Shown here one piece after another: positions 1 through 41,286 of a stretch of 41,286 nt of DNA (position 1 is its first letter; each line of letters opens with the position of its first letter). Both the position numbers and the translations under genes were made by a program. The notes below the pieces were generated by a model that saw only the letters and a program-made list of their open reading frames with translations, made no database searches and was not told where the DNA came from. The stretch comes from Planctomycetota bacterium. Its GTDB lineage: Bacteria > Planctomycetota > Phycisphaerae > Phycisphaerales > SM1A02. The stretch lies in NCBI GenBank assembly GCA_022574595.1, contig JACZRS010000025.1, positions 1 through 41,286 of the forward strand. The letters are read 5' to 3'.

Positions 1-113
1 CCCAACCCACAATCTTGACCTAATGCCCACGAAGAAAGCCCGAGGGCCAATCCAATCGCTGCAAGAATCTTCAGGCTAGAGACAGCCCTTGTCCTTCTTT
101 TAATTTGGTACAT
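1..113 (-). CDS. Secreted protein, 5' end only (cut by window edge)
   Basis: Only the first 37 codons are inside the window. They encode a Sec signal peptide (basic MYQIKRRTR start, hydrophobic core, likely cleavage after Ala-Leu-Gly-Gln) and run off the left edge. The DNA is identical to the start of the gene at 1979-3940, including its ribosome binding site (GGAGAT on the minus strand at 117-122), so this is the start of a tandem paralogue. The rest of the protein cannot be seen; by analogy it should be another exported surface protein. The start is set by identity with the complete paralogue. Confidence 0.8.
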   Translation of the reverse strand, partial: MYQIKRRTRAVSSLKILAAIGLALGLSSWALGQDCGL

Positions 114-127
114 GTACCATCTCCTTT
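1..127. repeat. 127-bp perfect direct repeat, copy 1
   Basis: Positions 1-127 match 3828-3954 base for base. The repeat covers the signal-peptide coding region, start codon and ribosome binding site of two paralogous genes. Beyond 127 the similarity continues at a lower level into the upstream leader (128-165 against 3955-3992). The repeat may extend left of the window. Confidence 0.95.
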
Positions 128-348
128 ATTTTAGCATTTATGCACCCAATTGCATGAAATTAAATGACATTATGTAGGCAATAGCTTCTTGCATTAGTGT
201 TCTTAATGCGGTAATTGCTCAAATATATATTCGATCTGCATCCCACTTTCTGCCATAAAAATGTGAAGAAAAATAGTCACTTCATCTTACAACTGGTGAC
301 TTAATTACTTGCAATAAGAAATGATAAGGTGCCATATAGGCAATTTAA
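114..348. other. AT-rich intergenic region
   Basis: This is the leader of the minus-strand gene at 1-113, and the terminator of the next minus-strand gene follows at 351-378. The part nearest 128-165 resembles the leader of the paralogue at 3955-3992. No open frame or structured element is supported in the rest. Confidence 0.6.
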
Positions 349-350
349 AT

Positions 351-378
351 AAAAAACCCCCGGCCGTGTGGCCGGGGG
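351..378 (-). terminator. Rho-independent terminator
   Basis: A 9-bp perfect stem (CCCCCGGCC, loop GTGT, GGCCGGGGG) at 357-378 is followed on the minus strand by a U-run (A-run at 351-356). It sits 46 bp beyond the stop codon of the gene at 424-1440. Near-identical hairpins follow two neighbouring paralogues at 1909-1931 and 6219-6241. Confidence 0.9.
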
Positions 379-423
379 TGGATAGGTTACTTAATCGACT
401 TAAGGTAAAGACCTAATTATGGA

Positions 424-1440
424 TTACGGGCATAGGCCCCAGTTGGCGAAGAGGATCAGCAAGTCGCTGGTTGATACACCGCCGCCATCGAAATCTGCCG
501 GGGTACCCACCTGGCCCCACTGTGCAAAGAGAAGCAGTAAATCGTTGGTACCAACGGCACCTGAGCCGTCCAAGTCCCATGGGCATGGAGGATCGCCGCC
601 CTCGTTACCGTTGATAGCGTTTACCAAGTGAGAATTGGGGAATCCTTCTCCAACTGCAGCCAAATCTGCATATTCGAAGATGCCACAAGGATCAGCTCTG
701 ATGTAGGTAGGTCCAGATTGGCCTGAGCCGTTAGCACCGGGCCAAATACCAGTTGGCGGTACTGACGTCTGTCCTTGTGATACGAATAGCTCAACAACAA
801 TCTGATCACCGGCAGAGACGTTTACTGGGGGATCAAAGTTGCCGGTATAAAGGGCCAAAGGGTCGGTGATTTCGATATCAACCAGACCCAGGAGTTTAAG
901 GTCAATGTCCGGATTTTGCGGCGCACCACCATTAGTATCCAGATATATAGCGATATGACCGGGGTGAGGTGCTCCGCCCGAATTGGTTTCAATACCAAAT
1001 GTGACACATGTGATTGCTAGATCAGCATCCATTAAGTATGTACGAGCCCAGTAGTTCTCAGTTGTAAGTCCGGCAAGTCCACATGCGACACCGGAAAGTG
1101 CAATTACATCCAAGCTTGTGCTTTGGGAAAGTGTGGTATCACCTGGATTATCGCAACCTGGGGGTGGGGGGTTTCCGCAAAGCTTTGGGCATAATCCAGT
1201 TGCCGTACCAGCACAGATATCATCCCATACGACGTCACAGCAGAATGCATCATCAGTACAAACATCATGGCAGCAAACAGGATCATCACAACCTTGTGAG
1301 CCTGTATCGGTACAGCAATCGCCAGCACCAGGAGCACAGGCAGGATGGTCGGCCATAGCAGGCATAGCCATCAGGCCCACTGTCAGAAGTAGCGCTCCAG
1401 ACATGGCGCGCCACGAACACAAAACTCGACGTTCCGTCAT
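424..1440 (-). CDS. Secreted protein with Cys-rich motif and C-terminal dockerin-like tag
   Basis: The protein has about 338 residues. The start at 1440 (MTERRVLCS) is preferred over one 10 codons upstream because GGAGAA lies 7 bases ahead of it. Order: signal peptide with 'AMA' cleavage site; a Cys-rich segment (C-x-DPVCC-x7-FCCD-x2-WD-x2-C) found in many planctomycete exported proteins; a central beta-rich domain of about 180 residues that I cannot name; and a C-terminal pair of EF-hand/dockerin-like units (DLDGSGAV..DLLLLF, DFDGGGVS..DLLILF) ending NWGLCP. The central domain is paralogous to the last domain of the protein at 6275-8953 (shared IYLDTNGGAP, TGIWPGAN, GQSGP). It is probably exported and held at the cell surface through the tag. 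The function of the central domain is unknown. The gene has its own terminator, so it is likely monocistronic. Confidence 0.88.
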   Translation of the reverse strand: MTERRVLCSWRAMSGALLLTVGLMAMPAMADHPACAPGAGDCCTDTGSQGCDDPVCCHDVCTDDAFCCDVVWDDICAGTATGLCPKLCGNPPPPGCDNPGDTTLSQSTSLDVIALSGVACGLAGLTTENYWARTYLMDADLAITCVTFGIETNSGGAPHPGHIAIYLDTNGGAPQNPDIDLKLLGLVDIEITDPLALYTGNFDPPVNVSAGDQIVVELFVSQGQTSVPPTGIWPGANGSGQSGPTYIRADPCGIFEYADLAAVGEGFPNSHLVNAINGNEGGDPPCPWDLDGSGAVGTNDLLLLFAQWGQVGTPADFDGGGVSTSDLLILFANWGLCP

Positions 1441-1902
1441 TTCAATTCTCCTTACCACAGACATTTGCAAATATCTGGGTTAAACATCAACAACATTGAC
1501 AACGTTATTAACAATAAAAGACTAACAGACAAAAAAGGGGTGGTATTGGCTCCAAACGGCTTGTGCAGCTGCGCAAGACTTGTCACCACGCGGAAATAAG
1601 AACTCCAAATAATCTTTGCTGCAAAAAACCAATTGTGTGTCGCCATTGACACCACTCAAACTCCTAATCCTCTCCCAACGACTTAAACCAAGCACAGAAC
1701 TGAAATCAGATGACCCTAAACAGCCCAAAGCGACTTGCCTTAAGCCCAATTGCAGTCTTGCACACACACCAGAATACTCTATCTTTTTCGTGAAGCAACT
1801 AAATTTCTGCCTGGAAAATCTAAAATACTAGTTTTAATCAGGAAATCGAGCTTGAAATGGCTCCAATTGGAGCAAAATAGCCCTATTGGGTAAATAGGCA
1901 AG
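1441..1902. other. Intergenic leader region
   Basis: No gene is supported here. On the minus strand it is the leader of the gene starting at 1440. A segment around 1484-1502, read on the minus strand as ATGTTGTTGATGTT, resembles one in the leader of the paralogue starting at 8953 (ATGTTGTTTATGTT). A perfect 14-bp palindrome, GCTCCAATTGGAGC, lies at 1860-1873. The open frames crossing the region have no ribosome binding site or recognisable product. Confidence 0.5.
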
Positions 1903-1931
1903 AAAAAACCCCCGGCCGAAGGGGCCGAGGG
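1903..1931 (-). terminator. Rho-independent terminator
   Basis: The stem CCCCCGGCC / GGCCGAGGG at 1909-1931 has one mismatch. An A-run at 1903-1908 gives the U-tract on the minus strand, and a T-run at 1937-1945 could make it work in both directions. It lies 48 bp past the stop of the gene at 1979-3940. Confidence 0.85.
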
Positions 1932-1978
1932 TAGTTATTTTTTTTAATCGTTTTCTAGATAAAAATCCAATTTAACGA

Positions 1979-3940
1979 TTACTTACTGCAAATTACACCG
2001 TTAGGTGTGATAGCGCCATAGGTTTCAATAAACGTAACTGTGGTAGTTGCGCCCGGTCCGAGAGTGACGGGTACCGTCAAGCCAAGAGAGCCATCTGTAC
2101 CAGGGCCACTACATCCATTATCTGGTGCTTCTCCGCTATCGCCATCGGTGTTGTATCCAACGCCAGCAATAAGGTTGAACCATCCTGGGTCTACTCCAAA
2201 GATTGACCAGTACTGATTTGGATCAGTTCCGAAACCAAATTGCTGTATCGATCCAGCACAATCAACATCCCAAAGGAGCTTAGAACCAACATAACTAGCA
2301 CCAGGAGCGTCAGTACTCAAAGCGATTCCGAAGTTGGGTGAACCTGTCTCCAGAATAAATGCATAGGTATCGCATCCAACACCGGCGTTTGTTCCTGTGC
2401 CGACAACGTCGTTAAGCGCGTCAAGTGACCAATCGAGATCAGCATCAAGCCACCTGAGGACTTCAAATGTAGCTGCGCCGCCATCATTATTGGTAATCTC
2501 GTAACTTACTCTCCATACGGCAACTGGTGTTCCGCCTTCTGCAAGGAAAGTCTCGACGCTTTGGGTGCAAAAGACTTCAAGAGTAAGCGCACCGGCAATG
2601 GCAAAGTGTGAGACCGCTGTGTCAGCAACGCCATCCCCACCGATCGCATCAGTAACCACGGTTGACGATAAGAATGGAGCAGTCATTGTGCTGCCTTGCC
2701 AGGCACCCAATGAACCACCGTGAAGCGAAAGGCATATACGATCCGTGCCTCCGGTGAAGAAGAATGTCGTGGTAGTAAATCCAGGGCTTAGCAGGGCCCC
2801 ACCAACTGGATTGTAGTGATCACTCCAGTCAGGACCACCACCGAATGCTAGAGCTTCTGAACCATAACCATCAGAGAATAGGTCAAGGTAGCCATCGACA
2901 CTGTTATCAGAGCCAGAGGCGATTAACGCAGGAGCGCCAAGGCCAACCGCGCAACCAATATCATTAATTGCCGTGTCAACACAAAGTTGATCCCACTCGG
3001 TATCGCAGCAGAATGAGTCAAATTCACAAACTTCATTACAGCAGTCAGGATCGTTGCAACCTGGTATACCCGGGGTAGGCACGTTGCAAGGCTCGCCGTC
3101 AAATGTACATGCTACAAAGAGATCAACAGCCACGAGCCTAATTAAATAATCAAAGCCGTTACCTGGGCCTGGAATGCATGAATATCCTGTATTGATTGAA
3201 GTACCGTCAGGATTGCCAGGCGCAATGTAATATACAATACCATTGGGGTGTTCAGCAATATCAATTATTGCTCTTGCTTGGACAGTATTAGCGATACAAT
3301 GTGTGTTATTGATATCACCAGCTGAGCCGGTTTGTCCGATGACAGCTACCGAACCACAAAGTGGATCCCCTATAGCAACAATAAATAGTACTACAGCTGC
3401 CTCTGAGGAACCAGTGTGTGATATCTCAAGAATGCCGTTGCCATCCACATCTGCCGCCAACAAATCTGCCGGGCTGAGAAGATACCAGTCAGTATCTCTG
3501 AAGTTCCCAGGTGGAAGTGGGCATGGACCCCAATTGGCGAATAAGATCAGCAGGTCGGAGGTTGATACACCGCCGCCATCGAAATCTGCCGGGGTGCCCA
3601 CTTGGCCCCATTGTGCGAAGAGGGCCAGCAAATCGTTGGTACCAACTGCACCAGAGAGATCTAAGTCCCATGGGCAAGCGCTACCACTAACATAAGTCGA
3701 TACGGTTCCGGAAACCGATCCGTTGAGGACCGCGGCTTCACTAAAGACATCAGGGTCGGAGTTGCAGCCACCGTTAACGGTATCTGTATCTCCATCTGCA
3801 AGACAAGGTTCAGCAGAGACAAAATCACCCAACCCACAATCTTGACCTAATGCCCACGAAGAAAGCCCGAGGGCCAATCCAATCGCTGCAAGAATCTTCA
3901 GGCTAGAGACAGCCCTTGTCCTTCTTTTAATTTGGTACAT
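1979..3940 (-). CDS. Large secreted protein with an internal dockerin-like module
   Basis: The protein has 653 residues. Start ATG at 3940 has GGAGAT 6 bases upstream. Order: signal peptide (1-33); a segment with TVNGGCNSDPDVFS; a complete dockerin-like pair (89-141, CPWDLDL...NWGPCP); then the FRDTDWYLLSPADL continuation of the interrupted domain; a Cys-rich C-x-DPDCC...FCCD..WD..C motif near residues 295-325; and a long C-terminal beta-rich region ending without a tag. In planctomycete relatives as I remember them, a GGCNSxPxVF motif is followed closely by (F)RDTDWY, so the tag seems inserted into a domain instead of added at the end. It is predicted to be exported. No enzymatic motif was recognised. 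The first 38 codons are duplicated at the left edge of the window. Confidence 0.87.
   Translation of the reverse strand: MYQIKRRTRAVSSLKILAAIGLALGLSSWALGQDCGLGDFVSAEPCLADGDTDTVNGGCNSDPDVFSEAAVLNGSVSGTVSTYVSGSACPWDLDLSGAVGTNDLLALFAQWGQVGTPADFDGGGVSTSDLLILFANWGPCPLPPGNFRDTDWYLLSPADLLAADVDGNGILEISHTGSSEAAVVLFIVAIGDPLCGSVAVIGQTGSAGDINNTHCIANTVQARAIIDIAEHPNGIVYYIAPGNPDGTSINTGYSCIPGPGNGFDYLIRLVAVDLFVACTFDGEPCNVPTPGIPGCNDPDCCNEVCEFDSFCCDTEWDQLCVDTAINDIGCAVGLGAPALIASGSDNSVDGYLDLFSDGYGSEALAFGGGPDWSDHYNPVGGALLSPGFTTTTFFFTGGTDRICLSLHGGSLGAWQGSTMTAPFLSSTVVTDAIGGDGVADTAVSHFAIAGALTLEVFCTQSVETFLAEGGTPVAVWRVSYEITNNDGGAATFEVLRWLDADLDWSLDALNDVVGTGTNAGVGCDTYAFILETGSPNFGIALSTDAPGASYVGSKLLWDVDCAGSIQQFGFGTDPNQYWSIFGVDPGWFNLIAGVGYNTDGDSGEAPDNGCSGPGTDGSLGLTVPVTLGPGATTTVTFIETYGAITPNGVICSK
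3518..3676 (-). repeat. Dockerin-like module inside a CDS, paralogous to 3' end of 424-1440
   Basis: This 159-bp stretch encodes the internal tag (residues 89-141). It aligns without gaps to the last 159 coding bases of the gene at 424-1440, with long identical runs including about 35 bp around 3561-3595. The flanking sequences of the two genes are unrelated, which points to module transfer, by recombination or gene conversion, and not whole-gene homology. Confidence 0.75.
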
Positions 3941-3954
3941 GTACCATCTCCTTT
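3828..3954. repeat. 127-bp perfect direct repeat, copy 2
   Basis: Identical to positions 1-127. It covers the first 37 codons of the gene at 1979-3940, the start codon and the ribosome binding site. Absolute identity, including silent positions, implies recent duplication or ongoing gene conversion. Confidence 0.95.
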
Positions 3955-4551
3955 TACTTCAGTATGTATGCGCATAATTGCACGAATTGAAAACGCTCAG
4001 CCAAGCCACGCGTGATGTAAAGTGGCCTTGACAGAGTGGACGTCAAATTTTCGTACGGAGACCCGCCTAGGTATCCTTACTTAGTTACAATAATACAGGT
4101 TATTTGAGTAATTCAAGCTACTTTTCCTAAGATTCTTTACAACATTTTGCAACCATTATCGCTCAGGCCGCATGTATTGCGAAGGTGAATTGGCTCATAT
4201 CGCTGTTTTTGGCTTGTTTTTACGCTTTTTGTGTCGGCAAGCTGCCAAAAAAATAGTGCAAAATGCACATTAAAAAAGCCACCTGAGATAATTGCTTGCC
4301 GCATTAAGTGTCAAAATAGGGACATTGATTAGCCTTATTCCTTATATTGCATCTCCTACGACCTGGATAGACCAAGGAGTTGCTAAAATCAATCTTGCAA
4401 ACTCGCAATTACAGGCCTGGACCCCAATACGCAAATAAAATCAGCAGATAACACGTACCAAAGTATACTTTCTTCTTTTCCCAGATTGTTTATTACGCCA
4501 AACTTGATTGCGCTTTAAGAAACCAAGGATTTACCTATAAACACGGAACAA
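3955..4551. other. Intergenic region with a dockerin relic
   Basis: About 600 bp without an intact gene. It contains the leader of the minus-strand gene starting at 3940 and, at 4409-4459, a short relic of a dockerin-type gene end (listed separately). Nothing else is supported; the rest is AT-rich with short homopolymer runs. Confidence 0.5.
4409..4459 (-). pseudogene. Relic of a dockerin-like C-terminus
   Basis: The minus strand reads GTCYLLILFAYWGPGL followed by a TAA stop. This matches the closing residues of the intact tags nearby (STSDLLILFANWGPCP then stop), including the stop position. The Asp ligand and the Cys are lost, and the upstream frame (EKKKVYF) bears no resemblance to a tag. 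DNA at 4415-4447 is about 80% identical to 3532-3564. It looks like the 3' stump of a deleted family member. Confidence 0.6.
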
Positions 4552-4794
4552 ATGTTCGACGAAGGTCCCAGCTCTGAGGATATCCAAAGCCTTGATAAAG
4601 ACACCGGTTATTGCTCTGAATGTGGAGCAGAGATATGGGATCAAGCAGAGATATGCCCTAAATGTGGTTTTGCTCTAGCTCGAGGAACATTGAGCCGACC
4701 TCCAGTTGAGGATTGGTGGAGGCGCCGCTGGTTGACTCTTGTTGGAATACTCACAGCGGCGGCATTCTTGGGGCTACTGCTAAAATTGTTATAA
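4552..4794 (+). CDS. Small zinc-ribbon protein with C-terminal membrane anchor
   Basis: An 80-residue protein. Two CxxC knuckles (YCSECGAEI, ICPKCGFAL) about 15 residues apart form a zinc ribbon at residues 20-41. A basic WWRRRW stretch precedes one hydrophobic segment (about 62-80) that would anchor it in the cytoplasmic membrane with the ribbon in the cytoplasm. Small tail-anchored zinc ribbons are common in planctomycetes, and no specific function can be assigned. The ribosome binding site is weak. It stands alone between two minus-strand genes and has no clear operon partner. Confidence 0.7.
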   Translation: MFDEGPSSEDIQSLDKDTGYCSECGAEIWDQAEICPKCGFALARGTLSRPPVEDWWRRRWLTLVGILTAAAFLGLLLKLL

Positions 4795-4857
4795 TTTTAT
4801 AGATAACCTTGAACTGGGCAACTTGGGGATAACTCGATGAAGATTGATAGAGTGAGT

Positions 4858-6021
4858 TTATTGCGGATCTTCAACACCTTTTCCGCGCGATGTCATTTTG
4901 AAAGTAATTATCTGCTCGCTCGATGGATCGCCGCCCGGACGAGGATCCCATCCCCATACCGCAGCATATTGTGGTGATTCAACAGCAGACGGCGGCACAA
5001 AGTGATAAGAAAGTGGAATTCGCCTATTGAGCTTTTTTATAGTACCAAATCCTTGCCAGGGATCATGTACAGTCTTTTGAGCAAGTCCTTTGCCACGCAT
5101 CTCATTAGGATCAAAGGGAATCCAGCCAGCTCCCGGCAAGAAGAACTCAGCCCAGGAAACAAACTCTTTACGATCACTCAAGCTTTTTTCTATCCCAATT
5201 ACCGGGCGTGCTGGAATTCCTGCTGCCCGCAACATGGCTACGCACACACATACCAGATCATTAGCGCTTGAGGTGGTACTTTCAGTGGCTTTTAAGGCTC
5301 CTGCGATTTGTAAGCCATGCAGCATTCCTCCATAACCTCTATGCTCACTATTACCACTTACTCGAACATTCTCGATACAATATTTGACAATATCCTTAGC
5401 GGCTAAGTATGGCGGAACCATCCTTAATTGCCCCTGGCTTATTCTTTCGATTGTCTCCTTAAAGATCGGTTCATCGGATTCAATAAACATTTGACGCTTT
5501 AGCCCATCTTTGACCTCTTTGGGCCACTCGCGCGGCCAAGGAATGTTGGCAGCCATTGCATCATCAATTTTGCTTGACCATAACTGAACCTTGTAACCGA
5601 AACTCCACCTTACAGTTTGACCATTAAACTCAGGTATTGTCATAACTGCAAGGTGCGAGTGATAAGGAAAGCCTGAATCGACACGAGTGCGCTCAGATAA
5701 AGTCTTATCCTCGCGACCATCCAGCCATAATTTTGCCCACAGAGAATCGCTTGGCACTCGGCTATATGTACCCTGAAAAATTACAGGCATTACTATTGGG
5801 GCATCCTTGATGTTGTAATAACGACGCTGTGTAACATCGCGCTGCCAAGTCGTTGAAACATTTACTGTAATACCAAAGTCATATAGCCGCGGATCTACCC
5901 TCTGTAAGGGACCCATTGGAGGACGCCCCGATGGGCTGTCTTGAGTTGCCGCAAGGCTCAATAGGACCGTCGCAATCACAACTGTCAGCGTTAGCAATTT
6001 TCTAAAATCAGCAATATTCAT
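4858..6021 (-). CDS. Secreted transglutaminase-like protein, catalytic residues apparently missing
   Basis: The start at 6021 (MNIADFRKL) is preferred: it is an ATG with GAGAGA ahead, whereas the longer frame starts with TTG. An N-terminal signal peptide is followed by a beta-rich region and a transglutaminase-like core. The core is recognised by LRAAGIPARPVIG (residues 270-282, counted from the TTG) and SWAEFFLPGAGWIPFDPNE (295-313). In the papain-like transglutaminase family the catalytic Cys lies 11 residues before the Leu-Arg of this motif and the His directly precedes (A/S/C)W(A/V)E. Here those positions are Ala259 and Val294; the Asp (D310) is kept. Two other Cys (264, 266) are near but out of register. 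It is probably a non-catalytic binding or structural domain outside the cytoplasm. Fold assignment is good; the inactivity is inferred from a manual alignment. Confidence 0.8.
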   Translation of the reverse strand: MNIADFRKLLTLTVVIATVLLSLAATQDSPSGRPPMGPLQRVDPRLYDFGITVNVSTTWQRDVTQRRYYNIKDAPIVMPVIFQGTYSRVPSDSLWAKLWLDGREDKTLSERTRVDSGFPYHSHLAVMTIPEFNGQTVRWSFGYKVQLWSSKIDDAMAANIPWPREWPKEVKDGLKRQMFIESDEPIFKETIERISQGQLRMVPPYLAAKDIVKYCIENVRVSGNSEHRGYGGMLHGLQIAGALKATESTTSSANDLVCVCVAMLRAAGIPARPVIGIEKSLSDRKEFVSWAEFFLPGAGWIPFDPNEMRGKGLAQKTVHDPWQGFGTIKKLNRRIPLSYHFVPPSAVESPQYAAVWGWDPRPGGDPSSEQIITFKMTSRGKGVEDPQ

Positions 6022-6212
6022 CTGGCAATCTCTCTGCAATATATCTTGGAATTCAATTGGTGCATTATATTCTACATTTGATGATACGCTTGCTACCGCA
6101 ACTGGATGCTATGCAGGACTAGATCAGCCAGGGAATCCAGTTACGACCCTTAAAATCGTGACTCCTAGATAGTATTGATTCTAGATCTATTTACTAAAAA
6201 ACAAAATCGCAT

Positions 6213-6241
6213 AAAAAACCCCCGGCCAAGATGGCCGGGGG
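6213..6241 (-). terminator. Rho-independent terminator
   Basis: A 9-bp perfect stem, CCCCCGGCC / GGCCGGGGG with loop AAGAT, spans 6219-6241. An A-run at 6213-6218 gives the minus-strand U-tract. It serves the gene at 6275-8953 and is almost the same sequence as the terminators at 357-378 and 1909-1931. Confidence 0.9.
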
Positions 6242-6274
6242 TACATATGTTAATTTACCGTATTGGACTAACGG

Positions 6275-8953
6275 TTAGGGGCATGGACCCCAGTTAGCGA
6301 ACAGGATGAGGAGGTCAGAAGTACCTACGTCACCGCTTTTGTCGAAGTCTGCTGTACCACCAGCAAGACCCCACTGACTGAAGAGGATAAGCAGGTCTGC
6401 GGTACTAATAACATTGTCACCGTCCAAGTCCCATGGGCAAGGAGGTGAAGCGCCGCCACCGTAGCCTTCGATAGTGTTTACTAAGGCGTTGTCGGGGAAT
6501 CCGATATCTGCATAATCAATATATTCGAATAATTCACATGCATCAGCCTTGAGATAGCCAGGTCCAGATTGGCCTAATAGGTTAGCACCGGGCCAAATAC
6601 CTGTGATACCAGAGCCATCGGAAACGTGGAATTCAACGACAATAACATCACCTGCAGCTACGTTAATCGGAGGATCATAGTTGCCGTAAACGATGGTAAA
6701 GGGACTACTTGGGGTAATTCCTATAGAAGCTGAACCCAAGAGTTGAAGATCACCAGGAGGATCATCTGGCGCTCCGCCGTTGGTATCTAAGTAGACATTA
6801 ATATCAGCGGGGTGCGCGGCTACATTACCGGTATTGGTTTCAACACCGAAGCCAACACAAGTGATTCCTAGATCGGAATCCATTGTGTATGAACGAGCGT
6901 AGTAATTCTCAGTCGTAGTTCCGCCACCGCCACATGCTATACCAGTAGGAGCTACGATTTTCAAACTGGTGCTTTGGCTAAGCAAGGTATCGCCTGAGTC
7001 ATTACATACATTCTCGTCGCCGGGTCCACCGTCACTGCACGAGATATCCAACTCGTAGTTGCCGGATTGACCGCCAAATCCTGCTATGCGGATAAAGTAG
7101 GTCTCGCCAGCAACAACTGGGAAGACAACCTGCGATTGAAGACCACAAAAGTCATCGTTGCAGATCGGATCGCTACCGCAGGAAGCAAGTATACCCAGAG
7201 TCGTGTCGAAGCCTGAACCACAAGTATTAACTGTGGCCAAACCATCGCATGAAGCAGTGTAGCAGTACCATTCTGTGATAACGTCACCTAAAAGTCCGCA
7301 GAGGTCTGGACCTGCATTGTTATCGTTGGTTGTGCCAGAGAAATGACCTTCGCCAACTGGAATGCATTCTTCGCAAGTGTCACCTTCGCCTTTAGGTGGG
7401 GCATCTCCACACGAGACATCTAACGTGTAGGGACCGGTATTACCGTCCCAACCTGCTACGCGGAGGTAATAGGTCGTACCAGCAACAGCTGGCCAGGAAA
7501 TCGTCGATCGCAGACCACAGTCATCATCATTGCATGCGAGCTCATTGCCGCCGCAGGAATCAAAAACAGCCAAGACTGTGTCTAATGGGTTTGGTGGTTG
7601 GTCATTACAAGTAGTCGCTGTAGCTATGCCATCGCAAGGTGCGGTGTAGCAGTACCAGTCAGCAATTGTTGCATTTGGACCACCAAATGAGCATGAAGTT
7701 GGATCGGCCTCTGGTGTAGAACCAGTGTTATCACCATTGATGACTCCATCACCGATTGGGATGCAAGTATCACAGGTGTCGCCTTCGCCAGGCTCCTGGC
7801 AACTGATATTCATCTCGAAGTTACCCGAATCCCCACCAAAACCGGACACGCGGATGTAATAGGTACCACCAGCAACAACCGGGAAATTAATCTCCGATTT
7901 GAAACCGGGACAAGCATCATCGTTGCATGCGATCTCATTGCCGCCGCAGGAATCAAACGCAGACAAATGCGTGTCGTAGTCGGTGCCATCACCACAAGTA
8001 TCAACGATGGCTACGCCATCGCAGGACGCGGTGTAGCAGTACCACTCGGTGATAAAGGGATCAAGTCCACAGGAGGTTATATTGTCCTCTGCGGTATTAT
8101 CGAGGGTTGAGCCAAAGATAACACCTTCGCCTACTGGAATACAATCATCACAGGTGTCGCCTTCTGGAACGTCAGGTATTATTTCCTGACCAATGCATTT
8201 AATTACTATCTGTGAATCAGGGAATCCGATAGCAGCGGTGCCAATCCAACCGGGGATTCCGCAAGATGCAGTACGCAGGTAGCTGGGAGCGCATTCGCCC
8301 AAAGCATTTGATCTTGGTCGGAAGGCAAAGAATGGTTCTACAGTACCATCGGCTTGATTCGCGATTTCGATAATTAATGTCGAACCAGCAGGTATTATTA
8401 CACCATCGAAGAACACAGGCTTAAGACTACCAAGTTCATCTGCAGGTCCAACAAGTCTGGAACCAGTTGCAACTAAAGTTGCTTGTGGATTCGGGGGCTG
8501 ATCCGGGGGCTCACCTGGGATTAAGTCGCAACCGACATTACTGATATACAGATTGACGTCTACCACAATGTCTTCGATTGTTGCTTGCTGAACACCAAAG
8601 TAAACTACATCGACCCGTAGATCTCCGTTAATTCCTTCGGCAACAAGATCAAAACATCTTGCCCAGCCATTTTCAGTTGTTTGCCCAAGTTTAGCAATAC
8701 CACAAGCAACCGTAGTCTCGCCATCGACAAAAATATTGTCGTTTTGCGTCATGTGGACTAAACCGTCTTCATCGACGACGGTTTCCGGACAATTAAGATC
8801 CGTTTGTATTGGTCCTTGGTTAATTTTAAATGAATCTGAGCCAACCACTGGCCCAACTTCTTGAGCGATAGTCGATGTTGTTATCGCCCCCATAGTTAAG
8901 ACTAGCGCGCCAACAATGGTGCGCGTTGTACACAAACCTCTTCGTTTCATCAT
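6275..8953 (-). CDS. Large secreted multidomain protein with dockerin-like tag
   Basis: The protein has 892 residues. Start ATG at 8953 (a second ATG follows directly) with AGGAGA 7-8 bases upstream. Order: signal peptide (1-30); a beta-rich domain (about 45-255); three tandem copies of a 120-residue domain (about 264-385, 389-515, 522-639), each opening GDTC-x2-CIP(V/I)G(E/D)G and containing WYCYTA-x-CDG, CNDD-x-CG and AG-x-TY-x-(I/L)R(V/I)(A/S)G; then a second domain of the first type (about 648-835), paralogous to the protein at 424-1440; and a C-terminal dockerin-like pair ending NWGPCP. The triple repeat resembles pre-peptidase C-terminal (PPC-like) beta-sandwich domains. It is predicted to be exported and surface-held, perhaps in adhesion or polymer binding; that role is inference. 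It has its own terminator and a leader hairpin. Confidence 0.9.
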   Translation of the reverse strand: MMKRRGLCTTRTIVGALVLTMGAITTSTIAQEVGPVVGSDSFKINQGPIQTDLNCPETVVDEDGLVHMTQNDNIFVDGETTVACGIAKLGQTTENGWARCFDLVAEGINGDLRVDVVYFGVQQATIEDIVVDVNLYISNVGCDLIPGEPPDQPPNPQATLVATGSRLVGPADELGSLKPVFFDGVIIPAGSTLIIEIANQADGTVEPFFAFRPRSNALGECAPSYLRTASCGIPGWIGTAAIGFPDSQIVIKCIGQEIIPDVPEGDTCDDCIPVGEGVIFGSTLDNTAEDNITSCGLDPFITEWYCYTASCDGVAIVDTCGDGTDYDTHLSAFDSCGGNEIACNDDACPGFKSEINFPVVAGGTYYIRVSGFGGDSGNFEMNISCQEPGEGDTCDTCIPIGDGVINGDNTGSTPEADPTSCSFGGPNATIADWYCYTAPCDGIATATTCNDQPPNPLDTVLAVFDSCGGNELACNDDDCGLRSTISWPAVAGTTYYLRVAGWDGNTGPYTLDVSCGDAPPKGEGDTCEECIPVGEGHFSGTTNDNNAGPDLCGLLGDVITEWYCYTASCDGLATVNTCGSGFDTTLGILASCGSDPICNDDFCGLQSQVVFPVVAGETYFIRIAGFGGQSGNYELDISCSDGGPGDENVCNDSGDTLLSQSTSLKIVAPTGIACGGGGTTTENYYARSYTMDSDLGITCVGFGVETNTGNVAAHPADINVYLDTNGGAPDDPPGDLQLLGSASIGITPSSPFTIVYGNYDPPINVAAGDVIVVEFHVSDGSGITGIWPGANLLGQSGPGYLKADACELFEYIDYADIGFPDNALVNTIEGYGGGASPPCPWDLDGDNVISTADLLILFSQWGLAGGTADFDKSGDVGTSDLLILFANWGPCP

Positions 8954-8972
8954 TTGGTTTCTCCTGACCTTC

Positions 8973-8992
8973 GATCCTTAACACTAAGGATC
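8973..8992 (-). promoter_or_regulatory. Leader hairpin just upstream of the ribosome binding site
   Basis: A perfect 8-bp stem (GATCCTTA, loop ACAC, TAAGGATC) lies in the 5' leader of the gene starting at 8953, about 8 bases before its Shine-Dalgarno sequence (8961-8965). There is no U-run, so it is not a terminator. It could affect mRNA stability or translation, or be an operator. Confidence 0.4.
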
Positions 8993-9825
8993 TGATTAAA
9001 TTAACATAAACAACATAAACTTCTAAATCTTGCAGAATCGGCGCACGAATCGTTTCCTATCCAAACGCACAAAAACTTGCAAGTAACAATACTAATAGCG
9101 CGTAGACATTTTGAAATTGATATTGTGTTTAAACCAACTGGAATCACTTCACTTCCTTCAATACACCTACCATGAAAATCCCACCGATATTCAACAATGC
9201 AGAGGCAAATCTATCGGACTTTATTACGCTCACTGCATCCTATAAAAGCTCAGGTTACTCACTTGTCAGAAGTTAGCAAGCTTTTTATTGGCCAGAAAAC
9301 TCTAAATTCCCACATATTTTTATATTCGAAAAAATGCATATATCGCCATCTACGCATTTATACTATGTTGTGGTAAATTGGGTAAGAAAGCCCTCAGTTA
9401 ATAGCCTGTGGTTAGTTTTTGTCTTTGCTCTTCATCATTATTTGTTCTACTCGCTTCAATTTGCGAACAATATAAAAGTACGCCTTTAACGTCTGCGCCT
9501 AAGCCAGCAAGGCCTGCAAGTCCATCTTTACCCATTTGGGCCACATACTTAACAATTCATAAGGCATCTACAATTCCTATTCCAGGAGATCCCAAAGGGG
9601 CAGGCTTTCCTGTTTAGTGCTCGCGGTATCAGTCTCAAGCGTCAAATCGTTATGTATAAATAGGTATCCAAGCCACATTTGCCCGAAACGGTGAAGGCCT
9701 GAAAATGGACCTGCCTGATAACGTCAAAAAATACTATACGGATCTACTATAAAATACTTTACCATTGTAACCTACTGTAAACATATGCTAGCTTGGGCTC
9801 TCGTATGACTGTGGGAGGTAGATCC
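8993..9825. other. Long AT-rich intergenic region between divergent genes
   Basis: About 830 bp separating two divergent genes, so it should hold both promoters. A 69-codon GTG frame at 9408-9617 has a hydrophobic N-terminus but no good ribosome binding site and an odd Pro-rich composition, so I do not call it. No repeats or RNA structures stood out. Confidence 0.4.
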
Positions 9826-11819
9826 ATGTCTTTGAATTTGAAAATTCGTCTAAGGGAAATTGTCTTCTGTATATCGTAGGCGGTGACTGCTATACAATCG
9901 GCAGCCACAGTCTTGGCCAAACCTCAGCCAATTGATGCATCAACCGAAGAAGCTATTTCGCGTGGCCTTATTTACAATATGCATAGCTACCCGCAGCTAA
10001 ATGGGGGAGATGGATATGGATGCGGATTTGCTGATCTGGACGATGACGGTGATCCGGATGTGGTAATTCTTGGGGCTGCAGATGGGCATATCGGAATATT
10101 CGAAAACGATGGAGATGGGAACTTCACTGATCGCTCCAAGCAAAGCGGCATGCCATATCTGATGCTTGCAATCAGCGGCTTTACAGCTGGCGATTACGAT
10201 GGAGATGGAGATCTAGATCTGTACTTTGCAATGCTTGGCGTAGCAAATGTCTTGATGCGCAATGATGGCAATTTTCATTTTACTGATGTTACGCAACAAG
10301 CATTGGTAGGAGATGTGGGGGCGGGCTTTAGCGCTTCGTTCGGTGACTTTGACAATGATGGATGGATTGACCTTTACCTATGCAACTACAACGGCCAGTT
10401 GCCCGGAACCGAGGACATTGACAACAAGCTTTACCACAATCTTGGAAATGGCACTTTCGAGGAGGTTGGCATAAAGCAAACCGTCGATGATCACGGTTAT
10501 GGCTTCCAAGCGGTTTGGTTTGATTATGATCGCGATGGCGATCTTGATTTGTACCTGTCTAACGACCGAGGCCACTTAAAGCCACTTTTTAGAAGCAATC
10601 AACTTTGGCAAAACCAAAATGGAAACCTTGTCAACGTCTCAGAAAGCTCAGGCGCTGGCGTAGCGCTGTTTTCAATGGGAGTGGCCTGTGGTGATTTCGA
10701 TAATAATGGGTGGCCTGATCTTTATTGCACTAATATTCCTGGTGGTGGGATATGGATAATCCGCTCTTGCTTAACCAAAACGGGATCAACTTTTTAGAAT
10801 CCGGCGTAGCAGCGGGCGTTGACAACCCTATCTCGTCGTGGGGATCTATTTTCTTCGATTTTGATAACAACGCTCATCAAGACCTATATGTTAACAATAT
10901 GTTCCAAGCCAATACGCTTTTCCTTAATAGCGGTACATTTCCGTGTACTGAAAACGCGGCACAGGCAAACCTTCAAGCAAATGGCGGTGCTTCGTTTAGT
11001 GCAGCCGTAGCAGATGTCGATGGTGATGGCGATATTGACTTGCTGGTCAACAATCTACAGAACAATGTCCAACTCTTCATAAACCACGAAGGCGATAACA
11101 GGCGATGGATCAAGTACAGGTTAATTGGTTCTGGAACAAATACATGGGCTATCGGAGCTAACATTGATACAACCATTGGTGAATCCCATCAGTTCCGAGA
11201 GATTTATGCAGGCGGTAATGGCTATCTGGGACAGAACGAACTTACCATCCACATTGGTGTTGATGATGCGCTTGTGGTAGATGAAGCTGTTGTCAATTGG
11301 CCTGGCGGACAAATTACGCGCACCCTGACAAATATTCCCACCAATCAAACCTGGTCGATCTATCCGCCCGAGAGGCTGGGGGATGCCGATGGAGATGGAA
11401 CGGTCGGCATTAATGACTTTTATGTATTCGAATTTTTCTTTAATGGCCCCATCGAGCCTGGCTGTGAGATGATGGACTTTGATGGAAATAGTTTCATTGA
11501 CATAATCGACTTTGAGGGTTTTCTCGCAGTTTATTCTTTTGATTTGCTTGATTGCGATGCAGATGGGGAGATTGATCTGACAGAGATTCTTCTTGATCCA
11601 GATTTGGATATGGATCAAACCGGCATCCTCGATACATGCGAAAACCTAGGCGACCTTGATGGTAGTGGATTTGTCAATACCTCGGATCTGCTTGCACTGT
11701 TCGCTTCTTGGGGTATGTGCGATTCTTGCTCTCAATGTCCAGCCGATTTGGATGACAATTGTTCAGTCGGTACAAGCGACCTTCTAATATTGTTTTCAAA
11801 TTGGGGCCAGACTTTTTAG
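9826..11819 (+). pseudogene. FG-GAP/ASPIC-UnbV secreted protein with dockerin tag, disrupted by a stop and a frameshift
   Basis: An ATG at 9826 sits 7 bases after GGGAGG (9813-9818) and begins a signal peptide. The frame then meets TAG at 9877-9879 and continues without a break into AVTAIQSAATVLA, the rest of a plausible signal peptide. The body is a chain of FG-GAP/VCBS-type repeats (DLDDDGDPD, DYDGDGDLD, DFDNDGWID, DYDRDGDLD). Near 10745-10755, within a GGTGGTGGG run, the frame shifts by one base; adding one G would read on into MDNPLLLNQNG in the next frame. The second part has more repeats, an ASPIC/UnbV domain (GANIDTTIG, YAGGNGYLGQNE, VNWPGGQ), a Ca-binding linker and a dockerin-like pair ending SNWGQTF. 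Two lesions favour a pseudogene. Sequencing error, or restart at GTG 9883, are alternatives. Confidence 0.8.
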
Positions 11820-11860
11820 CGCAGCTTCACAATTGTGGTGCAAAGTAAGCAATGATGACG

Positions 11861-11887
11861 CCCACGGATAGCAATCCGTGGGTTTCT
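11861..11887 (+). terminator. Rho-independent terminator
   Basis: A 9-bp stem, CCCACGGAT / ATCCGTGGG (11861-11882), is followed by TTTCTT. It lies 41 bp after the stop codon at 11819. Confidence 0.8.
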
Positions 11888-11927
11888 TATGAGAAACAAG
11901 CGGCCCCAACATAGTCATATAGCGATG

Positions 11928-12109
11928 AGCCTTTTCTTATCCCTCTCTCCTCCAGGAAGAGGGTTAGCGGTGAGGGGCTTATATTCTCTTTTTCCAACAA
12001 AGATCGCGGGGGCAAGCTCCGCAGCAAAATATTTCGACGTTTTGACGTTTCGACGTTTTCTTGCTTTTCTCTCCCCTGACTCCCGACTCCTGATTCCTGA
12101 CCCCTTCCC
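11928..12109 (-). repeat. Dispersed intergenic repeat, copy A (3' flank of 12110-13630)
   Basis: This copy has a polypyrimidine stretch, TTTTCCAACAAAGAT, a GC-rich short hairpin, alternating CGACGTTTTGACGTTT units and CCTGACTCCCGACTCC. It ends directly at the stop codon of the minus-strand gene at 12110. About 110 bp (11980-12092) is roughly 85% identical to 13968-14070. Open frames across it contain only translated repeat (for example ESGV-type units) and are not genes. Confidence 0.8.
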
Positions 12110-13630
12110 CTACCCACACGGCCCCCAATTGGCGAATAGGATAAGTAGGTCGGCGGTGTTTACTGTGCCGTTGCCATCTAGGTCGGCGGAGCCGGCGGTG
12201 CCCCATTGGGCGAATAATGCTAGTAGATCACGGGTATTTACTGCTGAATCCCCATCAAGATCGGCTGGGCATAGACATGCGCTGAGATCGAAGGTGTAGG
12301 CTGCTCCTGCTGCGAGGGCTATTTCATCATCAAGATGAGAACCAACAATTGCAAAGTTGCCGCTGATGGAAACAGAACGTCCGAACTCGTCACCATCTCC
12401 AGGATCTGATGCGGTTAGCTTAGCTTTTTCTATCCATGAATCAGTCTTGGGATCATATTGAAATAAATATGCCGCACCCGAATCACACCCCGGATCTTTA
12501 GGACAAGTATCATCATCTAGGCGTACGCCAACGACTATCAGATCGCCACTAATTGATACAGACCCACCGAATCGATCATTCGGCTCGGGGTCTGATGCAT
12601 AAATCTTATCTACTTCTGACCACAATTTGGTTTTAGCATCGTACTTAAATACATAAGCGGAACCTGCGTTATTCGCGGCATCATCATCGCCTGATACTCC
12701 AATGACGGCCAAGTCATCGCTTATAGATACCGGCCCAAACCCATCACCATTAGCTGCATCAGAAGTGGTGAGTTTGGCTTCCTCGTTCCATATTCCAGTA
12801 ATAGTATTATATCGGAACACAAATGCTGTGCCGTAATAGATTTCAAGATCGTCATCGAAAGTAGTGCTGGTTATTATTGCTAGATTACCTCTCACCGCAA
12901 CACCCTTGCCAAAGCCAAGTACAGAAGTTACATCGAATGCGAAAAGTATAGCTTCTTCTACCCATTCATTGCTTTTGGGATCTTTACGAAATATATAGGA
13001 TTTGCCAGAATGATTTCCTATATCATCAGCAAAAGGTACGCCCACAATTACCACATCGCCATTTATCGAAACAGCGGTACCAAATTGATCTTCAATCTCA
13101 CCATCGGATGCGATCAGTTTATCTTCCTCGACCCATTGCGACAACTTGGGATCGAATCGAAATATGTATGCTGAACCAGAGTTACAGAACTTCGGATCGC
13201 CTGGACACGCATCGTTATCCGCTACTGCACTGATGACTGCAACATCTCCGTTTATAGAAACTGCTAAACCAAATAGATCACCAAATTCACCCGATTGAGC
13301 ATCGGAAGCTGTAAGTTTTTCTTGCCCTATCCAACTCCCACTTATTGCATCGAATCGATAAATATAAGCGGCTCCACTGTTATTGCCTACACCATCATGT
13401 GCATATGCGCCTACTATTGCAAATTCCCCGCTTATGCAGACTGAGTAGCCAAACATGTCTCCCCAGACGCCGTCATGAGCGGTGAGTTTTTCTATCTCAC
13501 ATTGGCCCCAAGAGGCTGTATTAAAGCTGAAAAAACATATGCAAGTAGTTAAAGCTATGTATGTATATCGAAATAAAGATTTATGCATTGAAGACATAAT
13601 CTTCAATCGATTCTCAAGATATCTCCACAT
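12110..13630 (-). CDS. Secreted seven-repeat FG-GAP propeller protein with dockerin-like tag
   Basis: The protein has about 506 residues. The start at 13630 (MWRYLENR) has GGAGG 9 bases ahead (13640-13644); an ATG 11 codons further in is the alternative and would trim the N-terminus before the signal peptide. A signal peptide ends near FNTASWGQ. Seven repeats follow, each about 55-65 residues with the pattern D-x-FG-x-SVSI-x-GD-x-AI(V/I)G, a DDD-type acidic loop, SG(A/S)AYIF(R/K)(F/Y)D and W-x-E-x-KL-x-ASD: FG-GAP repeats that should close a seven-bladed beta-propeller. The C-terminus is CPADLDGDS...NWGPCG, the dockerin-like pair. It is predicted to be exported, Ca-stabilised and surface-held, possibly an adhesin. 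The gene at 22493-24073 is a paralogue of the same layout. The 3' end abuts dispersed repeat A; no ordinary terminator is seen. Confidence 0.9.
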   Translation of the reverse strand: MWRYLENRLKIMSSMHKSLFRYTYIALTTCICFFSFNTASWGQCEIEKLTAHDGVWGDMFGYSVCISGEFAIVGAYAHDGVGNNSGAAYIYRFDAISGSWIGQEKLTASDAQSGEFGDLFGLAVSINGDVAVISAVADNDACPGDPKFCNSGSAYIFRFDPKLSQWVEEDKLIASDGEIEDQFGTAVSINGDVVIVGVPFADDIGNHSGKSYIFRKDPKSNEWVEEAILFAFDVTSVLGFGKGVAVRGNLAIITSTTFDDDLEIYYGTAFVFRYNTITGIWNEEAKLTTSDAANGDGFGPVSISDDLAVIGVSGDDDAANNAGSAYVFKYDAKTKLWSEVDKIYASDPEPNDRFGGSVSISGDLIVVGVRLDDDTCPKDPGCDSGAAYLFQYDPKTDSWIEKAKLTASDPGDGDEFGRSVSISGNFAIVGSHLDDEIALAAGAAYTFDLSACLCPADLDGDSAVNTRDLLALFAQWGTAGSADLDGNGTVNTADLLILFANWGPCG

Positions 13631-13847
13631 ACCGATATTCCTCCATTCGACTCCAATCATAGCTTAATCCGCTTAAGTTAATAAACAATACCTAAAATTG
13701 GTATTTTTTGTACCATTATATTGCCAAGCAACAGTATAATCCCCGCCTATCTACTGATATTGGCCATTAATTACAATTTGGAGGAGATTGAAAGATGAAG
13801 ACTAATAAGAATTGAAACACGGAGTACGCGGAGAGCCACGGAGTTGT
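13631..13847. other. Intergenic region with a 6-codon frame behind a strong ribosome binding site
   Basis: GGAGGAGATTGAAAG is followed on the plus strand by ATG at 13795 and the short frame MKTNKN with a TGA at 13813-13815. Right after it comes a run of CACGGAG-type short repeats (13816-13844). A TATAAT lies at 13735-13740. It could be the 5' stump of a gene cut off by repeat insertion, or a leader peptide. No other gene is seen. Confidence 0.35.
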
Positions 13848-14072
13848 ATTTCTCTTATCCCCTCTCCCCATGAGAGAGGGCTGGGTCTCCATAGGCGATC
13901 ATGCCACAGGTAGATCCGCCTATGGCGGACTCGAAGCGAGGTGAGGATCTTTTCTTTTCTTCTCTTCTCTTTTCCAACAAAGATTGCGGGGCAAGCCCCG
14001 CTGCTAAATATATCGACTTTTTGACTTTTCGACTTTTTCTTGTTTTTTCTTCCCTGACTCCCGACTCCAGTT
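13848..14072 (-). repeat. Dispersed intergenic repeat, copy B
   Basis: It shares with copy A the TTTTCCAACAAAGAT segment, the GCGGGGCAAGCCCCGC hairpin core, the alternating TCGAC-T4-GAC-T4 units and CCCTGACTCCCGACTCC. It contains an extra piece at 13896-13940 with a CCGCC-TAT-GGCGG hairpin. It lies 3' of the minus-strand gene at 14244-15931. The 152-codon minus-strand frame at 13802-14260 is a translation of repeat and is not called. Confidence 0.8.
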
Positions 14073-14082
14073 CCTACCAAGC

Positions 14083-14166
14083 ACCCTCTTCCAAAACTCA
14101 GTGGGTCAAGCCCACCAGCCAAACGTATCATTATTGGTGCCAACTTCACCAGTGCTTTTTGCCAAG
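14083..14166 (-). repeat. 84-bp direct repeat, copy 1
   Basis: The segment starting CCCTCTTCCAAAACTCAG and ending TTGCCAAG recurs at 16292-16375 in the same orientation with only about four differences. It lies between repeat copy B and the 3' end of the gene at 14244-15931. Confidence 0.9.
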
Positions 14167-14243
14167 ATGATCGAACAGCACTAGGTGATGCTATGGGGCC
14201 GTGTTGGTAGTAAAGGCATCTACGTATCAGGGCATCGGGGCAT

Positions 14244-15931
14244 CTACCCCCAATTACCAAAAAGAATCAGCAGGTCCACAGTATTTACATTGCAATCTCC
14301 ATTGAGGTCAGCATCACAGCTTGCACAATTCCTGCACGGTCCCCACGATCCAAACAGGAGAAGTAGATCTGTTGTGCTAATATGACCGTCTCCATCAAGA
14401 TCGCCAAGTAAGTGTTCTGTTACATCTATGATCTGAGACATGGGTGGCTGTGTAATCAACTGAACGATGCCGCTAGGCCAGGTAATTTCGATGTTTTCAA
14501 TACCTTTATCTGATCCAATAGCGAAATGCATAATAGGACTACTGGTATTTCCAAAGCCATTACCCGCACGAAGTACGCGATGAACTTCTCGTCCCGCTGT
14601 AGTTGTGGCTATTGCACGGGCTCCTATGGCGCTTCGGTTCGATACGACACCTTCCAGACGTAGCGATGTCCAGTTATTGCCATTTCCTTGGTTATTCCAT
14701 AAGTAGTTTTCTTCAATGTAGATTTTTTGACCCGGCGGCCCACCGTTATTGGTGTAGATATCGATAGCACCATCCAAGTCATAATCTCCCAGTGCAATCC
14801 CATGACAACGAGTCGGGCCATTGGCATTGATACCGCTGCTTTGAGAGACATTATTGGCTATAAACCCTCCTGCGCCGTTTGGAGTGATCAGAAGCAACAG
14901 GTCGTTAGATTTGAAGCTAGGGTGCCCAGTACCGATGAAAATGTCGGGGTATCCGTCGCCGTCAATATCACCAGTGTTGTGCCCCATGTCGGTCTGGGTT
15001 GTCATCCCGCTTCCTGGTGTGACATTTGTGAAAGTACCGTCGCCGTTGTTACGGTAGAGTTCGCTAGTATTAACATCCTCTGGCAGGTAGTGGTACTTGG
15101 GCAAGAAGATATCCATCCAACCATCGTTATCGAAATCCTCTAGAACCATCCCGAAGTTCCGAAGAGGGCTATCCACACCCGCGGAGGCAGCAACGTTAGT
15201 GAAAGTGCCATCTTGGTTATTTCGATATAGCACATTGGAAGTGCCGGAGTTTCCAAAATCACCAACGGCAATATCCCACCAGCCATCATTATTGAAATCT
15301 CCCGCACTGCAATGGCGAAAAGTACCGGCATGAATAATTCCAGCATCAGCAGACACATCGGTAAAAACCAATCCGCCATCGTTCCGGAGCAGGATGCACG
15401 GGTCCGCATGATTTGGGCTAGTAAGAAATATGTCTAAGAGTCCATCACGGTTATAGTCGAATGTTGTGCCACCAAATTTCTGATAGAGATATCTGCATCG
15501 CCCGCATGGTCACTAACATCAACAAAAATCCCGCTATCATTCAAATCATTTCGTAAGAGTTGATTCGGTTGACCAGGAAAAAACCCATTGGCGAAATAGA
15601 CATCCGGATCACCATCATTATCAAAGTCGGCTACCAAGGTAGCCCATGTGGAACGTTCATCAAATGCAATCCCCCAAATATCGTTGACTTTTTCAAATGT
15701 ATGATCTGGCAGTTGTCTGAAGAAGTCGTTGGTATTGCCGTCATTTCCAGTGATGATATCGAGCAGTCCATCGCCATCGAGATCCACCATGGCGCAGCCT
15801 CTGCCATACGACTCGTTGGCAAGCTCATAGCCCTCGGCTTCTTCCAGGAAAGTGACCTGACCAAGCGCTTCAAGGGAAATGCCTAGCGACATACTGACCA
15901 ATAGGACCTGTAATAGTCTAATATGTCTCAT
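14244..15931 (-). pseudogene. FG-GAP/ASPIC-UnbV secreted protein with dockerin tag, single frameshift
   Basis: The start at 15931 (MRHIRLLQVLL) has AAGGAGAGG ahead and begins a signal peptide ending ALGQ. FG-GAP/VCBS repeats follow (DLDGDGLLD, DFDNDGDPD). Near 15471-15488, at an AAATTT run, the first frame goes off into a stop at 15434-15436. The next frame reads FGGTTFDYNRDGLLDIFL across the same spot and continues the repeat pattern through MVFTDV (the 375-codon downstream frame). The second part has more repeats, an ASPIC/UnbV domain (GARAIATTTAGREVHR, ITWPSG) and a dockerin-like pair ending FGNWG. One indel separates two otherwise intact halves: a recent pseudogene, a sequencing error, or less likely a programmed shift. 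It is paralogous to 9826-11819 and flanked by 84-bp direct repeats. Confidence 0.8.
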
Positions 15932-16291
15932 CGAATTTCCTCTCCTTGAGCCTGTCATTTAAGCCTTAACTAGATTAACCTGCTTGCCTGCCAATCTATT
16001 CGATTGTTATTTTACAATACAATCCAGCTTTCACCAAGGTATTTGTTTCCCAAGGCAGTCTTGAGCCAACCCTGACATCTTCGGAGTCTCCGCTCGAGGC
16101 CAATTGTGGTGTTGATCTTCTTCTCTTGTTAAGCTGACCGAGAGCGCAACTAGTTATTACTAATTCTGACGGGGCGGGTTCTTCTTTTCTTTTATATTCC
16201 ACTTACCTGACTCCCGACTCCCTTTTCCCCCAAACGCTCCCCTATCGGGTCGCGGCTAAACGGGTTAATCTTCTCTCTACTAATGCCTAGT
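15932..16291. other. Intergenic region with repeat copy C
   Basis: No gene is supported. CCTGACTCCCGACTCCC at 16207-16223 is the core of the dispersed repeat seen in copies A and B, preceded by a T-rich stretch (TTCTTTTCTTTTATATTCC). The part near 15932-15960 is the leader of the gene starting at 15931. Confidence 0.55.
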
Positions 16292-16375
16292 GCCCTCTTC
16301 CAAAACTCAGTGGGTCAAGCCCACCGGCCAAACGTATCATTATTGATGCCAACTTCACCAATGCTTATTGCCAAG
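16292..16375 (-). repeat. 84-bp direct repeat, copy 2
   Basis: About 95% identical to 14083-14166 in the same orientation. It ends 10 bp before the stop codon of mlaE (16386), so both copies lie just 3' of a minus-strand gene. Confidence 0.9.
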
Positions 16376-16385
16376 TGCCAGATTG

Positions 16386-17201
16386 TCAATTGATTATGAA
16401 CATTATTTCGATGCTGTTTAGCACCTTTGCCAGTACTAAGTTGAGCATTATTATTGCTAGAAAACTTGCTACGAAAGCTTCGGTTGCGGCGCGTCCAACG
16501 CCGGCTGCGCCAGCGCGACAATGGAAACCTTTATAGCAAGCGATAAGGCCGATGCTTGCACCGAAGAAAACGCTCTTGATGAGGCCTGATACTGGCTGCC
16601 ACCAATCAACGAAAAACTGGGTGAAGTCCCAATACTCGTACGGTGACACGCCATAGAACTGCACGGTGATTAACCATCCGCCCCATACACCCAGCAAATC
16701 GGAATAGATGGTTAGTATTGGGGTCATCACAACACATGCTACAAATCTAGGTACGACAAGGTGCGCAATGGGATCGGTAGCCATGGCTCGCAGCGCATCC
16801 AGTTGTTCGGTTACGCGCATGGTTCCGAGTTCAGCAGCTAAGGAGCCTCCGACACGGCCGGCCACCATTACGGCTGCAAGTACTGGTCCAATTTGCTTGG
16901 TTACCGAGACATTGATGATTCCGCCCAGCCTTCCCTCCTGGCCAAGCGAATGGAATTGCTCATAGCCTTCGAGCGCCAGGACCATACCGATGAATGCTCC
17001 GGTTATTGCTACAACGGGTATTGATGCAACACCTACTGCGTAAATCTGTGGGCCTAGCAGGCGCCAACGACACCAATACTTGGCGCGAAAGATAACCCAA
17101 GAGCCAGTTGTCCCAACAAAGCGCATAAACCGACCAAAGTCAGAGACAATATCAACTATGTATTGACCAATGTGAGATATGGTTGTTGCTGGGCTATTCA
17201 T
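16386..17201 (-). CDS. mlaE: MlaE/YrbE-family ABC transporter permease
   Basis: The protein has 271 residues, normal for the family. After about 50 residues come several membrane segments with family hallmarks: VVAITGAFIGMVLAL, the conserved cytoplasmic stretch GPVLAAVMVAGRVGGSLAAELGTMRVTEQLDALRAM (split here as GPVLAAVMVAGR and AAELGTMRVTEQLDAL), and a late GASIGLIACYKG segment. In the Mla system this permease works with MlaF (ATPase) and MlaD to move phospholipids between membranes. No mlaF or mlaD lies next to it; the 3' side is repeats and surface-protein genes, so partners must be elsewhere or left off by rearrangement. The ribosome binding site at the ATG is weak. The bidirectional terminator at 17273-17308 separates it from the upstream lipoprotein gene. 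Confidence 0.9.
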   Translation of the reverse strand: MNSPATTISHIGQYIVDIVSDFGRFMRFVGTTGSWVIFRAKYWCRWRLLGPQIYAVGVASIPVVAITGAFIGMVLALEGYEQFHSLGQEGRLGGIINVSVTKQIGPVLAAVMVAGRVGGSLAAELGTMRVTEQLDALRAMATDPIAHLVVPRFVACVVMTPILTIYSDLLGVWGGWLITVQFYGVSPYEYWDFTQFFVDWWQPVSGLIKSVFFGASIGLIACYKGFHCRAGAAGVGRAATEAFVASFLAIIMLNLVLAKVLNSIEIMFIIN

Positions 17202-17272
17202 TACGGCTGTATGAAGATACTCGCAATTTCACTTGTTGTATTGTATTGGTGCTCTTCATTGTGATTTAATAG

Positions 17273-17308
17273 AAAAAGCCCGAAGCAGTTGTTTGCTCCG
17301 GGCTTTTC
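17273..17308 (-). terminator. Rho-independent terminator, possibly bidirectional
   Basis: AAAAAGCCCGAAGCA pairs with TGCTCCGGGCTTTT (17273-17308) with one mismatch and a loop of about 7 bases. Flanking A- and T-runs provide U-tracts on both strands. It lies downstream of the minus-strand gene ending at 17337. Confidence 0.8.
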
Positions 17309-17336
17309 AATGAAAGAAAGTAACATGTTTTCTGGT

Positions 17337-18200
17337 TTACTTATCTGGTCCGGAATCGTCAAAGTCACCAGGTGTAAATTCAGTGTCCGGTTTGTCTATT
17401 GCTAACGGCCTTTGGTTCCACGCTCCTGCTTGGACAATCGGTCTAAGGAATAGTTCAACCCTGCGGTTTTCAGCGGCACCCTTCTTGGAATTTGTGACTA
17501 TAGGTCGGGTATCACCGTATCCAGCAGCTTGTATTCGAGCAGGGTCTATACCAGCACTCATGAGAGCACTTCGGACAGATATTGCGCGATGTACAGAAAG
17601 ATGCATGTTCGTTGGGTGTTTTTGTCTTGTTTGCGGTCGGCCTATAGGGACATTATCAGTATGTCCGACGACCTGTACTTCAAGGCCGGACGCTTCATTG
17701 GTATTGAGAATATCCGCAACACTTGCCAGCGTTGCTGCGGCGCTTGGTTTAAGTGTAACTGAGCCAAGATCGAAGGTTAAATCGCTAGCAAATCGGATCA
17801 TTCCCTGATTTTTATTGAAGGTCATGATATCAGAGTAGCTGGCGGCCAAATTTTCTAGTGCGATCAGCACTCGAATAGGAATGCCACCACTTTGCGCATT
17901 ATCGTATCGAGTGTAAACCTTATCGATTTCACCTGCTAGCCCTTCGGTTTCGTTTGCCAGGGCATTGATGCGTATTTGCAATCTTTCCGCATTTTCCCTA
18001 GCAGCAACAAGACTCTGGCGCATTGCGTCTACATTGCCTCTCGCAGAATCACGCTCAGCTTCAATAGATTTTATTTGCTGCTTGAGGGTATTGTTTGTTA
18101 GATTAAGTTGATCATATCTGTCTTGCTGTACACACCCAACGTTCAGGAAGGGCAGTGATGCAAGAGAGACAGCCATCATTGTCTTTAAGACACTTCTCAT
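17337..18200 (-). CDS. OmpA-family peptidoglycan-binding lipoprotein
   Basis: Start ATG at 18200 (MRSVLKTMM) with GAGGT 8 bases upstream; a longer frame to 18248 lacks this signal. The lipobox LNVGC puts the lipidated Cys at residue 23. A coiled-coil segment follows (about 35-90: LKQQIKSIEAERDSA, heptads with Leu/Ala). The C-terminal OmpA/MotB domain has the marks LEVQVVGHTDNVPIG, SVHRAISVRSALMSAGIDPARIQAAGYGDTRPI (broken here as SVHRAISVRS and AAGYGDTRP) and NRRVEL. Such proteins tie the outer membrane to peptidoglycan through diaminopimelate binding. A second OmpA lipoprotein of similar layout lies at 32956-33606. It has its own terminator. Confidence 0.9.
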   Translation of the reverse strand: MRSVLKTMMAVSLASLPFLNVGCVQQDRYDQLNLTNNTLKQQIKSIEAERDSARGNVDAMRQSLVAARENAERLQIRINALANETEGLAGEIDKVYTRYDNAQSGGIPIRVLIALENLAASYSDIMTFNKNQGMIRFASDLTFDLGSVTLKPSAAATLASVADILNTNEASGLEVQVVGHTDNVPIGRPQTRQKHPTNMHLSVHRAISVRSALMSAGIDPARIQAAGYGDTRPIVTNSKKGAAENRRVELFLRPIVQAGAWNQRPLAIDKPDTEFTPGDFDDSGPDK

Positions 18201-18388
18201 GGGTATTACCTCGCAAATTCCGTTGCCAAATTGTTTGTTGATATTCAATACGCCAAATCCATAGCGATTCCTGAGATACGGTTACTTATGCTACAACATT
18301 TAGATCGGACGTGCAGCAAAGTTACTACAGAGTTTGATACATATACGTTTGTGATTGCAATGGTTCTGCCAAGGGAGCGGAGTTGGAA

Positions 18389-19645
18389 ATGAGCAAAAAT
18401 CGACAGATAATCCAAGCAGCAATGGTTGTAGATGGCAAAGGCGCAAGAGCAGCGCCAGGAGCTTTGCTGCTTGAAGGTAACGAAATAATTGCCTGCGGAT
18501 CACCTGAATCGATCGGACCTGTTGCAGACGCAAAAATCCTAAATCTTGGCGATGCAGTAGTCATGCCTGCGCTAGTTAACGTCCACTGCCACTTAGACTT
18601 AAGTCATATTGGCCCTATTGATTATTGTGGCGATTTTGTCAGCTGGATTGAGCAGATTCGCCAGAAAAGATGTCAAAACGATGCAGATATTGCTTCAGCT
18701 ACAAAGCGAGGCATTGAGCTGTCATTAGCTGGCGGAACAGCTTTGGTAGGGGATATTGCAGGCGTCAGTTCCTTGGTTCCATTCACAGAATTAGCTGGGT
18801 CAAAGTTGGCTGGAGTGAGCTACGTAGAATTTTTCGGCTCAGGAAAAAATGAAAAAAATACTGTGGAAAAACTGCAAAGGATTGATAAAGCCAGTCCTAA
18901 AGCAAAAAATGGTATACGCCTGGGCCTCCAGCCACATGCTCCTTATTCATGTTCGATAGGGGTTTTTGAAGCTGCTGCGCAGACTAATAGGCCGATCGCA
19001 ACTCATTTGGCTGAGACATTAGAGGAGCTTGAGTTCCTGGCAGATGCAAAAGGGCCTATATCTGAGATGCTTAAGAAATTTGGTGTGTGGGATGAAGAGA
19101 TCGTTGCACAAAGCTGCTACCCCATTGAATACTTAAAAAGTGTGCTGGAAAAACACTCAATTGTTGCTGCTCACCTTAATTATGTGGATAACTCGCAGAT
19201 TCAAATGATGAAAGATTGGCCTATAAGCGTTGCTTATTGTCCGCGCGCCAGTGCATACTTCGGCCATCCACATAATGGAATGCCTGTTCATCAATACCAA
19301 CAAATGATTGAGCAAGGGATAAATGTTGCGCTTGGCACTGATGGTTTACTTTGTTTGGATACGCCTGATCGAATAAGTGTATTAGATGAAATGCGATTTC
19401 TTTATAAACGCGATGGTGCGGATCCTGTTCAATTACTAAATATGGCTACTTGTGCAGGAGCTAAAGCGCTTGGATTTGATGAAACGCTCGTAACATTAGA
19501 ACCAGGACCAACAGCAGGGCTGATTGCGATTTCCAGCGATATTCACAATTGTGATGATCCGCTTGTGGGAATACTCAAAAGTATTGCTGCGCCCCAGTGG
19601 ATTGCAGGGCCGTTTGTTATTGAAGAGCTGAGTAGCGGGGAATAA
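18389..19645 (+). CDS. Amidohydrolase-family deaminase (possibly aminodeoxyfutalosine or SAH/MTA deaminase type)
   Basis: Start ATG at 18389 (MSKNRQII) has GGAG 7 bases ahead, against a TTG two codons earlier. The amidohydrolase metal ligands are in place: HCH in ALVNVHCHLDLS, His in LQPHAPYSC, HLAET with the catalytic Glu, and TDG in VALGTDGLLCLD. VAYCPRASAYFGHP resembles the 'CPR(S/T)xAxFGH' stretch of the aminodeoxyfutalosine/chlorohydrolase branch, which removes an amino group from a purine-like ring. That would suggest futalosine-pathway menaquinone synthesis, but the substrate cannot be fixed from sequence and no other mqn gene is nearby. The glycosylase gene starts 12 bp after the stop, so the two are likely co-transcribed. 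Confidence 0.8.
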   Translation: MSKNRQIIQAAMVVDGKGARAAPGALLLEGNEIIACGSPESIGPVADAKILNLGDAVVMPALVNVHCHLDLSHIGPIDYCGDFVSWIEQIRQKRCQNDADIASATKRGIELSLAGGTALVGDIAGVSSLVPFTELAGSKLAGVSYVEFFGSGKNEKNTVEKLQRIDKASPKAKNGIRLGLQPHAPYSCSIGVFEAAAQTNRPIATHLAETLEELEFLADAKGPISEMLKKFGVWDEEIVAQSCYPIEYLKSVLEKHSIVAAHLNYVDNSQIQMMKDWPISVAYCPRASAYFGHPHNGMPVHQYQQMIEQGINVALGTDGLLCLDTPDRISVLDEMRFLYKRDGADPVQLLNMATCAGAKALGFDETLVTLEPGPTAGLIAISSDIHNCDDPLVGILKSIAAPQWIAGPFVIEELSSGE

Positions 19646-19657
19646 CTAGAGTCAAAA

Positions 19658-20272
19658 ATGACTAAGCAGCGTAGATTTGTTGATTATGCCAAAGATCCGG
19701 TGACAGTTGCCAGGCGACTGCTTGGTCAGCGACTTGTGCGCATCGTGAACGGCAAACGCCTAGCAGGGACGATCATTGAGGTTGAAGCATATTTGGGCGC
19801 TAAGGATGAGGCTTGTCATACCTTTGACGGAAGAAGAACAAAACGCAACGAATCTATGTACTTAGAAGCTGGACATTCGTATGTATACTTCACCTATGGA
19901 ATGCACTACTGCATGAATGTTGTATGTGGCAGAATAGATATAGATAAGGGTGTGGCTGTTTTAATTCGTGCAATTGAGCCTACACAAGGCATTGATCAAA
20001 TGTTCCGCAACCGCAAAGCAGCCAAGAACGAAATCCAATTATGTTCAGGCCCTGCAAAATTAGCTCAGGCGCTTGAAATAGATTGCGCACTTGATGGTGT
20101 TGATATGCGAAAGAGCAAGCAGCTTTTTATTGAGTTAATAAGGCCGAAAATAGCGCCAGATTCGGAAATTGAGCAAAGCGCAAGAGTTGGAGTTGCACAC
20201 GCCGGGTTTTGGGCGGATAAGCAGTTACGGTACTTTTTAAGGGGCTATGAGGGAGTATCAAAATGGAAATAG
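19658..20272 (+). CDS. mpg: 3-methyladenine DNA glycosylase (Mpg/AAG family)
   Basis: The protein has 204 residues, typical for bacterial AAG-type enzymes. It has the family core: ARRLLGQRLVR, IIEVEAYLGAKDEACHTFDG with the catalytic Glu, RRTKRNESMYLEAGHSYVYF in two parts, TYGMHYCMNVV, VLIRAIEP and CSGPAKLAQAL. It excises alkylated purines to start base excision repair in the cytoplasm. The ATG follows the amidohydrolase stop by 12 bp, giving a two-gene unit. All active-site segments appear intact. Confidence 0.93.
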   Translation: MTKQRRFVDYAKDPVTVARRLLGQRLVRIVNGKRLAGTIIEVEAYLGAKDEACHTFDGRRTKRNESMYLEAGHSYVYFTYGMHYCMNVVCGRIDIDKGVAVLIRAIEPTQGIDQMFRNRKAAKNEIQLCSGPAKLAQALEIDCALDGVDMRKSKQLFIELIRPKIAPDSEIEQSARVGVAHAGFWADKQLRYFLRGYEGVSKWK

Positions 20273-20377
20273 CCGATTATTGGTGTTTTTTTAGGGTGTA
20301 TTTTGAGGCTCGAGGCCGATATCATCACTCCCATCGAATATACTGTGGGGTATAGAGGCTAGGTATTGGATCCACTT

Positions 20378-20788
20378 ATGAGTGAACAACATCACCATAC
20401 AATCGATTGGCGAGAGATTCTCACATCCGCAGGGCCATACCCCATGGAGGCCTTCGCATTTGTGAGAGAGGGGCTTAATTATGCCGTCGAGCAGGCGCAT
20501 GATGATCCTGATTCAGTACCGGAGGTTGAAAGGCACATCTGTGGACAACAGCTTTGCATAGCACTACGAGATATGGCTATTGAAAAATATGGCCTGCTTG
20601 CCCCAACTGTGCTCGAACACTGGAAAGTCTGTCGCACAAACGACTTCGGCCGAATTGTCTTTGCCATGATCGATGCTGGTTTGATGACAAAAACATCAGA
20701 TGACAATTTGGAAGACTTTCGGGCGGTTTACGACTTTGATGAGGCGTTTAGCCAAGATTCTCTGCTGGCAAAGCTTGGCTCCAACTAA
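20378..20788 (+). CDS. Minf_1886-type conserved protein (Planctomycete/Verrucomicrobia-restricted)
   Basis: The start at 20378 (MSEQHHHTIDW) is an ATG; the longer frame uses TTG. The 136-residue protein has the features I recall for this family: a YPMEAFAFVREGLNYAV start, HICGQQLCIALRDMAIEKYGLLA in the middle (HICGQQLC, ALRDMAIE), FGRIVFAMIDAGLM, and a closing DNLEDFRAVYDFDEAF. It is soluble, with no signal peptide or membrane segment. Function is unknown; its main value here is taxonomic. Confidence 0.8.
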   Translation: MSEQHHHTIDWREILTSAGPYPMEAFAFVREGLNYAVEQAHDDPDSVPEVERHICGQQLCIALRDMAIEKYGLLAPTVLEHWKVCRTNDFGRIVFAMIDAGLMTKTSDDNLEDFRAVYDFDEAFSQDSLLAKLGSN

Positions 20789-20863
20789 GTTTTCCACAAT
20801 CAAGAGATATTGTATTTGATCAGATGACTTGCCAGATTCGCAAGGCGCGGTAGGCTCAGATTC

Positions 20864-22219
20864 ATGGCAAAGCCAGAAGAAGCTAAAGAAGAATCAAAAG
20901 AAACGGTCAAAGCCCATCGATTACACATTTGGCAAATCCAGGCGGTGCGCGATCTTCTGTTTGTTGGGGCTATCTTTGGAATCTTCTGGGCGGGTTATGC
21001 GCTCAGAGCGGTAAGTATTCCACTTCTGGTTGCCTTGATGCTCGCGTATCTATTTGAACCGGTTGTTGATCGGCTTTGCAAGCATCCCAAGATAAAAAGG
21101 CCGCACGCGGTTGCTGGGATCTTGGCAACTGGGGGCTTCGCAGTGCTTCTAGCTGTAGCGATCGCTCTACCACTAATCATCGTCCAGACTAAGGCCTTCG
21201 TTAGCGATATACGCAGCGGAGAGCTTCGCTCAGATGTCGCAAAATTAGGCAAGTATGTTCCCACTACATTCACAACAGAATTTCAAGGACTATTAGAATT
21301 CCTGCCAGGTGATGCGGAACCTGTAAGTCAGGATCAAAATGATGAAATTCAAGACAGCGAGCTTCAACCGGATCTTTCGGCGTCTGGTAATGCGCAGCCT
21401 GCCAACACCATTACGAATCAACAGCTCAGTAAAATGAAGGATGAATTAAAAAGTGAGCTTTTAGCTGAGCTTTCGCCTGGTGCTGCGGAAGAATCAAGCC
21501 CCGATATTTTGAATATCGCAAAGAATAGCGCGCAAGCAATAATGGGCGCCATCGGCGGAATTGTGCAATTCGGCCTTGTAGCGTTCTTGATTCCCTTCTA
21601 CTTTTTCTTCTTCAGTTTGTGGTATCCGGAAGTTGTAAAATTTGGGGGACAACTGGTGCCGGAAAAGAACCGGAAGAACACATTTGAACTGGTCGCAAAG
21701 ATGGATCACGTAGTAGCAGGTTTTGTGCGCGGCCGAATAGTTATCAGCCTAATCATGGGGATTATGCTGGCAATAGGCTGGTTTATCTGCGGCGTTCCCT
21801 ATTCCATAGCGCTGGGATTGTTGGTTGGCGTATTCTGTGCAGTTCCATATCTGGGTGTGATTGGAATCCCATTAGCAGTCGGGCTACTGGTATTTGATAA
21901 GCTTGGTGTTGCTCCAGAAGACCTCGGAATTTGGCTTGGATGGTGGGGGGTATTCCTTTGGCCCACACTGGTTTTCGTAATCGTACAATTAATTGAAGGC
22001 TACGTATTAACACCCATGATTGCCGGTAAAGCAACAAACCTGGATCCAGTAACAATCATCGTCGCAGTACTAGCGGGTGGATCCGTACTAGGAATCTACG
22101 GCATGTTGCTGGCAATCCCCTTAGCCGCATGTGCCAAGATCCTATTTACCGAAGTATTACTACCAAAGATCAAAGCCTGGACCCGCGGCGAAGCCGCAGA
22201 CCCATTACCCATAGATTAA
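20864..22219 (+). CDS. AI-2E family (PerM/TqsA-like) membrane transporter
   Basis: The protein has 451 residues. A charged N-terminus (about 30 residues, Glu/Lys-rich) is followed by paired membrane segments, a soluble loop of about 130 residues rich in Gln/Asp/Glu (about 130-225), then the conserved C-terminal membrane half with GLLVGVFCAVPYLGVIGIP, the segment before VFVIVQLIEGYVLTPMI, and GGSVLGIYGMLLAIPLA. These are hallmarks of the AI-2E transporter family, members of which export autoinducer-2 or act as Na+/H+ antiporters; substrate here is unknown. The large hydrophilic loop is longer than in typical members and resembles a low-complexity insertion. Confidence 0.88.
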   Translation: MAKPEEAKEESKETVKAHRLHIWQIQAVRDLLFVGAIFGIFWAGYALRAVSIPLLVALMLAYLFEPVVDRLCKHPKIKRPHAVAGILATGGFAVLLAVAIALPLIIVQTKAFVSDIRSGELRSDVAKLGKYVPTTFTTEFQGLLEFLPGDAEPVSQDQNDEIQDSELQPDLSASGNAQPANTITNQQLSKMKDELKSELLAELSPGAAEESSPDILNIAKNSAQAIMGAIGGIVQFGLVAFLIPFYFFFFSLWYPEVVKFGGQLVPEKNRKNTFELVAKMDHVVAGFVRGRIVISLIMGIMLAIGWFICGVPYSIALGLLVGVFCAVPYLGVIGIPLAVGLLVFDKLGVAPEDLGIWLGWWGVFLWPTLVFVIVQLIEGYVLTPMIAGKATNLDPVTIIVAVLAGGSVLGIYGMLLAIPLAACAKILFTEVLLPKIKAWTRGEAADPLPID

Positions 22220-22492
22220 AAACTTAATTAAACCGCAATCCCACCACGTTTAGCGGCGGGCTCCCAGCCCGCACTCCATTAGCCCCGGATTCCACCCGGG
22301 ATCAAACGTGTAAAACACATTTACACAAAATCTCAAAATCCCCGTTGCCACTGCTTCAGGACGGTTCTGACTATACGAAACCAGTATTAAGATCCTATTT
22401 CTACAAAATACTAAGAATGCGCGCAAGATTTCATGGAAAACGGCGTAGTTACCAGTAGGTAGCAATAGAACCGTTAACATAAAGGAATCGGC
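22220..22492. other. Intergenic region with GC-rich hairpin repeat
   Basis: GTTTAGCGGCGGG at 22247-22259 continues into a GCGGGCT-CCC-AGCCCGC hairpin and a CCCCGGATTCCACCCGGG palindrome. The GTTTAGCGGCGGGC motif returns at 33795-33808, also in a non-coding stretch, so this is a dispersed element. The rest is the leader of the gene starting at 22493. Confidence 0.5.
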
Positions 22493-24073
22493 ATGATGAA
22501 TACATCTAGGCTTCTTCGCCAATTATCTTGGTGGTACGTGCAGCTATCAGTAGCTTTTCTTGCAGGCGCGAGTATTGCTACACCTGCATTAGCACAGTGT
22601 CTACCCGATGAACTCCAAAAAGTTACCGCATCCGATGCCAGGCGTGGTGAATTATATGGAATTTCCGTTCAAATTCTAGGAGATCTCGCAATCTCAGGAG
22701 CAGCCTGGGCGCATGTCGAGAATCATCGAGCGGGTGCGGTCTATTCGTATCGCAAGGATCCCAATACAAACCAATGGATCCAGGAGCAGAAAATATTTCC
22801 TGAGGATCTTGGACCATTGGACTGGTTTGGCAGGTCTGTTGATATCAATCCTGTTGATCAGAACGTGATCATCATTGGAGCGTGGGCCAATGATGATGCT
22901 GAAGATTGCGGAGGTTCAGCGTGTGAATCAGGGTCAGCTTATATCTTCCGCTTTGATACTGATCTTGGCCTGTGGGTTCAAGAACAAAAACTCACAGCTT
23001 CCGATGCCGACCCTCAGGATTATTTTGGATGGGCGGTTTCTATATATGGGGATGTTGCGATCATCGGCGCTAAATTAGATGAAAATTCGGGGCAAGGTAG
23101 TGGGTCAGCATACATCTTTCAATATGATCACGATTCGGGTATTTGGAATGAACAGCAAAAACTAATTCCCCCAGATCCGAGCGGCTTCGGCCATTCAATT
23201 TCTCTTTACGAAGATGTTGTCTTAATTGGCTCACCTTTTGAAGATGAATTCGGCTATGGAACAGGTGCTGTTTATAGTTATCGCATGGATCCTGACAGTA
23301 AAGTTTGGCAACTAGAACAAAGGATCATTGCAGAAGATGCATCACAGGAAGATTTCTTCGGATACTCCGTCTCTTTGGATGGCAACACAGCTTTGATATC
23401 TGCATTTAGAGCCGATGGCGCTGTAAACCAAACAGGTGCAGCGTACATATTTACATACGGCGGTCAACAATGGACTCAAAGACATAAATTATTTTCGTCT
23501 GATGGTGGGCCATTTGACCAATTTGGTTTATCAGTATCATTAAATGGGAATATGGCTGTGGTGGCAGCAAACCTAAATGATGTAGGCGAGATTTATCACG
23601 GCTCAGCTTACATATTCACATTTGATTCCGAGCAGTGGAATGAAACCGCAAAGCTCATTGGATCAGATTTACAACTGTACGATACATTTGGTACAGCCGC
23701 GGACACAGATGGCCAGAACATCATCATCGGAGCAATCTATTACGACAGTGAATGTAATGTTTGGGAACACTGTGATTCGGGAGCGGCATACATCTATGGC
23801 GGACTAGACGATTGTAACACAAACGGTATTATGGATATCTGCGACATAGCAAACGGCAAGTCAACTGATAAAAATAACAACGGCCTTCCTGATGAATGCG
23901 ATCCCCCAGCTTGCCCATGGGATTTAGATAACAGCGGCAGCGTTGGCGCAAGCGACTTGATTGCACTGTTTGCACAATGGGGTACTACTGGATCAGCAGA
24001 CTTTAACAGCGACGGTATTGTTAATACCGCAGACCTACTCATCCTATTCGCCAATTGGGGACCGTGTGAGTAG
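22493..24073 (+). CDS. Secreted seven-repeat FG-GAP propeller protein with dockerin-like tag
   Basis: The protein has 526 residues. Start ATG at 22493 follows AAAGGA by 6 bases. A signal peptide ends near ATPALAQ. Seven FG-GAP repeats follow (for example DYFGWAVSIYGDVAIIGAKL, DFFGYSVSLDGNTALISA, DQFGLSVSLNGNMAVVAANL), then a CNTNGIMDICD...NGLPDEC spacer common in planctomycete exported proteins, and a dockerin-like pair (CPWDLDNSGSVGASDLIALF...NWGPCE). The order matches the minus-strand gene at 12110-13630, which makes it a dispersed paralogue outside the main cluster and on the other strand. It is predicted to be a surface-held beta-propeller, perhaps an adhesin. No clear terminator separates it from the convergent ffh. 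Confidence 0.9.
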   Translation: MMNTSRLLRQLSWWYVQLSVAFLAGASIATPALAQCLPDELQKVTASDARRGELYGISVQILGDLAISGAAWAHVENHRAGAVYSYRKDPNTNQWIQEQKIFPEDLGPLDWFGRSVDINPVDQNVIIIGAWANDDAEDCGGSACESGSAYIFRFDTDLGLWVQEQKLTASDADPQDYFGWAVSIYGDVAIIGAKLDENSGQGSGSAYIFQYDHDSGIWNEQQKLIPPDPSGFGHSISLYEDVVLIGSPFEDEFGYGTGAVYSYRMDPDSKVWQLEQRIIAEDASQEDFFGYSVSLDGNTALISAFRADGAVNQTGAAYIFTYGGQQWTQRHKLFSSDGGPFDQFGLSVSLNGNMAVVAANLNDVGEIYHGSAYIFTFDSEQWNETAKLIGSDLQLYDTFGTAADTDGQNIIIGAIYYDSECNVWEHCDSGAAYIYGGLDDCNTNGIMDICDIANGKSTDKNNNGLPDECDPPACPWDLDNSGSVGASDLIALFAQWGTTGSADFNSDGIVNTADLLILFANWGPCE

Positions 24074-24107
24074 TTGATCTAATTGAGATCTCTTTTGTGC
24101 TCTGACT

Positions 24108-25610
24108 TTATTTTCTCTTCTTTCTTTGCTTGAACTTGCTTTTTACGCCTAGGGTTTTTGTTGAGCCGCGGCCGCCTAGGGTTGGCATGTTTGACATGCC
24201 GGGGATTAGGTTGCCGCCTCCTTTTGACATTTCTTTCATTGCTTTCATCTTGCCGCCGAAGCCTGTGCCGGCCATTTGCTTGGTCATTTTCTGCATCATC
24301 TCAAACTGCTTTGTCAGTTTGTTTACATCGGTGGGGGTTGTGCCGGAACCTTTTGCGATGCGTTTGATGCGCGATTTGTTTAGCAGCTTAATATCATCGC
24401 GCTCCTTTTTGGTCATGGAATTAACCATGCCCTCAAGCTGATCGAGCTGCTTTTCATCAACCTGTACGTTCTTGAGCATTGAACCCACACCCGGGAGCAT
24501 GCCCAGCAGTTGTTTCATTGGCCCCATGCGTCTGATGGATTTTAACTGCTTAACGAAATCATCCATGGTCAGCTTGCCGGATGCCATTTTCTCCGCTAAT
24601 TTTTCCGCATCTTCTTCGCTGACTTCCGCTTGGGCTTTTTCAACAAGGGAAACCACATCACCCATACCTAGGATACGGCCGGCCATTCGCTGTGGATGGA
24701 ATTCTTCAAGGGCATCAAAGCGTTCGCCCACGCCGATGAATTTTATTGGTGCGCCGGTAACAGATTTAACTGATAATGCAGCACCGCCGCGCGTATCGGA
24801 ATCAAATTTGGTGAGGATTATGCCATCAACTGCCAGTCGTTGGTGAAACGCCTTAGCGGAATTGACCGCATCCTGGCCCACCATGGCATCAACAATCAAA
24901 TATATCTGATGGGGGTTAAGTGCTCGATTAATTCCCTCAAGCTCTTTCATCAGATCATTATCAATATGCAATCGACCCGCAGTATCGAGTATTAATACAT
25001 CAACCTTAGCTTTGCGTGCTTCACCAAGTGCGCGCAGGCAGACGCCGACCGCTACACCAGTTGCTTTACCATATTCAGAACATTTATCCGGTTCCGCATA
25101 GAAGTGAACTTTTACATTGCCTTTACCTTCAGTATCAACCTGCTCCGCTACAATTTTAAGTTGCTCGACCGCTGCGGGGCGTTGCAGGTCTGCGGCTGCA
25201 AGCATAACGCTTCGGCCGCGCTGTTTGAGATAGGCAGCGAGCTTGCCGCAGGTTGTGGTTTTACCTGAGCCTTGGAGGCCGCACAGCATTACGATTGTTG
25301 GTGCAGGCTCGACGAGCATTATGGGGTCGGTGCTTGTACCTTGGGGCGGGCTCATTAGGTCGATGAGTTTTTGATGGACGAGGCCGATCATTTCCTCGCC
25401 GGGCTTTAAGCTTTTGGTAACTTCCTGGCCAATGGCCTCGATGACAACTTCATCGCAGAATTGTTTAACGACATCCTGGTGTACATCCGCTTCCAGCAAG
25501 GCGGTGCGCACATCGTCCATAGCACTGCGCACGCCGTCTTCATCGATGCGGCCTCTGCCGGAGATGTTGCGGAATGTTGATTGAACTTTTTCGGATAGTG
25601 ATTCGAACAT
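24108..25610 (-). CDS. ffh: Signal recognition particle protein Ffh
   Basis: The protein has 500 residues. It begins with the helical N domain (MFESLSEKVQSTFRNISG), then the SRP GTPase G domain: GLQGSGKTTTCGKLA (P-loop), DTAGRLHID, TKFDSDTRGGAALS and GVGERFDALEEFHPQR. The Met-rich M domain follows (MKQLLGMLPG, KMTKQMAGTGFGGK, Met-rich tail) and binds SRP RNA and signal sequences. Length and motifs are normal. It brings nascent membrane and some secreted proteins to the Sec translocon. There is no strong ribosome binding site at the ATG. It is convergent with the gene ending at 24073, with only 34 bp between stops. Confidence 0.97.
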   Translation of the reverse strand: MFESLSEKVQSTFRNISGRGRIDEDGVRSAMDDVRTALLEADVHQDVVKQFCDEVVIEAIGQEVTKSLKPGEEMIGLVHQKLIDLMSPPQGTSTDPIMLVEPAPTIVMLCGLQGSGKTTTCGKLAAYLKQRGRSVMLAAADLQRPAAVEQLKIVAEQVDTEGKGNVKVHFYAEPDKCSEYGKATGVAVGVCLRALGEARKAKVDVLILDTAGRLHIDNDLMKELEGINRALNPHQIYLIVDAMVGQDAVNSAKAFHQRLAVDGIILTKFDSDTRGGAALSVKSVTGAPIKFIGVGERFDALEEFHPQRMAGRILGMGDVVSLVEKAQAEVSEEDAEKLAEKMASGKLTMDDFVKQLKSIRRMGPMKQLLGMLPGVGSMLKNVQVDEKQLDQLEGMVNSMTKKERDDIKLLNKSRIKRIAKGSGTTPTDVNKLTKQFEMMQKMTKQMAGTGFGGKMKAMKEMSKGGGNLIPGMSNMPTLGGRGSTKTLGVKSKFKQRKKRK

Positions 25611-25717
25611 TTTATTTTACTTGAAGAGTGGGAATGGATTGGAGGGTTGGAGGGGGTTGGCGGTTTTTGTGTTTATATTAGTATGTGAGGTTACGCGAAG
25701 CCGCAAGCGGCGGGAGT

Positions 25718-27466
25718 TTAGCGCTTTGATTGTAGCCATTTTTTTAGTTTAGTTTGAGGCCAGGTGTTTATGCATAGCTTGGGTGTCAACCAACCACGAC
25801 GGGCGGTTAGAATGCCATACCTTAATAGATCAAAATTGTCAGGTGAATGGGCGTCCGTGTTGATAGCAATCAATGCGCCAGCATCGACCGCTGCTTTAAC
25901 GTGTATATCGCGTAGGTCCAGACGCAAGTAGTTTGCGTTGATCTCCAATGCGGTATTGTGTTTCAGGGCAGCCTTAATTAATGCATTGATATCCGGACTT
26001 AACCCTTCCCTTCTATTTATAATACGGCCGGTGGGGTGGCCGAGAATGTGTACAAGCGGATTGGAGATTGCGCTGACTAAACGCTTAGTTGCAGCTTGAG
26101 GATCTTGTCTTAAAGCTGAATGGGGTGATGCAACAACAATATCCAGCTCGGCTAGTAATTCATCATCATAATCAAGTCGCCCATCTGCGTGGATATCAAC
26201 TTCCGAGCCTGCGAGAATTGTTATGCCTTTGATTCGCTCGTTAGCTTCATGCACCGCTTGGATGTGTTTTCTTAATCGCTCAGGAGTAAGGCCATTGGCC
26301 TGCACGCTAGATCGCGAATGATCGGTCACGGCAATAGTATGAAATCCACGATCCAGCGCTTGAAGCGCCAGTTCATCAATCGTCATCTTGCCATCGGATG
26401 CAATTGTGTGAGCGTGCAGTTCAGCTTTGATATCCTCAAGCTCAATAAGCTTGGGCATTTTCCTTAGATTAATCTCACCGCGATCCTCCCTGATTTCCGG
26501 CGCAATCCAGGGTAAATCAAGGGCTTTGTAAATATCCTGTTCCGTCTTGGCGGCAACGGGTTTTACTCCACGCTGTTGTGGAGGTTTATCGTGCTGGCCA
26601 TCATCAGGGTATAGACCATATTCGTTTAGCCTTAGGTTCTTCTTTATGGCGATTTCGCGCAGAAGAACATTGTGCTGCTTAGAGCCTGTAAAATATAAGT
26701 AGGCTGCACCGAAGGATTCTTTATCAACGACGCGCAGATCAACTTGTATGCCGCTTGCAAGTCGAATTGAACTCTTGGTTTTCCCCGCAGCAATTACTTT
26801 TTCAACACCTGGGAGTTTTTGGAAAGCTTGGCTAATTACATTGGGCTGTGTGCCACAGGCTAGAATATCTATATCACCAATAGTTTCGCGTCCTCTACGA
26901 AGTGACCCCGCATATTCCACTTGCTTAACGCCCTTTATTGTTCGCAGATAATCAACAATTTCCTCCGCTGTGATTAAAGCATCGCCTAGACGTATACGCT
27001 GACTGGCTTTGGCTGCAAATTCGATCGATTCGGTGATATTTTGAATAGTCTTTGCACCCATGCGTGGGAGCTTTTCAATTTCGCCAGTTTTGATTTTACT
27101 TTGCAATGTTTTAATATCAACAACGCCTGCTTTTTCCCACATTAGTTTCACAGTCTTTGGACCCAGACCCTGGATAGCTAGAACATCCAACAATCCATGG
27201 GGAATTGAATCGAGAAGTTCCTGATGTTCTTTTATAGAACCTGTTTGTACATATTCGATTATTTTCTTAGCTGACCCTTTACCAATACCCTCAATTGCCG
27301 TGATCTTGGCAGGCTCATCCACAAGCTGCGAAATATCCGCAACCATATCCTTTAAGATGCGCGCGACATTAGCATGCGCATTAACCTTAAAAGGATTGGC
27401 GCCAATGAGCATGAGGACTTTGCTCATTTCATCGAAGATTGCTGCGATTTCAGTATTTACAGACAT
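25718..27466 (-). CDS. polX: DNA polymerase X with C-terminal PHP domain
   Basis: The protein has about 582 residues, normal for bacterial PolX. The start at 27466 (MSVNTEIAAIF) is chosen over a TTG further up. Domains: N-terminal helix-hairpin-helix region (AIEGIGKGSAKKI, IQGLGPKTVK); nucleotidyltransferase palm with AGSLRRGRETIGDIDILACG (metal-binding DID); and from about residue 350 a PHP phosphoesterase domain with ELHAHTIASDGKMTIDEL, AVTDHSRSS and, near the end, INTDAH. It fills gaps in base excision repair, with proofreading-type 3'-5' activity in the PHP part. There is no Shine-Dalgarno sequence; the CGACGTTT-type repeat reaches to within about 10 bases of the start codon, so the normal leader seems to be replaced by repeat. 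It follows recG on the same strand. Confidence 0.94.
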   Translation of the reverse strand: MSVNTEIAAIFDEMSKVLMLIGANPFKVNAHANVARILKDMVADISQLVDEPAKITAIEGIGKGSAKKIIEYVQTGSIKEHQELLDSIPHGLLDVLAIQGLGPKTVKLMWEKAGVVDIKTLQSKIKTGEIEKLPRMGAKTIQNITESIEFAAKASQRIRLGDALITAEEIVDYLRTIKGVKQVEYAGSLRRGRETIGDIDILACGTQPNVISQAFQKLPGVEKVIAAGKTKSSIRLASGIQVDLRVVDKESFGAAYLYFTGSKQHNVLLREIAIKKNLRLNEYGLYPDDGQHDKPPQQRGVKPVAAKTEQDIYKALDLPWIAPEIREDRGEINLRKMPKLIELEDIKAELHAHTIASDGKMTIDELALQALDRGFHTIAVTDHSRSSVQANGLTPERLRKHIQAVHEANERIKGITILAGSEVDIHADGRLDYDDELLAELDIVVASPHSALRQDPQAATKRLVSAISNPLVHILGHPTGRIINRREGLSPDINALIKAALKHNTALEINANYLRLDLRDIHVKAAVDAGALIAINTDAHSPDNFDLLRYGILTARRGWLTPKLCINTWPQTKLKKWLQSKR

Positions 27467-27475
27467 AAGAATAAA

Positions 27476-27594
27476 TGTCAAAACGTCGAAACGTCAAAAC
27501 GTCGAAATTAAGAACTAAGAAGTGTACTTGTTTGATCATATTTCTTGTCTCTTCTCCGGTTTTGACTTTTTGACGTTTCGACGTTTCGACTTTT
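27476..27594. repeat. Inverted pair of GACGTTT-type repeats filling the recG-polX gap
   Basis: The left arm (27478-27508) is built of TCAAAACGTCGAAACG units and the right arm (27560-27594) of TTTTGACGTTTCGACG units. The arms are near reverse complements and are separated by about 50 bp. The right arm ends at the recG stop codon; the left arm nearly touches the polX start. The same units occur in repeats A and B and near 33772-33795. As RNA it could fold into a hairpin of about 30 bp. Confidence 0.8.
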
Positions 27595-29709
27595 TCAACC
27601 TACATCCCCGATCCCCAGCGCTTCGCCGTAAGCTTTGAGTAAACGCTTTTTGAGTAAATCATCGCGATGCGTTTTTAGAGACGGAAATTCTTCAATCCAT
27701 TGCTTGGCATCACTTCTAGCTAAACGCAATAACTCTATATCGTGCGGCAATTGTGCAACTCTAAACGGAGCTAAGCCTGACTGTTTAGCACCAAATAGCT
27801 CACCGGGCCCGCGTATTTGCAAATCCATTTCAGCGATGGCAAACCCATCATCGGTTGAAACAATTGCTTCCAATCGAGCTTTGGCATCATCAGTTTTAGG
27901 ATCTGCAATAAGCACACACAGACTTTTCTTGCTGCCACGACCGATTCGACCACGCATTTGATGAAGCTGGGCTAAACCAAAGTTGTCCGCATGTTCCACA
28001 ATCATCACAGAAGCGTTGGGCACATCTACGCCAACTTCAATGACGGTTGTTGCAACAAGCACATCAATATCGCCCGCTCTAAAATCCTGCATTATTTGTT
28101 CGCGGGTTTTGCGATCAACTCGCCCGTGCAGTTGGGCTAAGCGTTTTCCTTTTAGATGTCCTTGCGATAACCACTCAAGATGAGATTGAACATCTTTTAA
28201 TTCTCTTTGGGACTGCTCAACTGCGGGAACAACAATGTACGCCTGTTCACCATCTTCTATGCGCTTAGCCAGATATTTGTAGACCTCATCCGCTTTAGAT
28301 TGTGTTACTAATTTAGTTATTACGGGTTTTCTACCGGGAGGTAAACCGCGAATCGATGAAATATCTAAATCGCCAAAGAGTGTAAGTGACATAGTCCGCG
28401 GGATTGGGGTTGCGGTCATAACCAGCATGTGTGGCGTTGATGAAACATCATCGGATTTAACGCGAAGTATGGCCCGCTGATGCACACCAAAGCGATGCTG
28501 CTCGTCAATTACCGCTACGGCTAAGCTTTTAAATCGAACTGATTCAGTTAGTAAAGCGTGGGTGCCGATTAGTATGTCAATCTCACCATCTGCGAGACGT
28601 TTTAATATATTTTTGCGCTCGGCTTCGGTAAGTGAGCCGGTTAAGACTTCTATGGTGACTTTAGAACCTGATAGCATTTGAGATATTGATTGAAAATGTT
28701 GTTCTGCGAGCAATTCGGTAGGGGCCATCATTGCCGCTTGATGTTTTGCTGCAACGGCCATGAGCATGGCGTAGAGTGCAACAACGGTTTTCCCTGACCC
28801 CACATCACCCTGAAGCAGGCGATTCATAGGCACGGTTTGCGATAGGTCGCAAGCGATTTCGCTTATTACAGCTTGCTGACTATTGGTTAATGTAAATGGG
28901 AAACGTGCGGTGATATGTGCATCAATCGCAGCGTTGTGTTTTAGTGATGGAGCTATTAACGATTCTCTTCGGTGTCTGCGTTTTATAAAAACCGCCAGTT
29001 GCATCATAAGAAGTTCATCAAATGCTAAGCGCCGCCTGCCATGGGCAGATTCATCCTTATGCTGAGGCCGATGCACCATTCGATAAGATTCAGCCAAGGT
29101 TGGAAAAGCCCGTTGCTTGCGATACTCCTCATGCAGATGATCTTCGAGCTGCGATAGCGTTGGATCCAATACCTCTAGTACAGCTTGCTCTATTACATGC
29201 GAAGATAAGTCCTCACTAGCAGGATAAACCGGGCGAAATTGCTCACCGCGCGGCGAATGAGGTTCATCAGCATTTGCATATTCCCAGCGCGGATTGACCA
29301 TCTCCATGTAGTCACCGTGGCGTTTAACTTTCCCCCAAGCGTGAACAGTTGCGCCCGGATGCAATTTACCACGCATCCATGGTGCGTTAAACCAGGTTAT
29401 TTTTAGTGTGCCGGTATCGTCTTCGAGAGTTGCTTCAGTTCTTGAGTGACGCCCTCTTGAACTCCGAACGGTTGCGATTTCGCCACAGACCGCAATATTC
29501 GCTTCAGATCCATGGTGTGGCGAAACTATTTCCGATGCTTTTGCAATAGATTGCTCCGCCAGCTCATGTTCATATCGCATGGGCAAGTGCAGAATCAGGT
29601 CGGCAACGCATCTGATTCCAAGCCGCCTGAATGCGAGTGCTGTTTTTGGCCCAATGCCGTGAACTTCAGCAATGTTGACTGTCAGAGGATTTACGGTGTG
29701 CGTTGTCAT
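27595..29709 (-). CDS. recG: ATP-dependent DNA helicase RecG
   Basis: The protein has 704 residues, the usual RecG length. The N-terminal wedge/OB region (about 1-260) includes VHGIGPKTALAFRRLGI and an OB strand set near TATVRSS-like residues. Helicase motifs follow in order: LLQGDVGSGKTVVA (I), MAPTELLAEQHF (Ia), VIDEQHRFGVHQR (II), VMTATPIPRTM (III), then in the second lobe VATTVIEVGVDVPNA and QMRGRIGRG (V-VI). It regresses stalled replication forks and branch-migrates Holliday junctions. Start ATG at 29709 is 43 bp from the divergent xseA start, so the two genes share a promoter region. The stop codon lies inside the edge of an inverted repeat. Confidence 0.96.
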   Translation of the reverse strand: MTTHTVNPLTVNIAEVHGIGPKTALAFRRLGIRCVADLILHLPMRYEHELAEQSIAKASEIVSPHHGSEANIAVCGEIATVRSSRGRHSRTEATLEDDTGTLKITWFNAPWMRGKLHPGATVHAWGKVKRHGDYMEMVNPRWEYANADEPHSPRGEQFRPVYPASEDLSSHVIEQAVLEVLDPTLSQLEDHLHEEYRKQRAFPTLAESYRMVHRPQHKDESAHGRRRLAFDELLMMQLAVFIKRRHRRESLIAPSLKHNAAIDAHITARFPFTLTNSQQAVISEIACDLSQTVPMNRLLQGDVGSGKTVVALYAMLMAVAAKHQAAMMAPTELLAEQHFQSISQMLSGSKVTIEVLTGSLTEAERKNILKRLADGEIDILIGTHALLTESVRFKSLAVAVIDEQHRFGVHQRAILRVKSDDVSSTPHMLVMTATPIPRTMSLTLFGDLDISSIRGLPPGRKPVITKLVTQSKADEVYKYLAKRIEDGEQAYIVVPAVEQSQRELKDVQSHLEWLSQGHLKGKRLAQLHGRVDRKTREQIMQDFRAGDIDVLVATTVIEVGVDVPNASVMIVEHADNFGLAQLHQMRGRIGRGSKKSLCVLIADPKTDDAKARLEAIVSTDDGFAIAEMDLQIRGPGELFGAKQSGLAPFRVAQLPHDIELLRLARSDAKQWIEEFPSLKTHRDDLLKKRLLKAYGEALGIGDVG

Positions 29710-29752
29710 CGAATAATCGTAGGTTAGCGAAAAAACATATTATGATGTGTTT

Positions 29753-31276
29753 ATGACTCGTTTGCCGTTTGATCCTGATAAAGCTGCTGGAGACAGTGCA
29801 AAAACCAAGCCCACGCGGGATAGGCTTACGGTTTCCCAGGCAACGCAACTTATAAAATCTACACTTGAGCAGCGCTTGCCCGCAACGATTCACGTAATTG
29901 GCGAAGTCAGCAATCTGGCGCATTCCAACCATTGGTATTTTTCCTTAAAAGATGACAAGGCTGTGCTTAGCTGTGTTGCCTGGGCATCCTCAGCCAAGAA
30001 GTTCGGTTTCGTGCCCAGTGAAGGCGATGAAGTTGTCGCAACCGGCCATATCAGCCACTACCCACCACAAGGGCGCACGCAGCTTTATGTAACTGGGCTA
30101 AAACCCGTAGGTGCGGGTGCGCTTGAACTTAAGTTTCGCGCCATGTGTGATGAGCTTCGCAAGCTCGGTTACTTTGATGTCGCTCATAAGAAACCGCTGC
30201 CATTGTTCCCGATGCGTATTGCGGTAATTACTTCTGAAGGTGGAGCAGCATTGCATGATGTTATCGCAACCGCTTCTGCACGCTGCAAAGCTGTTTCACT
30301 TCTAATAGTTGATACGCGCGTGCAAGGCGAAGAAGCAGCTAAGCAAATTGCTAGCACAATTCGCTGGGTAGATAAAAATAGTCATAAGCTCGGTATTGAT
30401 GCAATACTCGTTACGCGCGGTGGAGGGTCTACCGAAGACCTTTGGTCCTTTAATGAACGCGAAGTTGCGGATGCTACTTTTAAGTGCAAACTACCGATCG
30501 TTGCAGCAATTGGGCATGAATCAGATACATCGGTAATTGAACTCGTTGCGGATGTTCGAGCAGCTACTCCAACACAAGCAGCAATGTTACTTGTTCCTGA
30601 TAGCACTCAACTAAATGAACAATTAAATCACCAGCAGCATCGACTCACTTCGCTTGTGTCGCGCTTGGTACAACAACAAAAACAAAGATTGGAAGTTCTG
30701 CAGCAATATCCACTTTTTAAGGATCCACTTGAGTTTGTAAGAGATGCAAGGCAAAATGTAGAGCGAATACATCTTGATCTATCAAGAGTTATACGTTCGC
30801 GCGTAATGAAAGATCAATCGCAAATTGAACAACTAGCAAATCGCCTTGGGAGACTTCGCCCGGAAATCATCACGTCGGATCAACGCCAACGCCTTGCAGT
30901 ACTGCGTGATCGCCTGCATCGAGTTATGAAGATCCGCCTGGATCAGCGTCAAACTCTGCTAACTCATCGCAAACGCCTCGAGCGCAGCGTATTTTCTCAC
31001 TTTAAGTATCTAACAGAACGGACAAGCTCACTTGCGCGCCAACTAGCAAGCGTTGGACCGGATCGGGTGCTGGCCAGGGGCTTTTCCTATACAACCACTA
31101 ATAATGGTAAGCTAATTCGCTCAATTGGTGATGTATCCAGCAACCAACACATCGTAACTCGTTTAATCGATGGAACTTTCGATTCGATCGTGGCACTAAA
31201 TAGCAAACAGAAATCCAAACGAATAACCAAGCCTATTTCACCCAGGCAAATGGACCTATTTGACCAAAACAGGTAA
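29753..31276 (+). CDS. xseA: Exodeoxyribonuclease VII large subunit
   Basis: The protein has 507 residues from ATG 29753; a GTG two codons earlier is possible. The N-terminal OB-fold (LTVSQATQLIKSTLEQRL, VIGEVSNLAHSNHWYFSL) is followed by the catalytic region (RIAVITSEGGAALHDVI, RGGGSTEDLWSFNER, AAIGHESDTSVIELVADVRA, ATPTQAAMLLVP), a long coiled coil (about 290-430) and the C-terminal LARGFSYTTTNNGKLI segment. With XseB it degrades single-stranded DNA to oligonucleotides in mismatch repair and other pathways. It is divergent from recG. The last codons run close to xseB, which starts 10 bp after the stop. Confidence 0.96.
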   Translation: MTRLPFDPDKAAGDSAKTKPTRDRLTVSQATQLIKSTLEQRLPATIHVIGEVSNLAHSNHWYFSLKDDKAVLSCVAWASSAKKFGFVPSEGDEVVATGHISHYPPQGRTQLYVTGLKPVGAGALELKFRAMCDELRKLGYFDVAHKKPLPLFPMRIAVITSEGGAALHDVIATASARCKAVSLLIVDTRVQGEEAAKQIASTIRWVDKNSHKLGIDAILVTRGGGSTEDLWSFNEREVADATFKCKLPIVAAIGHESDTSVIELVADVRAATPTQAAMLLVPDSTQLNEQLNHQQHRLTSLVSRLVQQQKQRLEVLQQYPLFKDPLEFVRDARQNVERIHLDLSRVIRSRVMKDQSQIEQLANRLGRLRPEIITSDQRQRLAVLRDRLHRVMKIRLDQRQTLLTHRKRLERSVFSHFKYLTERTSSLARQLASVGPDRVLARGFSYTTTNNGKLIRSIGDVSSNQHIVTRLIDGTFDSIVALNSKQKSKRITKPISPRQMDLFDQNR

Positions 31277-31286
31277 ATTCAAAAAT

Positions 31287-31523
31287 ATGGCCTCTAAGAA
31301 AACATCTAAAACACCACGCATCGACCCTAAAAAGCTCAGCTTTGAAAAGGCGGTTGCGGAACTTGAACTGATAATCGAACGCATCGAGCAGGGTGAGGTT
31401 GGCCTGGAAGAGAGCCTCGATGAATATCGCCGAGGTGCTCAGTTAATAACGCGATGTCGCGATGTGCTTGATGTAGCGCAGCAGCAGATTGAGAAGATAT
31501 CTGCGCAGGAAACTGCCGATTGA
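31287..31523 (+). CDS. xseB: Exodeoxyribonuclease VII small subunit
   Basis: A protein of 78 residues from ATG 31287 (MASKKTSKTPR), or 87 from a TTG at 31260 inside the end of xseA. The core LSFEKAVAELELIIERIEQG, LEESLDEYRRGAQLI, and a final coiled-coil stretch with AQQQIEKI are the family signature. Several copies wrap around the XseA coiled coil. The position directly after xseA is the usual operon order and supports the call. Confidence 0.95.
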   Translation: MASKKTSKTPRIDPKKLSFEKAVAELELIIERIEQGEVGLEESLDEYRRGAQLITRCRDVLDVAQQQIEKISAQETAD

Positions 31524-31578
31524 TGATTACGCCAACTTATTTCACTAACTAGATGTTTTAGAGACACACAATCCTTAC

Positions 31579-32850
31579 ATGCCACTTTGGTTCTATCAAC
31601 ATGTTCCGGTGGGATTCTTCATCTTTGCCCTTGGCGCAATAGTCGGCAGCTTCTTAAACGTAGTAGTCCACCGATTGCCTTTGGGGATGAGCGTTGTTTC
31701 TCCACCCAGCAGATGTCCAACTTGTGGCGCGCGCCTGGCCTGGCACGAGAATCTGCCGATCATCGGCTGGTTTCTAGTTAAGGGAAAATGCAGATATTGC
31801 AAGGTAAAGATCAGCCCACAATATGTGTGTATAGAAGCTATCGTTGCATTGCTGTTTCTTGGCTTGTACATAGCGTATTACGTCGTTGGCCCTAGCATTA
31901 TTCACCCATGGTGGGGCGGTGTCGGTGGTGATTGGTTTTACTACAGCGGCGTATACAGAAGTTCGCCATATTTCATAGCTCATCTTTTTCTAGTGGCAGG
32001 CCTCCTTGCCATGACGCTTATTGATGCGCGCACATTCACCATCCCCATGCAGATTCCATTGGTATTAACAATCGTTGGTTTTCTTGCCGCAATTATTCAG
32101 CCAATGATGCCGACCATCCCCGCCACAGCAACAGGCTGGCCGACGGTAACGACGTGCACTTGGCCGTGGTTTATGAGTTCCGCCTGTGGGATGCTGGGGA
32201 TATTTATTGGCATCTTTCTGCTGAAAACCGGCAAAATACGCCGCAGCTTCGCTGATTATGAAAAATATGTGAAAGCTGATGAAATCATAGGAAATTATCC
32301 ACACGCTCGTAGAGAGATGGGAGTTGAGTTTCTTTTTCTACTTCCATGCATGATTGGACTGGTCGCAGGCTACTATCTGGGAAAACTTCTGCCAGCTACA
32401 TGTCCCCCAATATTTTTCCAATCCCTTGGTGGTGCATTACTTGGGTATCTCATAGGTGGAGGTTTGATATGGTCTGTTCGTATTCTTGGATCGCTAGGCT
32501 TTGGCAAGGAAGCCATAGGCCTGGGAGATGTTCACTTACTTGCTGCAGTAGGGGCTGTGCTTGGCGGGCTCGATTGCTATTTGGTTTTTCCCTTCATCGC
32601 TCCAATTTCTGGCCTAGTTTGGGTCGCTATGTCGATTGGTCTATCGGCGATGTTTAAGCGCGCCAGGCGTGAGTTGCCGTTTGGGCCGCATCTAGCAGTG
32701 GCGACATTAGTTGTGATTCTTTGTCGACCTGCAATAAATTGGCTGATACCAAGGACGATGCCGTTCTTGCCTCAGCCAGGATTATGCCTGCCCACAACGC
32801 CACCCGTGACGCCGATTACACCGCCCGGCCAAGTCCCTCCTGGGCCGTGA
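31579..32850 (+). CDS. pilD: Type 4 prepilin leader peptidase/methyltransferase (A24 family)
   Basis: The protein has 423 residues, longer than the usual 250-300. The N-terminal domain has GSFLNVVVHRLP and two CxxC pairs (CPTCGARLAWHENLPIIGW, then CRYCKVKISPQY), the zinc-binding methylase part. Active-site aspartates of the aspartic protease appear to be in MTLIDARTFTIP (first Asp) and in GKEAIGLGDVHLLAAVG (GxGD motif). The surplus length lies between these, about residues 165-280, and in a Pro-rich tail (TPPVTPITPPGQVPPGP). It cleaves and N-methylates type IV pilin or type II secretion pseudopilin precursors in the membrane. No pilin genes are adjacent. Function is well supported; the insertion is unusual. 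Confidence 0.92.
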   Translation: MPLWFYQHVPVGFFIFALGAIVGSFLNVVVHRLPLGMSVVSPPSRCPTCGARLAWHENLPIIGWFLVKGKCRYCKVKISPQYVCIEAIVALLFLGLYIAYYVVGPSIIHPWWGGVGGDWFYYSGVYRSSPYFIAHLFLVAGLLAMTLIDARTFTIPMQIPLVLTIVGFLAAIIQPMMPTIPATATGWPTVTTCTWPWFMSSACGMLGIFIGIFLLKTGKIRRSFADYEKYVKADEIIGNYPHARREMGVEFLFLLPCMIGLVAGYYLGKLLPATCPPIFFQSLGGALLGYLIGGGLIWSVRILGSLGFGKEAIGLGDVHLLAAVGAVLGGLDCYLVFPFIAPISGLVWVAMSIGLSAMFKRARRELPFGPHLAVATLVVILCRPAINWLIPRTMPFLPQPGLCLPTTPPVTPITPPGQVPPGP

Positions 32851-32955
32851 ATGATAAGTGAATAGAAATACGTTAACGGCACACGTGGATGTGCCAAGTA
32901 AACGAGAAACGGCGAGACCGGTTTGGTGGAACCAAACGAGAAAAAGGATTTTCCC

Positions 32956-33606
32956 ATGCGTCTAGCAACAAAAAAACTGATGGGTATTAGCGTACTAATT
33001 GCGGTCGTAACTCTAAGTGGCTGCACTGATAGCCTTACTGAAGCAAATGCTCTGCTAATCGAAGAAAATGGATCACTAAGAAATCAAATAGACAGTCAAG
33101 ATCGAGCTCTAGCCGATGCGCAACATGACTTGCGCGATTCTGCGGGAAGAATCGCACAGCTTCGTCGGCAAATCGATGACTATGAAAGAGGAATGAGCAA
33201 CACTGGCCGCATCACAGGCTTTGAAGGAATCGCAGGTGTTAATGCCACTATCAGCGGCAATGAAATTACTGTTTCGGTTGAAAGTGATGTGCTGTTCTCC
33301 TCCGGCAAGACTTCACTAAAGGGTGCTGCCAAGAATTCTCTTAGCCAAGTTGCATCTGTTCTTAACAATAACTACAGCAGCCGATCAGTTCGCATCGAAG
33401 GCTATACCGATACTGACCCCATTCGAAAAAGCGGTCACAAAAGTAATTACCACTTAGCATTTGAGCGCGCATATGCAGTGCGCGATTACTTAATACAACG
33501 TGGAATAACCAAAGATAGAATTTCCTTAGCCAGCTATGGCCCGGACAAACCTTTGGGATCAAAGAGCCAAAGTCGTCGCGTAGAAATTGTAGTAATTGCC
33601 AATTAA
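32956..33606 (+). CDS. OmpA-family peptidoglycan-binding lipoprotein
   Basis: The protein has 216 residues from ATG 32956 (MRLATKKLMG), with AAGGAT 7 bases ahead; a longer frame reaches back to 32923. The lipobox TLSGC gives lipidated Cys23. A coiled coil (about 28-80, NALLIEENGSLRNQIDSQ heptads) leads to a compact OmpA domain: SVRIEGYTDTDPIR, FERAYAVRDYLIQRGI, ISLASYGPDKP and SRRVEIVV. It is similar in design to the lipoprotein at 17337-18200 but shorter and only distantly related. It is expected to sit in the outer membrane facing peptidoglycan. The following terminator marks the end of the unit. Confidence 0.9.
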   Translation: MRLATKKLMGISVLIAVVTLSGCTDSLTEANALLIEENGSLRNQIDSQDRALADAQHDLRDSAGRIAQLRRQIDDYERGMSNTGRITGFEGIAGVNATISGNEITVSVESDVLFSSGKTSLKGAAKNSLSQVASVLNNNYSSRSVRIEGYTDTDPIRKSGHKSNYHLAFERAYAVRDYLIQRGITKDRISLASYGPDKPLGSKSQSRRVEIVVIAN

Positions 33607-33649
33607 CTATTCCGCAACCCCACTGGCAGGAAAATAAAGAGGTCCAAAG

Positions 33650-33690
33650 CGGCACTGATTTAACTATTAATTTAGTCAGTGCCGTTTTTA
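33650..33690 (+). terminator. Rho-independent terminator
   Basis: A perfect 9-bp stem, CGGCACTGA (33650-33658) and TCAGTGCCG (33676-33684), is followed by TTTTTATTT. It lies 43 bp past the stop at 33606. Confidence 0.85.
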
Positions 33691-33771
33691 TTTGGCAAGC
33701 ACCAAAAAGCCGTCCCGATTCAATCGGAGCCGGTCGCGTTCTTCAAACGGAATTAACGGCGAGATAAAACA

Positions 33772-33819
33772 TCAAAACGTCGAAATATCAAAACGTTTAG
33801 CGGCGGGCGCCCCGCGCGC
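33772..33819. repeat. Dispersed ACGTCGAAA / GTTTAGCGGCGGG repeat
   Basis: ATCAAAACGTCGAAAT and ATCAAAACGTTTAGCGG are followed by a CGGGCGCCCCGCGCGC stretch. The first part belongs with the recG-polX repeats; the second matches the motif at 22247-22259. It is non-coding and follows the terminator. Confidence 0.6.
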
Positions 33820-34056
33820 ATGTTTGTGATTGGAAAAGTCAGGCATCAAGCTGCCGCAGAACTCAAAAACACCAATCGCAAAATTCCCAATGTATTGGAT
33901 CCCGATATATCGGGTTACGATATATGTAGTTTGAAGGCAAATGGTATAGTGTTAGGGCGTTTATCGAATGGAGCGCAATTGTACGACCCCGCCGACCACT
34001 CACCGGCAGACCCGGCTTTCATAGTTTCTTTTCCGAGCCTCAATCTACGAACATAA
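33820..34056 (+). CDS. Doubtful small hypothetical frame
   Basis: A 78-codon frame with no recognisable domain and no clear ribosome binding site; repeat DNA precedes the ATG directly. Inside it lies a perfect 14-bp palindrome, CCCGATATATCGGG (33901-33914), which is more typical of non-coding DNA. The 3' end overlaps the minus-strand frame at 34040. I list it only because the sequence has no other explanation. Confidence 0.2.
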   Translation: MFVIGKVRHQAAAELKNTNRKIPNVLDPDISGYDICSLKANGIVLGRLSNGAQLYDPADHSPADPAFIVSFPSLNLRT

Positions 34057-34294
34057 AAATAATTCCACAGATTGCTGCGCCTACAAAAAACGCAATCGCG
34101 AGACGACGACATGTAATACCAAGAGTAGTTTCTGGAGGGCGTGACCTTGCGAATGATGGATCACCGTAATAGTTATTACGTTCAGCTATACATTCAATGA
34201 TGAAAGAAACAAACATGCCTAAAAGGCAAATAGTTGCGATTGGAAGTAAGATAGCATTTCCTCCATTCTTAGAGTTTAAGCTACCAGGGGACAA
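34040..34294 (-). CDS. Putative small two-segment membrane protein
   Basis: The frame stays open to 34375 but contains no ATG before the first membrane segment; a TTG at 34294 is a provisional start. Two hydrophobic stretches (ILLPIATICLLGMFVSFII and LAIAFFVGAAICGIIFMFV) flank a polar loop with RNNYYGDPSFARSRPPETT. No family was recognised. GGAGG occurs at the codons for Asn-Gly-Gly, just before the first segment, but no ATG in this frame follows it, which may mean a broken start. The function is unknown, and it could be a fragment. Confidence 0.4.
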   Translation of the reverse strand: MSPGSLNSKNGGNAILLPIATICLLGMFVSFIIECIAERNNYYGDPSFARSRPPETTLGITCRRLAIAFFVGAAICGIIFMFVD

Positions 34295-34343
34295 AATGGG
34301 ATAAGTACAATATCTCCGACCTCCCCCTGAATTATTGAAATAT

Positions 34344-34356
34344 GGTGTCTGACACC
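34344..34356. repeat. 13-bp palindrome GGTGTCTGACACC
   Basis: A perfect palindrome around a central T, followed by TTTTCC. Sequences of this GGTGTC(A/T)GACACC type recur in many bacterial genomes at the edges of small mobile or REP-like repeats; that link is from memory. Only one copy is present in this window. Confidence 0.4.
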
Positions 34357-34477
34357 TTTTCCGACCCGGCAACAACCGTTATCGTATATTGGTGACGCCA
34401 AAACATTGGGCGATCCGCTTTAGTGGGAGTTAGTTCGGGTATTTGAGATTCGTCTGTCATCTTATGTTCTATTGCAT

Positions 34478-34987
34478 TTATTTGTCGGGCCAAATGATCG
34501 TTTTGGCTGACTCACTGACAATACTTACCACAATATCCCTGATGGCTTTAGCTGTCTCGACGCCAACTTTGCCCATAATTCGTTTAAAGCGTGCGGCTCC
34601 AAGTTGGGTACGTGGTGAGTCTGATACTAAATCGGCAATACTTTCTCGTAAAATGACCACTTCTGACTCATTGAGATTGCCATCTTCTACTGATAATTCG
34701 ATCGCAGCCTGGATCGTTGTCTCAGTCCATGGAAACGGTTTGCCACAGTTTTGACAGTAGGCCGGTGTCTTACGTAACTGAACAATACCATCTAAGTTAT
34801 CAAACAGTGCACCACGTATCTCCTCGTTACAATTGGGACATGTCGTGATAGTCTTCTCACCACATCGCTTGCAATACTTCTCGCTAAATTTAGGCATATT
34901 GTGAATTGCATCATTAGTGATGTGACCATATAGACAAATCTGAGCTGTATCGAATCCTATTAGATCATGTGAATCAGTCCAATTCAT
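34478..34987 (-). CDS. Zinc-ribbon protein, resembles DUF2321
   Basis: The start at 34987 (MNWTDSHDLIG) is chosen because homology begins shortly after, at DTAQICLYGHITNDAIHN; the frame stays open to 35083. CKRCGEKTITTCPNCNEEIRG and then YCQNCGKPFPWTE give three or four CxxC knuckles in the first 90 residues, as I remember for DUF2321 proteins. The C-terminal 80 residues are helical (VVILRESIADLVSDSPRT, KRIMGKVGVETAKAIRDI) with no membrane segment. Function is unknown; zinc binding is likely. It lies between two suspected mobile-element marks, the palindrome at 34344 and the tRNA fragment at 35107, and could be cargo. There is no obvious ribosome binding site. Confidence 0.7.
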   Translation of the reverse strand: MNWTDSHDLIGFDTAQICLYGHITNDAIHNMPKFSEKYCKRCGEKTITTCPNCNEEIRGALFDNLDGIVQLRKTPAYCQNCGKPFPWTETTIQAAIELSVEDGNLNESEVVILRESIADLVSDSPRTQLGAARFKRIMGKVGVETAKAIRDIVVSIVSESAKTIIWPDK

Positions 34988-35106
34988 GGTGGTTATTGTA
35001 CTAGGATGCTTCAAGTTAGCGATTATCACTTTGATGTCTAACAGGTAGAATTTCACTGCCCTTCCAAAAAAATGGCTCCGCAATGCGGAGTTCGTAGTAA
35101 CTAGAA

Positions 35107-35153
35107 TGGCGATGGGCGGACTCGAACCGCCGACCTAGGGTTTATGAATCCTA
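35107..35153 (-). tRNA. tRNA 3' half or degenerate tRNA-like gene (possible anticodon CAT)
   Basis: On the minus strand, GGCGG-TTCGAGT-CCGCC (35115-35131) is a perfect T-arm. CATCGCC and a discriminator A (35107-35114) follow as the 3' acceptor strand. Upstream, TAGG...CCTA could pair around a loop holding TTCATAA, but with a mismatch and an extra base. No D-arm and no 5' acceptor strand GGCGATG are found in the right place. So it is a tRNA remnant or a very degenerate tRNA. Such 3' fragments are typical integration scars of mobile elements. Confidence 0.5.
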
Positions 35154-35180
35154 TACGTACCCGCATTATCAAACCAATAA

Positions 35181-35552
35181 CGGCCTGGCGATATCTCAAT
35201 TGCGGATAAGTGAAACTCAATCAACCTATAAAAACCTCGGATGTAACTTGGTTAGTGTGCAAATTGCACACTAGATTAAGCCAGTAGGCGGTAGTTAACC
35301 ATCTCCCCGTGCAGCTTACTACAACCCACTCGCGTAGGCGAAACCTGTTAAAGGCTAAGTTAGACCTGTCCTCGCGTACTCTCAGCCTTCGCGCGCGCGT
35401 TCTGTTATACAAGAAAGGCTGATTCATACGCAAGAATGCGCTTTTTCGTTTTCAAATACCTACAGAATCGCGCGCAGAACGCGCACAATTGAAACTGACA
35501 CGACTCAGGTTACAAACCTTAATGGTTAAATACCTATGTGTGACGTAACTAT
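35181..35552. other. Intergenic region downstream of the recombinase operon
   Basis: About 370 bp with no supported gene. It contains GC-alternating runs (GCGCGCGCG at 35391-35399) and a GCGCG-CAGAA-CGCGC inverted repeat near 35471-35485. There is no U-run, so it is not a standard terminator. It may contain the crossover or attachment site for the recombinase, but I see no clear core. Confidence 0.35.
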
Positions 35553-36230
35553 TTAACCTCGCTTCAATACATTAGCGATAGTCTGAGCGCTCAGCCTACC
35601 TCCACGTCGATTGTAATGTCCTTGGCTTTCAAGTTCGGTAGCAATGCTACGTAGTGATAGTCCATCGTGGCGAAGTTGACGCATAAGAACGATAGCTTGC
35701 TGCTCATGGGCATCTTCTATCCAGCCACTTCCGTTTAGCTTGTAGCCATAGGGAGCGTGTCGGCTTATCCTCTTGCCATTGGATCGCATAACAGCCAATG
35801 CCTCAGATGTACGTTCTCCAATAGCTTCTCTTTCCCATTGGCTAACCGAACCCATTACATTCAACACTAGCCGACCCGATGCTGTACTTGTGTCGATATG
35901 ATCGGCAACACTGGCAAACTCAACTCCGGATCGTTGGAATAGATCGACTAACTCGCCAAGATCGCGCACTGATCGAGTTATCCGATCCAGTTTAGCAACT
36001 ACTACTACGCCAACCTTGCGACCACGAATCAGCCGGAGAAGCTCAGCCATGCCAGGACGATCCAAACTCTTAGCAGAGAAGCCAGCATCCTCGATAATTT
36101 TCATTAAGTCCAGATCATGCATCGTTGCATAGGCCTGGATCTTCATATGCTGGGATTCCAGACTTGCTCCACTATCAGCTTGATCTTTGGTACTGACCCG
36201 GACGTATCCAATAGCTTTAGATTCATTCAT
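35553..36230 (-). CDS. Serine site-specific recombinase (resolvase/invertase type)
   Basis: The protein has 225 residues from ATG 36230. The catalytic domain begins AIGYVRVSTKDQ with the nucleophile Ser13, then the segment ending MAELLRLIRGRKVGVVVV, AKLDRITRSVRDLGELVDLF (conserved Leu-Asp-Arg-x2-Arg), and SASGRLVLNVMGS-like and EREAIGERTSEAL helices. A C-terminal DNA-binding part (GLSLRSIATELESQGH, LSAQTIANVLKRG) is a helix-turn-helix. The start codon overlaps the stop of the ATPase gene (ATGA), so translation is coupled. Small serine recombinases resolve or invert DNA, or insert elements. Which one is meant here is not known. Gene and active site look intact. Confidence 0.93.
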   Translation of the reverse strand: MNESKAIGYVRVSTKDQADSGASLESQHMKIQAYATMHDLDLMKIIEDAGFSAKSLDRPGMAELLRLIRGRKVGVVVVAKLDRITRSVRDLGELVDLFQRSGVEFASVADHIDTSTASGRLVLNVMGSVSQWEREAIGERTSEALAVMRSNGKRISRHAPYGYKLNGSGWIEDAHEQQAIVLMRQLRHDGLSLRSIATELESQGHYNRRGGRLSAQTIANVLKRG

Positions 36231-36865
36231 ATTTTCATTACTCCTGCAGCTACGGCCTGCAACATAGCGCGCATGTTGTTCTTGCACTTCTGAGCTAGCT
36301 TGATGTATGCAGCAATAGGTTGTCCATCTAAGCCTTCTAGCTGCGCTATACCTTGAACATGAGCAGCAAACAGCTTTGCCAAGCCTTGATTCGTCAATGC
36401 AATATCAAAGCAGCGCGAACATAATGGGCTAGCGTCGATATGATCCTCAAATAACTCTGCTTGGCCTTCTTTGGTAGTGGTGAATATGACTACTACATGC
36501 GCTGGAATCATCTCAAGAACATCTAGCAGCAATTCGATACTTGGCGCGCTTAATCCATGCGATTCGTTGATAATGTACGCTCGTCCACCCTTGCCCCAAG
36601 CTGATAATTGCCAATCCTGGACAGTCTCTTTTATTGCCTTGACAGTGAATGCGCGCCCAACCGTAGTCGAGACAAAGAAATCATCGGCAATCAGCGCGCC
36701 AATGATCTTTGCAAGCGTAGTCTTTCCTGTACCGGATGCGCCGGATATCCAATAAGACTTGCCACCAGGATCGCCTACCGATTCAATCTGCTTAACTGCT
36801 TTAGGTTGTCCAACTACTTCGGACAATTTGCTCGGGCGATACTTCTCATATAATGGTAAACTCAT
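36227..36865 (-). CDS. Clamp-loader-like AAA+ ATPase (RFC/DnaX type)
   Basis: The protein has 212 residues from ATG 36865 (MSLPLYEKYRP), with GGAGTC upstream. Motifs of the clamp-loader family: EKYRPSKLSEVVGQ at the start; Walker A GASGTGKTT (42-50); YIINESHGLS (98-105) at Walker B, where the usual Asp is Asn100 and Glu101 is kept; ATP sensor region VVVIFTTTKEG; and the SRC motif SPLCSRCFDIALT (147-158). It lacks most of a collar domain and is short, so it may assist a host clamp loader or a plasmid/phage-type replication system. It lies between ardC and the recombinase with a 4-bp overlap to the latter. Its exact DNA target is unknown. Confidence 0.85.
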   Translation of the reverse strand: MSLPLYEKYRPSKLSEVVGQPKAVKQIESVGDPGGKSYWISGASGTGKTTLAKIIGALIADDFFVSTTVGRAFTVKAIKETVQDWQLSAWGKGGRAYIINESHGLSAPSIELLLDVLEMIPAHVVVIFTTTKEGQAELFEDHIDASPLCSRCFDIALTNQGLAKLFAAHVQGIAQLEGLDGQPIAAYIKLAQKCKNNMRAMLQAVAAGVMKI

Positions 36866-36899
36866 AGTAAAGACTCCATAAAGTAGAATGAAACCAGTG

Positions 36900-37760
36900 C
36901 TAAACTGCAAGGATGTAGTCAGCAGCCTTCTGCGCAGCCGATGCGGATTGGATAACTAGCTTCGAGTCGTTGCGAAGCTTCTTGAGCCAGCCGTCGATAT
37001 AGCTAGCTGCGTTTTCGATTGTTGACGCCTCAATGCTGCAATGACCACAAAGAAAAGCCGATCCCATCTCGGCAACCAATTCCTCTTTGGCATAGCTTGA
37101 CGATGCGTAGTCAGCCTTGTCAGTAATTCCTGTACGAGCCAACCTATTCTTGCTTCCGGTTGAATGAGTCAATTCGTGGAATAATGCAGCGTAGTAATGC
37201 TCGGCAGATTTGAACCTATCCGGCTGAGGCATCTGTATCTTATCTTCACTAGGTTGGTAGCTTGCTCTATGACCGCATATCTCAATCTTTGGCGGATTGG
37301 GCATACTGGCCACGACCGACTCACAACGCTCGATCGGATCGAAGTCTATTTGTGCAAGGTTCGATTGTGGATACTCAACGCCTTCAGTTTGCTGAACATT
37401 GAAGACCGAATAGAAGCGCAACACTGGAATTGAGACTTGTTCTAGCTTGCGAGTTAGAGGGTCGCGCTTTGCTACTTCATACTGCTTATAGAAAACGACC
37501 CTAGTAGACTTTTCACCCTTCTTGACGTTTCCACCACGTTCTTGAGCTTGCTTGTAGGTTAGCCAGTAGGCTGATTCGTACCCTTCGCACCACGAAGTAA
37601 CGCCAAGTAGAAAAGGGTTGACTCCACGGTAATGCTTGCCCGATGCTAGATTCTTAGGGCAAGAATCCTCACCAGCCCAAGGCTTATGCCAAGGGACGAC
37701 TCCGCGCTCTAATAGCTCAATAACTCGATCCGTGACTATTTGATATACTTTGTTTGCCAT
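36900..37760 (-). CDS. ardC: ArdC-like antirestriction / ssDNA-binding zincin protein
   Basis: The protein has 286 residues. Start ATG at 37760 with AAAGG upstream. The N-terminal ArdC/DUF1738-type region (VYQIVTDRVIELLERGVVPW, GKHYRGVNPFLLG, YWLTYKQAQERGGNVKKGEK) is a ssDNA-binding domain. The C-terminal zincin-like metalloprotease domain has HELTHSTG (195-202) and a second motif EELVAEMGSAFLC (226-238) that supplies the Glu ligand. ArdC proteins of conjugative plasmids protect incoming single-stranded DNA against restriction. This is the first gene of a three-gene unit; the ATPase gene starts 34 bp further on. It is the best evidence that this region came from a plasmid or conjugative element. 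Confidence 0.92.
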   Translation of the reverse strand: MANKVYQIVTDRVIELLERGVVPWHKPWAGEDSCPKNLASGKHYRGVNPFLLGVTSWCEGYESAYWLTYKQAQERGGNVKKGEKSTRVVFYKQYEVAKRDPLTRKLEQVSIPVLRFYSVFNVQQTEGVEYPQSNLAQIDFDPIERCESVVASMPNPPKIEICGHRASYQPSEDKIQMPQPDRFKSAEHYYAALFHELTHSTGSKNRLARTGITDKADYASSSYAKEELVAEMGSAFLCGHCSIEASTIENAASYIDGWLKKLRNDSKLVIQSASAAQKAADYILAV

Positions 37761-37782
37761 TGAAATACCTTTCTTTGGCCGC

Positions 37783-37922
37783 GCTCCCGGTAGCTTCTAC
37801 TACGCGGGAGCAATTTTAATTGTCGGCTATGCTTCACAATGAAGCCTTAGCCCTTATGACCGATGTTCTGTAAACATCCGGTCGGATATAGACAATACTA
37901 TACACTTCTATCGCCTTTGCAA
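37783..37922 (-). promoter_or_regulatory. Putative promoter, operator palindrome and leader hairpin of the ardC operon
   Basis: On the minus strand, TTGCAA (37917-37922) and TAGTAT (37895-37900) are separated by 16 bp as in a sigma-70-like promoter. Just downstream is an inverted repeat, GACCG(G)ATGTT-tacag-AACATCGGTC (37858-37883), with one bulged base, fit for a dimeric repressor. Closer to ardC is a hairpin, GCTCCCG...CGGGAGC with an inner GTAG-CTT-CTAC stem (37783-37811), 23 bases before the start codon. Promoter assignment is tentative; the two inverted repeats are plain in the sequence. Confidence 0.45.
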
Positions 37923-38082
37923 GCGCTTTACTACTACTTTTCCATAAGTTTTCAAGTATTTTTCACCGCAAGATATCGACTTCGCTGCGATATCTTTACC
38001 ATACCCTCCGCCTTCGCACAGAGAGGTACTGGGTTAACCTCCTCCTCGCGTAGTTGCAATTCTGTCGTAACGCAATCAGTTA
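37923..38082. other. Intergenic region
   Basis: No gene is supported. A partial echo of the repeat unit that follows, TTCTGTCGTAACGC, lies at 38060-38073. The minus-strand frame at 37952-38191 crosses the repeats and has no ribosome binding site, so it is not called. Confidence 0.4.
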
Positions 38083-38152
38083 GGGGGGCCTTCAAAGTAT
38101 GTGCTGCTGTCAAAAAATTGGGGGGAAAACTTGGTTTGTTACGCAACGGCAC
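38083..38152 (+). repeat. 70-bp G-rich repeat unit 1
   Basis: Unit layout: GGGGGGCCT, 20 variable bases, AAAAAATTGGGGGGAAAA, 10 variable bases, then ACGCAACGGCAC. Unit 2 at 38171-38240 has the same blocks at exactly the same spacings. The variable stretches are not similar, so spacing and blocks are conserved over the sequence between them. Confidence 0.8.
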
Positions 38153-38170
38153 GAATTGGGGATCAGCGAA

Positions 38171-38240
38171 GGGGGGCCTAGAAATACTCAACGGCTATTA
38201 AAAAATTGGGGGGAAAATTCTGCTTGTAACGCCACGGCAC
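38171..38240 (+). repeat. 70-bp G-rich repeat unit 2
   Basis: This unit has the blocks GGGGGGCCT, AAAAAATTGGGGGGAAAA and ACGCCACGGCAC co-linear with unit 1, 88 bp downstream. An 18-bp linker separates the units. It resembles an iteron or protein-binding array more than a decayed duplication. Confidence 0.8.
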
Positions 38241-38385
38241 TCGAAGAGCGCGTGTATTACTGCCAGAACTGACGCAATGAATTCACCATTTAGTCGTAAT
38301 AACGCTTGAAACTGCGTACTGACCTGAAACTCGGATCGGCACTCGTGCGTATTGTGCGCTAGAGCAATTGAAAAGGGAATTGCAG
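38241..38385. other. Leader of the following membrane-protein gene
   Basis: A 145-bp stretch without a gene. It ends with AAGGGA (38373-38378), the ribosome binding site of the gene starting at 38386. Nothing else is recognised. Confidence 0.4.
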
Positions 38386-39117
38386 ATGGATAGCGAGTTC
38401 ATCTCATCAACGACTAATCTGGTATCTACGATTGTCCGGCACACCATCCGATTCATTCAAAAACCTGTAGTGTCCGTCTTATTCGGCGTCGCACTGTTTC
38501 TGGATGCATGTTCGTTGGGCCAGGGGTCAACTGTTGGCAGCATTATCACACAGCCGTTGCCCCGTCAATGTGGTGGCTACTACAGCACTTTCGCTATCAT
38601 TGTTGAAGGTGTGCAAGGTGCCGAGCTAATGGATCAAGAATCCGTTAGCGACTTTAATCTCGATGAAGAGAAGGTAATAGGTTTCGCTTCTTGCTACCCT
38701 AGGCCATCGTACAGCGGCTGGTGGGCGATTACGGAACAGACCCACAACGCAACTCTTCGCGTCTTATCACAAACACGATCTTTTACTCTTCAGGAACAGC
38801 AAAGGTTACCCCAGCAATTCGCTGAACTAATCGAAAAGAACGAGTGGTACCTCAATGCTGAGTATGTTGACAAGCTTCGTTCTGGTGGAGGAAAATTGCG
38901 GCGCATCCTCTGGAGCGGATACATACATAACGTGGTAGCTACTTTCCTTGCGACAGCTTTTCTATTTTCATTCGGCTGGTTGCCCAAACGAATAGCGTCT
39001 AACCGGCGTGAACAAGCTCAGTCCAGCGGTCTCTGTCCGGAGTGTCGATATGATCTTCAGGGATTAGCAGAGGAAGGCTGCCCCGAATGTGGCTGGGGAC
39101 GGGAAGCTGAGGCGTAG
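38386..39117 (+). CDS. Membrane protein with C-terminal planctomycete zinc ribbon
   Basis: The protein has 243 residues from ATG 38386 (MDSEFISSTTNL), with AAGGGA 7 bases ahead; a TTG six codons earlier is less likely. An N-terminal hydrophobic segment (PVVSVLFGVALFLDAC) and a second near residues 190-205 (VVATFLATAFLFSFGWL) bracket an external domain of about 140 residues with no known fold. After the second segment comes LCPECRYDLQGLAEEGCPECGW, a zinc ribbon of the 'CxxCxYDLxG...CPECG' kind often seen at the end of planctomycete membrane proteins. Function is unknown. The next gene starts 9 bp later and has the same design, so they form a pair. Confidence 0.78.
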   Translation: MDSEFISSTTNLVSTIVRHTIRFIQKPVVSVLFGVALFLDACSLGQGSTVGSIITQPLPRQCGGYYSTFAIIVEGVQGAELMDQESVSDFNLDEEKVIGFASCYPRPSYSGWWAITEQTHNATLRVLSQTRSFTLQEQQRLPQQFAELIEKNEWYLNAEYVDKLRSGGGKLRRILWSGYIHNVVATFLATAFLFSFGWLPKRIASNRREQAQSSGLCPECRYDLQGLAEEGCPECGWGREAEA

Positions 39118-39126
39118 AATGATGCT

Positions 39127-39816
39127 ATGAAACGCCGCCTGTTCAAACTTGCATTGTTTCTTCTACTCGGTGCGATAGTTAATGTTGCGGTGGCGTGGGG
39201 GTGTGCGATCAGACTCGATATCCGCAAGAGTTCAGGTACATCGCTATACCGATCTCTATATCCGGATGAAAGCCAATCCGAAGATCCATTCTGGATGGTT
39301 TCACGACTTACTAGACCCGGGGCTATGCACCTCTTTTCACACCGAGGCATGCCGCATCATGGCCCTAGTCCGAGTGCATTGGAGGGACTGCCTGAATCAC
39401 TTGTACCGAATTGGGCACGCGACGAACTGTTGCCATGGCAGAGTAGTAGTATCACGCAGTTAAACGATTTCGGTAACTGGACGGTAGATGCCCGCGGCTG
39501 GCCCCAATTGTCCTTGTGGTGCGTTTGGGCACGAAAAATATTACGCCTGCGGCCAGCCGAAGGGGGGATCCAACTACCCGAGCGATGGGTGATGGAACAC
39601 GATCGCCAGTGGCTCAGAGTTACAACACTACCGTACCGCCCCATCTGGCCCGGTTTTGCGATCAATACGATCTTCTACGCTACGATTCTTTGGCTACTAA
39701 CACTTGGCCCATTCACCGCGCGCCGAATGATTCGCCGCAAGCGCGGTCTCTGCATCAAGTGTGGATACGATCTGCGAGGAATGGATCACGATAAATGTCC
39801 GGAATGTGGACATTAA
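39127..39816 (+). CDS. Membrane protein with C-terminal planctomycete zinc ribbon (VAWGCA family)
   Basis: A 229-residue protein. The first membrane segment, LALFLLLGAIVNVAVAWGCA, is a family mark I know from many planctomycete hypothetical proteins; an external part of about 140 residues follows, then a second segment (INTIFYATILWLLTLGPF), RRMIRRKRG and the ribbon CIKCGYDLRGMDHDKCPECGH. It starts 9 bp after the previous stop. The function is not known. A shortened copy of its N-terminus lies 42 bp downstream (39859-40050), so the family is expanding or decaying here. Confidence 0.8.
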   Translation: MKRRLFKLALFLLLGAIVNVAVAWGCAIRLDIRKSSGTSLYRSLYPDESQSEDPFWMVSRLTRPGAMHLFSHRGMPHHGPSPSALEGLPESLVPNWARDELLPWQSSSITQLNDFGNWTVDARGWPQLSLWCVWARKILRLRPAEGGIQLPERWVMEHDRQWLRVTTLPYRPIWPGFAINTIFYATILWLLTLGPFTARRMIRRKRGLCIKCGYDLRGMDHDKCPECGH

Positions 39817-39858
39817 GAGTTTTCTGCAATCGTAAAGAAGTTGCCACGTTAATGTAGT

Positions 39859-40050
39859 ATGAGTCGCTGTTTGATAAGGGTCATGCTTTTCCTCACATTG
39901 GGAGCAATTACGACTATTGCCGTCGCGTGGGGATGTGCGATGTGGGTAGATCGCGGCCAAGTGAAGCTTGTCGAAGGGCGGACAATGCAGGGCTATATCT
40001 GGGTCGTCCGCAGAGGCTCGGCTGATTGCCCGTATGGGGTAAATACTTAG
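39859..40050 (+). pseudogene. Truncated paralogue of the preceding VAWGCA-family gene
   Basis: 63 codons (MSRCLIRVMLFLTLGAITTI, then VAWGCAMWVD) align with residues 1-33 of the gene at 39127 and then diverge, ending at 40050 with no external domain, second membrane segment or zinc ribbon. GTAGT sits ahead of the ATG but is not a strong ribosome binding site. It is most likely a 5' fragment left by tandem duplication and deletion. Confidence 0.65.
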
Positions 40051-40269
40051 CCGTACTTTGAGACACTGTTCAAATCTTTATTGTATGTCGAAATCTTTGC
40101 TGAGCTGCCGGATGATTTTCTCGGATGAATATTTACAATATACGAGCAAGCATTTGATCGCGACAACGTGATCGAGCTTTGTATCGAGGGCAAGATAAAG
40201 CAGCTGCCAGCAGGATCCGGCTGCATCATGACAGGGTACACAGTGCATCAATCTTGGCATCCAACGTCT
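40048..40269 (+). pseudogene. Decayed coding remnant, family unknown
   Basis: One plus-strand frame reads PYFETLFKSLLYVEIFAELP-DDFLG, a TGA near 40126, then IFTIYEQAFDRDNVIELCI-EGKIKQLPAGSGCIMTG, ending at a TGA near 40269. Composition and codon pattern look protein-like on both sides of the stop, but no start or intact length exists. The end overlaps the convergent gene at 40226. I do not recognise the family. Confidence 0.3.
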
Positions 40270-41203
40270 CGATGAGCGCAACAACGAACTCGTGCGTTGG
40301 CGTTGGGATACTCATCCGTCGCCCGTGCTCGATGAGTTGGCGGTTCAGTTGTCCGATTTCACTCTTGCGATGCTCACGGATGTCCTCAGCCATACTGGGT
40401 GTGTGGCCGCGAGCATGTTCGAGAATGTCATACGCGTGAGAGATGTATTCCTCCCCAAGAGCAACTCCGTGTGCTGTGGCAACTGCGATGCCCTCAGCGA
40501 TCAGCGCCTCGACGATCGTGCGGGCTGGTGAGCGCAACGCCTGATCGATATTCGCGTTGACCAGTGCGCAGACGGGGTTGGTTGCTGCGTTTAGGATTCC
40601 CTTCCGCCACACTTGTTTTTCGATATCCGACGCCACGCACGTGTGAAATCCTGCACTGCTCAAGATGCTCGCTATTCGGTAGCAGGTTTGACGATACGCC
40701 GGATCGAGCGTACCGATGTAGTGGGGAGGTTGATCGAGGGTGATCTTGACAGCGCCGTCCTGACCTGGTGACGTCGCGCCAATGTAGAGCACCATGCGCA
40801 GAACACGTGGGTAGTCGAGTAGTCCCATCAGCTCGCGAGCAGACTCAATACCATTCTGAAAGCTTACGATGAAAGCTCCATTGCGATTCTGACTGATCCT
40901 GCGCAGCACAGGCTTGAGCTCCTCTGCGACCGCTGGTATGGAAGTCGTCTTTGTGGTAACGAACAGGACAGTTACGCCTCCGAGATTTTGCAGGTCTGCG
41001 ATGCTCCGGACAACGATGGGCCGAGACGACGTCTCAAAGAGTCCTGACGTTCTGACACCGTTCCGAATAATCTCCGCGGCACGTCGGGGATTTCGGCACA
41101 CTATGGCGATGTCCATGAGATCGCCGAGCAACGCCGCCAAGGTAGAGCCCATTGCACCGGCGCCCACTATGCCAATTCGACCGACGCTTGGTTGACGGCT
41201 CAT
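40226..41203 (-). CDS. panE: Ketopantoate reductase-like (PanE/ApbA) protein
   Basis: About 325 residues from ATG 41203 (MSRQPSVGRIGIVGAG); the frame stays open to another ATG at 41266, and neither has a clear ribosome binding site. The N-terminal Rossmann fold has GIVGAGAMGSTLAALLG (NADPH-binding), then VLFVTTKTTSIPAVAEEL and SFQNGIESAREL. The C-terminal helical domain has EKQVWRKGILNAATNPVCAL, the conserved Lys-x3-Asn-x5-(N/P) substrate region of PanE. PanE reduces 2-dehydropantoate to pantoate for coenzyme A synthesis; family members with other 2-keto or hydroxy-acid substrates exist. It is convergent with the remnants before it. GC content appears higher than in most genes of the window. 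Confidence 0.85.
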   Translation of the reverse strand: MSRQPSVGRIGIVGAGAMGSTLAALLGDLMDIAIVCRNPRRAAEIIRNGVRTSGLFETSSRPIVVRSIADLQNLGGVTVLFVTTKTTSIPAVAEELKPVLRRISQNRNGAFIVSFQNGIESARELMGLLDYPRVLRMVLYIGATSPGQDGAVKITLDQPPHYIGTLDPAYRQTCYRIASILSSAGFHTCVASDIEKQVWRKGILNAATNPVCALVNANIDQALRSPARTIVEALIAEGIAVATAHGVALGEEYISHAYDILEHARGHTPSMAEDIREHRKSEIGQLNRQLIEHGRRMSIPTPTHEFVVALIETLDAKIDALCTLS

Positions 41204-41286
41204 GGTCCGGTGGGCGTGCGGGGTGTAACCCTGTGAAAGTGAGCGATTTGGATCGATGTTAATCATTGGAAAAGGCTATGGCTAGG

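Follow-up and report, generated by a model that had tools for sequence, protein, structure and literature searches.

A collar-less clamp-loader ATPase encoded between ArdC and a small serine recombinase is probably part of the backbone of tRNA-targeted integrative islands in Planctomycetota

Introduction

Islands that sit at tRNA genes and carry tyrosine integrases are already well known (available portion of PMC4383910), and the tycheposons and phage satellites outlined in the accessible parts of PMC10872708 and PMC11389934 resemble the islands described here. ArdC-N domains bind single-stranded DNA and guard incoming DNA against restriction, and ArdC is characteristic of conjugative elements and seldom occurs in phages, according to the available part of PMC5512222. 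Integrative islands that have neither capsid nor conjugation genes are common, and little is known about the genes by which they replicate and become established. Clamp loaders assemble by their collar, and the AAA+ proteins TnsC and IstB are regulators or targeters of DDE transposases.

Here we analyze a window of 41,286 nucleotides, the whole stretch of DNA under study and the entire contig C5 of a 4.09-Mb, 31-contig planctomycete assembly, in which genes for ArdC, a short AAA+ ATPase and a serine recombinase follow one another. With a probability of roughly 0.6, we take this trio to be the entry, replication and multimer-resolution backbone of tRNA-targeted integrative islands with a tyrosine integrase.

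Results

Three coupled genes encode ArdC, a short AAA+ ATPase and a small serine recombinase

The trio occupies the minus strand of the window (Table 1), with a gap of 34 bp between the ArdC and ATPase genes and a 4-bp ATGA overlap between the ATPase and recombinase genes; coordinates, order and coupling are those of the original prediction. The recombinase start was taken as the ATG at 36230; the listed open reading frame begins at a GTG (36287). The first protein matches the Pfam families ArdcN (1e-35) and MPTase-PolyVal (1.1e-35), contains the HEXXH motif as HELTH and thus has the ArdC-N plus metallopeptidase composition of ArdC. It aligns at 1e-52 with the solved ArdC of plasmid pSa (6i89, 6sna) across residues 5-283, sharing both domains. 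Unlike the situation for pSa, no conjugation gene was found here: a PF03432 search of the whole genome gave no relaxase, as had been predicted for this DNA, and the same search was positive in one of 14 control genomes.

The recombinase matches Pfam Resolvase (3.2e-40), and its catalytic domain has the Ser and Arg motifs of serine recombinases. Its best solved relative is the TP901-1 integrase catalytic domain, aligned over residues 5-135. With 225 residues and the Resolvase domain as its only Pfam match, it does not have the full Recombinase and zinc-ribbon domains of a large serine integrase; one relative, in L062, has a PF07508 match at positions 3-50 of 102.

Table 1. Positions of the trio and of associated features (numbers without a prefix refer to the window; C, contig; L, fetched locus).
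Feature	Position	Strand	Basis or remark
ArdC, 286 aa: ArdC-N ssDNA-binding domain and zincin-like metallopeptidase	37760-36900	minus	Pfam and solved-structure match
Mini clamp-loader AAA+ ATPase, 212 aa, from ATG 36865	36865-36227	minus	PHROG, fold, motifs
Serine recombinase, 225 aa: Resolvase catalytic domain, short C-terminal part	36230-35553	minus	Pfam
Non-coding stretch after recombinase; candidate recombination site	35288-35476		68% identity to the corresponding stretch of C7
Leader hairpin just upstream of ArdC start	37783-37811	minus	four own-genome copies
Two 71-nt direct repeats, 88-bp spacing, with box AAAAAATTGGGGGGAAAA	38082-38240		76% alike
47-bp tRNA-Met(CAT) 3' fragment, displaced att half	35105-35151	minus	exact identity to C3:116073-116119
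Intact tRNA-Met gene	C3:116044-116117
Trio copy on C7	L009 8018-10675
Trio copy on C4	L010 8759-11006
tRNA-Leu(CAA) gene	C4:39450-39533
59-bp tRNA-Leu repeats	C4:39479-39537 and 65384-65442		exact
52-bp tRNA-Arg repeats	C25:64417-64468 and 84052-84103
47-bp contig-end overlap	41240-41286 and C29:58098-58144		exact

The ATPase has a clamp-loader fold and ends before the collar

The ATPase matches a PHROG clamp-loader family (3e-25), and its sole Pfam match, DNA_pol3_delta2 at 4e-4, is under the curated cut-off. It contains a Walker A motif (GASGTGKT), a Walker B motif with NE, an SRC motif and a sensor-2 arginine, and in 41 ATPase sequences K48, E101, S150, R151 and R199 are invariant and N100 is nearly so. 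The top Foldseek match of its AlphaFold2 model (pLDDT 95.5) was an E. coli clamp-loader chain (6.5e-11), and VIA-align placed 201 of the 212 residues on residues 2-234 of 362 in E. coli gamma/tau, with a Z of 21.5 and an rmsd of 2.1. At the level of sequence profiles, the match to gamma (3.6e-24) comprises two stretches and skips gamma residues 74-95, which we take to be the zinc module. The protein thus has domains I-II of a clamp-loader AAA+ protein (core and lid fold, SRC motif), and collar domain III is absent, as the chain ends where gamma residue ~234 of 362 aligns.

Domains I and II, the SRC motif and the sensor-2 arginine are shared with DnaX (gamma/tau), the RFC small subunit and T4 gp44, whereas the length of 212 residues, the missing collar, the lack of anything matching gamma 74-95 and the NE in place of DE in Walker B set the ATPase apart from all three. 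The absent collar is the chief obstacle to a role of this protein in ordinary clamp loading, and it raises the question of whether domains I-II alone are sufficient to act on a sliding clamp.

One copy of the trio lies at the border of a tRNA island and another beside a tRNA fragment

The genome contains three copies of the trio, in the window, on C7 and on C4, which supports the earlier proposal that the three genes belong together. Identities of the C7 and C4 copies to the window copy are 93 and 85% for ArdC, 67 and 61% for the ATPase, and 88 and 75% for the recombinase. On C4, 59 bp of the tRNA-Leu region have an exact copy 378 bp past the recombinase, and these repeats delimit an island of ~26 kb. 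The tRNA end of this island encodes a Phage_integrase protein (2.8e-14) and a DUF3987 primase/helicase (6.2e-61), and the trio lies at the opposite end. Its cargo includes a type IIG restriction-methyltransferase (5.1e-298) and a PLD/SNF2 helicase (best 1.7e-52), and its gene list, judged by eye, contained no capsid or conjugation gene. The idea of a defence-evasion module applies to ArdC only. Restriction genes are encoded by the C4 island itself.

A second island, of ~19.6 kb, lies on C25 between repeats of 52 bp of tRNA-Arg. It encodes a Phage_integrase protein (7e-18), an AAA_25 protein with primase/helicase matches and an ArdC-N protein (7.7e-7) whose gene has the same leader hairpin as the trio; the trio ATPase and recombinase are absent. 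The islands on C4 and C25 both have the tyrosine integrase, intact tRNA gene and displaced 3' fragment of Islander-type tRNA islands. We also observed in the C25 island a 1337-aa protein (L012 2-4012) with a portal-protein family match (8.9e-50, residues 444-758), which is perhaps a phage-type polyvalent protein.

In the window, by comparison, there is a 47-bp tRNA-Met fragment alone in its contig, 401 bp from the recombinase, and ARAGORN detected no tRNA gene. The identical bases on C3 are the last bases of the intact tRNA-Met gene together with its 3' flank. The C7 copy had no Rfam tRNA match within its 19-kb locus, and none of the 12 PF00589 matches in the genome is on C5 or C7. Beside the intact tRNA-Met gene, C3 encodes Phage_integrase and Prim-Pol plus DUF3987 proteins and has candidate defence model matches (PDC-M26A, 4.6e-37; PDC-M26B, 2.4e-4). 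Three consecutive genes at L043 491-8570 on C3, for a McrB-like ATPase (by eye), a DUF2357 protein and a 926-aa protein, are a candidate defence system. This tRNA-Met gene on C3 was the sole intact one detected with the 3' sequence of the window fragment, and the far end of the integrase element beside it was not found. As the integrases and DUF3987 proteins of C3 and C4 have no mutual tblastn match at 1e-3, islands that differ at their left ends have the trio in common. The end of the window overlaps C29 exactly by 47 bp, in what looks like an assembly-graph join. The genes of C29 read by eye as core, and the remainder of the window's island is therefore missing, C5 running by this overlap into core-like sequence. 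Joining C3 and C5 as halves of one island, parted by a rearrangement, was set aside as unproven: the C5 end overlaps C29, and the sole match of the C3 end is to a repeat on C9. Both island ends were thus observed for one of the three own trio copies, that on C4.

The original prediction suggested a minimal mobile or defence-evasion module. A self-contained, stand-alone mobile unit would be ~3 kb long (35.1-38.3 kb), would move itself with the serine recombinase as integrase and would have landed by tRNA fragments by chance. It would fit the absence of a tyrosine integrase from C5 and C7, the homology between C5 and C7 that ends near the trio (about 35288-38203), and the lack of a match between C3 and C4 at the left ends of their elements, despite matching C4 and C5 trios. 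We nevertheless judge it unlikely: a 59-bp tRNA repeat forms the border of the 26-kb C4 island, which encodes its own tyrosine integrase and DUF3987 protein, and the trio lies just within that border; the window copy has a tRNA-Met 3' fragment next to it; and tyrosine integrases accompany 12 of the 25 relatives in other genomes. Moreover, recombinase types are swapped between loci and include the classic HTH_7 resolvase type, which would be odd for a defining integrase, and a target-site duplication of the unit's own, sought by eye, was not seen.

Three further features of these regions were recorded. An AbiEi-like gene followed by two frames resembling a broken AbiEii nucleotidyltransferase (by eye; L009 12944-14681) sits between the C7 trio and succinate dehydrogenase-looking genes. 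Two loci have small frames with a similar LPEAV..I..MVK C-terminal motif close to the ATPase or recombinase gene, at L060 7345-7581 and L009 10960-11230 (minus). A multi-copy protein family with an MKRRLFKL start and often a CPECG zinc-ribbon-like tail (window 38368-39816, L010, L043, L012, L009) is scattered within and outside islands and could be a mediator of rearrangements.

Elements conserved between copies flank the trio

The leader hairpin is supported by four sequences from this one genome (C5, C7, C4 and C25), in which 43 of 44 cells are paired and four of 11 pairs have changed on both sides (seven cells). Its covariation score was attained by one of 500 shuffles, and slid versions had 0-1 pairs changed on both sides. 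The hairpin could be an RNA element or a DNA operator. Farther upstream, the direct repeats, which are spaced 88, 87 and 90 bp apart in the respective trio copies, are candidate origin or regulatory repeats. The G-rich box AAAAAAWTGGRGGGRAAW, with at most one mismatch, has five occurrences in the 4.09-Mb genome, each of them upstream of a trio copy (two on C5, two on C4, one on C7), and did not occur in the reversed control. A consensus scan of 35080-38400 found no minus-strand sigma-70 site. The regulated-looking promoter proposed earlier is thus supported only in part, by the conservation between copies of the hairpin, with its compensating changes, and of the G-rich box. Downstream, res-like sites sought as repeats 3' of the recombinase gave nothing convincing.

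The trio recurs in other Planctomycetota, often with tyrosine integrases

In 40 relatives of the genome (24 of the family and 16 of the order), the matches were long-frame DnaX-type proteins, and the short ATPase occurred only in the window's own genome. Phylum-wide, 10 of 392 genomes had an ATPase match at 1e-12, MAG contig VRUL01000049 had one at 57%, and in the class of G335 143 of 347 genomes matched at 1e-15, mostly through long DnaX-type frames. We scanned open frames with purpose-built profiles at 28 short-ATPase loci, three from the window's genome and 25 from other Planctomycetota. This set leaves out G530:C204 (same coordinates as C205, with a nearly equal score) and the more diverged G061:C49, G180 (three), G307, G114 and G141; two of the latter, L065 (G061:C49) and L069 (one of G180), had no ArdC or recombinase match when scanned.

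The neighborhood search advised in the original prediction showed that the trio recurs: the full order ArdC-ATPase-recombinase on one strand was found at 11 of the 28 loci, the three own copies included (the window, L009, L010, L061, L062, L216, L064, L197, L198, L203 and L205, with the L061 recombinase truncated by the contig end). ArdC adjoins the ATPase at 16 loci, upstream at 14 and downstream at two, one of which is a weak 26-bit match (L199). A recombinase follows on the same strand within 1.1 kb at 15 loci and at 2.3-3.9 kb at five more. Contig ends hide one side of at least five loci (upstream in L060, L202, L204 and L215; downstream in L212). By comparison, none of 39 control loci with long-frame DnaX-type proteins (open frames of 349-756 aa, mean of 3.4 kb of sequence) had an ArdC, recombinase or integrase match within ~1.4 kb.

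The tyrosine integrases of the 12 loci noted above were counted in fetched regions of up to 10 kb, compared to 1.4 kb for the control, and three of the 28 loci have one within 1.4 kb; the matches in L203 and L208 are fragments at contig ends, and that in L209 is in pieces. At six of the 12 loci (L197, L199, L204, L205, L210, L213) the integrase is beside or overlaps a tRNA gene, and five of five integrases submitted to Pfam passed PF00589. A primase/DUF3987 match was present at four of the 25 loci (L064, L197, L210, L213). At the seven other-genome loci with a tRNA gene that were tested, the fetched DNA contained no second tRNA copy.

The position of the recombinase so close behind the ATPase invites another reading, in which the ATPase is an AAA+ partner that regulates or targets the serine recombinase, perhaps through the sliding clamp. 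The two frames overlap or nearly touch in C5, C4 and L059, and the association is retained despite changes of recombinase subfamily. We consider this role improbable, given that neither a recombinase nor ArdC was matched within the flanks, fetched to at most 6 kb, of 26 of the 27 viral contigs with an ATPase relative, that L201, L206 and L209 have ArdC and ATPase genes with no recombinase found downstream (in L209, within 1.5 kb of sequence only), and that a DUF6876 gene intervenes between ATPase and recombinase in C7. It is similarly doubtful that a collar-less, clamp-loader-derived ATPase is a dedicated partner of small serine recombinases that couples island recombination to passage of the replication clamp; if true, this arrangement would be the serine-recombinase counterpart of AAA+ regulators of DDE transposons.

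ATPase relatives in viral contigs and selection on the trio

The trio was not found in known plasmids: eight plasmid records matched the ATPase, all at <60% identity and six annotated as dnaX, and DNA comparison with 72,556 plasmid records gave one match, of 87 bp, to the recombinase. DNA comparison with phages gave no match. An origin of the trio from a plasmid or phage was set aside at the DNA level on these results.

A viral scan with the single ATPase protein gave no matches, whereas an 11-row alignment gave 79 loci. In IMG/VR, 27 of these contigs (L118-L144) encode relatives of the short ATPase at 35-60% identity; the remaining 52 loci encode longer clamp loaders (frames of 300-396 aa) and had no ArdC or recombinase match. 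L137 is the only viral contig with ArdC and a larger serine recombinase in its fetched flanks, and most of the 27 share no recurring neighbor besides the ATPase (five loci were dropped as having no matching gene call). PHROG searches of four contigs detected terminase in L128 and L119, nothing in L137 and one match of unknown function in L144. A tree was built from 41 ATPases, 18 cellular and 23 viral, leaving out L136, L138, L140 and L141; its bootstraps were not fully settled. On it the label changes at least four times on well-supported branches and nine times on the best tree. This mixing, with the occurrence of the family in both viral contigs and islands, suggests that these ATPases may be a case of gene exchange between phages and islands.

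Mixing of this kind would also fit a reading of the trio as a prophage or phage-satellite remnant, phage-derived DNA without present function, and the window copy does lack its other island end. Its ATPase has in addition lost the nearly invariant E67 and D69; over residues 61-90 its identity is 23% to the C7 copy and 10% to the C4 copy, as against 87% between those two, and this divergence suggests a local replacement (window 36600-36690). A remnant is nonetheless unlikely. The catalytic motifs of ArdC, ATPase and recombinase are intact in all three copies, and dN/dS was 0.057-0.148 in eight of nine comparisons among them (one dS was infinite and several were saturated). Judged by these substitution patterns, the trio is under purifying selection.

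Discussion

Our preferred reading, that the trio serves as a backbone of tRNA-targeted islands, retains from the original prediction an affiliation with mobile DNA and the look of working with host replication. Such islands would excise and integrate by their tyrosine integrase, would replicate as circles with a phage-type primase/helicase and would carry cargo, for example defence genes; their transfer would depend on some other element. In a C4-like island that is intact, integrase and trio occupy opposite ends, and closure into a circle would therefore bring the trio up to int, with attP between them. From what is known of its family, ArdC would protect incoming DNA. The mini clamp-loader ATPase would bring the host sliding clamp and replicase to the product of the island's own primase on the circle during replication; multimers of that circle would be resolved by the small serine recombinase.

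No description of the trio, or of a collar-less clamp loader in islands of this kind, was found in the literature searched, with most subscription journals outside it. The trio is compact, recurs and includes a truncated clamp loader, and it can serve as a marker in searches for such islands among Planctomycetota.

Tycheposons, the elements of Hackl et al. 2023, reportedly carry replication genes, as the islands here do. Like the islands here, they have a tRNA border, a tyrosine recombinase and cargo, but hosts and backbone genes differ (PMC10872708, available part). The phage satellites PICI, PLE, PICMI and P4-like elements likewise combine an integrase with a replication gene and defence cargo, and C4 has no capsid genes by eye; helper, packaging and capsid-remodelling genes were not identified in the islands here, in contrast to these satellites as presented in the available part of PMC11389934. 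A further difference from satellites is ArdC, a protein of conjugative elements and rarely of phages in the accessible text of PMC5512222. The closest likeness in layout is to Islander tRNA islands, as far as the available portion of PMC4383910 describes them: C4 and C25 likewise have a tyrosine integrase and are bounded by an intact tRNA gene on one side and a displaced 3' fragment on the other. Compared to those islands, the window copy has one end only, and what distinguishes the islands here is a backbone of ArdC, mini clamp loader and serine recombinase.
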